Notes: generated by a model from the letters alone, not told the origin. Shown: positions 1 to 64,000, counted from the stretch's first letter. The stretch: 64,000 nt of DNA from an uncultured Chthonomonas sp. (GCA_903885605.1 CAISJD010000065.1:1-64000), one strand, 5' to 3'. A program made the numbers and translations.

Positions 1-945
1 ATCGCGATCCTGGCGGGCCTCCCGACGGCATCGCCGGCGGCTCCGGTTGCCCGGTTCAGCGCCCGATCGATGGATGCCGGGCAGGCGCTCGCCGGCGACG
101 CGACGCCCTTCGCCTTCACGGTTTGGAACGACGGCGACGCCCCGCTCACGCTGGAGGTCCGGGCCAACTGCGGGTGCACCACGCCGCGGTGGGACGCCCA
201 CGTGGCCCCTGGGGCCCAGGGCAAGATCGAGACGAGCCTCGGGACCGCGGGCCTCGTCGGCCGCATCACCAAGGAGCTGGAGGTCCTTACCAACGACCCC
301 TCCATGCCCCGCGTCGTGCTGAGCCTGGTGGTGGACATCCGCCGAGCAGTGGAGGTCCTCCCTTCGCCGTTCCCCGTGATCGCGCTACCTGACACTGGCC
401 CGGCGAGGATTGACCTGACGGTGCGCTTCGTGGGGCACACGGCGCGGGTCCAGGAGGCCATTGCGGGCTCGCGGTACCTCCAGGCGACCGTGGAGCCCGC
501 TGCGGCGCCGGGCGAGTGGCTGGTCCACCTGGCCGTGGACGCCGAAGCCCCGCAGGGCCGCACCGCCGCCGTCGTGACACTGAACACCACGTCGACGCGC
601 CAGCCCGTCGTCAGTATCGTAGCCGTCCTCGAGCGCGGCCTATGCGCCACGCCCCCGAGCATCTTCTTCAGCCCGGTTTCGCCCCAGGACCGTTCGCCGG
701 TAGTTCGCGAGGTCACGCTCACCCGGGCAAGCGGCAGCCTGGAGCGCTGCCGGGTCGCCTCCGCCGACCGCCGCATCACGGCCCGCATCGCGGTCGGCCG
801 GCAGGGCGCTCCGGCGAGGCTCATCGTTACCTACACCGGCGGGGCGCTGAAGCGCGACCTGCGCACGTCCATCCTGATAGACCCGGGCGCAGGGCTACGG
901 CCGCTGACGATCCCTGTAGTCGCCTACGCGGCTCCGGTCGAGTAG
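1..945 (+). CDS. DUF1573-type exported protein, 5' end outside window
   Basis: The frame is open from the first base, and an Ala/Pro-rich stretch precedes the first internal ATG at 70. The true start therefore probably lies upstream and what is visible may be the end of a signal peptide. An NCGCT motif follows a beta-strand-rich segment with phrases such as FTVWNDGDAPL and VLTNDP. This is typical of DUF1573 (Ig-like) domains, which are found in exported proteins of several phyla. Two or three further beta-sandwich repeats seem to follow to the stop at 943-945. No catalytic residues are recognisable. The function is unknown; a structural or binding role at the cell envelope is an inference. 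It is followed 112 bases later by a large sensor kinase on the same strand. Confidence 0.6.
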   Translation: MAILAGLPTASPAAPVARFSARSMDAGQALAGDATPFAFTVWNDGDAPLTLEVRANCGCTTPRWDAHVAPGAQGKIETSLGTAGLVGRITKELEVLTNDPSMPRVVLSLVVDIRRAVEVLPSPFPVIALPDTGPARIDLTVRFVGHTARVQEAIAGSRYLQATVEPAAAPGEWLVHLAVDAEAPQGRTAAVVTLNTTSTRQPVVSIVAVLERGLCATPPSIFFSPVSPQDRSPVVREVTLTRASGSLERCRVASADRRITARIAVGRQGAPARLIVTYTGGALKRDLRTSILIDPGAGLRPLTIPVVAYAAPVE

Positions 946-1057
946 CCGGGGCCGTCGGGGGCCGGCATGGCAAACCACGGCCGATCTGCGGTATGGTAGT
1001 GGTGGTTGGTCGTGCGCTTGGCGCAGGCGCAGCTAGGACGGGCATGAGGTCGAGGCT

Positions 1058-4000
1058 TTGAGTAGATCCGGCCGTGCGATCATTGGTTTGTTCGTGGCAC
1101 TGGCGCTGTGCGCTGTGGTGGTCCTCATCATCCAGCGGAACAGCGTCCTGGCGCCGTTCGAGCGGCTCCAAAAGCAGGCGGCGCTGGCCGACACCGGACG
1201 CGCCGTCGAGGCCCTGGCCCGCGAAGTCCACCACCTCAACGACCTGACGCACGACTGGGCCAACTGGGACGAGCTCTACCAGTTCGCCGCAGACGGCAAC
1301 AGCGCATTCAGAGCAGCGAACCTGACCGCGACCTCCGTCGCCGAGATGCTGAAGGCGAACCTGGTCTTCATCTGCCGGCCCGACGGTTCCGTTGTCTTCA
1401 GCACGGTCCAGAGCGTGCAGCTTGGCGGGAGCATCACGCTGCGCGAGATGCCGCCTGACACCCTTGCCGGCAGGCCGGAGTTGCTGGCCGGCTCCCCCGG
1501 CGGCGAGCCCGTCCATGGCGCCATGCTGACCGAGCATGGGCCCATCCTGATCGCCACCCAGCCGATCCACAACGGCGCCGGCGCCGGCGCGTGCCGCGGA
1601 ACCGTGGTCATCGGCCGCTTCCTGGATGAGGCGCTGGTTCACGCATTGCGCGACCAGACGCACGTGGGCTTCGATATCGTGCGCCCCGAAGCGCGCGACC
1701 TGACGCCCGGTGAGGCCTCCCTGGCGCAGCGGCCCGTGGGCTCTCCCGTGACGATGCTCACGGTGCGCGGGCGCCGGTACGCCTACGGCCTCGTGCCGGG
1801 CCTGCCGGGCCATGCAACGCTGATGGTCCGTTCGGAGGTGGATGACGACCTGCTGGTCCTGGGCCGGTCGGTCGGCACGCAGGCGTTGCTCACCAGCCTG
1901 ATCCTGCTGATCGTCCTGGGCGCCTCGGCGCTCATCTTCCTCAGGCCGAACCGCAGGCCGGGCGAATGGAGCTTCGAGCGGGACGTGAGCAGCACCAATC
2001 GGGCCGCGCTGCTCGTGGCGACGCTGGGCGCGACGGCCACCGTGATCGGCACATACGGCATCCTCCACGAGGCGGCGCGGGATGCTCGCACGGACTTCCA
2101 GACGGCCGCACGCCAGTCGGTAGGGCGGGTTCGCGATGCGCTTGACGAGGGCGTCTCGCAGACGGCCGCCCTGCAGCGCATGGTCTATGCGGAGTATGCG
2201 TTGTCGGATGACGCATTCGTGGAGATCGCCGGCCACTGGAGGTTCGACCTGCCCGGCGCGGCGGCTGCCTGGGCGCCCGTGGTTCGGGACCGGGACCGGA
2301 AGGCCTTCGTCGCCCGGTACCTGACGGACCGTACGGCAACGCCCGAAGTGACCCTCTGGCACACCGTCGGCGCTGTCGGATCAACGGCGCCCAGGGCCGC
2401 GCTCTACGCCCCGTTGACCTTTGTGGCGCCACGTTCGACCAGGTACCTGGAGATCGGCTCGGACCTCCTGACCAGTCCGGATCTCGCGCCGGCAGCTCAG
2501 GCGTGTATCGAGACCGGCTCCATTCAGGCCGCTGCGGCCATGCCGGTGGTTCGCGATGGGATCGTCGAGCAGATCACGCCGTTGATGGCGCCTGTGTACC
2601 GTTCCGGGCCGGCGCCGAAGACCATCGCGGAGCGATGGCAAGCCGTGCGGGGCTGTGTGGTTGTCTTCATGCCGGTCACCGGCGTCTGCCGGTCGATCGC
2701 GCAGGACCTTGAGCACCCGGGATTGCCCATGTCGGTGACCGACATGACCTCCGGACAGGCCTCCACTCCGATCTTCAGCTCGCTGCCGGCTACGGCGGAG
2801 GTCCGGATCGACGCCGACCAGTACAGATCCGAGATCGACATCGCCCTGGCGAACCGCTCGCTGCGCATCCTCACCAAAGCCAGCCCTGCCTACCTCGCCC
2901 GCCGGACCGGCGCCCTCCCCTGGGTCGTGCTTGTGGCGGGCCTTCTGGTCACGGGCGCCATCACAGCGTACATTCGTGTCATCTCCGTGCGCGGCGCCGC
3001 AGTTGAGAGGCTGGTCGACCTGCGCACGACCCAGTTGGCCGCCGCCAACAGCGACCTCGCGCGGGCCGTCGCCGAGACCCGCGCGGCCACCGAAGCCAAG
3101 AGCACCTTCCTGGCCCATATGTCGCACGAGATCCGGACCCCGATGAACGGCGTCCTGGGCATGGTGGGCCTCCTGGTGGACACGCCGCTGACCCCGGAGC
3201 AGAGGCAGTACGCCGAAATGATCCGAAGCAGCGGCGATTCGCTGCTCACCATCATCAACGACATCCTGGACTACTCCAAGGTCGAGGCGGGCCGCCTGGA
3301 GCTTGAGGAGGCGGACTTCGACCTCCGCGAGCTCGTCGAGGAGACCATGGAGGCCCTCGCCGCCGGCGCTTCGGCGAAAGACATCGAGGCCGCGGCCCTT
3401 GTCGAGGCCGATGTCCCGACCCGCCTCCGCGGTGATGCAACGCGGCTGCGGCAGGTCCTCACCAACCTGGTCGGCAACGCCCTGAAGTTCACCGAGAAGG
3501 GCCACGTCGATCTGATCGTGAGCGCCGAGACGACACCTGAAGGCGCCGACGTGCTCCGTTTCGAGGTCCGGGATACGGGCGTCGGCGTGGCCGCAGAGAA
3601 GCGCGACCGGCTCTTCACGCCCTTCACACAGGCCGAGGCCACCACCTTCCGGCAGTACGGAGGCACCGGGCTGGGCCTGGCCATCTGCAAGCGGCTGGTG
3701 GAGTTGATGGGCGGCGAAATCGGCCACAGGCCGGGTGATCCCACCGGCTCGGTCTTCTGGTTCACGGTCCGCCCGGCCCGCGGCGCCGAGGCGTGCGCAC
3801 CCGCGCCGGCGCCCGACGCACTGAAGCAGGCGCGCCTGCTGGTGGTTGACGGCAACGAAGTGAGCCTGCGCGCCGTCGCGTCGATCCTGGGCGCCTGGGG
3901 TGTGCGGCACGATGTGGCCGCCGACGGCGAGACAGCGCTACGCAGGATCTCCCAGTCCATCGTCGATGGCGACGCCTATGCGCTGGCCCTGGTGGACCAT

Positions 4001-4660
4001 CGCCTGCCCGACCTGTCGGCGTCGGAGTTCGTCCGGCGCACCGCCGGGAGCAGCGCCGGCGCACCCAAGCTGGTCACCATGGCGACGCTCACGGTTGCGC
4101 CGGCCGCCGCCGAGGCGCGAGCGAACGGCTTCGCGGCGGTGGTCACCAAGCCGGTGCGGCGAAACGCCCTCCTGGAGCGGCTCATGGCGGCGCTGACCGG
4201 CGTCGAGGAGCAGGCCAGGGCCACGCACGTGGAGCCACCTGCCGCCCCGGCCGGCAGGGCCCGCGTCCTGGTCGCCGAGGATAACGCGGTGAACCAGCGC
4301 GTGGCGCAGGGCATCCTGCGCAAGCTGGGCGTCACGGCCGACATCGTGGCTAACGGCAGGCTGGCCGTCGACGCGCTGGCGCATACGCCCTACGACCTGG
4401 TGCTGATGGACTGCCAGATGCCCGAGATGGATGGCTTCGAGGCCACGGCCGCCATACGCGCCGGGGATAGCCCAGTCCTCAACCGGAATGTGCCCATCGT
4501 CGCCATGACGGCCCACGCCATGGCCGGAGACCGCGACCGCTGCCTGGCGGCCGGCATGGACGACTACCTTGCCAAGCCCGTGAGCGCGGCCAAGGTCCAG
4601 GGCATCATCGATCGGTGGCTGCCGAAGCACCACGACCCCGGCATCACTCCGCCTGCCTAG
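1058..4660 (+). CDS. CHASE4/CHASE membrane hybrid sensor histidine kinase with two receiver domains
   Basis: A 1200-residue membrane kinase. Membrane segments lie near residues 7-26, 270-295, 315-337 and 630-650. The first extracytoplasmic loop resembles CHASE4 (HDWANWDELYQF region) and the second resembles CHASE (ERDR/YL-type region, about 350-530). A HisKA H-box has His690 in MSHEIRTP. The ATPase N-box NALKFTE and a GTGLGLAI box follow. Receiver 1 (about 923-1045) keeps Asp980 but has a weakened acidic pair (VVDGNE). Receiver 2 (about 1066-1190) has canonical Asp1118 (LMDCQMP). The start is TTG at 1058, because an in-frame TAG at 1034 blocks anything earlier and no ATG or GTG precedes the first membrane segment. 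The stop overlaps the convergent sulfatase by 17 bases. The ligand and final output are unknown; no DNA-binding domain or separate Hpt domain is present. Confidence 0.88.
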   Translation: MSRSGRAIIGLFVALALCAVVVLIIQRNSVLAPFERLQKQAALADTGRAVEALAREVHHLNDLTHDWANWDELYQFAADGNSAFRAANLTATSVAEMLKANLVFICRPDGSVVFSTVQSVQLGGSITLREMPPDTLAGRPELLAGSPGGEPVHGAMLTEHGPILIATQPIHNGAGAGACRGTVVIGRFLDEALVHALRDQTHVGFDIVRPEARDLTPGEASLAQRPVGSPVTMLTVRGRRYAYGLVPGLPGHATLMVRSEVDDDLLVLGRSVGTQALLTSLILLIVLGASALIFLRPNRRPGEWSFERDVSSTNRAALLVATLGATATVIGTYGILHEAARDARTDFQTAARQSVGRVRDALDEGVSQTAALQRMVYAEYALSDDAFVEIAGHWRFDLPGAAAAWAPVVRDRDRKAFVARYLTDRTATPEVTLWHTVGAVGSTAPRAALYAPLTFVAPRSTRYLEIGSDLLTSPDLAPAAQACIETGSIQAAAAMPVVRDGIVEQITPLMAPVYRSGPAPKTIAERWQAVRGCVVVFMPVTGVCRSIAQDLEHPGLPMSVTDMTSGQASTPIFSSLPATAEVRIDADQYRSEIDIALANRSLRILTKASPAYLARRTGALPWVVLVAGLLVTGAITAYIRVISVRGAAVERLVDLRTTQLAAANSDLARAVAETRAATEAKSTFLAHMSHEIRTPMNGVLGMVGLLVDTPLTPEQRQYAEMIRSSGDSLLTIINDILDYSKVEAGRLELEEADFDLRELVEETMEALAAGASAKDIEAAALVEADVPTRLRGDATRLRQVLTNLVGNALKFTEKGHVDLIVSAETTPEGADVLRFEVRDTGVGVAAEKRDRLFTPFTQAEATTFRQYGGTGLGLAICKRLVELMGGEIGHRPGDPTGSVFWFTVRPARGAEACAPAPAPDALKQARLLVVDGNEVSLRAVASILGAWGVRHDVAADGETALRRISQSIVDGDAYALALVDHRLPDLSASEFVRRTAGSSAGAPKLVTMATLTVAPAAAEARANGFAAVVTKPVRRNALLERLMAALTGVEEQARATHVEPPAAPAGRARVLVAEDNAVNQRVAQGILRKLGVTADIVANGRLAVDALAHTPYDLVLMDCQMPEMDGFEATAAIRAGDSPVLNRNVPIVAMTAHAMAGDRDRCLAAGMDDYLAKPVSAAKVQGIIDRWLPKHHDPGITPPA

Positions 4661-6056
4661 GCTCCCACGCGGGGTTCGGCGCAGGCATGGCAGCGGAGAC
4701 CTCCTCGCGCCACCGGGCCAAGCGCCGACGCATGGCGTCGACGCGCACCGGCTCCTCGGCCGCCAGGTTGCGGTTCTCGCCGATGTCCTCGCGCAGGTTG
4801 TAGAGCTCCAGCCGCCCGTCTTCGTGGAACTCGATCAGCTTCCACTCGCCCATCCGCACCGATGAGCCCGGCGTGCCGCCCTGGTTGCCGTAGTGCGGGT
4901 AGTGCCAGAAGAGCGCGTCGCGGTCGGGCGCAGGGCCACCGCGCAGGAGGGGCATGAGGCTCACGCCGTCGCAGTGCTGCTCCGGTCGCGCGGGTAGCCC
5001 TGCCGCCTCCAGCAGCGTCGGGTAGAGGTCCGGGCTGGTGATGGGAGCCGAGCAGACCGAACCCGCCGGGACCGTGCCGGGCATCCATGCGATGAACGCC
5101 TCCCGGGTGCCGCCCTCGTACATCCATCCCTTGCCCTCGGCCAGCGGCGCGTTGCAGGTGGGCGAGCCCTCGGACGTGGCCAGCCCGCCGTTGTCCGACG
5201 TGAAGATCACCAGCGTGTTCTCCGCCGCGCCGGTCTCGCGCAGGGCGTCCATCACGCGGCCCACGCCCTGGTCCATCGATTCCAGCATGGCGGCGTAGGT
5301 CGGGTCGGAGTGGAGCCGCCGCCGCGTGACGCGCAGGTGGCGCTTGTGGTCGCAGGGGAAGGGCTCGCCCAGCTCGAACGGCTCGATGCGGTCCAGCCCC
5401 AGCCGCGCCGCCTTCTCGCGGTACTTGCGGACCAGCGGCTCCGGCGCCTGCAGCGGCGTGTGGACGGCGTAGTGCCAGAGGTTGAGGAAGAAGGGGCGCC
5501 CGCCGCGGTTGCGTATGAGCTCCACGGCCTCGTCGGTCAGGCGGTCGGTCAGGTACTGGCCGTCCGGGCCCTCGGGCAGCGTGTCGAAGCCCCAGGGCGC
5601 GAAGTAGCCCTTCTGGTGCGGCGCACCCCACCGGCCGCCGCCCACGTTGACGTCGAAGCCGTGCGGACCGGGGTAGGTCGGCGGCTCGCCCAGGTGCCAC
5701 TTCCCCACGTGCCAGGTGGCGTAGCCGCCCTCGCGCAGCGCCCGGGCGAGGCTCACCTCGCTCAGCGGCAGGTGGTCGATGTAGGGCGCCTCCAGCAGGC
5801 GGCCCGTGGCGGTCCCGCCGATGTAGTTGGTGAGGCCCAGCCGCGCCGGGTAGCGCCCCGTCATGAAGCTGGCGCGGGAGGGCGAGCAGACCGGGCAGGC
5901 CGCGTACGCGTCGGTGAAGCGCATCCCCTCGGCGGCGAGCCTGTCGAGGTTCGGCGTCTCGTAGAACCGGCTGCCGGTGCAGGAGAGGTCGGTCCAGCCC
6001 ATGTCATCGATAAGGATGAAGACCAGGTTGGGGGGCGTCTGGGGTAGGTTGGCCAT
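4644..6056 (-). CDS. Family S1 sulfatase (arylsulfatase type)
   Basis: A 470-residue alkaline-phosphatase-fold sulfatase. It has the calcium-binding IDDMGW (Asp17, Asp18) and the formylglycine signature CSPSR with Cys57, the residue a maturation enzyme must oxidise. It also has the HVGKWHLG motif and the metal-binding TSDNGG motif. Such enzymes hydrolyse sulfate esters on polysaccharides or small aryl sulfates. The start is taken as the ATG at 6056 (MANLPQ), because the 33-residue upstream extension is Arg-rich and unlike the family. No convincing signal peptide is seen, so location is uncertain. It diverges from the GDPD fusion gene with a 111-base shared upstream region and overlaps the kinase gene tail to tail. 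No maturase gene lies in the window. The substrate is not predictable from the sequence. Confidence 0.92.
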   Translation of the reverse strand: MANLPQTPPNLVFILIDDMGWTDLSCTGSRFYETPNLDRLAAEGMRFTDAYAACPVCSPSRASFMTGRYPARLGLTNYIGGTATGRLLEAPYIDHLPLSEVSLARALREGGYATWHVGKWHLGEPPTYPGPHGFDVNVGGGRWGAPHQKGYFAPWGFDTLPEGPDGQYLTDRLTDEAVELIRNRGGRPFFLNLWHYAVHTPLQAPEPLVRKYREKAARLGLDRIEPFELGEPFPCDHKRHLRVTRRRLHSDPTYAAMLESMDQGVGRVMDALRETGAAENTLVIFTSDNGGLATSEGSPTCNAPLAEGKGWMYEGGTREAFIAWMPGTVPAGSVCSAPITSPDLYPTLLEAAGLPARPEQHCDGVSLMPLLRGGPAPDRDALFWHYPHYGNQGGTPGSSVRMGEWKLIEFHEDGRLELYNLREDIGENRNLAAEEPVRVDAMRRRLARWREEVSAAMPAPNPAWEPRQAE

Positions 6057-6167
6057 GATGCGGCATTGTACCGCGTCCTCCCCGGCGCGCTGGAAGTAGC
6101 GCCGAGCGCCCCGGCGCAGGTATCGTGGAGTGTAGCGCCAGACACCGTAACCCAAGCGAGGTCCACC

Positions 6168-9100
6168 ATGCGCCGTTCGCTCGTCGCGTTAGCCTGCCTC
6201 ACAGCGATCCCGGCAGCGTTGCCGGCCGCGGCCGTCCGTCTGCCCGCGCCACGCCGCTCCATCGCAGTCATCGCCCACCGGGGCGGCGCCGGCATTGCTC
6301 CCGAGAACACGCTGGCCGCCTTCCGCAGGGCCGCGGCGCTGAAGGCGGACTACGTGGAGATCGACGTGCGGACCACTCGCGACGGCAAGCTGGCGCTCAT
6401 GCACGACGCCACCGTGGACCGAACCACGAACGGCAAAGGCGCGGTGCGCGACCTGACGATGGCGCAGCTTCGCGCCCTCCGCGTGCGCGGCCCCGGCGGA
6501 ACCGGACCGGAGCCTATCCCCACGCTGGAAGAGGCGCTGGCCGTGTGCAAGGGCAAGGTACGGGTCTACCTTGACCAGAAGGAGGCCGACACGCGCCGGG
6601 TGGTCGCCGCCCTCAAGGCCGCGGGCATGATGGCCGGCGTGCTCATCTACGACGACCCGGACAGCCTGATGGAGTGGCGGAGGCTGGCGCCCACGGTGCC
6701 GGTGCTGCCCAGCCTGCCGACCGAGTGCCGCAAGCCGGGAGGCGTGGCATCCTTCGTGGCAAGCCGCCCCGCCGACGGCCTCGACGGCCACATGCTGGAG
6801 TGGACCCCCGAGATGGTCGCCCAGGCGCACGCGGCGGGCAGGCCGGTCTATGCCGATATCATGGGCCCCACCGACAATCCGCAAGGCTACGCAAAGGCCA
6901 TCGAAATGGGTATCGACGGACTTCAGACCGATTTCCCCGACCGGCTGGTAGCCTACCTCACCGAGCGCACGGCACAGGAGCGCCCCGTCCTCTCGGTGCG
7001 GTTGGGCGACCTCACCTGGAGCGTGGATGCCGCCGGGCGCACCGCGGCGCTGCGCGGACCAGGCGGCAGCATCGCGGCAGGTCGCGCGCCCATAGCCTCG
7101 GTGCGCTTCGGCAAGGCGGAGACGGCCTGCACAGCCGCCGCCGCTTCGCCGGGCGGGCTGGAGCTGCGGTTCGGCGACACGGGAACCGTCGTCAAGCTGG
7201 CCGTTGCGGCCAGGCCGGCCTTCACCACGCTCGCCGTCGCCGCCGTCACCGGCCCGCAGCCCGATCGGCTGACGTTTGTCAGCATCCCGCTGACGGTCAA
7301 GGGCGAAATGACCGACCCCATCTGCGCCTCGGCCCTGGCCCTGAACCTCAAGACCGACGTGCCGGAGCTACCCGGCCCCTCCACGCGACTGGTGGCGGCC
7401 TGCGAGAAGAGGTTCGGGCTGGCCGGCGCGCGCGTGGCGCTCATGGCTCGGCCCTATGGACGTCTACGCGATGCCCTGAAGGCGGCGGTGGCCTCCTCGC
7501 CGGAGCTGCCCGCCAGCCGCATCGGCGGCCCCTGGGCCATGGACGCGCCCGAGGCCCGGGGCTCCTACCTCTTCAACTTCGGCGACATGACCGTGGCCAA
7601 CGTGGGCGATTGGGTCCGGACGGCCAAGCTGCTGGGCGTCACGCAGATCGACTTCCACGGCGGCTCCTCGTTCCGGTTCGGCGATTGCCGCCCCAACCCC
7701 GTGACCTACCCCAGGGGGCGCGCCGATTTCAAGGCCGTCATCGACAAGCTCCACGAGGCGGGCATCAAGGCGGGGCTCCACACCTACGCCTTCTTCATCG
7801 ACAAGCAGTGCCCGTGGGTCACCCCCAAGCCCGATCCGCGCCTGGCCAAGTCGGCCACCTTCACGCTGGCCGAGCCGCTGTCGGCGGCCGCCACGCGGCT
7901 CCGAGTGACCGAGAGCGTGGCAGGCGTCTCGCCCATCACCGGCTTCTTCGTGCGGAACTCCGCTCTCCTGCGGGTCGATGACGAGCTGATCCAGTTCACC
8001 ACCGTGGACGCCCCCGGCGGCGCGCTGGCAGGCCTGGTTCGCGGCGCCTGCGGCACGCGGGTCGCCGATCACGCGGCAGGCGCGAAGGTTGACCAGTTGA
8101 AGGAGTGCTTCGGGCTCCTCGTGCCCGACCCCGAGACCGACATGCTGGCCGAGGTCGCCGGGACCACCGCAGCCATGTACAACGAGTGCGGCTTCGACAT
8201 GATCTACCTGGACGCGCTGGACGGCGAGGACATCCTCGGCGGCGCCGACGCAGCATGGCACTACGGCTCCGCCTTCGTCTATCTGCTGGCCAAGGGGCTC
8301 AAGCGGCCCGCGCTCATGGAGATGAGCACCTTCCACCACCACCTTTGGACCGTGCGCTCGCGCATGGGCGCCTGGGACCACCCCAATCGGAGCCACCAGG
8401 CCTTCATCGACCTGCACGTGAAGGGTAACGAGACCAACCAGCGGATGTACCTGCCCGGCCAGCTGGGATGGTGGGCCGTGAAGACCTGGCACGGCGCCGA
8501 GGGCGAGCCCACCTTCCGCGAGGACATGGAGTACCTGATGGCCAAGTGCGTGGGTTCCGGCGCCGGGTTCGCGCTCATGGGCATTGACCCGAACACGCTG
8601 CGGACGGTGCCGGCCCTGCCGCGGCTGGCCGAGGCGATCCGTGCGTGGGAGGAGCCGCGCCTGGCCGGGCTCTTTTCCGCGCCGGTGCGCGACCGGCTGG
8701 TGCGGCCCGGCGCCCTCTTCACGCTGCTGCCCCGGCCCGGCGGCGTGCCCGATCTGGCGCCCGTGGCAGCGCAAAAGCAGCGCGTGGACCCGGGAGACGA
8801 GCGGACGCTCACGTGGAGGCTGCAGAACCCCTATGCGGCGCAGACGCCTCGCATCCGCATCGAGGCCCTGACGGCGGCTCCGGCCGGCCCGGGCGAGCCG
8901 GTGCTCGACCCGTCACAGCCGGAGACCCTGACGCTGCGGCAGGCCGCCCCGGGCATCACGGCCGACCTGAAGCCCGGCCCGGCACAAGGCGCCTCCGACG
9001 GCCCGGCGCGGTATGGCCTCCTCACCGTCGCCAACGCCACGCAGGGCGCGCGCGGCTCCTGGGCGCAGTTCGGGCGCGCCTTCGCCTCCCCGCTGGACCT

Positions 9101-9740
9101 CTCCGCCCGGCAGGGCGTGGGCCTCTGGGTGCGCGGCGACGGCCTGGGCGAGGTGTTGAACGTGCAGATGCGGTCCCCCGAGCACCTGGTGGCAGGCATC
9201 GCCGAGCGGTACATCACCATCGACTTCACGGGGTGGCGCTACTTCCGGCTGGTGGAGCCCGAGGGCGTGCGCTGGGCCGACTACGCGTGGCCCTACGGCA
9301 ACGCCTACTCGATCTACCGGGAGGGCGTCGCGTACGGCGCGATCTCTGAGGTCTCGCTCTGGGTGAACAACGTACCGGCGGGCAAGGCCGCGACGCTGGG
9401 CGTCGGCGCCGTGGAGGCCATCGCCCTGGCAGACGGCGCCTTCGCCTCGCCTACGCTGCGGATCGGCGGCTCCGCGATCACCTTCCCCGTGGAGATGAAG
9501 AGCGGCAGCTACCTGGAGTACGACGGCTCGGCGGCGGTGGTCTACGGGCCGAAGGGCGAGGAGCTGCAGCGCGTCACGCCCACAGGCGGCCCGGTGAAGG
9601 CTCCGCTCGGCGCCTCCGACGTCTCATGCTCGTTCGGACGACTGGGAGACGGCGCACGGGCCCGCGTGACGCTGCTGGTGCGCGGCGCGCCCTTCGCGGC
9701 GAACGCGCGTACGCTCCCCGGCGAACCGGGCGTCAAGTAG
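6168..9740 (+). CDS. Secreted glycerophosphodiester phosphodiesterase fused to a glycoside-hydrolase-like TIM barrel
   Basis: A 1190-residue exported protein. Residues 1-23 look like a signal peptide (MRRSLVALACLTAIPAALPA). Residues about 30-262 are a GDPD domain, with His37 in HRGG, PENT, Glu64 and Asp66 in VEIDVR, and His79 in MHD. A beta-sandwich-like region follows (about 270-440). Next comes a second barrel-like module (about 450-850) with HGGSSFRFGD, GIKAGLHTYAFF and MIYLDALDG (near residue 680), resembling clan-D/GH31-like glycosidase barrels. The rest is a beta-rich C-terminal region. GDPD domains cleave glycerophosphodiesters; coupling to a glycosidase-like module suggests glycerophosphoryl glycans such as teichoic-acid-like material, which is an inference. 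The start at 6168 has GCGAGG upstream and begins the signal peptide; an earlier in-frame ATG at 6066 adds a non-family tail. A GntR/LacI hybrid gene follows after 8 bases. Confidence 0.85.
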   Translation: MRRSLVALACLTAIPAALPAAAVRLPAPRRSIAVIAHRGGAGIAPENTLAAFRRAAALKADYVEIDVRTTRDGKLALMHDATVDRTTNGKGAVRDLTMAQLRALRVRGPGGTGPEPIPTLEEALAVCKGKVRVYLDQKEADTRRVVAALKAAGMMAGVLIYDDPDSLMEWRRLAPTVPVLPSLPTECRKPGGVASFVASRPADGLDGHMLEWTPEMVAQAHAAGRPVYADIMGPTDNPQGYAKAIEMGIDGLQTDFPDRLVAYLTERTAQERPVLSVRLGDLTWSVDAAGRTAALRGPGGSIAAGRAPIASVRFGKAETACTAAAASPGGLELRFGDTGTVVKLAVAARPAFTTLAVAAVTGPQPDRLTFVSIPLTVKGEMTDPICASALALNLKTDVPELPGPSTRLVAACEKRFGLAGARVALMARPYGRLRDALKAAVASSPELPASRIGGPWAMDAPEARGSYLFNFGDMTVANVGDWVRTAKLLGVTQIDFHGGSSFRFGDCRPNPVTYPRGRADFKAVIDKLHEAGIKAGLHTYAFFIDKQCPWVTPKPDPRLAKSATFTLAEPLSAAATRLRVTESVAGVSPITGFFVRNSALLRVDDELIQFTTVDAPGGALAGLVRGACGTRVADHAAGAKVDQLKECFGLLVPDPETDMLAEVAGTTAAMYNECGFDMIYLDALDGEDILGGADAAWHYGSAFVYLLAKGLKRPALMEMSTFHHHLWTVRSRMGAWDHPNRSHQAFIDLHVKGNETNQRMYLPGQLGWWAVKTWHGAEGEPTFREDMEYLMAKCVGSGAGFALMGIDPNTLRTVPALPRLAEAIRAWEEPRLAGLFSAPVRDRLVRPGALFTLLPRPGGVPDLAPVAAQKQRVDPGDERTLTWRLQNPYAAQTPRIRIEALTAAPAGPGEPVLDPSQPETLTLRQAAPGITADLKPGPAQGASDGPARYGLLTVANATQGARGSWAQFGRAFASPLDLSARQGVGLWVRGDGLGEVLNVQMRSPEHLVAGIAERYITIDFTGWRYFRLVEPEGVRWADYAWPYGNAYSIYREGVAYGAISEVSLWVNNVPAGKAATLGVGAVEAIALADGAFASPTLRIGGSAITFPVEMKSGSYLEYDGSAAVVYGPKGEELQRVTPTGGPVKAPLGASDVSCSFGRLGDGARARVTLLVRGAPFAANARTLPGEPGVK

Positions 9741-9748
9741 AATAGGGC

Positions 9749-10852
9749 ATGCCAAGCAGCAGACTGCCGCTCTACGAGCAACTGGCCCAGCGCCTGCGCG
9801 ATGAGATCGCCGCTGGACGGCTGGCCGAATGCGAGTACCTGCCGTCGGAGCGCGAACTGACGACGGAGTACGATGCCAGCCGGACGACGGTTCGAATGGC
9901 GCTGCAGGCGCTGCAGAAGGCCGGCTACATCTGCTCCGAGGACCGGCGCGGCCACCGCATCCTGGGGCGCACCCCGGAGGCGCAGTCCCCCGCCGTCTGC
10001 CCTGTGGCGCTCATCATGCCCGACCTCTACACGGGACTGGGTCGGCCGGTGGCCGCCGCGATCCACGCGGCATTGGGCGAGGCTGGGCTCGACCTGATCG
10101 CATACGACACGAGCGGGCCCACCCTGGCCGCCATGATCAGCCGCGAGCGTGATGCCCTGGCGGCAGTGCATACCAAGCGTATACCGGGGCTGATCTGGTG
10201 GCCGAATACTGCAGGCCCTGCCAGCGATGTGATGCACCAGATGGTGTCCGACCAGGTGGCCATGGTGACCCTCGACCACCCGATACGAGGCCTGAGCACC
10301 GAGCACGTCGCGATCGACCACGCAGCGGCGGGCGCCGCGGCAGCCGACCACCTGTTGGAGGAGGGGCACCGCAGCATCGCGCTGGTGGCGCCGCCGTTCC
10401 TGAATGCGCCCATGCTGCAGCGGCAGTCGGGCGTGACCATCGCCATGGGCAAGTCAGGAGCCCACGGCGACACCCCCGATGTGTTGCGCTGGAGCGCCGA
10501 TGCCGGTGAACGCTCGAAGCTGGTCGCGCTTATTGCGGGCCCCGAGCGCCCCTACACGGCACTGATCTGCCTCTGCGACTGGCTGGCGGTGGAGGTCCTG
10601 CTCGCCCTGTGCGACCACGGCGCGGAGGTGCCGAACAGGGTTGCGGTCGTCGGGTTTGACGCGGCCCACGAGGCTGATATCCTGAGGCCCACGCTGACCA
10701 CCGTGGTCCAGCCGCTCGCGGCCATCGGCTCGGCCGCCGCGCACATGGCGCTCGACCGCCTGGAGCGCCGCTTCACCGGCCCATGCAGGAGCGTCACCCT
10801 TCCCAGCGAACTGCGGGTGCGGGGTTCAAGCCTGCCCATCGCCGAGCGTTGA
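9749..10852 (+). CDS. GntR-type HTH with LacI-like ligand-binding domain, transcriptional regulator
   Basis: A 367-residue repressor-like protein. Residues 1-72 form a GntR winged helix, including LPSERELTTEYDASRTTVRM and a KAGYICSEDRRGHRI wing. The remainder resembles a LacI-family periplasmic-binding-like sensor (ALIMPDLYTG, IDHAAAGAAAADHLLEEGH, VVGFDAAHEADILRPTLTTV). This AraR-like arrangement normally binds a sugar and controls a nearby catabolic gene. Only 8 bases separate it from the GDPD/TIM-barrel gene and its own ribosome site is weak, so co-transcription and coupling are likely. By position it probably regulates that gene and perhaps the divergent sulfatase. The effector is unknown. 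The N-terminal half of the effector domain looks complete, so the protein should be functional. Confidence 0.9.
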   Translation: MPSSRLPLYEQLAQRLRDEIAAGRLAECEYLPSERELTTEYDASRTTVRMALQALQKAGYICSEDRRGHRILGRTPEAQSPAVCPVALIMPDLYTGLGRPVAAAIHAALGEAGLDLIAYDTSGPTLAAMISRERDALAAVHTKRIPGLIWWPNTAGPASDVMHQMVSDQVAMVTLDHPIRGLSTEHVAIDHAAAGAAAADHLLEEGHRSIALVAPPFLNAPMLQRQSGVTIAMGKSGAHGDTPDVLRWSADAGERSKLVALIAGPERPYTALICLCDWLAVEVLLALCDHGAEVPNRVAVVGFDAAHEADILRPTLTTVVQPLAAIGSAAAHMALDRLERRFTGPCRSVTLPSELRVRGSSLPIAER

Positions 10853-11079
10853 CCGGGAGGAGAGCGGAGCTGGATCCCATCTGCACCGCATCTGGTGTTG
10901 ATGTGGTATTCTCAGGCAGGTGATACCTCTCTTCACTCCATGTGGTTGCCGCCGAGCGGCATTGAGACTACCGCCGCGAGGCTGACGAGACGAGGGTTAT
11001 CCGCGACCTTCCTCATTGGGCGACCGGCGGCGGCAGGATCGAGGGAAGCGCGAGCCCGCGCTTCCCTCACGCTGTCCTC
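10853..11079. other. Intergenic region between convergent genes
   Basis: This 227-base gap separates the GntR-type regulator from the minus-strand pseudokinase gene. Next to the latter it holds one strong inverted repeat, described separately. A weaker 6-bp stem (TGCCGC/GCGGCA) occurs near 10950. No open frame with a convincing ribosome site was seen in it. Confidence 0.5.
11041..11068 (-). terminator. Perfect 12-bp hairpin at the 3' end of the signalling operon
   Basis: GAGGGAAGCGCG (11041-11052) and CGCGCTTCCCTC (11057-11068) are exact reverse complements separated by the 4-base loop AGCC. The hairpin begins 11 bases beyond the stop codon of the minus-strand gene ending at 11080, where a terminator is expected. 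No T-tract follows on either strand, so it would be a tract-less or RNA-stabilising stem. It could also block read-through from the plus-strand regulator gene. Confidence 0.6.
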
Positions 11080-12246
11080 CTAGGCGGGTATGCGAGCCAG
11101 GGAGAGCACGATCTCCACACCGGCGGAGCCCGCATTGGCCACGCGCATGGAACCGCCGAAAAGGGAGATGATCCTGAAAGCGACGGGGGGATCGAGACCC
11201 AGATCGTCGTCATCATGTACGCCGTGGGCGCCCGTCAGCACGTCGAAGAACGTGTTGAGCGACTTCTCTGGAAGCGTCGCCCCCTGGGTCCGGGCCCTCA
11301 CCACCGTCTGCCCATCCTCGCACTTGCGCTCCACCAGCACGCGGCCGCCAGGCTCGGTTAGTTTCGCAGCAGTCGTGAGAAGGGCCTGCAACGCACGCCG
11401 CAGCAACTCGCCCTCGGCCTGAACGTGGCAATCGCATCTGCCCGCCATGTCGAGCTCGATACTCCGATGGGAGAAGACCGGGGAGCTTGCCTCGACGGCG
11501 TGGCCGAGAGCGACATCCATTGAGACCGACGCCAGCCGGAAGGACTCGCCTGCCAGCTCAATCTCGCTCAGCAGCTCGGCGTCGTTCAGGACGCTGAGCA
11601 TCCGATCACGCGAGACGCCGAACATGCTGCGCAACTCGTGGGTGGTTTCGTCCTCCGGCAGGTCAAGGAGCGCCAGCTCGCCGACGCCCAGGATGCCGTT
11701 GAGGGGCGTGCGGAGCTCGTGGGCGATCAGCTGCAAGAAGGCGCTCTTGGCGCTATCGAGCAGGGCGAGCTTGCGATTGGCCTCGGCCAGCTCCTGGGTA
11801 CGGATGCCGACCAGGTCTTCCAGGTGGGCGTTCTGCGCCTCAAGCTCGCCCTGGAGGCGGTTGATCGTGAGGTGCGTGGTGAGGCGGGCGTGCAACTCTG
11901 AGCCGTCGTACGGCTTGACGACGTAGTCGACGCCGCCGGCGCGGAAGGCGCGCAGCTTCTCCTCGGGCTCGTCATGCCCACTCACGAAGATGACCGGCAC
12001 CGGCTTCAGGAGCGCACTGGCCTTGAGCTGCTCGCACACCTCGAAGCCGTTCATGTTGGGCATCCCGATGTCCAGCAGGACGAGATCAGGCGGCTCTGCG
12101 GCGGCGGCTGCCAGGGCCTGCCTACCCATGGTGAAGCAGCGGACGCGATAGCCCTTGTCCATGAGCAGGCGCTCGACGAACCGGAGGTTTGACGGCTGGT
12201 CGTCCACGACCATGATGATTGGTGCAGTGGGCGCTGAATCGGTCAA
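11080..12246 (-). CDS. Receiver domain fused to a degenerate histidine-kinase module (H-box retained)
   Basis: A 388-residue soluble protein. Residues 10-125 are a receiver with Asp15/Asp16 and phospho-acceptor Asp59 (LLDIGMP) and a VKP lysine. A coiled-coil linker (about 130-160) leads to an H-box with His176 in IAHELRTPLNGILG. The ATPase-like region aligns along its length but has lost its motifs. The N-box Asn is replaced (LLTTAAKLT), the DxGxG loop reads RTQGATLP, and the GTGLGL loop reads LGLDPPVAF. The protein is therefore unlikely to bind ATP as a normal kinase, although His176 might accept phosphate from a partner. It is the last gene of a four-gene operon, 94 bases after its paralogue. 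The output is unknown. Confidence 0.85.
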   Translation of the reverse strand: MTDSAPTAPIIMVVDDQPSNLRFVERLLMDKGYRVRCFTMGRQALAAAAAEPPDLVLLDIGMPNMNGFEVCEQLKASALLKPVPVIFVSGHDEPEEKLRAFRAGGVDYVVKPYDGSELHARLTTHLTINRLQGELEAQNAHLEDLVGIRTQELAEANRKLALLDSAKSAFLQLIAHELRTPLNGILGVGELALLDLPEDETTHELRSMFGVSRDRMLSVLNDAELLSEIELAGESFRLASVSMDVALGHAVEASSPVFSHRSIELDMAGRCDCHVQAEGELLRRALQALLTTAAKLTEPGGRVLVERKCEDGQTVVRARTQGATLPEKSLNTFFDVLTGAHGVHDDDDLGLDPPVAFRIISLFGGSMRVANAGSAGVEIVLSLARIPA

Positions 12247-12340
12247 GGCTCATACTCCCGGGCCAGCGGGTGCTTCGGCGTCCAGAACGCGGTTGGTAAC
12301 CTGATCCCGGCGGCAGCTTGATGCCATTACTATACCCGCC

Positions 12341-13558
12341 TCAAGCGCCGGGGGCGGGCGCCGGATCGACAGAATGCTCCAGGGCGGGCGCCGTTCGCAG
12401 CCGGGCGACGAATAGCGCGCCATCAGGCTCAAGGGCGCGAATGGAGACGCTTGCGCCGAACACCGTCAGGATCCGGTGCGCCACCGCTGGATCGAGCCAG
12501 AAGCCGGAGGGCGCCACATCAGCCGCCGGAGCGCACAGCATCGTGCCCATCGCCACCTGCGCGTCGGGCGCCAGGCTGTGGCCATGGCTCTCGACCTCGA
12601 CCACGACGGCATTGCCCCTGTCTGAACACCGAACCTGGACGGGGCTGCCGGTGGGGCTCAGGTCGACGGCAGTCCGGATCAGCGCGCGAAACGCCTGCCG
12701 CACGAGGTGCGCGTCACCCATGAACTCAACCGAGTCGGGCAGGTCGAGGTGCGGCCTCACCTCGGCGCCCGGCCGATCGGCCAACACATCGGCCGTAGCA
12801 TCGCTCAGCGCCTGCCGGAGGCCCACGGGGGTATGGACTGATGCGCCCGCCTTGAGGTCGACCTCGGCGATGAGCTCAGCGTTCTCAATGATCCCCATCA
12901 ACCGTCTGCAGGACTGCTGGTAGAGGTCCGTCAGCTCCCCTGCCTCTGCCGCCGCGCCCTTCTCGTCAATGAGCAGCTCACCGATGCCCAGGACGCCGTA
13001 CAGCGGGGTCCGAAGCTCGCGGGTGATCATGCGGATCACGGCGCCCTTGGCCTCATCCAGAAGGGCAAGGCGCTGGTTGGCCTCAGCGAGCTCGCTTGTA
13101 CGACGGGCGACCATGGCATCGAGCACGGCGTTGTGTGCCTCAAGCCGGGATTGCCTGGCGCTGATGCTCAGGTGTGCGCGGACCCTGGAGCAGAGCTCAT
13201 CCGCCTGGAACGGCTTCGTGATGAAGTCGACCCCGCCGCTCCGGAACGCCGTGACCTTGTCCTCGGTACCCTCAAGCACGGTGATGAAGATGATCGGGAT
13301 ATGGGCCAGGTCTGGCCGCGCCTTGAACATGCGGCAGACTTCGAATCCGTCCATATCAGGCATGGCAACGTCCATCAGGATCAGGCTCGGCTGCTCGACC
13401 TCGGCCGCGGCGAGCGCCCGCAGGCCGCTCAGGAACGCACGAACACGGTATCCGCGCCGCTGAAGGACGCCCTCCAGCAGCCCGAGGTTGGCGGGAGTAT
13501 CATCCACCACCATGATGATGGGCGCCTGATCCGGTTTCTCCAAAGTGGGCTCCTTCAT
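12341..13558 (-). CDS. Receiver domain fused to a pseudokinase module lacking the phospho-histidine
   Basis: A 405-residue paralogue of the gene ending at 11080. Residues 14-130 are an intact receiver: Asp19/Asp20, Asp63 in LMDVAMPDMDG, and a TKP lysine. The dimerisation helix is recognisable (RELRTPLYGVLGIGELL), but the H-box reads ITRELRTP. The codon at 13021-13019 is CGC (Arg180) where CAC would encode His. The ATPase-like domain has also lost the N-box Asn (LIRTAVDLS) and both glycine loops (ESHGHSLA, SGFWLDPAV). Phosphorylation at the receiver therefore probably drives a protein-interaction output. Its ATG overlaps the TGA of the upstream hybrid kinase (ATGA at 13558-13555), indicating translational coupling. 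A Pro/Ala tail ends the protein. Confidence 0.87.
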   Translation of the reverse strand: MKEPTLEKPDQAPIIMVVDDTPANLGLLEGVLQRRGYRVRAFLSGLRALAAAEVEQPSLILMDVAMPDMDGFEVCRMFKARPDLAHIPIIFITVLEGTEDKVTAFRSGGVDFITKPFQADELCSRVRAHLSISARQSRLEAHNAVLDAMVARRTSELAEANQRLALLDEAKGAVIRMITRELRTPLYGVLGIGELLIDEKGAAAEAGELTDLYQQSCRRLMGIIENAELIAEVDLKAGASVHTPVGLRQALSDATADVLADRPGAEVRPHLDLPDSVEFMGDAHLVRQAFRALIRTAVDLSPTGSPVQVRCSDRGNAVVVEVESHGHSLAPDAQVAMGTMLCAPAADVAPSGFWLDPAVAHRILTVFGASVSIRALEPDGALFVARLRTAPALEHSVDPAPAPGA

Positions 13559-16500
13559 GCAGCGGGCTGTTCTGGCCGGCGCACGGCAGTATCAGGCGTC
13601 AGGGATCGCAGAATTCCGTCGTAGTCGTACCGCTCCACCATCGTACCCATCAGGGCGGCGTCTGCGGCATGCTCCGGCCCCATTGTTCCCAGCAGATCGG
13701 CCAGAAGGGCCGAATTGCCCGCCAGTGCAGCCGCTCGCAGTTCAGCCGCGAGTTCGGCGGGGAGCCTGGTATGGATCACCTCGACGGCTCCCTCGACGGC
13801 CGCGTCGGCGTCACCCTCGCCGCTGCCTTCTCGCAGGAACCGGACGCCGGCCAGCCGCTCCAGCCGCTCGTAGAGGTCATCGAGCGAGATGGGCTTCACC
13901 AGCACATCGGTGGCGCCAGCCTGCAGGAGGGCCTGCCGATCCTCCTCGAACATCGCGGCCGTCAGAGCGAGGATCGTCACCTCGCCGCCGCCCTGCTCGG
14001 AGCGGATCCGCGCGATGGCCTCGCGGCCGTTCATGCGGGGCATTCGCATATCCATGAGCACGATCGGGCAGCGGGTCTCCATCCACCGATCGACTGCCTC
14101 CTGCCCGTCAGCGGCCTCCACGGCGCTCAGGCCGAGGCCGGCAAGGGCGTCTCGGAGCCAGTGGCGGTTGGCGGGCACGTCGTCGGCGACCAGCACAGTG
14201 GGAGGAGCCACTCCCGGCGCCAGCCCGACTACCGGGCCGACCCGGGCCACGGGGGCATCGGGCGCATCAGCGATGAGGAGCGGGGCACGCAGGATGAAGG
14301 TGCTTCCCTGATCGACCTCGGACCGGACGGTGATCTCGCCGCCCATGAGCTGTGCGAAGTCGCGGCTGATGGCGAGGCCGAGGCCAGTGCCGGTCTGCAT
14401 CCGCCGGCCCGCGGCCGCCTGCTCAAACTCCTTGAAGAGGACCGAGAGCTCCTCGGCGGCGATGCCCGGCCCGGTGTCCTCCACGATGGCCGTCAGCCAA
14501 AAGGCGCCGTCGTCGTCCGGCTCCGCACCCACGCGCAGCGTCACGCCGCCTCGCTGAGTGAACTTGACAGCGTTGCCGAGGAGGTTCACCAGTATCTGGC
14601 GGATCTTGCCCTCATCGCCCAGGGCCCACGCAGGCAACGACTCCAGGCCCGCTACGGTGAAGTTCAGCGACTTAGCCTGCGCCCGGACGCGGAACATGGC
14701 GGCCACGTCCTCGACCACGGCGCCCAGGTTGAAGACCCTGTTATCCAGCACGATGCGCCCGGCCTCGATGCGCGACATGACGAGCACGTCGTTGATGAGC
14801 GACAGCAGGTGCCTGCCGCTCCGGCTGATGACCTCGACATTGGCCCGGGCGCCGTCGGGTATGCCCGCGTCGGCGCCCAGCAGCTGGGCGTAGCCAAGGA
14901 TGGCGTTCAGCGGCGTACGGATCTCATGCGACAGGTTGGCGAGGAAGGTGCTCTTAGCTCTGTTCGCCGCCTCGGCCATGTCCCTGGCTTCCCGCAGGGC
15001 GTTCTCAGCCCTGATCAGGCCGGTAACATCGGTCAGGATGCCTGATACGCCCGTCGGCGCGTCGTCAGAGCCGATGCGCTTGGCCCGGGCCCGGAGCCAT
15101 CGTTCAGAGCCGTCACGGGCATAGGCAAGCACCAGTGCGGAGACGTCCTCGCCGGCGATAGAGCGCTCGATGGCGTCCCGAGCATCGTCCATGCACTCGG
15201 CGTCCACGGTCTCCCACGCGATTCGGCCGAGTAGCTCCTCCGGCAGAAACCCGAGCACACTGCTGACGGCAGGGCTCATGTACGTGAGCCGGCCCTCGAC
15301 ATCCGTAGAGAAGATGATCTCCGGCATGCTCTCGACCAGCTCCTGGTACCTGGCGCGCGACCGCAACAGCTCATGCTCGGCCTCTTTGCGCGCGGTGCAG
15401 TCGCGGACCAGGGCCCAGAGGCCGCTCGGACGTCCGTCACGGTCATAGCTCAGGTGTGTACGCAACTCAACGGGCACCATAACGCCATCAGGTCGGACAT
15501 AGCGCTTCTCATAGATGTCGGAGTGGCCTCGCCGCAGGACCTGGTCCATGATCACCCGATCCTCGCCCGCGCTCCATTCGGGATCGCTGATGTCGCGGAA
15601 CGTGAGGCCCTTGAGCTCCTCCAGCGTGCGGCCCACCATGCGGCAGTAGGCGGCATTGGCATCCACGAAGTGGCCGTTCAGGTCCGAGGCGGCGAAGCCG
15701 TCCAGCATCACATCGATGAGGCGGCGGTACTGGGCGTCGGTCTCCCGGAGCGCCTCCTGGGCGGCGAAGCGCTCGGCGGCCTCACGCTCAAGCTGGGCGG
15801 TGCGCTCGACCACGCGGCGCTCCAACTCGTCGTGCGCCCCATGCAGCGCCCGCAGGGCGTTCTGGCGCTCGGTGACATCGATGAATGTCGTGACCACCTG
15901 ATCTACGTTGCCATCGGCGTCGAGCCTGGGTCCCGCGTGGACCTCAATCCAGGTCGCGTCCTGCGTACCGGGCTTCAGTACGCCCAGGATGACCCCGGAG
16001 ACCGGCCGACGGGTTCGGAGCACCGCCTTCATGGGTGACACATCGGCCGAGTAGGGCATGCCGTCCGCGTCGAGCGCCTGCCAACCCTCGGGCGGATCCT
16101 CTCGTCCGAGGAGCTGAGCGTGAGTTAGCCCAAGGATGCGGCCCGCCTGATCGTTGGCGTAGATGCCATGCCGGTCGGGGGCGCGAACCAATACGCCGGC
16201 CTGCATATGGTGCACCAGCAGGCTGAGCCGCTGCTCGCTCTCCCGAAGTTGCTCCTCGGCCAGACGGCGGCTCTGCCTGTCGGCTTGCGCCTTCATGGCG
16301 CCGGCCACCAGCGCGGCGTAATCGAGGAGGAAGTGGACGTCCTCGTCTCCGAAGGCGCCGACGGCGTCTGCCTTCACCACGAGGACGCCGATGACCCGAT
16401 CCTCTATGATCATCGGGACGGCGCAGACCGACGCCGCGCCGGCGGCCAGGGTTGCATCGCGCCACGGCTCAAAGCCGGGATCATGGGCCACATCGTTGAA

Positions 16501-17646
16501 GACCACGGGCCGCCGCTCACGTATGGCGGTCCCCGCGGGCCCACGGCCGGCCGGGCTGCCATCCCAACGGACGGCGGCGAGCTCGGGACCGGGCACGTCG
16601 ATGGGTGCGTAGGCGGCGCGAGCGACGATGCCGCTCGCCTCGTCCGGTGTCCCGATCCAGACCGCCACGTAGCCGCGCGTGGTCAGCAGGCACTCGCAGA
16701 CGCGCTGCAGCAGGTCTTCGCCGGCGCCCAACTCGGTGATGACATGGTGCAGCTTGTGCGTGGCCTTGGTCACGTCCGAGAGGTGCCGAAGCCGGATCGC
16801 GTGCCTGTTGCGGTCGGTCAGGTCCGTCACATGGGCCACACGCGTGGCGGGTTGCCCATCGATGCCCGGCACCGCGGTGATCTCGACAAGCACCGGGAAC
16901 CTGGAGCCGTCCCGCCGAACGTGGACGCTCTCCATTACAGAGCGGCCGATACTGTCGGCCTCGGCGGCGTGCTCACGCATGTGGGCAAGCTCGTCGGGCG
17001 GGTAGACCAGCGAGAGGGGCTGCCCCACCAGCTCTTCGCGCTCGTATCCGCGCGTGCGCGCGAAGGCAGGGTTCACGTCGAGGTAAAGGCCCGTGGCCGG
17101 GTCGGTGCAGGCGAGGTCCATGGCGGAGGCGTTGAAGAGCGTCGCCCAGCGCTCGCTCGCGAGCCGCTGACGCCTCTCCTCGGTGATGTCCCAGAAGGTG
17201 GCGTAGACCGCATCGGGGAGGGTGCCGGCCACATTGAAGACGGGCACGGCGTGGATCCGGATCCAGCGCAGCTCGCCGGTGGCGCCATGCAGCAATCCCA
17301 TGGTGACGTTGCTGACGGTGCCGCCGGTGCGCAGGCAGACCATGGAGGGGTGCTGGTCACCGGGGAAGGGCGATCCGTCTTCGTGGATGGCGTCCCACTC
17401 GTGCGACGAGGAGTCGAGCCCCTGCAGCTCCCTCATGCTTCGGCCCAGGATGCCCTGTGCGGCATCGTTGGCCCAGGTGATGGAGCCGTCGCGCACCTGG
17501 AACAGCACGCCGAACGGCGCGGAGCCGAACATGGCGACCTGTGCGTCGAGAAGGTTCATGAGCATGGCGGCGTTGCCCTCAGTCGTTGGTTGTGGGCGAC
17601 CGGCGCCCCGGCGGCCATCATCGGCTCGCCGACTTCTCGGCGCCAT
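13555..17646 (-). CDS. Soluble multi-PAS/GAF hybrid histidine kinase
   Basis: A 1363-residue kinase with no membrane segment. In order it has PAS, PAS, GAF (about 280-440), PAS, a coiled coil, PAS, PAS, HisKA with His907 (LSHEIRTPLN), an ATPase domain with NAVKFTQ, DTGPGI and GTGLGLAI, and a receiver with Asp1199 (LMDMRMP). A C-terminal tail of about 70 residues (LPAELAAELRAAAL region) resembles the tail in its neighbour and is not a recognisable Hpt domain. The ATG at 17646 overlaps the upstream gene by 29 bases; the ATG at 17565 is an alternative with GAGGG upstream, so the start is unsettled by 27 residues. The stop overlaps the next gene (ATGA). Position suggests it phosphorylates the receivers of the two downstream pseudokinase proteins. 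Confidence 0.9.
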   Translation of the reverse strand: MAPRSRRADDGRRGAGRPQPTTEGNAAMLMNLLDAQVAMFGSAPFGVLFQVRDGSITWANDAAQGILGRSMRELQGLDSSSHEWDAIHEDGSPFPGDQHPSMVCLRTGGTVSNVTMGLLHGATGELRWIRIHAVPVFNVAGTLPDAVYATFWDITEERRQRLASERWATLFNASAMDLACTDPATGLYLDVNPAFARTRGYEREELVGQPLSLVYPPDELAHMREHAAEADSIGRSVMESVHVRRDGSRFPVLVEITAVPGIDGQPATRVAHVTDLTDRNRHAIRLRHLSDVTKATHKLHHVITELGAGEDLLQRVCECLLTTRGYVAVWIGTPDEASGIVARAAYAPIDVPGPELAAVRWDGSPAGRGPAGTAIRERRPVVFNDVAHDPGFEPWRDATLAAGAASVCAVPMIIEDRVIGVLVVKADAVGAFGDEDVHFLLDYAALVAGAMKAQADRQSRRLAEEQLRESEQRLSLLVHHMQAGVLVRAPDRHGIYANDQAGRILGLTHAQLLGREDPPEGWQALDADGMPYSADVSPMKAVLRTRRPVSGVILGVLKPGTQDATWIEVHAGPRLDADGNVDQVVTTFIDVTERQNALRALHGAHDELERRVVERTAQLEREAAERFAAQEALRETDAQYRRLIDVMLDGFAASDLNGHFVDANAAYCRMVGRTLEELKGLTFRDISDPEWSAGEDRVIMDQVLRRGHSDIYEKRYVRPDGVMVPVELRTHLSYDRDGRPSGLWALVRDCTARKEAEHELLRSRARYQELVESMPEIIFSTDVEGRLTYMSPAVSSVLGFLPEELLGRIAWETVDAECMDDARDAIERSIAGEDVSALVLAYARDGSERWLRARAKRIGSDDAPTGVSGILTDVTGLIRAENALREARDMAEAANRAKSTFLANLSHEIRTPLNAILGYAQLLGADAGIPDGARANVEVISRSGRHLLSLINDVLVMSRIEAGRIVLDNRVFNLGAVVEDVAAMFRVRAQAKSLNFTVAGLESLPAWALGDEGKIRQILVNLLGNAVKFTQRGGVTLRVGAEPDDDGAFWLTAIVEDTGPGIAAEELSVLFKEFEQAAAGRRMQTGTGLGLAISRDFAQLMGGEITVRSEVDQGSTFILRAPLLIADAPDAPVARVGPVVGLAPGVAPPTVLVADDVPANRHWLRDALAGLGLSAVEAADGQEAVDRWMETRCPIVLMDMRMPRMNGREAIARIRSEQGGGEVTILALTAAMFEEDRQALLQAGATDVLVKPISLDDLYERLERLAGVRFLREGSGEGDADAAVEGAVEVIHTRLPAELAAELRAAALAGNSALLADLLGTMGPEHAADAALMGTMVERYDYDGILRSLTPDTAVRRPEQPAA

Positions 17647-20344
17647 TCAGCAAGCGGGCCAACGCCTCTCCATCGTACTGGTCGGCCAGGCTGCGCAGCA
17701 TACCAACCGCGTGACCGGCGGCCTCCAGCTCATTCAGCCGAGAGTGCACGGCGCTGAAGTCACCTATCAGCGCGTCCCTCATCAACGCTGCAGCGCTCAC
17801 GCGGGGCAGGCAGAGCTCAGCGGCCTCCCGGACGGGAGGGGCGGCCACTTCGGCCGGCGGCTCATCGGTGCGTGTGAAGGCCACGCCCGTGGCGGCGCCG
17901 ATCGAGGCGAGGAGCTCGCCGATGTCGATGGGCTTCACCAGGACATCGTCGGCGCCGGCATCGAGAAGCCTGGCGCGATCCTCATCGAACATGGCGGCAG
18001 TCAGGGCGAGGATGGGCGATCGGTAGCCCGCCTCCGCTTCGGCCGCGCGGATGCGCCGAATGGCCTCGCAGCCATCCATGCCGGGCATCCGCATGTCCAT
18101 GAGCGTGATCGTGGGCCGGAGGCGAAGCCAGAGCTCCACCCCCTCGGCGCCGTCCCTGGCCTCATGCACCCACATGCCCAGCGGGCGCAGGGCCTCGCAC
18201 ACAAGGCGGCGATTGTCCTCGTTGTCATCCACCATCAGCACAGTGGGCGGCTCCTGGCCCGGAGCTATGCCGACGATGCGCGTTGCCGAGGTGTCGGCGG
18301 ATTCCGGCGCACCGGCAACGGCGAGGGGTACGCGCAGCTCAAAGGCGCTGCCCTGTCCCGGGGCGCTGATGACGGTGATGTCGCCGCCCATGAGCCTGGC
18401 GATATCGCGGCTGATGGCCAGCCCCAGACCCGTCCCCGCCTGGGTCGCCCGCACACCTGAAGCCTGCTCGAATGGCCGGAAGATCCGCGCCTGGTCGGCG
18501 CCGCTGATGCCGGGCCCCGTATCTTCCACCGAGACAACCAGCCACCCCATCTCGTCCCGTTCGGCCTCCCAGCAGGCTCGTAGCGTGACCTTGCCGCGCT
18601 TGGTGAACTTCACGGCATTGCCGAGCAGGTTCACCAGGATCTGTCTGACCTTTCCATCATCGCCTGCCACGTATGGCGGGACCTGGTCGCCGCCGATGCT
18701 GACGAACTCAAGCCCCTTGGCCAGGGCGCGCAGATGGAACATGGCCCCCACGTCGCGAAGGATGGTCTGCAAGCCGAACGTCCTGGCCGCCACGGCCATG
18801 CGCCCCGCCTCTATGCGCGACATCTCCAGCACAGCATTGATGAGGCCCAGGAGATGCTCGCCGCTCCGAAGGATGACCTCGAGTTGGTGCCTGCATCTGT
18901 CGGGAAGGTCCTCATCCTGCGCCACGAGCTGCGCGAAGCCCATAATGGCGTTCATGGGCGTGCGGATCTCATGCGACATATTGGCGAGGAAGACGGACTT
19001 GGCCTTGCTCGCGGCGGCTGACGCTTCGGCGGCGCGGCGTAGCGCGTCGGCCTCGAGCGCCTTCATTGTGATGTCGGTGACGCCGATGAGGATCAGGTCG
19101 CGCTGGTCCACCGCCACACGCCGGGCACAGAGCTGCACATGCACCTCGTGGCCGTCAGGCAGCATCCAGACCGCATCGACAACGGACGAAGCTTCGCCGG
19201 CAAGGAGGGGCTCCGTCAGGGCCAGCCGCTGCTTACCGACCGCCCAGAGGTCCATGTCGGCGGGCGACCGGCCGATCACGTCGTCCCTCGACCGCTGCAT
19301 GATGTCGAGCAACGCCTGGTTCACATCCACAAACCGGCCGTCGTCGAGGTGCGCCAGCCCGAGGCCCAACGGGCTCCCGGTGAAGGTGAGGTCGAAGATC
19401 TCCCGCGACTGCTTCAGCGCTACTTCGGCCTTGCGCTGTTCGGTGATGTCCCGCACGATGGCCCACGATCCGGTGGGCTCGCCGGCGCTGTCGACCAGGC
19501 GGTAGACCTGCAGCTCCACGGGCACGCGAGTGCCGTCGTTGCGGAGGTACTCCTTCTGGTAGACCGCCGACGCGCCGCGGTGAACGATGCCGTCCACGAT
19601 GGTGCGCTCCGTATCGTGGTACTCCTCCGGCGTCAGGGCATCGTAGTGCATGCCGCGAAGTTGCTCGGCGGGGTAGCCTGTGAGCGCGACGTACGCGGCG
19701 TTGAACTCCGTGATGGTTCCGTCCAGGCGGGTCTCGACCAGCGCGTCGGTGATGCTGTGGTAGAGGTGGCTGAACCGGCGCTCGGTGGCCTTCAGCGCCT
19801 CCTCTGCCTTCTGTCGGTCGGCGATCTCCTGCCGCAACTCGGCCGTGCGCTCCAGTACGTGCGCCTCCATCTCCTGGTGCGCCTGCCGGAGCGCCTGCTC
19901 CGCCTCGATCTGCATCGTCACGTCGCGCGATGTAACGACAGTGCGCGGAGCGCCGGTGCGGCTTCGGAACGTGCGGAAGGAGGTGTCAAACCACCGGTAG
20001 TGCCCATCGGCATGCCTGGCGCGTAGCCTGATGCCGGACCCGCACAGCGGCGGCAGGTGGCGCACGACTGCATCACGGTCCTCCGGGTGGACCAAATCCT
20101 CGGACAGAGCGCCGATGAGTGCAGCCGGGTCGAGGCCCAGCACACGACGGTAGCCGGGGCTCGCATAGGTGAAGACGCCGCGGTCATCGACCTCGGCGAT
20201 CAGGTCGCCGGCTTCCTCCACCAGGCTCCGGAAACGGTCTTCGGCGTCCCACATGGCATCGGCCGCGTCGATGCCGACCGGCGCCGCCGAGGCGCCCGAT
20301 GGTAAGGCACCATCCGACTGCGGAAGCTCGTGCTGCGCCGACAT
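17618..20344 (-). CDS. Soluble triple-PAS hybrid histidine kinase
   Basis: A 908-residue kinase. Three PAS domains (about 40-160, 190-310, 315-430) are joined by coiled coils. HisKA follows with His458 (MSHEIRTPMNAIMG), then an ATPase domain with NAVKFTK, EDTGPGI and GTGLGLAI, and a receiver with Asp750 (LMDMRMPGMDG). A C-terminal helical tail like that of the next gene ends it. The start is the ATG at 20344, nine bases after GGAG; an in-frame TTG at 20389 is less likely. It is the first gene of a minus-strand operon running to 11080. No membrane segment is seen, so the signal is probably cytoplasmic, such as redox state, a small ligand or a partner protein. The close match of kinase, receiver and tail to the following gene suggests duplication. 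Confidence 0.9.
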   Translation of the reverse strand: MSAQHELPQSDGALPSGASAAPVGIDAADAMWDAEDRFRSLVEEAGDLIAEVDDRGVFTYASPGYRRVLGLDPAALIGALSEDLVHPEDRDAVVRHLPPLCGSGIRLRARHADGHYRWFDTSFRTFRSRTGAPRTVVTSRDVTMQIEAEQALRQAHQEMEAHVLERTAELRQEIADRQKAEEALKATERRFSHLYHSITDALVETRLDGTITEFNAAYVALTGYPAEQLRGMHYDALTPEEYHDTERTIVDGIVHRGASAVYQKEYLRNDGTRVPVELQVYRLVDSAGEPTGSWAIVRDITEQRKAEVALKQSREIFDLTFTGSPLGLGLAHLDDGRFVDVNQALLDIMQRSRDDVIGRSPADMDLWAVGKQRLALTEPLLAGEASSVVDAVWMLPDGHEVHVQLCARRVAVDQRDLILIGVTDITMKALEADALRRAAEASAAASKAKSVFLANMSHEIRTPMNAIMGFAQLVAQDEDLPDRCRHQLEVILRSGEHLLGLINAVLEMSRIEAGRMAVAARTFGLQTILRDVGAMFHLRALAKGLEFVSIGGDQVPPYVAGDDGKVRQILVNLLGNAVKFTKRGKVTLRACWEAERDEMGWLVVSVEDTGPGISGADQARIFRPFEQASGVRATQAGTGLGLAISRDIARLMGGDITVISAPGQGSAFELRVPLAVAGAPESADTSATRIVGIAPGQEPPTVLMVDDNEDNRRLVCEALRPLGMWVHEARDGAEGVELWLRLRPTITLMDMRMPGMDGCEAIRRIRAAEAEAGYRSPILALTAAMFDEDRARLLDAGADDVLVKPIDIGELLASIGAATGVAFTRTDEPPAEVAAPPVREAAELCLPRVSAAALMRDALIGDFSAVHSRLNELEAAGHAVGMLRSLADQYDGEALARLLNGAEKSASR

Positions 20345-20447
20345 CACCAGTGTCTCCGTTCTACTGCCTGAACGGGGGGTGTCAGGCAAAGTTCACCTAT
20401 CGTACCCCAGCGTAACGGGCCGATAATGGCCGCATGCGCCGGGCCGC

Positions 20448-20849
20448 CTATCCCAACGGCACGAGGCAGTCCTCCAGTAGCGCACGAGCCGCCTCATCAT
20501 CACTCGTGGAGAGCAGGACGCTGGCCCAGCCGCCATCGCGGCGCACGATCCGCATGGCCTTGATGTTGATCTTCGGCTCCCTGAACCGAGCCGCGACACG
20601 GGCCAGGGCGCCGGGCTCATCGGCGATGCGGATAACGAGCACGTCCTCGTCAACCGCATGGTAACCGCCCTCGGCCAGCGCCCGGAGCGCCTCGTCGAAG
20701 GGCTCGGCCTCCAGCAGGATGACACCGTGGGCGTGGTCGTCGGTACCGTCGATGTTCAGGATGTTGACGTTGCGCTGCGCCAGGCGCTCGGCGATGTCGG
20801 CCAGGGTGCCGGGCTGGTCCGGCGGGGTGACGATCGTGATCTGCTTCAT
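20448..20849 (-). CDS. Tandem ACT-domain protein
   Basis: A 133-residue cytoplasmic protein made of two ACT domains. The first (residues 1-66) starts KQITIVTPPDQPGTLADIAE with RNVNILNID; the second (69-133) has DEPGALARVAARF and INIKAMRIV. The Asp-x-Pro-Gly turns that bind amino acids at ACT dimer interfaces are present in both. Its ATG overlaps the TGA of the decarboxylase gene (ATGA at 20849-20846), and GGAGGGG lies upstream, so the two proteins are probably made together. Free-standing ACT proteins usually sense amino acids. By context this one may allosterically regulate the decarboxylase, which is an inference. A longer in-frame extension into the decarboxylase gene is rejected as a shadow. 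Confidence 0.87.
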   Translation of the reverse strand: MKQITIVTPPDQPGTLADIAERLAQRNVNILNIDGTDDHAHGVILLEAEPFDEALRALAEGGYHAVDEDVLVIRIADEPGALARVAARFREPKINIKAMRIVRRDGGWASVLLSTSDDEAARALLEDCLVPLG

Positions 20850-22033
20850 GGAGTTGCATTCCCCTCCGCGCCCAGGGAGGCCGCGACGTCCGCCACCGCG
20901 GCGGAGACCATCCCCCTGGTCACATGCGGCATGGTGATGATGTGTGCGATATCCCGGCTCGGCGCGATCTGCCACCGACCGATGACCTCGGCACTGGGCC
21001 GTGGGAAGACGACTGTGACGGAGTTCCTGTGGCGCCACGCACGGATCCCGTAGGCCGCGAACCGCTCGATGGCGTAGTCCGCCATGGCGATGGATCTCCT
21101 CACGCGTTCGCCGAGCCCATCTTCGCCCCACCGGTTGATGGCCGACCAGAGGACCAGCGGCGCCAGGGCGTTGCGGCTGCCGGCGATCGTCGTGTCGCGG
21201 CACCCCACGTACTCGACGCTCCGCGCCACGCGGTCGACATGCCGCTGCTGTGCGACGGCCACGCCGCAGGGCATGGGCGAACCGATGAACTTGTGGCCCG
21301 AGACGGCGATGCTGTCGATGCCCGCGTCGAAGCCGAACTGCTGTGGGTCCTTGACGAAGGGGAGGATCATCCCGGACAGCGCGGCGTCGGCGTGGATGTA
21401 GTGGCGCGTGATCGCCAGGTCCTTCAGCATGGCCCGTATGAGGGGCAGGCTGTCTACGGCGCCGTGCATCGTGGTGCCGATGTTGGCGAGGATGATGGGA
21501 GGCACGTCGCGGCGCATCTGGAGCGTCTCGTAGAGGTCATCGTAGTCGATCTCGCCGTCGTCGCGGCCGCGGATCATGATGCTCCGGGCGCCCAGGACCC
21601 GGACGATCTTGGCCGCCGAGTAGTGCGTGTGCTCGCTGTAGTAGACCATGCCGTCCGGGTAGAGCTCGCGGGCCAGGTAGAGGCCGTAGAGGTTGCCTTC
21701 GGTGCCTCCCGCCGTGACGTAGCCCCAGGTCTCCCCCTCCGGCGCACGCAGGCGGCGCTGGAAGAAGCCGACCACCTCCCGCTCAAACTCGAAGCTGTTC
21801 TCGCGGAAGAACGATTCGCCGAATGGATCGCCCACGTTGTTCATCGAGAAGCGCAGGAACGGGGCGATCTCGGGATAGTCGTAATCCTGCGAGCAGGGGT
21901 AGCCGATAAAGGAGCCCGAGAGCTCCTCCATGCGAGTGAGGAACCCCTGCAGCCGCACGGCGGCCTCCGGGGGCAGGTGAGGCATGGGCTCCGGGCCGAG
22001 GCCGGCGGGAACGGCAGGATATGCGTCGCTCAT
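20846..22033 (-). CDS. Group II pyridoxal-phosphate decarboxylase, histidine decarboxylase-like
   Basis: A 395-residue fold-type I PLP enzyme. It has TAGGTEGNLYGLYLAR in the cofactor phosphate region, IHADAALSGM (Asp contacting the pyridine nitrogen) and SGHKFIGSP with Lys248 as the Schiff-base lysine. Length and motifs fit the bacterial histidine decarboxylase/plant serine decarboxylase group rather than glutamate decarboxylase. The reaction is probably release of CO2 from histidine or serine to give histamine or ethanolamine; the substrate cannot be fixed from the sequence. The start at 22033 has GGAGGGC eight bases upstream; longer frames to 22366 run into the divergent promoter. It overlaps the ACT gene by four bases. 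A GC-rich inverted repeat lies in its leader. Confidence 0.9.
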   Translation of the reverse strand: MSDAYPAVPAGLGPEPMPHLPPEAAVRLQGFLTRMEELSGSFIGYPCSQDYDYPEIAPFLRFSMNNVGDPFGESFFRENSFEFEREVVGFFQRRLRAPEGETWGYVTAGGTEGNLYGLYLARELYPDGMVYYSEHTHYSAAKIVRVLGARSIMIRGRDDGEIDYDDLYETLQMRRDVPPIILANIGTTMHGAVDSLPLIRAMLKDLAITRHYIHADAALSGMILPFVKDPQQFGFDAGIDSIAVSGHKFIGSPMPCGVAVAQQRHVDRVARSVEYVGCRDTTIAGSRNALAPLVLWSAINRWGEDGLGERVRRSIAMADYAIERFAAYGIRAWRHRNSVTVVFPRPSAEVIGRWQIAPSRDIAHIITMPHVTRGMVSAAVADVAASLGAEGNATP

Positions 22034-22053
22034 TGCGCCCTCCGATCGACCAA

Positions 22054-22119
22054 CGCCGCGCGAGCGCCCCCCGCGCGGCGACCTCTGTACCGGCTGCCGC
22101 CTGGCGCCGAGAGCGGCGC
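22054..22119. promoter_or_regulatory. Two hairpins in the divergent leader of the decarboxylase and beta-helix genes
   Basis: CGCCGCGCG (22054-22062) pairs exactly with CGCGCGGCG (22072-22080) across a 9-base loop. GCGCCG (22104-22109) pairs with CGGCGC (22114-22119) across AGAG. The first lies 21-47 bases upstream of the decarboxylase ATG on the minus strand and could fold in its leader RNA. In such GC-rich DNA chance stems are common, so a regulatory role is tentative. Confidence 0.3.
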
Positions 22120-22190
22120 TACCGGACGGGTACACTGCGGCACCTATCCCGAATGGACCGGCGGCTCGAACGTGAAAGGATTGGACCCAT

Positions 22191-24443
22191 ATGCGACGTG
22201 ACACGCTCTTCGTCCTGCTTGCCGGCGTGATGATCGCCAAACTACCGGCGGCGCAAGCCGTCGAACTGCACGTCGCCGTCACAGGGCGCGACACGAACCC
22301 CGGCACGGCGCAGGCCCCGTTGCGCACCATCCAACGCGCCGCCGACCTGGCCCATCCGGGCGACACCGTAACGGTCCATCAAGGCCTCTACCGCGAGCGC
22401 GTGAACCCGCCGCGCGGCGGCGCATCGGAAACACGCCGCATCGTCTACCGCGCCGCCCCCGGCGAGAAGGCAGAGATCCGCGGATCCGAACCCGTCCGCG
22501 GCTGGCGGCGCCTGCGCGGCGATGTCTGGAGCGCCACCGTGCCGAACAGCGTCTTCGGCGCCTTCAACCCCTACACAGATGTAATACGGGGCGATTGGTT
22601 CGATCCTCGCGGCCGTGAGCACCATACCGGAGCGGTCTATGTCGACGGGAAGTGGCTCATCGAGGCGGCCTCGCTGGATGACGTGGCCGCGCCGCCCGGG
22701 ACGAACCCGGCATGGCTCCAGCAGGGCGGCGACCCTTATCTGGTGAACGTGGCATGGTTCCGCCCCTCCGGCGCCGCGGCCCGCGTGCCGGCCGCCGTCA
22801 TGTCGGCCAAGGGCGGCACCCAGAACGCCCCGTGCGAAGAGGGCGGCGACTGCGTGGGCTTCATCCGGCCCGGCGACTGGCTCCGCTACGACGGCATCGA
22901 CTTCGGCGCGAAGGCCGCTGAGATCGAGGTCCGCGCGGCGTCGGCCTCCGAGGGCGGCATCATCGAGATCCGCCGCGGCGCGCCCGACGGCGAACTGCTG
23001 GGCTCGTGCCACGTGCCGAACACGGGCGGCTGGCAGAGCTGGGCCTCCTACCGCGTCAAGGTGAAGCCGCTCTCCGGCCGAGCCACGCTCTGCCTCGCCT
23101 TCCGACCCGCCCCCAGGGCCGCGCTGAACGCCCCGCTCTGGTTCGCCCGCGTGCAGGGCGGCTCCACCACCTTCTGGGCTCAGTTCCCCGGCGCGGACCC
23201 GAACAAGCAGCTGGTCGAGGTCAACGTGCGCCGCACCGTCTTCTACCCGGACCAGCCGGGCCGCGACTTCATTACGGTACGCGGGTTCACGATGCGCCAC
23301 GCGGCCACCAACTGGGCGCCGCCCACCGCCGAGCAGGTCGGCCTCATCGGCACGCACTGGAGCCGGGGCTGGATCATCGAGGACAACGTGGTCAGCCACT
23401 CCACCTGCTCCGGCATCGCTCTGGGCAAGCATGGCGACCGGTTCGATAACCAGTCGGCCAACTCCGCCGAGGGATACGTAGAGACGATCCAGCGCGGGCT
23501 GGCGGCGGGATGGGCCAAGGGCAGCATCGGTGGGCACGTGGTGCGGCGCAACGAGGTTTCGTTCTGCGAGCAGGCCGGCATCGTGGGGAGCCTGGGCGCG
23601 GCGTTCTGCACCGTTGAGGCGAACACCATCCACGACATCCACATGCGCCGCCTCTTCTCCGGCGCCGAGATGGCGGGCATCAAGTTCCACGGGGCCATCG
23701 ACACGACCATCCGAGGCAACCATATCTACCGCACCTGCCTGGGCCTCTGGCTCGACTGGATGGCTCAGGGCACGCGTGTGACGGGCAACGCGTTCCACCA
23801 CAACGGCATGGACCTCTTCACCGAGGTGAACCACGGTCCCTACGTGGTGGACAACAACCTCTTCCTCTCGCCCGCGTCCTTCATGACCTGCTCCCGCGGC
23901 GGAGCCTTCGCGCACAACCTCTTCGCCGGCGCGCTCAACGTCTTCCCCTACGACGGCAGGATGACGCCCTACCACAAGGCGCACTCGACGGAGGTGGCGG
24001 GCTACCACGACAACCCGCGGGGCGATGACCGCTACCACAACAATATCTTCGTGCAGACGCCCGACCTGAGCCAGTACGACGACGCCAAGCTGCCCGTGGC
24101 CATGGCCGGCAACGTCTACCTGGCAGGCGCCAAGCCGAGCCGGCATGAGACGAACCCGACGGCGCCGGCGACCTACGGCCCGGCCCTGAGCGTGGAGGGT
24201 GACGGCGATACGTTCAGTCTGCGGCTGCGGCTGGATCCCGCCTGGCTTCGCGCCGGCCGCACGCTGGTCGAGACGTCGATGCTGGGGAGGGCGACGGTGC
24301 CCAACCTCCCCTTCGAGCGGCCCGACGGCTCGCCGCTGCGCCTGACCACCGACATCCTCGGACGCCCGCGCAACGCCGCGAACCCGGCGCCCGGCCCATT
24401 CGAGGCGCTAACGCTGCGCAGCGTGGCGCTCAAGGCGAGGTAG
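22191..24443 (+). CDS. Secreted right-handed beta-helix protein with an inserted CBM6-like domain
   Basis: A 750-residue exported protein. The signal peptide is about residues 1-23 (LLAGVMIAKLPAAQA). A beta-helix N-cap of the type GRDTNPGTAQAPLRTIQRAAD follows. Residues about 204-322 look like a family 6-type carbohydrate-binding beta-sandwich inserted into the helix (FIRPGDWLRYDGIDFGAKAAEIEVR, GGWQSWASYRVKV). The helix then resumes with repeated NN/H rungs such as IIEDNVVSHSTCSGIALG and TIRGNHIYRTCLGLWLD. Such proteins are often polysaccharide lyases or glycosidases, but no specific catalytic residues could be assigned. AAAGGA lies ten bases before the ATG. It diverges from the decarboxylase gene, and a PIN toxin gene converges downstream. 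Confidence 0.85.
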   Translation: MRRDTLFVLLAGVMIAKLPAAQAVELHVAVTGRDTNPGTAQAPLRTIQRAADLAHPGDTVTVHQGLYRERVNPPRGGASETRRIVYRAAPGEKAEIRGSEPVRGWRRLRGDVWSATVPNSVFGAFNPYTDVIRGDWFDPRGREHHTGAVYVDGKWLIEAASLDDVAAPPGTNPAWLQQGGDPYLVNVAWFRPSGAAARVPAAVMSAKGGTQNAPCEEGGDCVGFIRPGDWLRYDGIDFGAKAAEIEVRAASASEGGIIEIRRGAPDGELLGSCHVPNTGGWQSWASYRVKVKPLSGRATLCLAFRPAPRAALNAPLWFARVQGGSTTFWAQFPGADPNKQLVEVNVRRTVFYPDQPGRDFITVRGFTMRHAATNWAPPTAEQVGLIGTHWSRGWIIEDNVVSHSTCSGIALGKHGDRFDNQSANSAEGYVETIQRGLAAGWAKGSIGGHVVRRNEVSFCEQAGIVGSLGAAFCTVEANTIHDIHMRRLFSGAEMAGIKFHGAIDTTIRGNHIYRTCLGLWLDWMAQGTRVTGNAFHHNGMDLFTEVNHGPYVVDNNLFLSPASFMTCSRGGAFAHNLFAGALNVFPYDGRMTPYHKAHSTEVAGYHDNPRGDDRYHNNIFVQTPDLSQYDDAKLPVAMAGNVYLAGAKPSRHETNPTAPATYGPALSVEGDGDTFSLRLRLDPAWLRAGRTLVETSMLGRATVPNLPFERPDGSPLRLTTDILGRPRNAANPAPGPFEALTLRSVALKAR

Positions 24444-24504
24444 GGCCACGATCAGCGCGCTGCCGGACTGCCGCGCAACCGGGAGCCAAAAGCGGCTTCT
24501 CAGC

Positions 24505-24942
24505 TCAGGCAGACGCTGCGTCCAGAACGCCGATCCCGGCGAACCTCGTGAAGTCAGCGACGTTGAACGTCAGGATATGCGTGATCCCATGGACGGTCAT
24601 GCCGGCAACAATCCGGGCATCATGCACCTGAACTCCTGACACCCCGATGGAACCTACCAGCCGCCTCCATTCGTGATAGATCGCGGGTGTCTCGGGAACC
24701 ATACCGAACGATGCCTCCCACTGAGTCAGGGCTGCGTCGGCCTGCTCGACCGACCAGCCCAGCCCATTGCGGTTGGATGGCCGTGTCGCAGCACACCAGA
24801 ACTCCACCATGACCTGCGGCGCGATCACTAACTCGTGGCCCGCGCGCCTAAGGTGAGCAACCATCCGCAATGCGTCGTCGCATGCGACCGTGCCCGGCTC
24901 GCTCATGCGGAGCAGCACGTTCGTGTCCAGCAGGCACTTCAC
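24505..24942 (-). CDS. PIN-domain toxin, VapC type
   Basis: A 145-residue PIN-domain ribonuclease-like protein. Asp6 in LLDTNVLLR, Glu in MVEFW, Asp in QVHDARIV and Asp in FNVADF form the acidic metal-binding set of the family. VapC toxins cut tRNA or rRNA when released from their antitoxin. It starts with GTG at 24942, which shares bases with the stop of the antitoxin gene (GTGA), typical of coupled toxin-antitoxin translation. Length is close to the usual 130-145 residues, so it appears intact. Confidence 0.9.
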   Translation of the reverse strand: MKCLLDTNVLLRMSEPGTVACDDALRMVAHLRRAGHELVIAPQVMVEFWCAATRPSNRNGLGWSVEQADAALTQWEASFGMVPETPAIYHEWRRLVGSIGVSGVQVHDARIVAGMTVHGITHILTFNVADFTRFAGIGVLDAASA

Positions 24943-25196
24943 GAGGCGTCTTCGTAGAAATTGAACCGGCGCGTCGCATCGGCCGGCACCGGCGCAACCG
25001 GACGGGGCAGGCCATCAACGAACCGGCGAAGGTCGCTCTCCCACTGGTCGACGGCGGCGGCCACGGATGACGACCGGCGGCGTACTGCCTCATCAAGGAG
25101 GCGGCCGACGTAGGCGGCTACGTCCATCCCATTGGTCGCGGCCTCCGCACAGAGGATCGTCTCGATGTCCGGCGGTAAGTTGAGCGTCAGGTTCAT
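24939..25196 (-). CDS. Antitoxin partner of the PIN toxin, probable ribbon-helix-helix protein
   Basis: An 85-residue protein. The N-terminus MNLTLNLPPDIETIL with a following AAYVGRLLDEAV helix looks like a small ribbon-helix-helix DNA-binding fold. The C-terminal part (RFNFYEDAS) is probably the toxin-binding tail. GGGAGG lies seven bases before the ATG at 25196. It directly precedes and overlaps the PIN toxin gene. Together they should form an autoregulated toxin-antitoxin pair, placed here between two carbohydrate-related genes. Confidence 0.8.
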   Translation of the reverse strand: MNLTLNLPPDIETILCAEAATNGMDVAAYVGRLLDEAVRRRSSSVAAAVDQWESDLRRFVDGLPRPVAPVPADATRRFNFYEDAS

Positions 25197-25231
25197 ATGC
25201 CACCTCCCACACAGGCAGGACTCCTTACGAG

Positions 25232-25240
25232 AGTATACCA
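25232..25240 (-). promoter_or_regulatory. Extended -10-like element upstream of the PIN antitoxin gene
   Basis: On the minus strand the sequence reads TGGTATACT, an extended -10 motif (TGn plus TATACT), ending 36 bases before the antitoxin ATG. No good -35 is visible, which extended -10 promoters tolerate. Nothing else convincing was seen in the rest of the gap 25197-25409. Confidence 0.4.
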
Positions 25241-25409
25241 ATCCAGCCAGACGGGTGTTTCCGTGACGGGCACCGCGTTAGGTGCTGAACCTCGCCTGTT
25301 CTGCAAGCGTCGCCGTGGCGCCCCCTCTTTCGTTTGGCCTGCCCGCGCGTAAGGGAGTGTATTCCGATCGCGAGGCGCAGGACCGGCCTCGCCTATGAGG
25401 CGCCTGCAC

Positions 25410-34148: not shown

Positions 34149-35117
34149 TTGCCCATCCGCCGATGGCCCAACGGCATCCTCGTCCTGTCGCCGGCGATGC
34201 TCGCCTGGCTGGGCTATGTGTTCGCCGCTCGCCCGGACTTCGCCGCCGCCGAGACCATGGCGCCGCCGGCGGCGTGGTTGCTCATCGGCCTCGGAGTGAC
34301 CGCAACCGGCTTCCGTAACCGCCGCGCGTGTGCCGCTGTGGCCCTGCTGTGGCTGCCCTTTGGGGCGGTCTTCGTCGAGGGGTTCCGGAGTAGCCTGCGG
34401 CCCGGGTTCCGGATCACCGGTCCCGACAGGGCCGCTCCGGACGCCGTCCGCGTCGTGTCGCTCAACTGCGCGGGCGGCTCCGAGGCGGCGGCCCGCGAGG
34501 TCGAGCAGGTCCGGCCGGACATCGTGCTGCTGCAGGAGACGCCGGTCCGGGCCGCCGTGGAGCGCCTGGCGACGAGGCTCTTCGGGCGAGACGGCGCCTC
34601 CTGGTGCGGGCTCGACGCTTCGATCGTGGCCCGCGGCCCGCTGCGCCCGGTGCAGCACCCTCGCCGAAGCTCCAACTTCGTGATGGCCGCCGTCCGGGTT
34701 CGGGGCGTGCCGTTCGGCGTGGTCTCCTTGCGGCTTCAGCCCCCGGTGGCACGCATGGACCTGTGGAACCCGGAGTGCCGACGAGCGCAGGCGGCGTCGC
34801 GCCGAAGCCGCCGCAAGGAGCTGGCAGAGGTGATGGGTTTCGTCTGGTCGCATACCGGCGAGGGTCCGCTGCTGGTAGGCGGCGACCTCAACGCCGTGGC
34901 GGGAGACCCATCGCTGGAGCCCATCACCGTACCCATGCGCGACAGCTTCGATGAGGCCGGGCGAGGGTGGTGCGACACCGCCATCAACGACCTCCCCTTT
35001 GCGCGCATCGACCGACTGTTCGTCGAGAGAGGCGTCGAGGTCCTGGCCTCCAGCGTGCGCCGAACCGCCAACTCGGACCACCGGATGCTGATAGTCGACC
35101 TCAGGGCGCGGAGGTAG
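34149..35117 (+). CDS. Endonuclease/exonuclease/phosphatase-fold protein with membrane N-terminus
   Basis: A 322-residue protein. The first about 95 residues have two hydrophobic segments (ILVLSPAMLAWLGYVFAA and AWLLIGLGVTATGF), then a short third. The remainder is an EEP-fold domain: VSLNCAGG, Glu in LLQETPV, GGDLNAVAGD, and SDHRMLIVDL, the metal and catalytic motifs of the family. Members act on phosphodiesters in DNA, RNA or lipids; membrane anchoring favours an extracellular phosphodiester substrate. The start is inferred as TTG at 34149, about nine bases after GGGAG; an ATG at 34110 overlapping the previous gene is possible. It sits 25 bases after the beta-helix gene. Confidence 0.8.
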   Translation: MPIRRWPNGILVLSPAMLAWLGYVFAARPDFAAAETMAPPAAWLLIGLGVTATGFRNRRACAAVALLWLPFGAVFVEGFRSSLRPGFRITGPDRAAPDAVRVVSLNCAGGSEAAAREVEQVRPDIVLLQETPVRAAVERLATRLFGRDGASWCGLDASIVARGPLRPVQHPRRSSNFVMAAVRVRGVPFGVVSLRLQPPVARMDLWNPECRRAQAASRRSRRKELAEVMGFVWSHTGEGPLLVGGDLNAVAGDPSLEPITVPMRDSFDEAGRGWCDTAINDLPFARIDRLFVERGVEVLASSVRRTANSDHRMLIVDLRARR

Positions 35118-35324
35118 GGCGGCGCGGAGCTTGCCCTCAACGCCAATAGCATCCTTAGGCCGATGCGGCTACGCCGGTAGTCTGATCGGGAATGACACGC
35201 AGTTCGCAGAAGAAGCCGCGGCTTCCCGGGCGAGTGGGCCGGCCGGCAAGCGCGTGACGTGGGAGCCGGCCAAGCAGGAAGAGGACAGCCGGGCCGAGGT
35301 TCTCGACCCGGTGATCGGCGCAGC
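35118..35324. other. Intergenic region between convergent genes
   Basis: This gap contains the perfect 14-base palindrome GAAGCCGCGGCTTC at 35212-35225. It also contains one arm (CCGGGCCGA near 35291) of a long inverted repeat whose other arm is inside the Uma2 gene. Either could help terminate convergent transcripts. No credible gene was seen. Confidence 0.3.
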
Positions 35325-36032
35325 CTATTCGGCCCGGACCTGCCCCACAAACGTGGCATGCTCCGGCGACGCGAGACCCTCCTGCAAGACGGCGAGCATC
35401 GTGGCCAGGTTGTCCTCCCAGAGCGCCGAGGGCTTGAGCCAGAGGCCGGGGAACACCTCGCTACGCAGTACGCCGCGCTCATCAGGCTGCATCGGCTCAT
35501 ACAGACCTGCGCGCAGCACGAACCAGTCGAACCGCCGCTCGTACGCCTGGGCTACGATGTACTCCTGCACGCCGCTGCGCTGACAGACCCGCAGCTTCTG
35601 ATGCAGGTCGTAAGAGGCCGTGCCGGCCGCCACCTCAACGATCAGTTCTGGAGGCCCCTCGAGGTAGTCATCAGACGAGACACGGACCTGCCCGATGCCG
35701 TCGGACTGGTGGTACAGGACGATGTCCGGCTGCGCCTCGTTCTCAAGGTCGAAGCACACGGTCGTGCTATCGGCGCCGCGCACAGCCGGCGTCGAAGCGC
35801 TGTAGACGCCGGTCCACGTCACCAGGTTCCAGTGCGGTTTGCCATGCTGCTCGAAGTGAACGGGTGAAGCCACGTATACACTCCCTTCAATTAGCTCAGC
35901 AACCTTGATCTCCGGGTGAAGGTGGTAACGGCGCTCGAACTCGGTGCGGGTCAGCCGATCGCCATTGTTCAAGGGCGGCGTCTGAGCCCAGCCGCGCTCA
36001 ACAGCGGCGGGCTTGGCAAGCGTAGCAGTCAT
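35325..36032 (-). CDS. Uma2 family (DUF820) restriction-endonuclease-fold protein
   Basis: A 235-residue protein with the PD-(D/E)XK layout of Uma2 proteins: KVAELIEGSVYVASPV, Asp in QPDIVLYHQ, Glu in ELIVEVA and Lys in HQKLRVCQRSGVQEYIV. These proteins are abundant in Cyanobacteria, Chloroflexi, Armatimonadota and similar genomes, and their biological role remains unclear. The ATG at 36032 (MTATLAK) has GAGGG upstream and starts the conserved region; a 31-residue extension to 36125 would overlap the promoter of the divergent toxin-antitoxin pair. All nuclease-core residues appear present. Confidence 0.88.
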   Translation of the reverse strand: MTATLAKPAAVERGWAQTPPLNNGDRLTRTEFERRYHLHPEIKVAELIEGSVYVASPVHFEQHGKPHWNLVTWTGVYSASTPAVRGADSTTVCFDLENEAQPDIVLYHQSDGIGQVRVSSDDYLEGPPELIVEVAAGTASYDLHQKLRVCQRSGVQEYIVAQAYERRFDWFVLRAGLYEPMQPDERGVLRSEVFPGLWLKPSALWEDNLATMLAVLQEGLASPEHATFVGQVRAE

Positions 36033-36181
36033 GGCTGGTCCCTCAAGCTCCTGCGCCACGCAAGGCCCACGGCTACGGGCGGCGCGTGGCAGGACGAACT
36101 CAGTATAGCGGAGCCTGCCGGACACCGGCGCCCGGTGGATGGTGTATGATAATCCATTACAGCGATGAAGGGGGTGCCTCG

Positions 36182-36400
36182 GTGAGGAGCGCGATCACTG
36201 TAAGCCTGCCCGAGGATGTCCGTGCCGAACTGGACCGGTACTCCCGGGAAGCGGGCGTCACTCGAAGCGACGTCGTGCGGGAATCCGTTCGAGACTACCT
36301 CTACGTCCGCCGGTTCCGAACGCTACGGGAGCGCATGGCGCCGGTCGCCGCCCAGACAGGTGTGTTCACTGATCAGGACGTCTTCGACCGGGTCTCATGA
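36182..36400 (+). CDS. Ribbon-helix-helix antitoxin
   Basis: A 72-residue CopG/RHH-type protein: strand SAITVSLPEDVRAELDRY, then SREAGVTRSDVVRESVRDYL. The C-terminal part (APVAAQTGVFTDQDVFDRVS) is typical of antitoxins paired with PIN toxins of the COG1569 type. The start is GTG at 36182, eight bases after AAGGGGG; an ATG at 36146 has no ribosome site. It overlaps the toxin by four bases (ATGA). A TATGATAAT stretch at 36145-36153 could be its -10 region, with low confidence. Confidence 0.88.
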   Translation: MRSAITVSLPEDVRAELDRYSREAGVTRSDVVRESVRDYLYVRRFRTLRERMAPVAAQTGVFTDQDVFDRVS

Positions 36401-36813
36401 GGGTTGTCCTCAACACGAACGTGCTGATCGCGGCCTTCCTGGCCCGAGGCGCCTGCCGCGAGGTGTTCGAGACCTGCGCCATCCATCACACCATCGTGCT
36501 CTCCGAGGGCATCATGGCGGAGTTCGTCGACACCGTTCAGCGCAAGTTCAAAGTCGATGCCGATGATGCGCGGAAGGCGGCGCACCTCATCCGTGAGCGG
36601 GCCGAGCTTGTGGTACCTGCCGTACCCGACCCACCGGTCTGCCGCGATGTTGATGACGACACGGTGCTGGGTACGGCCGTCGCCGGGCACGCGGAGGTCA
36701 TCGTGACCGGCGACAAGGACTTGCTGGTCCTTGATCCCTACGGGAGCCTGGCCATCATTCCACCCTCCGGGTTCTGGCGTTTCGAGCACGATGTGCTGCG
36801 CGGGGACGGGTAG
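36397..36813 (+). CDS. PIN-domain toxin, COG1569-like
   Basis: A 138-residue PIN protein: Asn/Asp region VVLNTNVLIAAF, Glu in SEGIMAEFVDTV, Asp cluster in CRDVDDDTVLGTA and VTGDKDLLVLD. The first acidic position is Asn (LNTN), as in many members of this subgroup. Overlap with the antitoxin shows coupling. It is a complete putative ribonuclease toxin. The next gene starts about 77 bases downstream on the same strand, so read-through into the beta-helix gene is possible. Confidence 0.9.
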   Translation: MRVVLNTNVLIAAFLARGACREVFETCAIHHTIVLSEGIMAEFVDTVQRKFKVDADDARKAAHLIRERAELVVPAVPDPPVCRDVDDDTVLGTAVAGHAEVIVTGDKDLLVLDPYGSLAIIPPSGFWRFEHDVLRGDG

Positions 36814-36889
36814 CGAACCCGTGCGCACGGCGCCTCGATTACGGCAGGAACCATCGGCACGGATACAGCAACGCATGGGAGACGAACCA

Positions 36890-39610
36890 TTGCATCATCG
36901 GCGCACCACGTGTACCCATGCTCCGGCATCAGTCGCAGCATCGCTCCTCCTCTGCCTCAGCTCCGTTGTGTTGGCGGCGCCGGCGGTGGTCTATGTCTCG
37001 CCGAAGGGCAATGACGCCTGGAGCGGGCGCCTGGCCGCGCCGAACCGCGCGGGCGCCGACGGCCCCTTCGCCACGCTGCAGCGCGCCCGTGATGCGGTGC
37101 GGCAGCTCAAGGCCTCCGGCCCGGTCACCGTGCAGGTGCGCGGCGGCATCTATCCGCTGGCCGCCACGCTGGCGCTGACCGGCGCGGACGCCGGAACGGC
37201 CCAGGCGCCGATCCTCTGGCGGGCCTACCCGGGCGAGAAGCCCCTGCTCATCGGCGGCAAGACCATCAGCGGCTTCGCGCCGGCCGGCGGCCGCATCCTC
37301 AGAGCCGACGCGGGCGCTCAGGGCTTCCGCGACGTGAACTTCCGCCAGTTGCTCTGCAATGGGCGGCGCGTGGACCTCGCTCGCTATCCCAACCGGGACG
37401 CCGACCACCCGGTCACAGGCGGATGGGCCTACGTTGACGGCGCTCCGCTGCCGCTCTACGCCGACATCCCCGGCGAGCCGCAGAACGTGCTGAAGTTTCG
37501 CGAGGCCGACGCGCGCCGATGGGCGCACCCCGAAGAGGCGGAGGTGATGGTCTTCCCGCGCTACAACTGGTGGAACGACATCATCCGCGTCGCGGCGCTG
37601 GACAAGGAGCGGCGCACCCTGACGCTGGCCGCGAACGCCTCCTACGCCATCCGGCCGGGCGACCGCTACTTCGTGCAGAACCTGCCCGAGGAGCTCGACG
37701 CGCCGGGCGAGTGGTACCTGGACAAGGCCACGCGGTCGCTCCTCTTCCTGCCGCCTGACGGGACCGATCCGGCGACCATGACCGTCTACGCGCCGATGAT
37801 CGACACGATCCTCGAGATGCGCGAGGGCGCTTCGCACATCACGTTCCAGGGCTTCACCTTCGAGTGCTGCGAAGGCACCGCCATCCAGCTGCGCGACACC
37901 AACGACTGCCGCATCGCCGGATGCACCATCCGGAACGTGGGCGGCTATGGCGGCTCCGGCGTAGCCATCGCCGGCGGCAAGCGGAACGGGGTGGTGGGCT
38001 GCGATATCCACGACGTGGGCCGCGATGCCGTCAGCCTCGACGGCGGCAACCGCGAGACGCTGGAGCCGGCGCGCAACTACGCGGACAACAACTACATCCA
38101 CCACACCGGCATCTACTACAAGCAGGGCGTGGGCGTGGGACTGAACGGCGTGGGCAACCGCATCTCGCACAACCTGATCCACGACTGCCCGCGCTTCGGC
38201 ATCGGCTGGGGCGGCAGTGACCACGTCATTGAGTTCAACGAGATCCGCCACTGCAACCTGGAGACGGCCGACTGCGGCGCCATCTACTCGTGGCAGGTGG
38301 ACTGGAGCAAGCGCGGCACCGAGATCCGGTACAACTACCTCCACGACATCATCGGGTTCGGGCAAGAGAACGGCAAGTGGACCAGCCCGCACATGAACTG
38401 GGGCGTCTACCTGGACGACGGAACGTGCGGAACGCGGGTCATCGGCAACATCGTGGCGCGGACGATCCTCGGCGGCGTCCACGTGCACGGCGGCCGCGAC
38501 AACGTGGTTGAGAACAACATCCTCGTCGACGGCCGCGACAGCCAGATGCAGTACAGCGGCTACGTGGAGGGCGGCCACCCGGTACCGATGATGACGGAGA
38601 CCTGGAAGAAGTACTCCGGCTCGCCCGCCTACCTGAAGTACCCCGGCTACGCGGAGCTGACCCGAAGCCTTGCCGACGCGTGGCAGATGGCCGGCAACCG
38701 CTTTGTGCGCAACATCGTCGCCTATCGGGAGCCGAGCGCGGCGCTCTACGCGCACTACAGCCTGCCGTTCGACAAGACCGTGTCGGACTACAACCTGATC
38801 TGGCACGGCAAGGCGCCCATCGGCACCGGCGTGACGCGACTGAAGAGAGTGATCGGCCCCAACCTGGTCCCGAACCCCGGGTTCGAGCAGGGCGAAGCCG
38901 GCGCGGAGCCTCCGGGCTGGCAGTGGCAGGTGAAGCCCAACGACTCCGCGGCGGCGCTGGACGCGAAGGTGCGCCTCAAGGGCAGGATGTCGCTGCGCCT
39001 GGATGGCCGGGGAACCACGAAGGACAGCAGCGGCCAGACGCTCTGCGTGAACTGGGTCAGCGCCGAAATGCCCGTGCGGCCCGGCGCCACCTACCGGCTT
39101 ACCGCGCGCGTACGCTCCGACCAGCCGACCACCTGCTCGGTGCAACCGCAGTCCTACGAGCAGGGCAAGTACTTCTGGGCCAGGTGGAGCGGCGGAACCG
39201 CCGGGCCGGAGTGGAAACCGGTGGAGACGGTCTTCCGCTTCCCGGCCAAGGGCGACCCGGACTGGCATGAGGGCATGAAGAGCGTGCGCGTTCGCATTGA
39301 CGTCTCGCAGGGCACGGGCACGCTCTGGGTCGATGACGTGGAGATGCACGAGGCCGAGGCCATGTCCGAGTGGGAAGCCTGGCAGGCGCTGGGGCTGGAC
39401 AGGCACTCGCGCATCGCCGACCCGCTCTTTGTGAACCGAGCCAGGGACGACTATCGCCTGAAGCCGGGCTCCCCCGCCTACGCGCTGGGCTTCAAGCCGA
39501 TCCCGGTGGACAAGATCGGCCCGTACAAGAGCCCGCTACGCGCCGGCTGGCCCATCAAGGAAGCGATCGGCGCCCGGGAGCAGATTAAACTCGACTGGTC
39601 ACGGCACTGA
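36890..39610 (+). CDS. Secreted right-handed beta-helix protein with CBM4/9-like domain
   Basis: A 906-residue exported protein. A signal peptide (SVAASLLLCLSSVVLAAP) precedes the beta-helix cap VVYVSPKGNDAWSGR with FATLQRARDAVRQL. Helix rungs follow (CRIAGCTIRNVGGYGGSGVAIAG, NYIHHTGIYY, HLIHDCPRFGIGWGG-type). Residues about 658-824 form a beta-sandwich like family 4/9 carbohydrate-binding modules (NLVPNPGFEQGE, SLRLDGRG, PGATYRLTARVRSD, LWVDDVEMHE). A final helix-type segment (DPLFVNRARDDYRLKPGSPAYALGF) follows, so the module is inserted rather than appended. The preferred start is TTG at 36890, eight bases after GGGAG; ATG at 36875 is the alternative. Likely polysaccharide-active; the substrate is unknown. 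Confidence 0.83.
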   Translation: MHHRRTTCTHAPASVAASLLLCLSSVVLAAPAVVYVSPKGNDAWSGRLAAPNRAGADGPFATLQRARDAVRQLKASGPVTVQVRGGIYPLAATLALTGADAGTAQAPILWRAYPGEKPLLIGGKTISGFAPAGGRILRADAGAQGFRDVNFRQLLCNGRRVDLARYPNRDADHPVTGGWAYVDGAPLPLYADIPGEPQNVLKFREADARRWAHPEEAEVMVFPRYNWWNDIIRVAALDKERRTLTLAANASYAIRPGDRYFVQNLPEELDAPGEWYLDKATRSLLFLPPDGTDPATMTVYAPMIDTILEMREGASHITFQGFTFECCEGTAIQLRDTNDCRIAGCTIRNVGGYGGSGVAIAGGKRNGVVGCDIHDVGRDAVSLDGGNRETLEPARNYADNNYIHHTGIYYKQGVGVGLNGVGNRISHNLIHDCPRFGIGWGGSDHVIEFNEIRHCNLETADCGAIYSWQVDWSKRGTEIRYNYLHDIIGFGQENGKWTSPHMNWGVYLDDGTCGTRVIGNIVARTILGGVHVHGGRDNVVENNILVDGRDSQMQYSGYVEGGHPVPMMTETWKKYSGSPAYLKYPGYAELTRSLADAWQMAGNRFVRNIVAYREPSAALYAHYSLPFDKTVSDYNLIWHGKAPIGTGVTRLKRVIGPNLVPNPGFEQGEAGAEPPGWQWQVKPNDSAAALDAKVRLKGRMSLRLDGRGTTKDSSGQTLCVNWVSAEMPVRPGATYRLTARVRSDQPTTCSVQPQSYEQGKYFWARWSGGTAGPEWKPVETVFRFPAKGDPDWHEGMKSVRVRIDVSQGTGTLWVDDVEMHEAEAMSEWEAWQALGLDRHSRIADPLFVNRARDDYRLKPGSPAYALGFKPIPVDKIGPYKSPLRAGWPIKEAIGAREQIKLDWSRH

Positions 39611-39636
39611 GGGCGGACAACGGCTGCCGCACGCAG

Positions 39637-39981
39637 TCAGATGCCGAGTTCGTAACGTAGCGCCATGGCAATGGCCTCGAGCTTGTTCCGTGACAGCGAG
39701 CCTGCACGCGGTCCCAGGCGCGACTGGTCGATCGTCAGTAACTGCGCGCAGTTCACATGGCAAGGGCGGTCGAGGCCGGCTTTGCCTGCATCAAGCGGGA
39801 CGGTGAACGGGTAGTCACGCGGTAGCGGTGAGCCACTGATCGCCGCGACCACCGTGTATGCTGAACTCTCGTTGCCCCTGTTGTTCTGGAGGACCAGAGC
39901 CGGACGCCGACCTGCCTGCTCGACGCCTCGGCCCGGTGAGAAATCCACCCAGTACACATCGCCGCGCGCAGGCCTAGCCAA
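39637..39981 (-). CDS. MazF/PemK-type endoribonuclease toxin
   Basis: A 114-residue SH3-like toxin: RGDVYWVDFSPGRG, GRRPALVLQNN, VVAAISG, FTVPL, and QLLTIDQSRL, all typical of the MazF/PemK family that cleaves mRNA at short motifs. The start is TTG at 39981, six bases after GAGG and overlapping the end of the antitoxin gene by eight bases. Longer in-frame extensions to 40131 run through the antitoxin and are rejected. Length matches the family. Confidence 0.88.
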   Translation of the reverse strand: MARPARGDVYWVDFSPGRGVEQAGRRPALVLQNNRGNESSAYTVVAAISGSPLPRDYPFTVPLDAGKAGLDRPCHVNCAQLLTIDQSRLGPRAGSLSRNKLEAIAMALRYELGI

Positions 39982-40240
39982 CGTGAGCCTCGGCAACTGC
40001 TGTGGACCACTCTGGCCATGTCTCAGCGGCGACCGCGACAGCTGCCTCGGCGAACGCACTGGTCTCCGATGAGAGCGCACGGTAGCCCTCGGCCGCCAAC
40101 GTGTCCAATTGGCGGGCCGCATCGGCCGCAATCAGGCCAGCCAGATACCTGCTCGCCGGCTGCCCAACCTCCAGGGCCCGGCGTCGAAGCAGGCCCGCGA
40201 CCTGCGAGTCCAGCGATACGCTCAACCTGACTGCCGACAT
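39974..40240 (-). CDS. Antitoxin partner of MazF-type toxin
   Basis: An 88-residue protein. The N-terminal SAVRLSVSLDSQVAGLL with RYLAGLIAADA suggests a ribbon-helix-helix DNA-binding domain; the C-terminal acidic/Trp-containing part (ETWPEWSTAV) is probably the toxin-neutralising tail. GGAGG lies five bases before the ATG at 40240 (a GTG at 40243 is also possible). It overlaps the toxin gene. Two copies of an 8-bp repeat in its upstream region are candidate autoregulatory operators. Confidence 0.78.
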   Translation of the reverse strand: MSAVRLSVSLDSQVAGLLRRRALEVGQPASRYLAGLIAADAARQLDTLAAEGYRALSSETSAFAEAAVAVAAETWPEWSTAVAEAHVG

Positions 40241-40252
40241 CACACCCTCCCC

Positions 40253-40286
40253 GCATACGCACTATACACAACGGGCATGCATACGC
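40253..40286 (-). promoter_or_regulatory. Paired operator-like repeats around a -10 in front of the mazEF-type pair
   Basis: GCATACGC occurs at 40253-40260 and 40279-40286, starts 26 bases apart. Between them the minus strand carries TATAGT, a possible -10, followed by the antitoxin ribosome site. Direct repeats flanking the promoter are the usual arrangement for antitoxin autorepression. Confidence 0.45.
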
Positions 40287-40331
40287 CGCATGTGTCTGCC
40301 GCAGTAAACCGCGTACATGCGGAAGTCTGCC

Positions 40332-43300
40332 CTACGGCCCCACCACGTTCACCGTCGTCTCGCCGTAGCCTGCGGCCAGCGATGGGCTGCCGGCGAAGGA
40401 GGCGCGCATGGTGTGCGAACCGACCGATAGGCCCGACGTGTCGGCCACGGTGAACCGGGCCACGCCGTCGCCGTCGGTGGTCGCCGTGCCTACCTCCGTG
40501 CCATCGATGCTGAAGGTGATCTGCAGGCCCGGCTGCCAGGCGTAGTCCCAGAGGCTGCGAACATAGGCGCTCAGGGCCATGGGCGTCCCCCGGCGCGTCG
40601 AGCGCACGTAGGGCCAGATGTAGGTCGGCGCGCCGACCAGCGTCAGCGTGGCGGTGCCGAACGAGCGCTTGTAGCCGCTGTCGCCCGCCCAGTCGGCGCG
40701 GAGGGCGTAGGCTCCCGCGGCGCCGATCCCCGGCACCGGCCAGAGGAGCTGCGCCACCGACGTGCCGAGGTTGGGGTCCGATGTCGGCGCCGAGCCCACC
40801 GCCGTGCCCGCGACCTTGAACGTGATGGACTTCCCGCCCGGCGGCTGGCGGTTGTCCAGCATGTAGAGATAGGCCTTCAGGACCACGGCGCCGCGCATGA
40901 CGCCGGATCGGTCGGGCAGGTAGAGCTTGGTCTCCATCACGTTGGCCGTCAGGCTCGACGCGACCGACGAGCCGTTGTGCGCGGCATCGGCCGCGAACAC
41001 GGAGGCGAGCGCCCGCGTCGTCGGGCCCGTCGTGATGCTCCAGTTCAGCACCGCGCCGCCGTCGGCGGCGCTCGCCGCCTGGCCCACGACGGCGCCGTCA
41101 ACCTTGAACTTGATGACCTTGCCGCTGAGGAACTTGCGGTCCGTCACCCCCCAGATGTAGGCCTTCAGCGCCACAGCCTCGCCGACCACGCCGGACCGGT
41201 CCGGCATCCACATCTCCGTATCGTTCCTGCTGACCGTGAGCGTCGACGAAGCGGACGAGGGCGTGTAGGTGGTGTCGCCGGCAAAGGTGGCCGTGACGGC
41301 GCGGACCCCCGCCCCTGCGCCGACCGGGATCGTATAGGCGACCGACGCCACGCCCTGGCTGCTCGTGACGGCGTTGAGGACATCCGACCCGATGGCGAAG
41401 GTGATCGTCCTCCCCTCGACGCCCGCGCCGGCGCTGGTGAGCGTTGCCGAGAGCGTGACGGTCTCGCCGATGCGACCCGCGGCGTCGGGCACCGTGAGGC
41501 TCGTGGCGTGGATCCCGTAGGGGTACCGGGAGACCATCACAGTACCGTCCACCCTGGCGAAGGCCATGTACCGGCCGTCCGGCGAGAACGCGATGGAGGT
41601 CACGCCGGGCCCTGTCTCCTCATCATAGGCGGCCACCACGCCGCCGTCGGACGCGCGTTGCAGCGTGACCGTCCTGTCCAGACCGCTTCCGAGATCGGCG
41701 CCGAAGCCGCCTGCCGCGCCCGAGACCACGATGCCGCCGTCACGCGAGACGGCAGTGCAACTGACGGTATCGGCATGCACGGGATGGGACCAGACCAGCG
41801 CACCGTCGGACACTCGGCGCAGCGCGGCGCCGCCGTAGGCGATGTGGGAGCCGTCCGGCAGGAACGCCAACGGGGCATACATCGGCATTGAGCGGACCAG
41901 TGAGCCGTCGGAGACCTGATACAACCCGACCGGCACGGCGAGTAGCGTACCGTCAGGAGAGAAGGAGAGGCCGGAGCCGTCCGTGCGAGTGATGGTCTGC
42001 AGCGGCGCCCCGTCCGAGGCCCGCCAGAGGCGTACCGTGAAAGTGGGGAAGCCGGCGCCCGAGGCGATGGTGGCGCCGTCCGGCGAGAAGGCCACCGCAT
42101 GGACCGCCGCGGTATGCCCGGCCAGCGTGCCCACGAGGACGCCGTCGGACGTGCGCCAGAGCCTGACGAGGCCATCGGCGCAGGCGGCGGCCAGGAGTGT
42201 CCCGTCGGGCGAGTACGCGACGCTGCGCACGGCGCTGACGGCGTCCAGCGTTCGCAGCAACTCGCCGTCGGAGGAGCGCCAGACCTTGACGGTGCGGTCG
42301 TAGCCCCCCGAGGCCAACAATGACCCGTCGGGCGAATAGGCCACCGAGCGAACCATGTCCCGGTGCCGGCAGAGGTTCCGCCGCAGCGTGCATGAGGGCA
42401 GATCCCAGATCTTGGCGCCGGCCTCAGAGCCTCCCGTCAGCAGGGCGGTCCCATCCGGCGAATAGGCCACGCAGGTGGTTGAGTACGGATGGGCTGCAAA
42501 CGAGCCGGCAAGCGTCTGATCGGCGGTCCGCCAGAGCCGCACGAGGGTGCTCCCATCGGTGGACGCCAGCGAACCTCCGTCCGGCGAGAACGAGAGCGCG
42601 GTGACGGCGGCGGAATGGGCGGGAGTGGACCCGATCTTCGCCAGGTCCGACATGCGGCGGATGCCGATGGTCTTGTCGGAGCCCGCCGTCGCCAGGAGCG
42701 AGCCGTCAGGTGAGATGGCGAACACCGAGAGCTCCGCCGTCGATAGCGCGAGCGAGCGCTGCACCGTCCCGTCGGAGGCCCGCAGGAAGACCAGGGTCCC
42801 GGCGGGGCCGACGTAGACCAGCGTCGATCCGTCCGGTGTGTAGACCATCTTGTAGGGCTTCGTGGCCAGGTCTGAGACCGTCCGCTGCAGCGTCCAGTCG
42901 GCGGTGCGCCAGAACCGAAGCGCCTTGTCGCCGCCTGCCGAGGCGAGGACCGTGCCGTCCGGCGAGAACGCCAGCGACGAGACGCCGAAGGGGTGGATGG
43001 CCATGCGCTGCACGGTGGCTCCGTCGGAGGCGCGCAGGATGCGCACGATACCGGGGGTCGCGGTGTCGGATCCATACCCCACCGCGATCATCGAACCATC
43101 GGGAGCCACAGCCACCGAGCTCGGCAAGGCGGGACGATCGATCACGGTACCCAGGAGGGCGCCGTCGGAGGTCCGCCAGAGCTTCACGGTGAAGTCGTAG
43201 CTCACGGTCGCCGCCGCGGAGCCGTCGGGCGAGTAGGCCACCGCCGCCACGCGGGTTCCGTGCCCGCCGGCCAGCCAAACGACGTCCGGCCTGGCCTGGG

Positions 43301-43367
43301 GCGTGGCGCACGGCGAGGCGAGGGCGACCAGCAGGGCAGGAACGAGTAACTGAAGTGATTGCCTCAT
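40332..43367 (-). CDS. Exported WD40-repeat protein with four Ig-like domains
   Basis: A 1011-residue secreted protein. A signal peptide (MRQSLQLLVPALLVALASP) leads into about fourteen WD40-type blades (residues about 30-620), each with the SPDG turn and many with the LWRTSDG or LWRASDG ending. Four Ig-like repeats follow (about 640-1011; ITFAIGSDV, IKFKVDGAVVG, ITFKVAGTAVG, ITFSIDGTEVG), resembling bacterial Big_3-type domains. Fourteen blades imply two seven-bladed propellers. No catalytic site is visible, so binding or surface display is likely. The start at 43367 begins the signal peptide and follows GGGGGG; a 25-residue extension is unlikely. It ends facing the mazEF-type pair. Confidence 0.85.
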   Translation of the reverse strand: MRQSLQLLVPALLVALASPCATPQARPDVVWLAGGHGTRVAAVAYSPDGSAAATVSYDFTVKLWRTSDGALLGTVIDRPALPSSVAVAPDGSMIAVGYGSDTATPGIVRILRASDGATVQRMAIHPFGVSSLAFSPDGTVLASAGGDKALRFWRTADWTLQRTVSDLATKPYKMVYTPDGSTLVYVGPAGTLVFLRASDGTVQRSLALSTAELSVFAISPDGSLLATAGSDKTIGIRRMSDLAKIGSTPAHSAAVTALSFSPDGGSLASTDGSTLVRLWRTADQTLAGSFAAHPYSTTCVAYSPDGTALLTGGSEAGAKIWDLPSCTLRRNLCRHRDMVRSVAYSPDGSLLASGGYDRTVKVWRSSDGELLRTLDAVSAVRSVAYSPDGTLLAAACADGLVRLWRTSDGVLVGTLAGHTAAVHAVAFSPDGATIASGAGFPTFTVRLWRASDGAPLQTITRTDGSGLSFSPDGTLLAVPVGLYQVSDGSLVRSMPMYAPLAFLPDGSHIAYGGAALRRVSDGALVWSHPVHADTVSCTAVSRDGGIVVSGAAGGFGADLGSGLDRTVTLQRASDGGVVAAYDEETGPGVTSIAFSPDGRYMAFARVDGTVMVSRYPYGIHATSLTVPDAAGRIGETVTLSATLTSAGAGVEGRTITFAIGSDVLNAVTSSQGVASVAYTIPVGAGAGVRAVTATFAGDTTYTPSSASSTLTVSRNDTEMWMPDRSGVVGEAVALKAYIWGVTDRKFLSGKVIKFKVDGAVVGQAASAADGGAVLNWSITTGPTTRALASVFAADAAHNGSSVASSLTANVMETKLYLPDRSGVMRGAVVLKAYLYMLDNRQPPGGKSITFKVAGTAVGSAPTSDPNLGTSVAQLLWPVPGIGAAGAYALRADWAGDSGYKRSFGTATLTLVGAPTYIWPYVRSTRRGTPMALSAYVRSLWDYAWQPGLQITFSIDGTEVGTATTDGDGVARFTVADTSGLSVGSHTMRASFAGSPSLAAGYGETTVNVVGP

Positions 43368-43453
43368 GGCGAGCCCCCCAAGAGCCAGACACGTTATCAG
43401 CATTTCCAAAGCAAGTGTACAGCGCGGCATGGGGGATGTCAAGGGACGCGGCG

Positions 43454-44599
43454 CTAGTCGGGGCCGGCGTTCCTCGCCGACCAGATCAGCTCATCCGGCC
43501 AGCCGTTCCGCTGAAGGAACGCGAGGCACTGCTTGTCGCCTTTGGCATAGACCGCCAGGAACGCGGTGCTGTACGCGTTCACGATCCGGTAGGCGTTCTC
43601 CATGGAGGTGTACTGGAACTCGGCGCCTCCCTCGCGCCTCCTGCCCTTGCCTGCGCCGTCGCCGAAGTTCGGGATGAGCTTGGGCATATCGGTGAAGGAG
43701 TAGTGGCCGCCGTCCTTCAGCTCCAGCAGGTAGGATGGGCCTTCGTGCTTCTCGTGATGGCCGCGCACAACGGCGTTGCCCATGGCGCCGATGGTGCGGT
43801 CCTCGGTTCCGATCATCCAGAGCGTCGGAACCTTCAGGTTCGCGGCGGCGGGATAGGCGCCGGACATGGCGATGACCGACTTGAAGCGCTTGTCCGTCTC
43901 CGCGACGCGCACGGCCGTCATGGAGCCGAACGACATCCCGGCGGCGCAAGGCCGCGACAGGTCCAGCCGGCCTTTGAACCTCGCGTCGCCGCCGCGGTTC
44001 CACCGGCCCATCTGGTCCAGCAGGAAGCTCATGTCCCTCGGCCGGTCCGCTGCCGAGTTGGCGCGCTCGGCGCCGGCCATGGGCACCGGCCCCTCCTTCA
44101 GGAAGGTGACGCCGGCGTTCCCGGTATGGTCCGCCGAGACGATGACGTAGCCGTGGGAGGCCAGGGCGTCACACCAGAAGGTGTTCTGGTGCCGGGCGCC
44201 GCCGTTGCCGTGCGAGAAGACGATCACCGGGTAGCGGCCCTTGCGAACGGGCGCGTCCCGTACGGAGCGCATCCAGTAGTCCCTGTTCAGCTCCTCGGCC
44301 GTCTTGCCCCACGCCCTCCTGGTGAACGCGTCCAGGCCGGGCGCGGCGCCGCCGGGGATGAAGTCGATGAACCTGCTGCGCGGCATGGTGCGGGCCGCGT
44401 CGGTCGCGGGGTACCAGATCTCGGTGACAAGCGTGCGCGGCTTCTGCGTCAGGTGGTCGGTCCGGCTCTGGTCGACGAAGACCGTGGTCGTGACGCCGAC
44501 GGGATACGGCCCTTCCTTGAGCGGATCGGTGACGGCCGGCGGCGCCGACCGCGCCGTGGTGGCCAGGCAAACCAGCATCAGGCTGAGCAGACCGCGCAT
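43454..44599 (-). CDS. Exported alpha/beta hydrolase, PAF-acetylhydrolase/dienelactone-hydrolase-like
   Basis: A 381-residue protein with a signal peptide (MRGLLSLMLVCLATTARS). The alpha/beta hydrolase core has PVIVFSHGNGG (oxyanion region), the nucleophile elbow GMSFGS with Ser223, and a likely catalytic His in KDGGHYSFTD. Such enzymes hydrolyse esters, for example acetyl or feruloyl groups or lipids. AAGGAG lies seven bases before the ATG at 44599. It is divergent from an aldo/keto reductase, and a strong dyad lies 33 bases upstream of its start. It follows the WD40 gene but is separately promoted, judging by the 86-base gap. Confidence 0.85.
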   Translation of the reverse strand: MRGLLSLMLVCLATTARSAPPAVTDPLKEGPYPVGVTTTVFVDQSRTDHLTQKPRTLVTEIWYPATDAARTMPRSRFIDFIPGGAAPGLDAFTRRAWGKTAEELNRDYWMRSVRDAPVRKGRYPVIVFSHGNGGARHQNTFWCDALASHGYVIVSADHTGNAGVTFLKEGPVPMAGAERANSAADRPRDMSFLLDQMGRWNRGGDARFKGRLDLSRPCAAGMSFGSMTAVRVAETDKRFKSVIAMSGAYPAAANLKVPTLWMIGTEDRTIGAMGNAVVRGHHEKHEGPSYLLELKDGGHYSFTDMPKLIPNFGDGAGKGRRREGGAEFQYTSMENAYRIVNAYSTAFLAVYAKGDKQCLAFLQRNGWPDELIWSARNAGPD

Positions 44600-44631
44600 T
44601 GGGCTCTCCTTCGTGACGCCATGACAGAACA

Positions 44632-44653
44632 TGCGGTTTGCAGCGAAACCGCA
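44632..44653. promoter_or_regulatory. Operator-like perfect dyad in a divergent promoter
   Basis: TGCGGTTT (44632-44639) and AAACCGCA (44646-44653) are exact reverse complements separated by GCAGCG. The 22-base dyad lies between the divergent hydrolase and aldo/keto reductase genes, 33 bases before the hydrolase ATG. Its form (TG...TTT-N6-AAA...CA) resembles a dimeric repressor operator of LacI, TetR or GntR type. Confidence 0.5.
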
Positions 44654-44786
44654 GGTCAGGCGCTGGATGGGAGCATACCCGTTGCCGTGGCGGCAGCCCG
44701 TCCGGAAGGACTCCCGCGCGGCCCGGCGAACCTTACGGCAACCGACCGGGCCCGCCTGCCCGGATCACCACGCAGAGGCCATCGCC

Positions 44787-45617
44787 ATGACCGCCATACC
44801 GCTTCACAACGGCAGCATTCCGCTCATCGGGTTCGGTACGTGGCGGCTACGGGGCGACGAGTGCCGCCAGGCCGTGGAGACGGCGCTCGAATGCGGTTAC
44901 CGGCACATCGACACCGCGGCGGCCTACGAGAACCAGCCTGCCGTCGGCGCCGCCCTGCGCGCCGGGATCGTGCCGCGCTCCGACCTCTTCCTGACCACCA
45001 AGGTGGGCCCCGACCGGCTCCGACACGACGACGTCCTCAAGGCGGCGGAGGATGCGCTTCGCGAACTGGGTACCGACTACCTCGACCTGTTCCTGATCCA
45101 TTGGCCCAACGCCGATGTTTCCATGGCGGCGACGTTCGCCGCCATGGCGAGGCTGATCGACGAAGGTGCGATCCGGAACTGCGGCGTGTCGAACTTCACG
45201 GCGGGACGCCTGGCCGAGGCGGCCGCGCTGGGCGTGGCGCCCATCAGCGTGAACCAGGTGGAGTACCACCCGCACCTGAACCAGAAGGGGCTGCACCGGG
45301 CCTGCCGAGAGATGGGCGTCGCGCTCACCTCCTACTCGCCCTTCGCCAAGGGTCGCATCCCCCTCGACGTCCGGCTGGCAGAGGTCGGCGCCCGGTACGG
45401 CAGATCGCCCCACCAGGTGGCGCTTCGCTGGCTGTTCCAACGAGGCATCCCGGCGATACCCAAGGCGGCGGGCATCGGGCACATCCGGGAGAACCTCGGC
45501 GTCGCGGACTGGGCCCTATCCGAGGACGACTTCGCCGTGATCGACAACCTCGGCCACTGGGACCGGCTGCTGCCCTGGGAGGGCTCCGGCCCCTGCGACC
45601 AGGCCGATAACGGCTGA
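44787..45617 (+). CDS. Aldo/keto reductase
   Basis: A 276-residue AKR-fold oxidoreductase with the full catalytic tetrad: Asp42 and Tyr47 (HIDTAAAYENQ), Lys72 (TTKVG) and His105 (LIHWPNA). The SNF motif in CGVSNFTAG, NQVEYHPHLNQ and the C-terminal IPKAAGIGHIREN match the 2,5-diketo-gluconate-reductase-like group. It should reduce a sugar or aldehyde with NADPH in the cytoplasm. AGAGG lies nine bases before the ATG at 44787; upstream in-frame sequence is the divergent promoter. The SGNH hydrolase gene converges downstream. Confidence 0.93.
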   Translation: MTAIPLHNGSIPLIGFGTWRLRGDECRQAVETALECGYRHIDTAAAYENQPAVGAALRAGIVPRSDLFLTTKVGPDRLRHDDVLKAAEDALRELGTDYLDLFLIHWPNADVSMAATFAAMARLIDEGAIRNCGVSNFTAGRLAEAAALGVAPISVNQVEYHPHLNQKGLHRACREMGVALTSYSPFAKGRIPLDVRLAEVGARYGRSPHQVALRWLFQRGIPAIPKAAGIGHIRENLGVADWALSEDDFAVIDNLGHWDRLLPWEGSGPCDQADNG

Positions 45618-45648
45618 CACCGGGCCGGAGCCGGGCGTCGGGGTCCGA

Positions 45649-46368
45649 CTACTTCCAGAACCTCCGGACCACGCGCTCCCACTCATCGGCCATGAGCTGG
45701 TGGCCCCGGTACGTGGGGTGGACGGTGTCCCATATCCAGTAGTCAGCCGGCGCACGTTGGAGCGCTTCGTCGAATACCGGCTGGAAGCGCACAAGCGCCG
45801 CGCCGAACCGCTTGGCGAGCCGGGCGACGATCTCCTGCCGCCTGCGGATGCTGTCCGGCGCCTGCCCCGTGTGCTTCACGAACGGCGCGCAGAGCACCAG
45901 CTTCAGCTTCGGGTTCGATGCTCGCGCCTGCGCCAGGAGATTCGCGTAGGCCTGCTCAAACCGGTCGAGAGGCACGCCCTGCGCGTCATCGTTCACGCCG
46001 ACCATGATGCTCAGCAGGTCGGGCTTCAGGTCCAGCGTCTCCTGCTGCCAGCGCGCCTCAAGGTCGAGCGCCGTGTTGCCGCTGACGCCGCGGTTCATGA
46101 AGTCCAGGTTCGCCGCCGGGAACGCGGCGCCGTGCCGCGCGGCAATGATGAAGACGTAGCCATGCCCGAGGATGTGGTTCGGATCGGGCGTTCGGCCCCG
46201 GTTTCCATCGGTGATCGAATCGCCCTGGAACAGAATCCGCGAGCCGGGAGCGAAGGCGCGTATGGGCTCGACCGTGGCCCACGCGGCCGGCGCCGCGCAG
46301 AGCAGCGCGACGACGGCGGCGGCAGTCACCAGTTCCCTCACGGGCACGGCACCGGCGCAACCGGGCAT
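45649..46368 (-). CDS. Exported SGNH/GDSL hydrolase
   Basis: A 239-residue secreted esterase with a signal peptide (LVTAAAVVALLCAAPAAWA). Block I GDSITDGN has nucleophile Ser51, block II has Gly in NRGVSGNT, block III GVNDD supplies Asn, and block V is DTVHPTYRGH with catalytic Asp and His. In carbohydrate loci this group commonly removes acetyl groups from polysaccharides. The start at 46368 has GGAG seven bases upstream and lies 20 bases after the GH43 stop. It is the last gene of the GH95-GH43-SGNH operon. Confidence 0.92.
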   Translation of the reverse strand: MPGCAGAVPVRELVTAAAVVALLCAAPAAWATVEPIRAFAPGSRILFQGDSITDGNRGRTPDPNHILGHGYVFIIAARHGAAFPAANLDFMNRGVSGNTALDLEARWQQETLDLKPDLLSIMVGVNDDAQGVPLDRFEQAYANLLAQARASNPKLKLVLCAPFVKHTGQAPDSIRRRQEIVARLAKRFGAALVRFQPVFDEALQRAPADYWIWDTVHPTYRGHQLMADEWERVVRRFWK

Positions 46369-46387
46369 GGCGTCGCTCCAGTCATGG

Positions 46388-47364
46388 TCAGGACTTTGCC
46401 GCCGGACGCAGCGTGCCGTCTCGCGTGAACTCAACGGGCAGTTCGCATGGCCTCTCGTCGTTCGGCGGGCCGAAGTAGGTGGACCACCACTTCCCCTTCG
46501 TGTCGCGGAAGAGGGCGCTATGCCCGCCGTGCGGGATGGCCTCGTACCTCGGGCTGTAGGGGCCGTAGAGGCTCCGCGAGGTGGCCACGGCGCAGCTGTA
46601 GCGGCCCTCAAACTGGTCGGAGCATATGAGGTAGTACCGGCCTCGGGCCTTGGCCAGGAACATCCCCTCGTAGCCCACATGGTCGAACGAGTCCTTGCCG
46701 AAGATCCCGGCGCAGAGGCTGCTGTGGTGCGCGGGGTCCGGGTCCGACGACCCGGCGCGGAGCCATTGGTAGGGCTCGGCGAAGCCCGTCATGTCCGGTT
46801 TCATGCGGGCGATCTTGCCGCTGTGCCAGACGAAGTAGACCTTGCCGTCGTCATCCTGGAAGAGCGAGGCGTCGATCTCGTCGCCGAGCCGCTCGTCGGG
46901 GTGCATGTCCACGTAGGGCCCCTCGGGCTTGCCGCTCGTGCTGCGGAGGAGGCCCGAACCCGACGTCTTCGCGGTCCCGTCCCAGCCCGGCATGCTGTAG
47001 GTGAGCCAGAACGTGCCCTTGAGGTAGTGGATCTCCGGCGCCCAGAGCGGCTTCTTCGCCTCAAGGAAGGGCTTGTGCCAGGGGCTCTCGCCGTAGCGCC
47101 AGACGGTGCCCAGCGGCTCCCAGGTCACCCGGTCGCGCGATTTCCAGACGCGGATGCCGGCCTCGTTATTGAAGCCCCAGAAGGGCTCGCTGGTGCCGGT
47201 GAGGTAGTACGTGCCGCCGGGACCGAGGCAGATCGAGGGATCGCGCATCGGCGTGTCCATGAGCTTGCGGAGCCCCGGAGGAGGCCCCACCTGCGGCGGC
47301 TCGACGGGCGGCAGGGCGGCGCAGAGCGCGGCCACGGTGATGCAGATCAGCATGGCGTGCTCCA

Positions 47365-47365
<1 letters not shown>
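46388..47365 (-). CDS. Glycoside hydrolase family 43-like enzyme
   Basis: A 325-residue protein with a short signal-like N-terminus (MLICITVAALCAALP). Five-bladed propeller features include the catalytic triad positions Asp42 (MRDPSI, base), Asp165 (EIDASLF, pKa-tuning) and Glu233 (GYEGMFL, acid). WAPEIHYLKGTFWLTYS is typical of the family. Activities in GH43 are mainly arabinofuranosidase, xylosidase or galactanase. Its ATG shares one base with the GH95 stop (TGATG), showing tight coupling. The length is that of a bare catalytic domain without an extra binding module. Confidence 0.9.
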
Positions 47366-50400
<3,035 letters not shown>

Positions 50401-50566
50401 GGGGCCTACCTCACGGTTGGATGCGGCTTTCGACGGCCGATGGCGTCGCACCGATAGGTACGCCGCGCGACGGCCCGCCTCCTGCCCCGACGCGGCGAAA
50501 CGCGCCCGGCGGGCCGCACGTACCCCTCTCGTGCTGCGTCCACACACCGCAGCCGAGGAGGCCGCC
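50401..50566. promoter_or_regulatory. Divergent promoter region of the GH95 operon and clan-A-like glycosidase
   Basis: The 166 bases contain an exact 9-base inverted repeat, CGGCCCGCC at 50471-50479 and GGCGGGCCG at 50508-50516, with 28 bases between the arms. It may be an operator or a chance GC-rich match. No clear -10 element was found by eye. Confidence 0.25.
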
Positions 50567-51589
50567 ATGCTCGTCCCGCTTCTCTTGTCCGCGACGCTGG
50601 CCATGGCTCCGCCTCGCCCGCTGGTCGGCGTGGCGGCCAACCCGCCCGCCGGGTCCACCGGGGCGCAGTTCCTCGTGGGCATCCGCGACGCGCAGCGCAT
50701 GGGCTGCCGCCTGATGACCACATCGCACAAGTGGTCCGACCTGGAGCCGAAGCCCGGCGAGGTCAACCTCAAGCCGCTGGAGGAGGCCCTCCGCGGGCTG
50801 CCGGTGTTCGGCTTCACCGTGGCGCTGACCATCCAGACGCTGGACACCAACAACCGAACGCTGCCGCCCGACCTGATGGCCAAGCCGCTGGATGCGCCGG
50901 AGGTGCGGACCCGCTTCGACGCCCTCGTCAAGCAGATCGCGGCGAAGCTCGGCAAGAGCTGCCCCTGGGTGATGCTCGCCAATGAGGCCGATGTCTACCT
51001 GGCCGCGCATCCCAACGAGCTGGAGCCCTTCTCCACGCTCATGGAGCAGGGGCGCCGCACGCTGCGCGCCGCACGCCCGGACATCCTCGTGGGCGTCACC
51101 TGCACGCATGACGGCCTCCGCGACCGCCCCGCCGCCGTGGCGAGGATGAACCGGGAGATGGACATCCGCACCATGACCTACTACCCGCTCGCGCCGGGCT
51201 TCAGCGTGCGGCCCGTGGGCGACGTGGCCGCCGACATGGCCCGCATGGTGCGCGGCGCGGGCGGCAAGCCGCTGCTGATCCAGGAGATCGGCTACCCCGC
51301 CGCGGAGCTGCTGGGCAGTTCCGGCGCCAAGCAGGCGGCCTTCGTCGATGCCGTCTTCGATGCAGCCGACAGGCACGCGCCGGCCATCGCCGGGTTCTGC
51401 TTCTTCATCCTGCACGACTTCGGCGACAAGCTGACCGACCAGCTGCTCTCCTACTACCGCCTGCCCGACCCCAAGTTCCGGGCCTACCTGGCCACGCTGG
51501 GCCTGAAGGAGGCAGACGGCAAGCCCCGCCCGGCCTACGCCCGCTTCGAGGCGCGGACGGCCAGGTGGGAGAAAGCCGGCGGCGAGTAG
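50567..51589 (+). CDS. Secreted clan-A-like glycoside hydrolase
   Basis: A 340-residue TIM-barrel protein with a signal peptide ([14 protein letters not shown]). [11 protein letters not shown] offers an Asn-Glu acid/base pair at Glu140, and [10 protein letters not shown] offers a nucleophile at Glu240, the pattern of clan [19 protein letters not shown] is like the first strands of GH39/42/53-type barrels. The exact family cannot be fixed by eye. GAGGAG lies seven bases before the ATG. It diverges from the GH95 operon and may share its control. Confidence 0.75.
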
Positions 51590-51722
51590 GCGTGGCACTG
51601 GGCGTCCGTGTGCGTCCGTGCGCCATGCCCGTCCTCCAGCAGGGATTCGCGGCTCGTGCGGCGAATGTAGAGATCGGGCGATCGGGACGCGCATCTGATG
51701 CCGGCTCGCCCGGGGAGGCTCG

Positions 51723-52181
51723 ATGGGTCAGCTAACGGCCAGGTCGCTGGCCGCCATAATCGGCTGGGCGCTATGCGGAGCGGGAGCCGTGAGCACGGCG
51801 GAGATCTTCTACACCACGCGCACCTCGTTGCCGCCGCAGACGGCGCTGGCCTGGTGCCTGGGCCCGCTGGAGCTTGCGATCGGCCTGGCCATCATCGCCA
51901 TGCGGGGCCGGTTCCCCAACAAGGCCGTGCTGAACCCCGGCCCGCTGGGTCTCACCGGCCTGCTGCTGATCCTCGCGCCGGTCGCGGTGGGTGTGCTGGG
52001 GGCAACGGTGGCGAAGGGCGACACGATCCGCGTCAGCACCAACACGGCTATGCTCACACTGCTGCTGGCGGTGCCCGGCATCGGCATGCTCGTGGGCGCC
52101 TTCCGCCTGATGATGTACGACAAGCGGCACGGGCGCCCGGTGCAGGCCGAGCCCAAGACCAGGATCCGGAAGCGCAAGTAG
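51723..52181 (+). CDS. Small integral membrane protein, unknown function
   Basis: A 152-residue protein with about four hydrophobic segments (AAIIGWALCGAGAV, LAWCLGPLELAIGLAIIAM, LTGLLLILAPVAVGVLGA, MLTLLLAVPGIGMLVGAF) and a basic tail (RIRKRK). GGGGAGG lies just before the ATG. It is 42 bases upstream of parA on the same strand and may be co-transcribed with it. No family was recognised. Confidence 0.7.
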   Translation: MGQLTARSLAAIIGWALCGAGAVSTAEIFYTTRTSLPPQTALAWCLGPLELAIGLAIIAMRGRFPNKAVLNPGPLGLTGLLLILAPVAVGVLGATVAKGDTIRVSTNTAMLTLLLAVPGIGMLVGAFRLMMYDKRHGRPVQAEPKTRIRKRK

Positions 52182-52223
52182 GCCCGCGCCCGCAGGCCCG
52201 AGCGGGCGCCGAAGGAGACGCGC

Positions 52224-53003
52224 GTGGCCCGTACTCTCGTCGTTGTCAACCAGAAGGGCGGCGTAGGGAAGACCACCACCGCCGTGAATCTGGGCGCCTG
52301 CCTTGCTCTTGCGGGGCAGAGGGTGCTCCTGATCGACCTGGATCCGCAGGGCAACGCCACCAGCGGCCTGGGCATCGACAAGTCCTCCGTCGGCGCGCAG
52401 GCCGGCGGGCCGCCGTCGATCTACGACGTGCTCGTCGATGAGGCGCCCATCACCTCAGCGATTCAACAGACCGAGGTGCCCGGCCTCGCCGTAGCTCCCG
52501 CGAACCTGGACCTCGCCGGGGCCGAGGTGGAGCTGATGACCCGCCTGGCGCGCGAGCACTGCCTGAAGGAGTGCCTGACGCCGCTGAAGCCCGACTACGA
52601 CTTCGTGCTGATCGACACGCCGCCGTCCCTGGGCCTCCTCACCCTCAACGCCCTGGTTGCGGCCGACGAGGCCGTGGTGCCGATCCAGTGTGAGTACTAC
52701 GCGCTGGAGGGCGTGTCGCAGCTGATGCGCACCGTGGACCTCGTCTCGCGCCGGCTCAATCCGGCCTTGCGCGTGGGGCTCGTCATCATGACGATGTACG
52801 ACAACCGGGTGCGGCTTTCGCAGCAGGTGGTCGATGAGGTGCGCCGCGTCTTCGGCGAGCGGGTCTCGGCCACGCTGGTGCCGCGCAATGTCCGGCTCTC
52901 CGAGGCGCCCAGCCACGGTCGGCCAATCGCCCTCTACGATCCCCGGTCGCGCGGGGCGGTGGCCTACCGCCACATCGCCCAGGAGGTGATCCGCCATGTC
53001 TAA
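52224..53003 (+). CDS. parA: Chromosome-partitioning ATPase ParA/Soj
   Basis: A 259-residue P-loop ATPase with deviant Walker A KGGVGKTT (residues 11-18), switch region DLDPQGNATSGLG, and Walker B LIDTPPSLGLL. The short N-terminus, without a helix-turn-helix, is the chromosomal Soj type. It works with ParB to position replicated origins. The start is GTG at 52224, six bases after AAGGAG. It overlaps parB by eight bases. Chromosomal parAB is often near the replication origin, but no DnaA boxes, rsmG or mnmG were seen here. Confidence 0.96.
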   Translation: MARTLVVVNQKGGVGKTTTAVNLGACLALAGQRVLLIDLDPQGNATSGLGIDKSSVGAQAGGPPSIYDVLVDEAPITSAIQQTEVPGLAVAPANLDLAGAEVELMTRLAREHCLKECLTPLKPDYDFVLIDTPPSLGLLTLNALVAADEAVVPIQCEYYALEGVSQLMRTVDLVSRRLNPALRVGLVIMTMYDNRVRLSQQVVDEVRRVFGERVSATLVPRNVRLSEAPSHGRPIALYDPRSRGAVAYRHIAQEVIRHV

Positions 53004-53847
53004 GAAGGGGCTCGGGAAGGGCCTTGGCGCCCTGATCGACGACGGCGCGCAGAGCGAGGCGTCCCGCGAAGTGCAGATCGAGGCTATCACCCCCAACCCT
53101 TACCAGCCGCGGCAGGACTTCGACCCGCAGCGCCTGGCGGAGCTGGTCGACTCGGTGAAGGAGCACGGCGTGCTGCAGCCGTTGCTGGTTCGTCGGCTCG
53201 GCCCGGATCGCTTCGAGCTGATCGCCGGCGAGAGGCGGTTTCGAGCCGCCCGTGAAGCGGGCCTGACCACGGTGCCAGCGTTGGTCCGTGAGTGCACCGA
53301 CACGGAGATGCTGGAGCTGGCGATCATCGAGAACGTCCAGCGCGAGGATATCAACCCCGTGGAAGCGGCGCACGCCTACCGGCGGCTGATGACCGAGTTC
53401 GGGATGACGCAGGAGGACGTGGCCCGCCGCGTGGGGAAGGCGCGCCCGACGGTGGCCAACACGCTGCGCCTCCTCGCCCTGCAGGAGCCCATCGTGGCGA
53501 GCATCCGCGGCGGCGAGATCACCGAGGCCCATGCCCGGTACCTGCTGCAGGCCCCGGAACCCGTGCGGCTGGAGGTCTGGGAACAGGTGCGGAAGCGCGG
53601 CCTCACGGTCAAGGAGACCGATGCCCTCGTGCGCCGCGCCGCCTCGGGCAAGCCCACGCGCCCTCGGGCCCAGCGCACGGCAGCGGCGGCGGAGAAGGAC
53701 CCCTTCGCTGCGGCGCTGGAGGAGGCTCTGGAGACGGCGCTCGGAACCCGCGTCCGCATCCGGCCCGACGGCGCCACGGGAAAGATCGAGATCGAGTACT
53801 ACTCGCACGAGGAGCTCGAGGGGATCGTCGACCGCATCCTCAACTGA
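52996..53847 (+). CDS. parB: Chromosome-partitioning protein ParB/Spo0J
   Basis: A 283-residue protein. The N-terminal KKGLGKGLGALI is the ParA-stimulating peptide. ITPNPYQPRQ and GERRFRAAREAG form the CTP-binding ParB/sulfiredoxin core, and FGMTQEDVARRVGKARPTVANTLRLL is the parS-binding helix-turn-helix. A C-terminal dimerisation tail (GKIEIEYYSHEELEGIVDRIL) ends it. Its ribosome site, GGAGGTGATC inside the parA 3' end, is complementary to the 16S tail over ten bases, so expression should be high. No parS was recognised in this window. Confidence 0.96.
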   Translation: MSKKGLGKGLGALIDDGAQSEASREVQIEAITPNPYQPRQDFDPQRLAELVDSVKEHGVLQPLLVRRLGPDRFELIAGERRFRAAREAGLTTVPALVRECTDTEMLELAIIENVQREDINPVEAAHAYRRLMTEFGMTQEDVARRVGKARPTVANTLRLLALQEPIVASIRGGEITEAHARYLLQAPEPVRLEVWEQVRKRGLTVKETDALVRRAASGKPTRPRAQRTAAAAEKDPFAAALEEALETALGTRVRIRPDGATGKIEIEYYSHEELEGIVDRILN

Positions 53848-53859
53848 CGGCCGCGGCAC

Positions 53860-56784
53860 TCAGCGCTGTTGGCCGGGCGTCAGCCACTTCTCCAGCGTCA
53901 GCCGGTTGCGGCCCAGCTTGTCGCAGTCGCGCCACTTCCGGTCCACCGAGAGCCCGATCGTCGGGTTCGCCAGGTCGATGGTCCGCGCGTTCATCGAGTT
54001 GCCCCGGTCGGTGATCCTGACCCGCGCCCTATCGTGGTAGATCGAGACCTCGACCGCCAGCACGGTCGCGGCCTCGCTGACCGGCTGGGCCGTAACTTCA
54101 CGGGCCGCCAGCCGGCGTACGACCTCGCGCACCGTCGTGCACGCGGCCAGGCAGAGCACCTCCACGTCGGCCCGGGGCATGGCGGGCATGTGGGTCGAGA
54201 CAAACTGATCGACGTACCCGTCGGTCTGCCCGATGCCCTCCTCGTCGGCGCTTACCTCTACGGCGTCGAACGCCACCAACGAGCGAGCGACATCCCGGTC
54301 GATCACCACAGCCACGCAGGTGAGATCATCGAGCAGCGCGCCGGTGTCGGAGAACTGCTCGACATCCTCGCACACACGGGCCACGACCTCGTCAGCCGAG
54401 AGACCGGCGCACGTGCTGAGGAGGGCCTCCAGGCGCTCCTGCCCGTAGAGCTCCCCGCCCGCGCCGCGCGTCTCGAGCACACCGTCCGATACGGCCACCA
54501 GGATATCGCCCAGCCCTATGGGATAGGAACGCTGAAGGTAGACCTCCGCCTCAACAAACCCCAGTGGCGTGTTCTCTCCCATCAGAGGACGGCACTTGCC
54601 TGATGCGGCGCAGTACTGCAGTATGGCCGGGTGCCCGCAATCCACCACCGTCGCGGACATGGCCGCCATGTTGATCCTGGTAAAGCAGAGCGTCACAAAC
54701 GCCTCGAGGCCGATCAGCTCAGGTGTCAGGGCATGGTGTACCGCGGCCACGATCTCCTCGGGCACCGCCAGCCGGCCATGCAGGTGCAGGTCCTGACTGA
54801 GCCGAGCCATGGCCCTCGAGAAGTGCTCCTTGGTGGCAGCCGCCATCAGGGCGGCTTGCAGGCCTTTACCCATGACATCGCCGACCAGAACATCGACCAT
54901 CGTCGGCGAGTGCTCGATGAAGTCCATGTAGTCGCCGTCGATCCCCTCGGATGAGAGGCTCACGGCGGCTATGGAGAAGCCTGCAAGGTCTGTCGGCGGC
55001 GTCCCGCGCAGGAGGGTCTGCTGGATGCTGGCGCCGATCTTGATATCGCGGTTTCGCGCGGCCTCCCACGTCTGCGCGGTCTCCCGTAGCGCCTTCTCGG
55101 CGGACCGGCGCAGCGTAATGTCCTGGACGAAGACGGCGAGGGCGCCGGCCTCCTCATCGCTGAGGCGGGCCACGCTGACCTCCACCGGGATCAAGCTGCC
55201 ATCGGGCCTTCGCGCCCAGCCCTCGAAGCGCCCGCCGACCCTGTGTTCCAGGAACCGGTCGGGAGGCGCGGGTTCGCCTTCATTGTCCGTCAGGCCGATC
55301 AGTCCCCAGATGCCTCGCTCCCTCGCTGAGGCCGCCGTGCAGCCGAACATGCCCTCCGCAGCGGCATTGACGTCCTCTATCCGGCCGTCGTCGCGAACGG
55401 TCACGACCGCGTTGAACGCTGCGTCCAGTATCGCGGCCTTGCGTGCCTCGGAGCGACGCCGGGCCTCACGATCGGCATACTGCACGGTGTAGTCGCGGTT
55501 CGTGCCTGCCACGCGCACGGCCTTCCCGTGCTCGTTGCGCTCGACCACTGCGCCGCGGCACTGGATCCACCGATAGCTCCCGTCTTTGGCTCGTGCGCGG
55601 AACTCGCCCTCGAAGCCCGGGCTATCGCCCTCGATGTGCTTCTTCAGGGCCAACTCCACCGCGGGCCGATCCTCCGGCTCCATGAGCTCCGCAAGGCCCT
55701 TGCGCTCTAGCGGCATCTCGCCGGACGCAAACCCCAGGATCGCCGACCAGCGCTCATCCACGATGAGCTTGCCGGTCCGCAGGTCCAGGTCCCAGATCCC
55801 CACGTCAGACCCGCGCACGGCCATTTCGAGCTGCAGCCTGCTGGCAGAGAGCTCCTGTTCAGCCCTGTCACGGCGGGCCAGCAGCCCCCGCATCATCAGG
55901 GTCGCGTAGAGGCCCAGGGCCACGAAGACGGCAAGCAGAAGCAACGAACCCGACCAGAGCTGATGAAGCGCGCCCGCACGATCGATGCTGTAGGCGACCG
56001 AGACGGGACGGCCCAGCACGGAAGCGGGGCAGACCGCCGTGATGGCACGCCAGCGAACCTTCCCGAGGCTGACGGTGTTGGTCGCGGTGAACTCGAGGCG
56101 CTGCGCCAGGTTGCGGCGCTCAGCCGCCAGTCCGAGAGCGACATCCTGAGTGGCAGACGCCCCGCGCGCCTCGACAAGCGCCGTGGCGACCCCATCCGCG
56201 TCAATAAGGACGGACATCGCCCGGGAACCGGCCGCCGGCTGCGCCACGCTATCGGCCATTAGGGCGCCGATGTCGATGGCCGCCGTCGCCCGGATGCGCC
56301 TTCGACCCCCTACGGCATCCATGAGCCAGACCCCGGGCCCACGGCCGGCGTGCTCCTCGCCGGGCTTCCGCCGCCGCGTGCTGAAATGGCCCGTGCCGCT
56401 TCGGGAGACGACCACCTGCACACCGTCTGGAGCGCCGACCGTGATGTACCGGATGACGTCCTGATGCCGAATGTAGAACCTGCGGGCTCGGTCCGGAACG
56501 GTGAGGACGAGATCGGGGTCCTGATCGAGCACCGCATCGAAACCGCCCCCGCTGACCTCGCCCCGGAAGTCAGTCTCCAGCATGTCGACGGCGCGCCCCA
56601 AGTCGGCGGCATTGCTGCGCGCCTGTTCCAGCACGTCCTGGTGAACGCGGCTGATCTGGTCAAGCACGAAGGCTACATAGAGGATGACGCCCAGTATCGC
56701 CAGCCCGGCCGTAAACATGACGGCGAACGAGCCACGCGGACGCAGGGGGAGGACCGCAGGAACCGACAGGCCGCGCAACGGCAT
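53860..56784 (-). CDS. Membrane PAS-SpoIIE (PP2C) phosphatase with degenerate C-terminal ATPase-like domain
   Basis: A 974-residue protein. A membrane helix (about 22-42), an extracytoplasmic sensor region and a second helix (about 270-292) are followed by two PAS domains (about 315-430, 440-560) and a coiled coil. A SpoIIE-type PP2C phosphatase (about 590-830) follows with metal-binding GDYMDF, GDVMGKG, VSDGVLE and DDLTC, all intact. The last about 135 residues resemble an anti-sigma-factor ATPase (HATPase_c_2): VLCLAACTTVREVVRRL and VRITDRGNSMN stand where the N-box and DxGxG loop would be, but key Asn and Gly residues are missing. Such phosphatases release sigma factors through STAS-domain proteins. 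The ATG at 56784 shares a base with the upstream stop (TGATG). Confidence 0.85.
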   Translation of the reverse strand: MPLRGLSVPAVLPLRPRGSFAVMFTAGLAILGVILYVAFVLDQISRVHQDVLEQARSNAADLGRAVDMLETDFRGEVSGGGFDAVLDQDPDLVLTVPDRARRFYIRHQDVIRYITVGAPDGVQVVVSRSGTGHFSTRRRKPGEEHAGRGPGVWLMDAVGGRRRIRATAAIDIGALMADSVAQPAAGSRAMSVLIDADGVATALVEARGASATQDVALGLAAERRNLAQRLEFTATNTVSLGKVRWRAITAVCPASVLGRPVSVAYSIDRAGALHQLWSGSLLLLAVFVALGLYATLMMRGLLARRDRAEQELSASRLQLEMAVRGSDVGIWDLDLRTGKLIVDERWSAILGFASGEMPLERKGLAELMEPEDRPAVELALKKHIEGDSPGFEGEFRARAKDGSYRWIQCRGAVVERNEHGKAVRVAGTNRDYTVQYADREARRRSEARKAAILDAAFNAVVTVRDDGRIEDVNAAAEGMFGCTAASARERGIWGLIGLTDNEGEPAPPDRFLEHRVGGRFEGWARRPDGSLIPVEVSVARLSDEEAGALAVFVQDITLRRSAEKALRETAQTWEAARNRDIKIGASIQQTLLRGTPPTDLAGFSIAAVSLSSEGIDGDYMDFIEHSPTMVDVLVGDVMGKGLQAALMAAATKEHFSRAMARLSQDLHLHGRLAVPEEIVAAVHHALTPELIGLEAFVTLCFTRINMAAMSATVVDCGHPAILQYCAASGKCRPLMGENTPLGFVEAEVYLQRSYPIGLGDILVAVSDGVLETRGAGGELYGQERLEALLSTCAGLSADEVVARVCEDVEQFSDTGALLDDLTCVAVVIDRDVARSLVAFDAVEVSADEEGIGQTDGYVDQFVSTHMPAMPRADVEVLCLAACTTVREVVRRLAAREVTAQPVSEAATVLAVEVSIYHDRARVRITDRGNSMNARTIDLANPTIGLSVDRKWRDCDKLGRNRLTLEKWLTPGQQR

Positions 56785-57884
56785 CAGGGCTGCTCGGCAG
56801 CGATAGACCAGGCCGACCAACCGAGGGAGGGCAGCGGCTGAGCGAGGATCACCGCCTGCGTATCACCCACGACGAAGGACGCGCGCCTGGAGCCTTTCCT
56901 CAGGATCTGCTCGGCGGCCGACCTGACCGAGGCGGTCCGCGCCTTCAGAAGGTTGTAGTCATCCGATTGGTACTGGTCGCTTTTGACGCTCTCGGCATAC
57001 CGGTGCTCTGCAAGGAGCGGCATATTGAGCATCCGCAACGCCTTTTCGCCTGCGGAGACGATCACGCCGCCTGGACCGACAAGGAGGGACGCGCCGTCAG
57101 GCGGTATGTGCCTCTCGGTAAGCCTCTGAACTGTGACATCAAGGCCGACCACGCCCTCCATGCGATCCTTGACATAGACGGGCGCGATGCAGGACACCAT
57201 CCAACCACGGCCGGCGGGATCGACGTACGGCGCGTTGACCCAGACCACCTTGCGGCCCGGGTTGTGCTTCGCATCAGCAAGGTAGTAGAAGTTGAACTTG
57301 GGAATGTTCATTTTCGGCTCGTACTGGGCCACTGTATCGAACGGCGGGTAGATCCGGTTCAGCGAGCGGCGCTCATTGTAGTACGATTGGACCACGGCCG
57401 GGTTGGCGCGCGTAACCTTGGTGAGGGCGGGGTTGATCGACTCGGTGAACCAGGTGACGCGCTTGAGGTCGGCATCGATGGGCACGTAGCCGGAGACGAA
57501 GACGGCGGGGGCGCCGTCCTGGACCTTACGGTAGTAGACACCGTTTGAGGCGAACCCGTAGTGCTCCGGCCGGACAGACTTCAGCGTCGCGTCGGCTTTG
57601 CCGTAGCTATCCACTGTGGCCTGGGCAAGCTCCGCCGTGAGTTGCTCGACGGCGGTAATATCGGCCTCGATCTGGGCGGTGACGCGTGCCAGCCGCGCCA
57701 CGGCCTGGGTATCCGTAGATGGCGCCTTCCGGCAACCCGACAGGGGCGCCGCAGCAAGGAGCAGGGCGGTGAGGAACGGATAGGCGCCAGGCGCCTGGGA
57801 CCGGCGGAAGGTGCACCGCCGGGGGGCGGGTGAACGCCCGCCCCCGGCGGCCTCGTAGCTTGCAGTGCCCGTCGGCCCTGTCAT
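56784..57884 (-). CDS. Double-Cache sensor lipoprotein
   Basis: A 366-residue protein with a lipobox LSGC at Cys51 after a hydrophobic stretch (FLTALLLAAAP). The 36-residue n-region is unusually long and the true start may lie further in. A helical segment (about 60-105) leads to a dCache-type sensor with YYNERRSLNRIYPPF, NFYYLADAKHNPGRKVVWVNAPYVDP and MEGVVGLDVTVQRL motifs. There is no kinase, chemotaxis or phosphatase output in the protein. Its stop overlaps the start of the SpoIIE-type phosphatase gene (TGATG), so the likely function is to bind a small ligand outside the membrane and signal through the phosphatase, which is an inference. Confidence 0.8.
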   Translation of the reverse strand: MTGPTGTASYEAAGGGRSPAPRRCTFRRSQAPGAYPFLTALLLAAAPLSGCRKAPSTDTQAVARLARVTAQIEADITAVEQLTAELAQATVDSYGKADATLKSVRPEHYGFASNGVYYRKVQDGAPAVFVSGYVPIDADLKRVTWFTESINPALTKVTRANPAVVQSYYNERRSLNRIYPPFDTVAQYEPKMNIPKFNFYYLADAKHNPGRKVVWVNAPYVDPAGRGWMVSCIAPVYVKDRMEGVVGLDVTVQRLTERHIPPDGASLLVGPGGVIVSAGEKALRMLNMPLLAEHRYAESVKSDQYQSDDYNLLKARTASVRSAAEQILRKGSRRASFVVGDTQAVILAQPLPSLGWSAWSIAAEQP

Positions 57885-57899
57885 GGTTGTGTACCCGGC

Positions 57900-58919
57900 C
57901 TAGAGCGTGACGTGTATCTTAGCGCGCGTTGAGACGGGCTGCTTGATACCAAACGGGTCGCGCACAGTCAGCACTATCTCGAAGTCGCCGCCCTTGCGGA
58001 ACTTGTGCTTGAAGGTCCGGCCCTCGGCGTCCACCGGCAGGTCGCCCGATGTCGGGTCGCCCGGCCGCACGACAGACCACTCGTAGCGCACAGGGCTCAC
58101 GCCGGTCTCGGCCTCGGCGGTGAAGGTGAGGAGGTCGTTCACCGCGGCGGTGCGGTCTTCCAGCGGAAGCACGCGCAACGGGGTCTGCTCAGACACAGTG
58201 CGGACGCGTCCCACAGTGAACGTGGTCGTCGTATCGCCGAACACGCGGACCTCGGACAGGGCGCCCGATGTGGTTCCCAGGCCCTTCATGGCGCTGAGGG
58301 GAACCGCCAGCGATACCCAGCCGTCGCGAGCGGGCCCGGCGGTGTTGAGCGGGATGCGTGCCTCGCACTGCTTGCCGTCGGAGGTGACGATGACGGCGCG
58401 CACGTTGGCAAGCGGCCTGGCGGCGACGACACCGGCATCATAGCCCTGGTTCATGCCGCCCATTGCGCCGGGGCCACCCTGGCCACCGGTGCCGCCCTTG
58501 AGGCCGCCGGTCCTGCCGCCCTTGGCGCCGCCCGGCATACCCGGCATCCCGCCCATGCCCATCATGCCCGGACCGGCGGAGCCGCCGACGCCCGAGCCAC
58601 TCTCCTGCAGCTTCACGACGATCTCAAGGTAGGCCTCGCGGTCCTGCAGGTCGGCGCTGAGGTCGACCGGCTTGGCCAGCACGAGGCGCAGCCCCTGGTA
58701 CGCGCCCTGGGTGGAGACCTTGAGCGACCGGACGCCCTTGTAGATGGCCTCCTCGCTCTCCTTGACCGTGCCGCTGCCCCAGCTCTTGGCGCTGACGGCC
58801 GAGCCCTGCAACGGCTGTCCCTCGTAGACCGACACGTCGGCGCCGGAGCGTCCGGGCGCAGCCAGAGCGTAGACGACGCTCAGGGCCATTCCGACGACAG
58901 GTACCCTGATCCACCTCAT
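57900..58919 (-). CDS. Exported protein with carbohydrate-binding-like and PKD-like domains and a Gly/Met-rich insert
   Basis: A 339-residue exported protein with a signal peptide (MRWIRVPVVGMALSVVYALA). A beta-sandwich of the CBM11/NPCBM look (EAIYKGVRSLKVSTQGAYQGLRLVL, WVSLAVPLSAMKG, EVRVFGDTTTTFTVGRVR) is interrupted at about residues 117-161 by a low-complexity GM/GG-rich stretch. A PKD-like domain ends the protein (VRYEWSVVRPG, FKHKFRKGGDFEIVLTVRDPFG). The start at 58919 has GGAGC-AGG upstream. The Cache lipoprotein gene starts 15 bases after its stop, so it may supply a bound sugar or an adhesive function to the same system. No catalytic residues are seen. Confidence 0.7.
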   Translation of the reverse strand: MRWIRVPVVGMALSVVYALAAPGRSGADVSVYEGQPLQGSAVSAKSWGSGTVKESEEAIYKGVRSLKVSTQGAYQGLRLVLAKPVDLSADLQDREAYLEIVVKLQESGSGVGGSAGPGMMGMGGMPGMPGGAKGGRTGGLKGGTGGQGGPGAMGGMNQGYDAGVVAARPLANVRAVIVTSDGKQCEARIPLNTAGPARDGWVSLAVPLSAMKGLGTTSGALSEVRVFGDTTTTFTVGRVRTVSEQTPLRVLPLEDRTAAVNDLLTFTAEAETGVSPVRYEWSVVRPGDPTSGDLPVDAEGRTFKHKFRKGGDFEIVLTVRDPFGIKQPVSTRAKIHVTL

Positions 58920-59011
58920 ACCTAGCTCCTCTCGCGACGGCGTCATGCATGGAGACGCCGGCCTCGGGCTATGCCCGTTTCGGGCGCCGAACGGCAACAG
59001 GCCACACCCGG

Positions 59012-59791
59012 TCAGGCGCGAACCTGCAGCCGGTCGATGCTCAGAGCGCGACCACCTACAGCCTCTACTTCCAATAGTACCCCGCACAACGCCGACGGGC
59101 CTGCTGCGGCCTCAAACCGCTCGGGCATACCTGTGATGAAACGCCGCAACACGGGCTCCGGCGTCACGCCCAGGATCGAGCGCACGGCTCCGGTCATGCC
59201 CAGATCGGTGATGCAGGCCGTGCCGCCGGCCGTCACGCGCTCGTCGGCTGTCTGGACATGGGTGTGGGTTCCCACAACCGCCGAGACGCGCCCGTCCAGG
59301 TGCCACGCCAGCGCCTGCTTCTCGGATGTGGCCTCGGCGTGGATATCCACGATAATGACGCTCGTCTCCTGAGCCAGCGATGCCACCAGGGCGTCACACG
59401 TCGCGAAGGGGTCCGCAACAGGATCCATGAAAATGCGTCCCTGTACGTTCAGTACGGCGACCTGCCCCGCGGCGCACCGAAAAATGCCCGCCCCGCGCCC
59501 GGGCGCCTCCGGCGAGAAGTTGGCGGGCCGGAGCAGGCGGGGCTCCGACCCGGCCATCGGATAGATTTCGCGCTTGGCCCAGGCATGGTTTCCCAGGGTG
59601 AGCACATCGATACCGGCGTCGTCCAGCAGGTCCCGCGCGATCTCCGGGGTGAGGCCGGCGACACCCGCGGCATTCTCGGCGTTCGCCACCACGAAGTCAA
59701 CCGACCGTTCGCGCCGCAGCCGGGGAACCAGTGCGCAGGCGGTCTCGCGCCCGGCGCGGCCCACGATGTCGCCGATCACCATCACGCGCAT
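59012..59791 (-). CDS. ymdB: YmdB-family metallophosphoesterase
   Basis: A 259-residue cytoplasmic calcineurin-like phosphodiesterase of the TIGR00282 type: IGDIVGRAGRE, VVANAENAAG, TLGNHAWAK, DIHAEATSEKQA and VVGTHTHVQTAD. In other bacteria it hydrolyses 2',3'-cyclic nucleotides or cAMP and influences global gene expression. GGAGG lies six bases before the ATG at 59791. It follows rny by 28 bases, the usual gene order, and is probably in the same transcript. All metal ligands are present. Confidence 0.93.
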   Translation of the reverse strand: MRVMVIGDIVGRAGRETACALVPRLRRERSVDFVVANAENAAGVAGLTPEIARDLLDDAGIDVLTLGNHAWAKREIYPMAGSEPRLLRPANFSPEAPGRGAGIFRCAAGQVAVLNVQGRIFMDPVADPFATCDALVASLAQETSVIIVDIHAEATSEKQALAWHLDGRVSAVVGTHTHVQTADERVTAGGTACITDLGMTGAVRSILGVTPEPVLRRFITGMPERFEAAAGPSALCGVLLEVEAVGGRALSIDRLQVRA

Positions 59792-59819
59792 GACGTGCCT
59801 CCGGGCCGGCGGCCGCGGC

Positions 59820-61370
59820 TCACCGGGCATACTCGGTGGAACGGACCTCACGAATGACGGTCACCTTGATCTGCCCCGGGTACTCCATCTCCTCCTCGAT
59901 GCGCCGGGCGATGCTGGAGGCCAGCCTGGCCGTGGCCAGGTCGTCGACCTGCTCGGGCCGCACGATAAGGCGCACCTCGCGCCCCGCCTGGACCGCGAAG
60001 CCCTTCTCGACGCCCTGGAAGCTCTGGGCGATCTCCTCGAGCCGCTTGACGCGCTTGACGTAGCTCTCCAGCGCTTCTCGACGGCCGCCGGGGCGGCTTG
60101 CTGAGATCGCATCGGCGCACATCACGAGGATGGCCTCCACCGTCTCCGGGTCGGTATCGTTGTGGTGGGCCTCCACCGCATGGATCACCTCGGGGCGCTC
60201 ACGGTGCTGCCGGAGGACATCGGCGCCGATGACGGCATGCGGCCCCTCCACGTGGTGGTCCAGCGCCTTGCCGAGGTCGTGGAACAGCCCGGCACGCCGC
60301 GAGATGGCGACGTTGGCTCCTACCTCGGCGGCCAGGATGGCGGCCAGGTGGCTCACCTCGATGGAGTGGTCCAGGACGTTCTGCCCGTAGCTGGTGCGGT
60401 ACTTCATTTTGCCCAGCAGGCGCAGGATCTCGGGGGCGATCCCCGTGACACCCGTCTCCAGGACTGCCCGCTCCCCTGCCTCCTGGATATGCCGCTCCAC
60501 CTCGACCTGTGCGCGCTTGACGGTCTCCTCGATGCGACCGGGATGGATGCGTCCGTCGGTGACAAGCGTCGTCAGGGCCAGGCGCGCGACCTCGCGCCGC
60601 ACCGCGTCAAAGCCGGACAGCACCACGGCCTCAGGTGTGTCGTCGATGACGAGGTCGACGCCCGTGAGGGTCTCGAAGGTCCGGATGTTGCGCCCCTCGC
60701 GGCCGATGATGCGCCCCTTCATCTCATCTGACGGCAGGGGAACGACCGAAACGGTGGTCTCGGAGGTCTGGTCGACTGCGCATCGCTGGATGGCCTGAGT
60801 CACGATGATGCGCGCCCGCCGCTCACCATCGCGACGCGCGTCCTCTTCGATATCCCGGATCAGCTTTGCGGCTTCGTGCTTATGCTCTTCTTCGATCTCC
60901 CGCAGCAGCTCTTTTCGTGCGTCCTCACGGGCGAGCCCCGCTACCCGCTCCAACTCCGCGCGTTGCCGGCCCACCATCGCCTGCGCTTCGCCGCGCGCAC
61001 CCTCTATCTCTGCCTCCCGCTGCTGAAGGGACCGTTCCCTCTTCTCAGCGGACTCAATGCGCCTGTCCAGTGCCTCTTCTTTTTGTGCCAGTCGTCGCTC
61101 GGACCTCTGTAGTTCTGCTCTTCTCTCGCGGTTCTCAGCGTCTATGTCCGCCTTGAGCTTGTATGCTTCATCCTTGGCTTCGAGGACTGCCTCTTTCCGA
61201 AGGGCCTCGGCATCGCGCCGCGCCTCCTCCTTGAGCCTCTCTGCCTCCGAGATCCTATCCCCTAGAGTCAGTTCCAACACTCTCGAGCGGGCTCTGTACG
61301 TCTGCACCATCGCTACCGCGATGGCGGCGATCAGTACAAAGCCCAGTACGACCGTATATGTCTCTGCCAC
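59820..61370 (-). CDS. rny: Ribonuclease Y
   Basis: A 516-residue membrane-anchored endoribonuclease. An N-terminal helix (about 6-25), a long coiled coil (about 30-200), a KH domain with [16 protein letters not shown], and an HD domain with HSIEVSHL and [12 protein letters not shown] are present in order. RNase Y initiates mRNA decay at the membrane. The start is GTG at 61370, preceded by AGGAGGTGA. Length is typical (about 520 residues). Downstream ymdB and upstream recX complete a conserved cluster. Confidence 0.97.
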
Positions 61371-61451
61371 GCCGTCCTCACCTCCTGCGCCGAAGTGAGG
61401 CCGAGCGAACGTTAGCGCGTGGGCGCCCTGGCACGAGAATGACCTGGATGA

Positions 61452-61925
61452 TCAGGCTACCATGTTCGCCGCCAGAGCCGCCAATACCTGCCGGATGGTG
61501 TCCCAATCGTAACCAAGGCGCTGCAATCTTCCGCAAAGCCGGTTGCGCTGGTCAGGATCGTCCGCCGAGGCGCCCTTGAGCCAGCGCGTCGCCTCCGCCA
61601 GCGCCCTCTCCTCCACATCGCCGGGCTCAGCGGCGGAGAGGGCGTCCTGGATGGCATCCTCATCGACGGCCTTGCGCTTGAGCTCGGCCTCTAGCCGGAT
61701 GGGGCCCAGGGACTTGGAGCGTGCGCGGCTCTCCACCCAATCGGCGGCGAACCGGGCGTCGTCCAGCAGGGCGGCGCGATGGAGAGACGCGACGGCGGCC
61801 TCCACGTCCTCCTCCTCGCACTCCGCGCGGGCCAGGCGGCGGCGGACCTCGGCCTCGCTGCGCGGCGCGTAGGAGGCATACCGGTACGCGACCGCCATGG
61901 CGTGGGCCCGCGATTCCTCGGACAT
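61452..61925 (-). CDS. recX: RecX family regulatory protein
   Basis: A 157-residue helical protein with RecX repeats: AYRYASYAPRSEAEVRRRLAR, RFAADWVESRARSKSLGPIRLEAELKRK and RLQRLGYDWDTIRQVL. RecX modulates RecA filaments. In many genomes it follows recA directly; here recA is not in the window and an unrelated oxidoreductase gene ends 8 bases upstream. No good ribosome site precedes the ATG, so coupling to the upstream gene is possible. Length is within the normal range. Confidence 0.9.
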   Translation of the reverse strand: MSEESRAHAMAVAYRYASYAPRSEAEVRRRLARAECEEEDVEAAVASLHRAALLDDARFAADWVESRARSKSLGPIRLEAELKRKAVDEDAIQDALSAAEPGDVEERALAEATRWLKGASADDPDQRNRLCGRLQRLGYDWDTIRQVLAALAANMVA

Positions 61926-61933
61926 GGCCGGCG

Positions 61934-63142
61934 CTAGCGACGCAAGCCGCGGAGGTCGATGGGCAGCGAGCGGTTCTCGCGCAGCAGCTCCCTGAGGGTG
62001 AGGCGGCGACGGCGACGGCCGGCCTCGCGACCCAGCAAGACGGCCAGACAGCTATCGACGGCGCGGCGGACGGTGGGGTTGGAGGTGTCGCGCTCGGTCA
62101 CGCATCGGCGGAACTCGGCGATATTACGCACGGCGCCGGCCTCGTAGAGGTTCACCACATCCTCGCGGTAGGCGTCCTGCGGCGTGAGCACGGTGGCCTT
62201 GGCGGCGTAGCTGACGATGGCGTAACCGGCCGTGCCGTGCACCAGGCAGCCGCAGAAGTCCTGAGCGCCGCTCTGGTCGGGCAGGTGCTTGCCGTGGTGC
62301 TGGTGGATCAGGCCGTCGGGGTACTCGAACGTCAGCGAGAAGACGTCGTGGCTGTCGGCGTGTCGCTCGGGCCGGCAGGCGGCACTGGCTCCCGAGCAGG
62401 CCACGGGAACCGCGCCGGCGACCCACATGGCGGCATCGACGGAGTGGATGCAGGCGTTGCCGTGGTAGCCGCCGCCCAGTGCGTTGTCGTTGACCCACTT
62501 CAGGCCGCGCAGCACGCCCTCCAGGTTGGGGCCTCGCGGCGGGTCCGGGAAGCAGGCGGTAAGGTAGTGCGAGTGGAGCATCGCCACGCGGCCGATGGCG
62601 CCGGCCCGGACTCGACGCAGGACCTCCTGGTTGCCGGGGTCTGTGGGGATCTGGTAATCAACGAGGTAGACCTGCTTGCGGCCGGTCGCTCGGGCGGCGG
62701 CGGCCTCGATGCGCTTCACGCCGGGCACGTCGGTCGCCACGGGCTTGGCCATGTAGACGTGGCAACCCGCGGCCACGGCGGCCTCGGCGTGGTCCGGGTA
62801 GAAGCAGGGCGGAGCCTCCAGGGCCACGGCCTCCACACCGGCATCCAGGAGGCGCTTGTAGCCGTCCAGACCGGTGAAGCGCCGGGCCGCGGGCACGCGG
62901 TGCGCTTCGCCGCAAGCGTCCGCGGCATCCTGGAAGTAGTCGGCGACGGCGGAAATCTCGTAGCCGCCGTCGCGTGCGAAGAGGCCCGCCAGCCAGCCGC
63001 CGCGTCCGCCGCAGCCGATGAGGCCCAGCTTGATGCGAGCCGCAGGCGCCGGGGGCGCGAGGCCCGGAGCGATGCCGGCCGCCAGCCCGGCGCCCAGCAA
63101 CTTGCGCCGCGTGGTTTCGACGGTGTGCGGATCAGGCGACAT
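61934..63142 (-). CDS. Tat-exported Gfo/Idh/MocA-family oxidoreductase
   Basis: A 402-residue protein with a twin-arginine leader (TTRRKLLGAGLAAG). The Rossmann domain begins LGLIGCGGRGG, and the family EKP-like motif reads AKPVATDV. A C-terminal alpha/beta domain has GNACIHSVDAAMW. Tat-exported members are frequent in Planctomycetes, Verrucomicrobia and Armatimonadota and act on sugars or glycosides (GH109-like or dehydrogenases). The sugar isomerase-like gene ends 72 bases upstream of its start, so the two probably work together on a sugar. Confidence 0.9.
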   Translation of the reverse strand: MSPDPHTVETTRRKLLGAGLAAGIAPGLAPPAPAARIKLGLIGCGGRGGWLAGLFARDGGYEISAVADYFQDAADACGEAHRVPAARRFTGLDGYKRLLDAGVEAVALEAPPCFYPDHAEAAVAAGCHVYMAKPVATDVPGVKRIEAAAARATGRKQVYLVDYQIPTDPGNQEVLRRVRAGAIGRVAMLHSHYLTACFPDPPRGPNLEGVLRGLKWVNDNALGGGYHGNACIHSVDAAMWVAGAVPVACSGASAACRPERHADSHDVFSLTFEYPDGLIHQHHGKHLPDQSGAQDFCGCLVHGTAGYAIVSYAAKATVLTPQDAYREDVVNLYEAGAVRNIAEFRRCVTERDTSNPTVRRAVDSCLAVLLGREAGRRRRRLTLRELLRENRSLPIDLRGLRR

Positions 63143-63213
63143 GGCCGGCCTCCTCTATCGGGTCGCCCCGCGCCCGCCGCGGGAATGCCGGGCGGGCGCC
63201 GGGCGGTCAGGCT

Positions 63214-63996
63214 CTACTTGCCCCAGTCGCGAAGGATCTTGATGCAGCGGTCCACGGCTTCCAGCGCCGGGAAGGCGTCGCTCTCGTACTCGACGATGTA
63301 CCACTCGGTGCCGCCCGTGGCCTCGCAGAGGTCGAAGACGGCGCGCCACGGCACATCGTCGGCGCCGATGAGGGGCTTGTAGCCGGCCTCGAAGCCCGCC
63401 GCCGCGGCCTGCACGGTGGAGTAGGGCTTCAGGTGGACCGTGGTCGCCTTACCGGGGTGCCGCCGGAGGATCTCCTCAAGCTTGGCGCCGCCTGCAAGGC
63501 CGTTGCCGGTGTCGAGCTGCATGACGACGCCGGGGCCGGTCTGGTCGAACAGGGCGTCCCACGCGGTGAGGCCGCCGCCCAGGTCGGTGAACTCGGCGTG
63601 GTGGTTGTGGTAGCCGGTCATCATGCCGTGGGGTGCGAGCTTGCCGGCGATGCCGTTGAAGACCTCGGCGGTCTTCCAGCAGGCGTTGGGGCTGTCGCGC
63701 TCGACCTCGTTGATCCAGGGCACGATGAGGAAGCGGTTGCCCAACTCGGCATTGAACTCGATGGTGGCGGCAAGGTTGTCGCCCAGAAGGGTATCCATGC
63801 CGATATGCGTCCCGGCGACCTTCAGGCCTGCGTCGTCGCACATCTTGCGCAGCTCGGCCGCGCTGTAGTTATAGTATCCGGCAAAGTCCACGCCGTCGTA
63901 GCCCATGGCGGCCACCTTGGCGATGGTGCCGGGCAGGTCCCTGGCGCACTCGTCGCGGACGGAATAGAGCTGTACGGCGATCGGTATTTTGGACAC
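63214..63996 (-). CDS. Sugar phosphate isomerase/epimerase-like TIM-barrel protein, possibly 5'-incomplete
   Basis: 260 visible residues with the xylose-isomerase/AP-endonuclease-2 fold: AVQLYSVRDE, GYDGVDFAGYY, TGYHNHHAEF, MQLDTGN and VHLKPYS, giving His, Glu and Asp metal ligands. The GTG at 63996 reads into a plausible family N-terminus (MSKIPIAVQLYSVRD), but only four bases remain in the window, so a slightly longer protein cannot be excluded. It is probably in an operon with the downstream Gfo/Idh/MocA gene. It may isomerise or epimerise a keto-sugar; the substrate is unknown. Confidence 0.88.
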   Translation of the reverse strand: MSKIPIAVQLYSVRDECARDLPGTIAKVAAMGYDGVDFAGYYNYSAAELRKMCDDAGLKVAGTHIGMDTLLGDNLAATIEFNAELGNRFLIVPWINEVERDSPNACWKTAEVFNGIAGKLAPHGMMTGYHNHHAEFTDLGGGLTAWDALFDQTGPGVVMQLDTGNGLAGGAKLEEILRRHPGKATTVHLKPYSTVQAAAAGFEAGYKPLIGADDVPWRAVFDLCEATGGTEWYIVEYESDAFPALEAVDRCIKILRDWGK

Positions 63997-64000
63997 GTGG

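Follow-up and report, generated by a model that had tools for sequence, protein, structure and literature searches.

The two genes described here lie on the minus strand of a 64,000-nucleotide stretch of DNA (the window) from an uncultured Chthonomonas sp. The host genome is a metagenome-assembled genome (MAG) of 5.6 Mb in 211 contigs, and its genus falls within Armatimonadota; the named relatives of this host are MAGs labelled 'uncultured Chthonomonas sp.' or 'Armatimonadetes bacterium'. The first gene encodes a predicted lipoprotein (P0002) and the second a membrane sensor phosphatase (P0001), and the TGA stop codon of the former shares one base with the ATG start codon of the latter within the sequence TGATG (Table 1). 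The initial annotation had described a Cache lipoprotein that lacks an output domain and ends on the start codon of a phosphatase, and this description is confirmed by the reading frames, the TGATG and the conservation of both in three species. Short stop-start overlaps between genes are common in bacteria, and an overlap in a single species was therefore rejected as too weak to serve as evidence of coupling. In the present case the overlap carries weight because each of the three species examined from the genus (G000, G002 and G003) keeps both the pair and the exact TGATG, and because the adjacency of the two genes is kept across phyla. The genomes compared in this study are mostly MAGs.

Table 1. 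Features of the gene pair in the window and of the candidate target locus (C133) in the same genome
Feature	Position	Strand	Details
Lipoprotein ORF (P0002)	57884..56784	minus	366 aa; lipobox LSGC, Cys51
Signal peptide region of P0002, read from the sole in-frame ATG	57735..57884	minus	start codon uncertain
Perfect G+C inverted repeat GGGGGCGGG-N6-CCCGCCCCC in P0002 leader	57822..57845		single copy in window
Lipobox cysteine Cys51	57732..57734	minus	Cys at this position in 13/13 family members
Predicted dCache ligand-binding domain of P0002, no output domain	56787..57731	minus	profile matches, AlphaFold2, Foldseek
TGATG stop-start overlap of P0002 and P0001	56782..56786	minus	identical in genus, 3/3 species
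Membrane sensor phosphatase (P0001)	53860..56784	minus	974 aa
Transmembrane helix 1 (residues 19-41)	56662..56730	minus	hydropathy; helix in model
Ectodomain (residues 42-271), predicted dCache-like fold	55972..56661	minus	homology, co-occurrence, fold
Transmembrane helix 2 and start of linker	55876..55971	minus	hydropathy, model
PAS domain 1	55498..55764	minus	Pfam
PAS domain 2	55114..55410	minus	Pfam
SpoIIE/RsbU-type PP2C domain	54307..54897	minus	motifs GDYMDF, GDVMGKG, DCGH, SDG and LDDLT intact
Degenerate RsbW-like GHKL domain of P0001 (residues 835-968)	53881..54282	minus	alignment, selection
Stand-alone RsbW-type kinase	C133:510-953		Glu and Asn intact; adjoins STAS
RsbV-like STAS	C133:950-1288		DSSG serine kept

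The true start of P0002 is uncertain, because its sole in-frame ATG lies upstream of a G+C hairpin that is conserved in G003. No ATG, GTG or TTG codon is present in the window between this ATG and the lipobox cysteine, and closer ATG codons exist in G003 and G002. The hairpin occurs once in the window (0 copies expected), and a similar element is found in G002; the idea that it is one among many repeats of the window was rejected on account of this single copy. Based on its signal peptide and on the lipobox cysteine, which is shared by all 13 members of the family, P0002 is predicted to be a bacterial lipoprotein.

The matches of P0002 to Pfam are all below threshold: MCP-like_PDC_1 was retrieved with an E-value of 1.4e-4 and 23 bits (gathering score 27), and dCache_1 with an E-value of 8e-4 and 20 bits (gathering score 45). 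The AlphaFold2 model (pLDDT 84.8, pTM 0.84), on the other hand, displays the double Cache fold with the long N-terminal helix expected of a dCache domain. Foldseek searches with this model retrieved 131 PDB matches at E<=0.001, among which dCache domains rank at the top, and the sensor domains of CtaA, PctA and Tlp3 gave E-values of about 1e-8. The predicted fold is unambiguously that of a dCache domain, and P0002 is assigned to the dCache sensor domains on this fold together with profile homology, and not on a Pfam threshold. Unlike PctA, CtaA and Tlp3, P0002 is a stand-alone, lipid-anchored protein. Tyr220 and Asp249 of P0002 align with ligand residues of PctA (PMC10104139), as in the dCache_1AA motif (Arg and Tyr, Trp/Tyr, Asp), but according to the inferred alignment Asn198 occupies the position of Arg126, the carboxylate-binding residue of PctA. 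An amino acid ligand is therefore not predicted for P0002, and the amino-acid motif was rejected; an amine-like ligand would be a guess from these residues.

P0001 contains, in this order, a transmembrane helix, an ectodomain, a second transmembrane helix, two PAS domains, a PP2C domain and a C-terminal RsbW-like domain. Pfam supports the cytoplasmic part (PAS_3, E=1e-20; PAS_9, 5e-15; SpoIIE/PP2C, 1.5e-35), and the presence of the metal-binding aspartates assigns the predicted enzyme to the SpoIIE/RsbU-type PP2C phosphatases. The ectodomain matched nothing in Pfam or in PDB sequence searches and was placed by fold comparison only: in its model (pLDDT 81) the nearest folds are dCache domains, and by this prediction it is a second dCache-like fold. 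The description of P0001 as a membrane PAS/PP2C phosphatase with an extracytoplasmic region different from the lipoprotein consequently needs two amendments. The ectodomain is indeed distinct from P0002, but it is likewise dCache-like in its modelled fold; and the PAS and PP2C domains are present, but the C-terminal RsbW-like domain had been overlooked.

All 12 PP2C relatives of P0001 from other genera of the class carry a fused RsbW-like domain, with which this C-terminal domain can be aligned. RsbW/SpoIIAB kinases are recognised by a catalytic Glu, an Mg-binding Asn and a G2 box; none of the three survives in the domain of any of the three species, whereas the Glu and the Asn are retained in the domains of the 12 relatives and in the stand-alone RsbW-type protein of C133. 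Its omega values (0.20-0.29) are like those of the PP2C domain (0.23-0.29) and indicate purifying selection, which suggests that the domain is probably still used. Based on its sequence, the RsbW-like tail has probably lost catalysis and serves in docking or regulation.

To place the pair in a wider context we surveyed 679 genomes of two phyla, 388 of them belonging to the second phylum. The first scan of this collection used patterns drawn from three near-identical sequences; it returned one distant relative, whose genome was then taken as a new centre. This relative, from a MAG labelled 'PVC group bacterium', is a lipoprotein 48% identical to P0002, and its gene precedes that of a hybrid histidine kinase by 11 bp. 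In the second phylum the Cache protein is present in 11 of the 388 genomes, as a solo lipoprotein in ten and fused to its own kinase in one (L083). Each of the ten solo genes is followed, at a distance of -4 to +16 bp, by a same-strand gene for a sensor protein with two transmembrane segments, which in nine cases is a histidine kinase, usually of the hybrid type, and in one a PAS-PP2C-HATPase. The reading frames of L075 and L088 (both very G+C-rich), L108, L112 and L121 were checked separately.

A hidden Markov model built from the ten second-phylum ectodomains, leaving out that of the window, recovered the P0001 ectodomain with an E-value of about 1e-24, and the control sensor ectodomains gave values of at least 60. 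Of the 679 genomes, 13 contain the solo lipoprotein, and the same 13 contain this ectodomain; the two genes are adjacent on one strand in every case, within -4 to +16 bp. With some 5-7 candidates scored per genome, the ectodomain family was not found in any other of the 679 genomes; about five candidates being scored per genome, weak extra copies may have been missed. Furthermore, the ectodomain is absent from the Cache-kinase of L083 and from four plasmid-borne fused Cache kinases of Proteobacteria. The enzymes behind the ectodomain are histidine kinases, mostly hybrid (nine), a PP2C-kinase (one) and PP2C phosphatases (three). Because the two parts co-occur while the output changes, the conserved unit is the lipoprotein plus the ectodomain, behind which the enzyme varies.

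These genomic data strongly support the view that P0002 and P0001 form one two-protein receptor, as had been proposed from the window: the solo lipoprotein is always found beside the ectodomain family, in ten of ten cases in the second phylum and in three of three in the window's own phylum. The Cache protein does meet different output domains, but the ectodomain is constant across the 13 genomes and the receptor reading stands. That the two proteins are mere operon neighbours without functional interaction might be argued from the frequency of short overlaps and from the position of the pair among housekeeping genes; this explanation is close to refuted, however, by the finding that the two genes occur together and side by side without exception in the 13 genomes of two phyla, where the pairs have unrelated gene neighbours and different output domains.

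The two members of the pair differ in conservation. Across phyla the lipoproteins share 35-48% identity, with 45 residues invariant in the 13 members, and the most highly conserved stretch is the presumed pocket region (FYYLAD, PYVDPAGRGW, GLDVTV). The ectodomains share 15-22% identity and a single invariant residue. Omega is 0.09-0.13 for the Cache domain and 0.13-0.17 for the ectodomain. These values bear on whether the ectodomain, which has a dCache-like fold as well, might itself bind the ligand, with P0002 either playing a structural part as a subunit or delivering the ligand. We regard this as improbable, since the stronger conservation of the lipoprotein is what would be expected if it holds the specific site. 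A further possibility is that P0002 senses envelope stress or surface contact in the manner of RcsF or NlpE, its Cache fold providing a binding surface. In E. coli, lipoproteins with a residue other than Asp at position +2 are directed to the outer membrane; P0002 is a lipoprotein, and Asp is never found at +2 in the 13 members, although the rule may not hold in these bacteria. The top conservation of the presumed pocket and the alignment of Tyr220 and Asp249 with ligand residues argue against such a sensor, which we consider unlikely, and favour ligand binding by P0002.

As the initial annotation had noted, no STAS gene adjoins the pair in the window. The target is no longer as open as it then seemed, since the linkage of the PP2C relatives makes the RsbV-like STAS protein of C133, on a different contig, a strong candidate. 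Firstly, a STAS family sought with this protein is present in 12 of the 31 genomes of the class and P0001-type PP2C relatives in 10, and all ten genomes with the PP2C also have the STAS (Fisher p about 1.5e-6, uncorrected for phylogeny). Secondly, each of the 12 PP2C relatives from other genera of the class is encoded 443-582 bp away from a C133-type STAS gene. Thirdly, the PP2C domain of P0001 groups with this STAS-linked clade (support 99/98), apart from the REC-PP2C of C170. The closest PP2C relatives thus all adjoin one STAS family, which bears out the partner switching first suggested. In the window's genus each genome has a single PP2C and a single STAS of these types, which are unlinked, and the STAS, whose DSSG serine is retained, adjoins a stand-alone RsbW-type kinase. 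The parts of a partner switch (a DSSG STAS, an intact RsbW and a PP2C) are all present, split over two loci. Two genomes, G005 and G006, have a C133-type STAS without a P0001-type PP2C, which implies that another phosphatase can serve the STAS protein there.

At the C133 locus of the window genome the STAS and kinase genes adjoin a polysaccharide operon with genes for a phosphodiesterase-like protein, a putative ligase, a flippase, a Wzc-like protein and glycosyltransferases; no sigma factor was seen at C133. In G003 a BTAD/AAA regulator adjoins the RsbW/STAS genes, and similar regulators lie near the STAS gene in some other genomes. In G423, which belongs to the other phylum, one contig carries the STAS gene (4.7 kb), homologues of the polysaccharide genes, the Cache lipoprotein and a PP2C-HATPase (16.5 kb). 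In G016, a PP2C-kinase and a STAS gene are followed by genes whose N-terminal sequence resembles that of C133 operon genes. Taking together the linkage within the clade, the co-occurrence and the loci of G423 and G016, the C133 STAS protein is most likely the substrate of the P0001 PP2C, and its neighbourhood suggests that the STAS/kinase switch likely controls the polysaccharide genes. It is conceivable that the pair is a receptor whose phosphatase acts on some other STAS protein, such as the RsbV of C170: further STAS proteins are encoded in the genome, one of them in a second RsbW/RsbV pair that adjoins the REC-PP2C on C170, and the C133 STAS is on another contig. We find this doubtful, because C170 has a phosphatase of its own in addition to its own RsbW/RsbV, and because the other 12 members of the P0001 PP2C clade are all linked to a C133-type STAS.

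The model we propose, which we hold to be quite probable as a whole, is that the pair is a receptor, that its PP2C acts on the C133 STAS and that this switch governs the C133 polysaccharide genes. It builds on the gene pair, homology, co-occurrence, predicted folds, catalytic residues and the linkage of relatives, and it proposes the physical contact, the direction of control, the ligand, the target and the output. The lipid-anchored dCache protein, whose anchor would replace the first transmembrane helix of the fused homologues, would bind a periplasmic signal and act on the dCache-like ectodomain of P0001. A conformational change could then pass through the second transmembrane helix to the two PAS domains and set the activity of the PP2C domain, which would remove the phosphate from the DSSG serine of the C133 STAS; the RsbW-type kinase of C133 would phosphorylate this adjoining STAS protein. 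The RsbW-like tail of P0001 would probably offer a docking or regulatory surface. Control of the polysaccharide genes might proceed via an adjacent BTAD/STAND-type regulator.

Several known systems resemble parts of this model. Receptors stimulated by solute-binding proteins (SBPs) are a recognised class, and phosphatases are not among the receptor types listed for it (PMC9602780). In LuxP-LuxQ, too, the ligand is bound by a periplasmic protein, which acts on a membrane sensor with a double Cache ectodomain (the LuxQ periplasmic domain is counted among the double Cache domains; PMC4822843), as is predicted here. Unlike in that system, the accessory protein P0002 is a lipid-anchored dCache domain and not an SBP fold, and one output here is a PP2C phosphatase. 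With regard to the output, SypE of Vibrio fischeri is a kinase/phosphatase that acts through the phosphorylation state of a serine to control SypA, a single-domain STAS protein encoded at a polysaccharide locus (PMC4517449, PMC8256260), a logic that the genes suggest for C133 as well. However, SypE combines both activities in one soluble response regulator, whereas P0001 would be a membrane-bound receptor that has a lipoprotein as its second subunit and a degenerate kinase-like domain, the kinase being a separate protein. In HmpU-HmpV-HmpW of Nostoc punctiforme, phosphatase, STAS and kinase are separate proteins tied to motility and polysaccharide (PMC8256260), as they would be here with respect to polysaccharide; no Cache lipoprotein is described for that system, and in our case the phosphatase is unlinked to its presumed STAS. 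Our search found no paper on a receptor with a solo Cache lipoprotein, which is weak evidence of absence, as the search covered little of the subscription literature.

On balance, we favour a broader reading, with somewhat less confidence than the model itself, in which the pair represents a modular class of two-protein receptors found in at least two phyla, consisting of a dCache lipoprotein and a dedicated dCache-like ectodomain with histidine kinase or PP2C outputs. The genus would have recruited a phosphatase whose relatives receive REC or H-NOX-associated inputs, and the RsbW-like domain would have turned into a catalytically inactive docking domain after a separate kinase had arisen.

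The signal that feeds partner switches at polysaccharide loci is usually unknown, and the model would provide a concrete chain from a periplasmic signal to such a switch. The phosphatase would also contain an apparently selected pseudo-kinase domain, and the 13 natural pairs constitute a ready genomic set for mapping the interface. If the model is true, the sensor is a detachable part that bacteria exchange between kinases and phosphatases as outputs, and what is conserved is the sensor together with its ectodomain rather than the enzyme.

The leader of the gene for P0002, the solo dCache lipoprotein, contains an inverted repeat that is kept in G003, another species of the genus, and a third species, G002, has a similar element; it is possibly a terminator or an attenuator. 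Klebsiella, Enterobacter and Leclercia plasmids encode a P0002-family Cache domain fused to a histidine kinase; in the Klebsiella plasmid inspected, IS elements lie close to this gene.

A second partner switch in the window's genome comprises, in this order, genes for a histidine kinase and a REC-PP2C protein, two long genes, and genes for RsbW and RsbV. The kinase contains a Cache region remotely related to P0002 (35% identical), and the RsbV site is ASAG in place of DSSG.

In three other genomes, an H-NOX (HNOB) gene, assigned by a Pfam test in L117 and by a similar N-terminus in L118 and L119, lies immediately 5' of PAS-PP2C-RsbW and STAS genes, and HNOBA was detected in the PAS-PP2C-RsbW proteins of L117 and L119. 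These loci may represent an NO/O2-sensing form of the partner switch proposed for the window's phosphatase. STAS genes of the type found on contig C133 of the window's genome repeatedly have a large AAA regulator close by, in some cases one containing TPR repeats; these regulators are candidates for the downstream partner of the switch.

Coordinates of the features discussed
Feature	Location	Context
Perfect G+C-rich inverted repeat	window 57822-57845	between upstream gene and mature part of lipoprotein
Second partner switch	L030:5137-13595	C170, contig of window's genome
Fused Cache histidine kinase, P0002 family	L072:4641-6392 and matches H6-H9	plasmids
H-NOX (HNOB), PAS-PP2C-RsbW, STAS genes	L117:1388-5568	G016
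H-NOX-like, PAS-PP2C-RsbW, STAS genes	L118:2600-6411	G017
H-NOX-like, PAS-PP2C-RsbW, STAS genes	L119:2084-5871	G013
Large AAA regulator, BTAD domain found	L122:2403-5444	near C133-type STAS
Large AAA regulator, BTAD domain found	L110:6300-9383	near C133-type STAS
Large AAA regulator	L118:6462-8936	near C133-type STAS
Large AAA regulator	L121:1386-3803	near C133-type STAS
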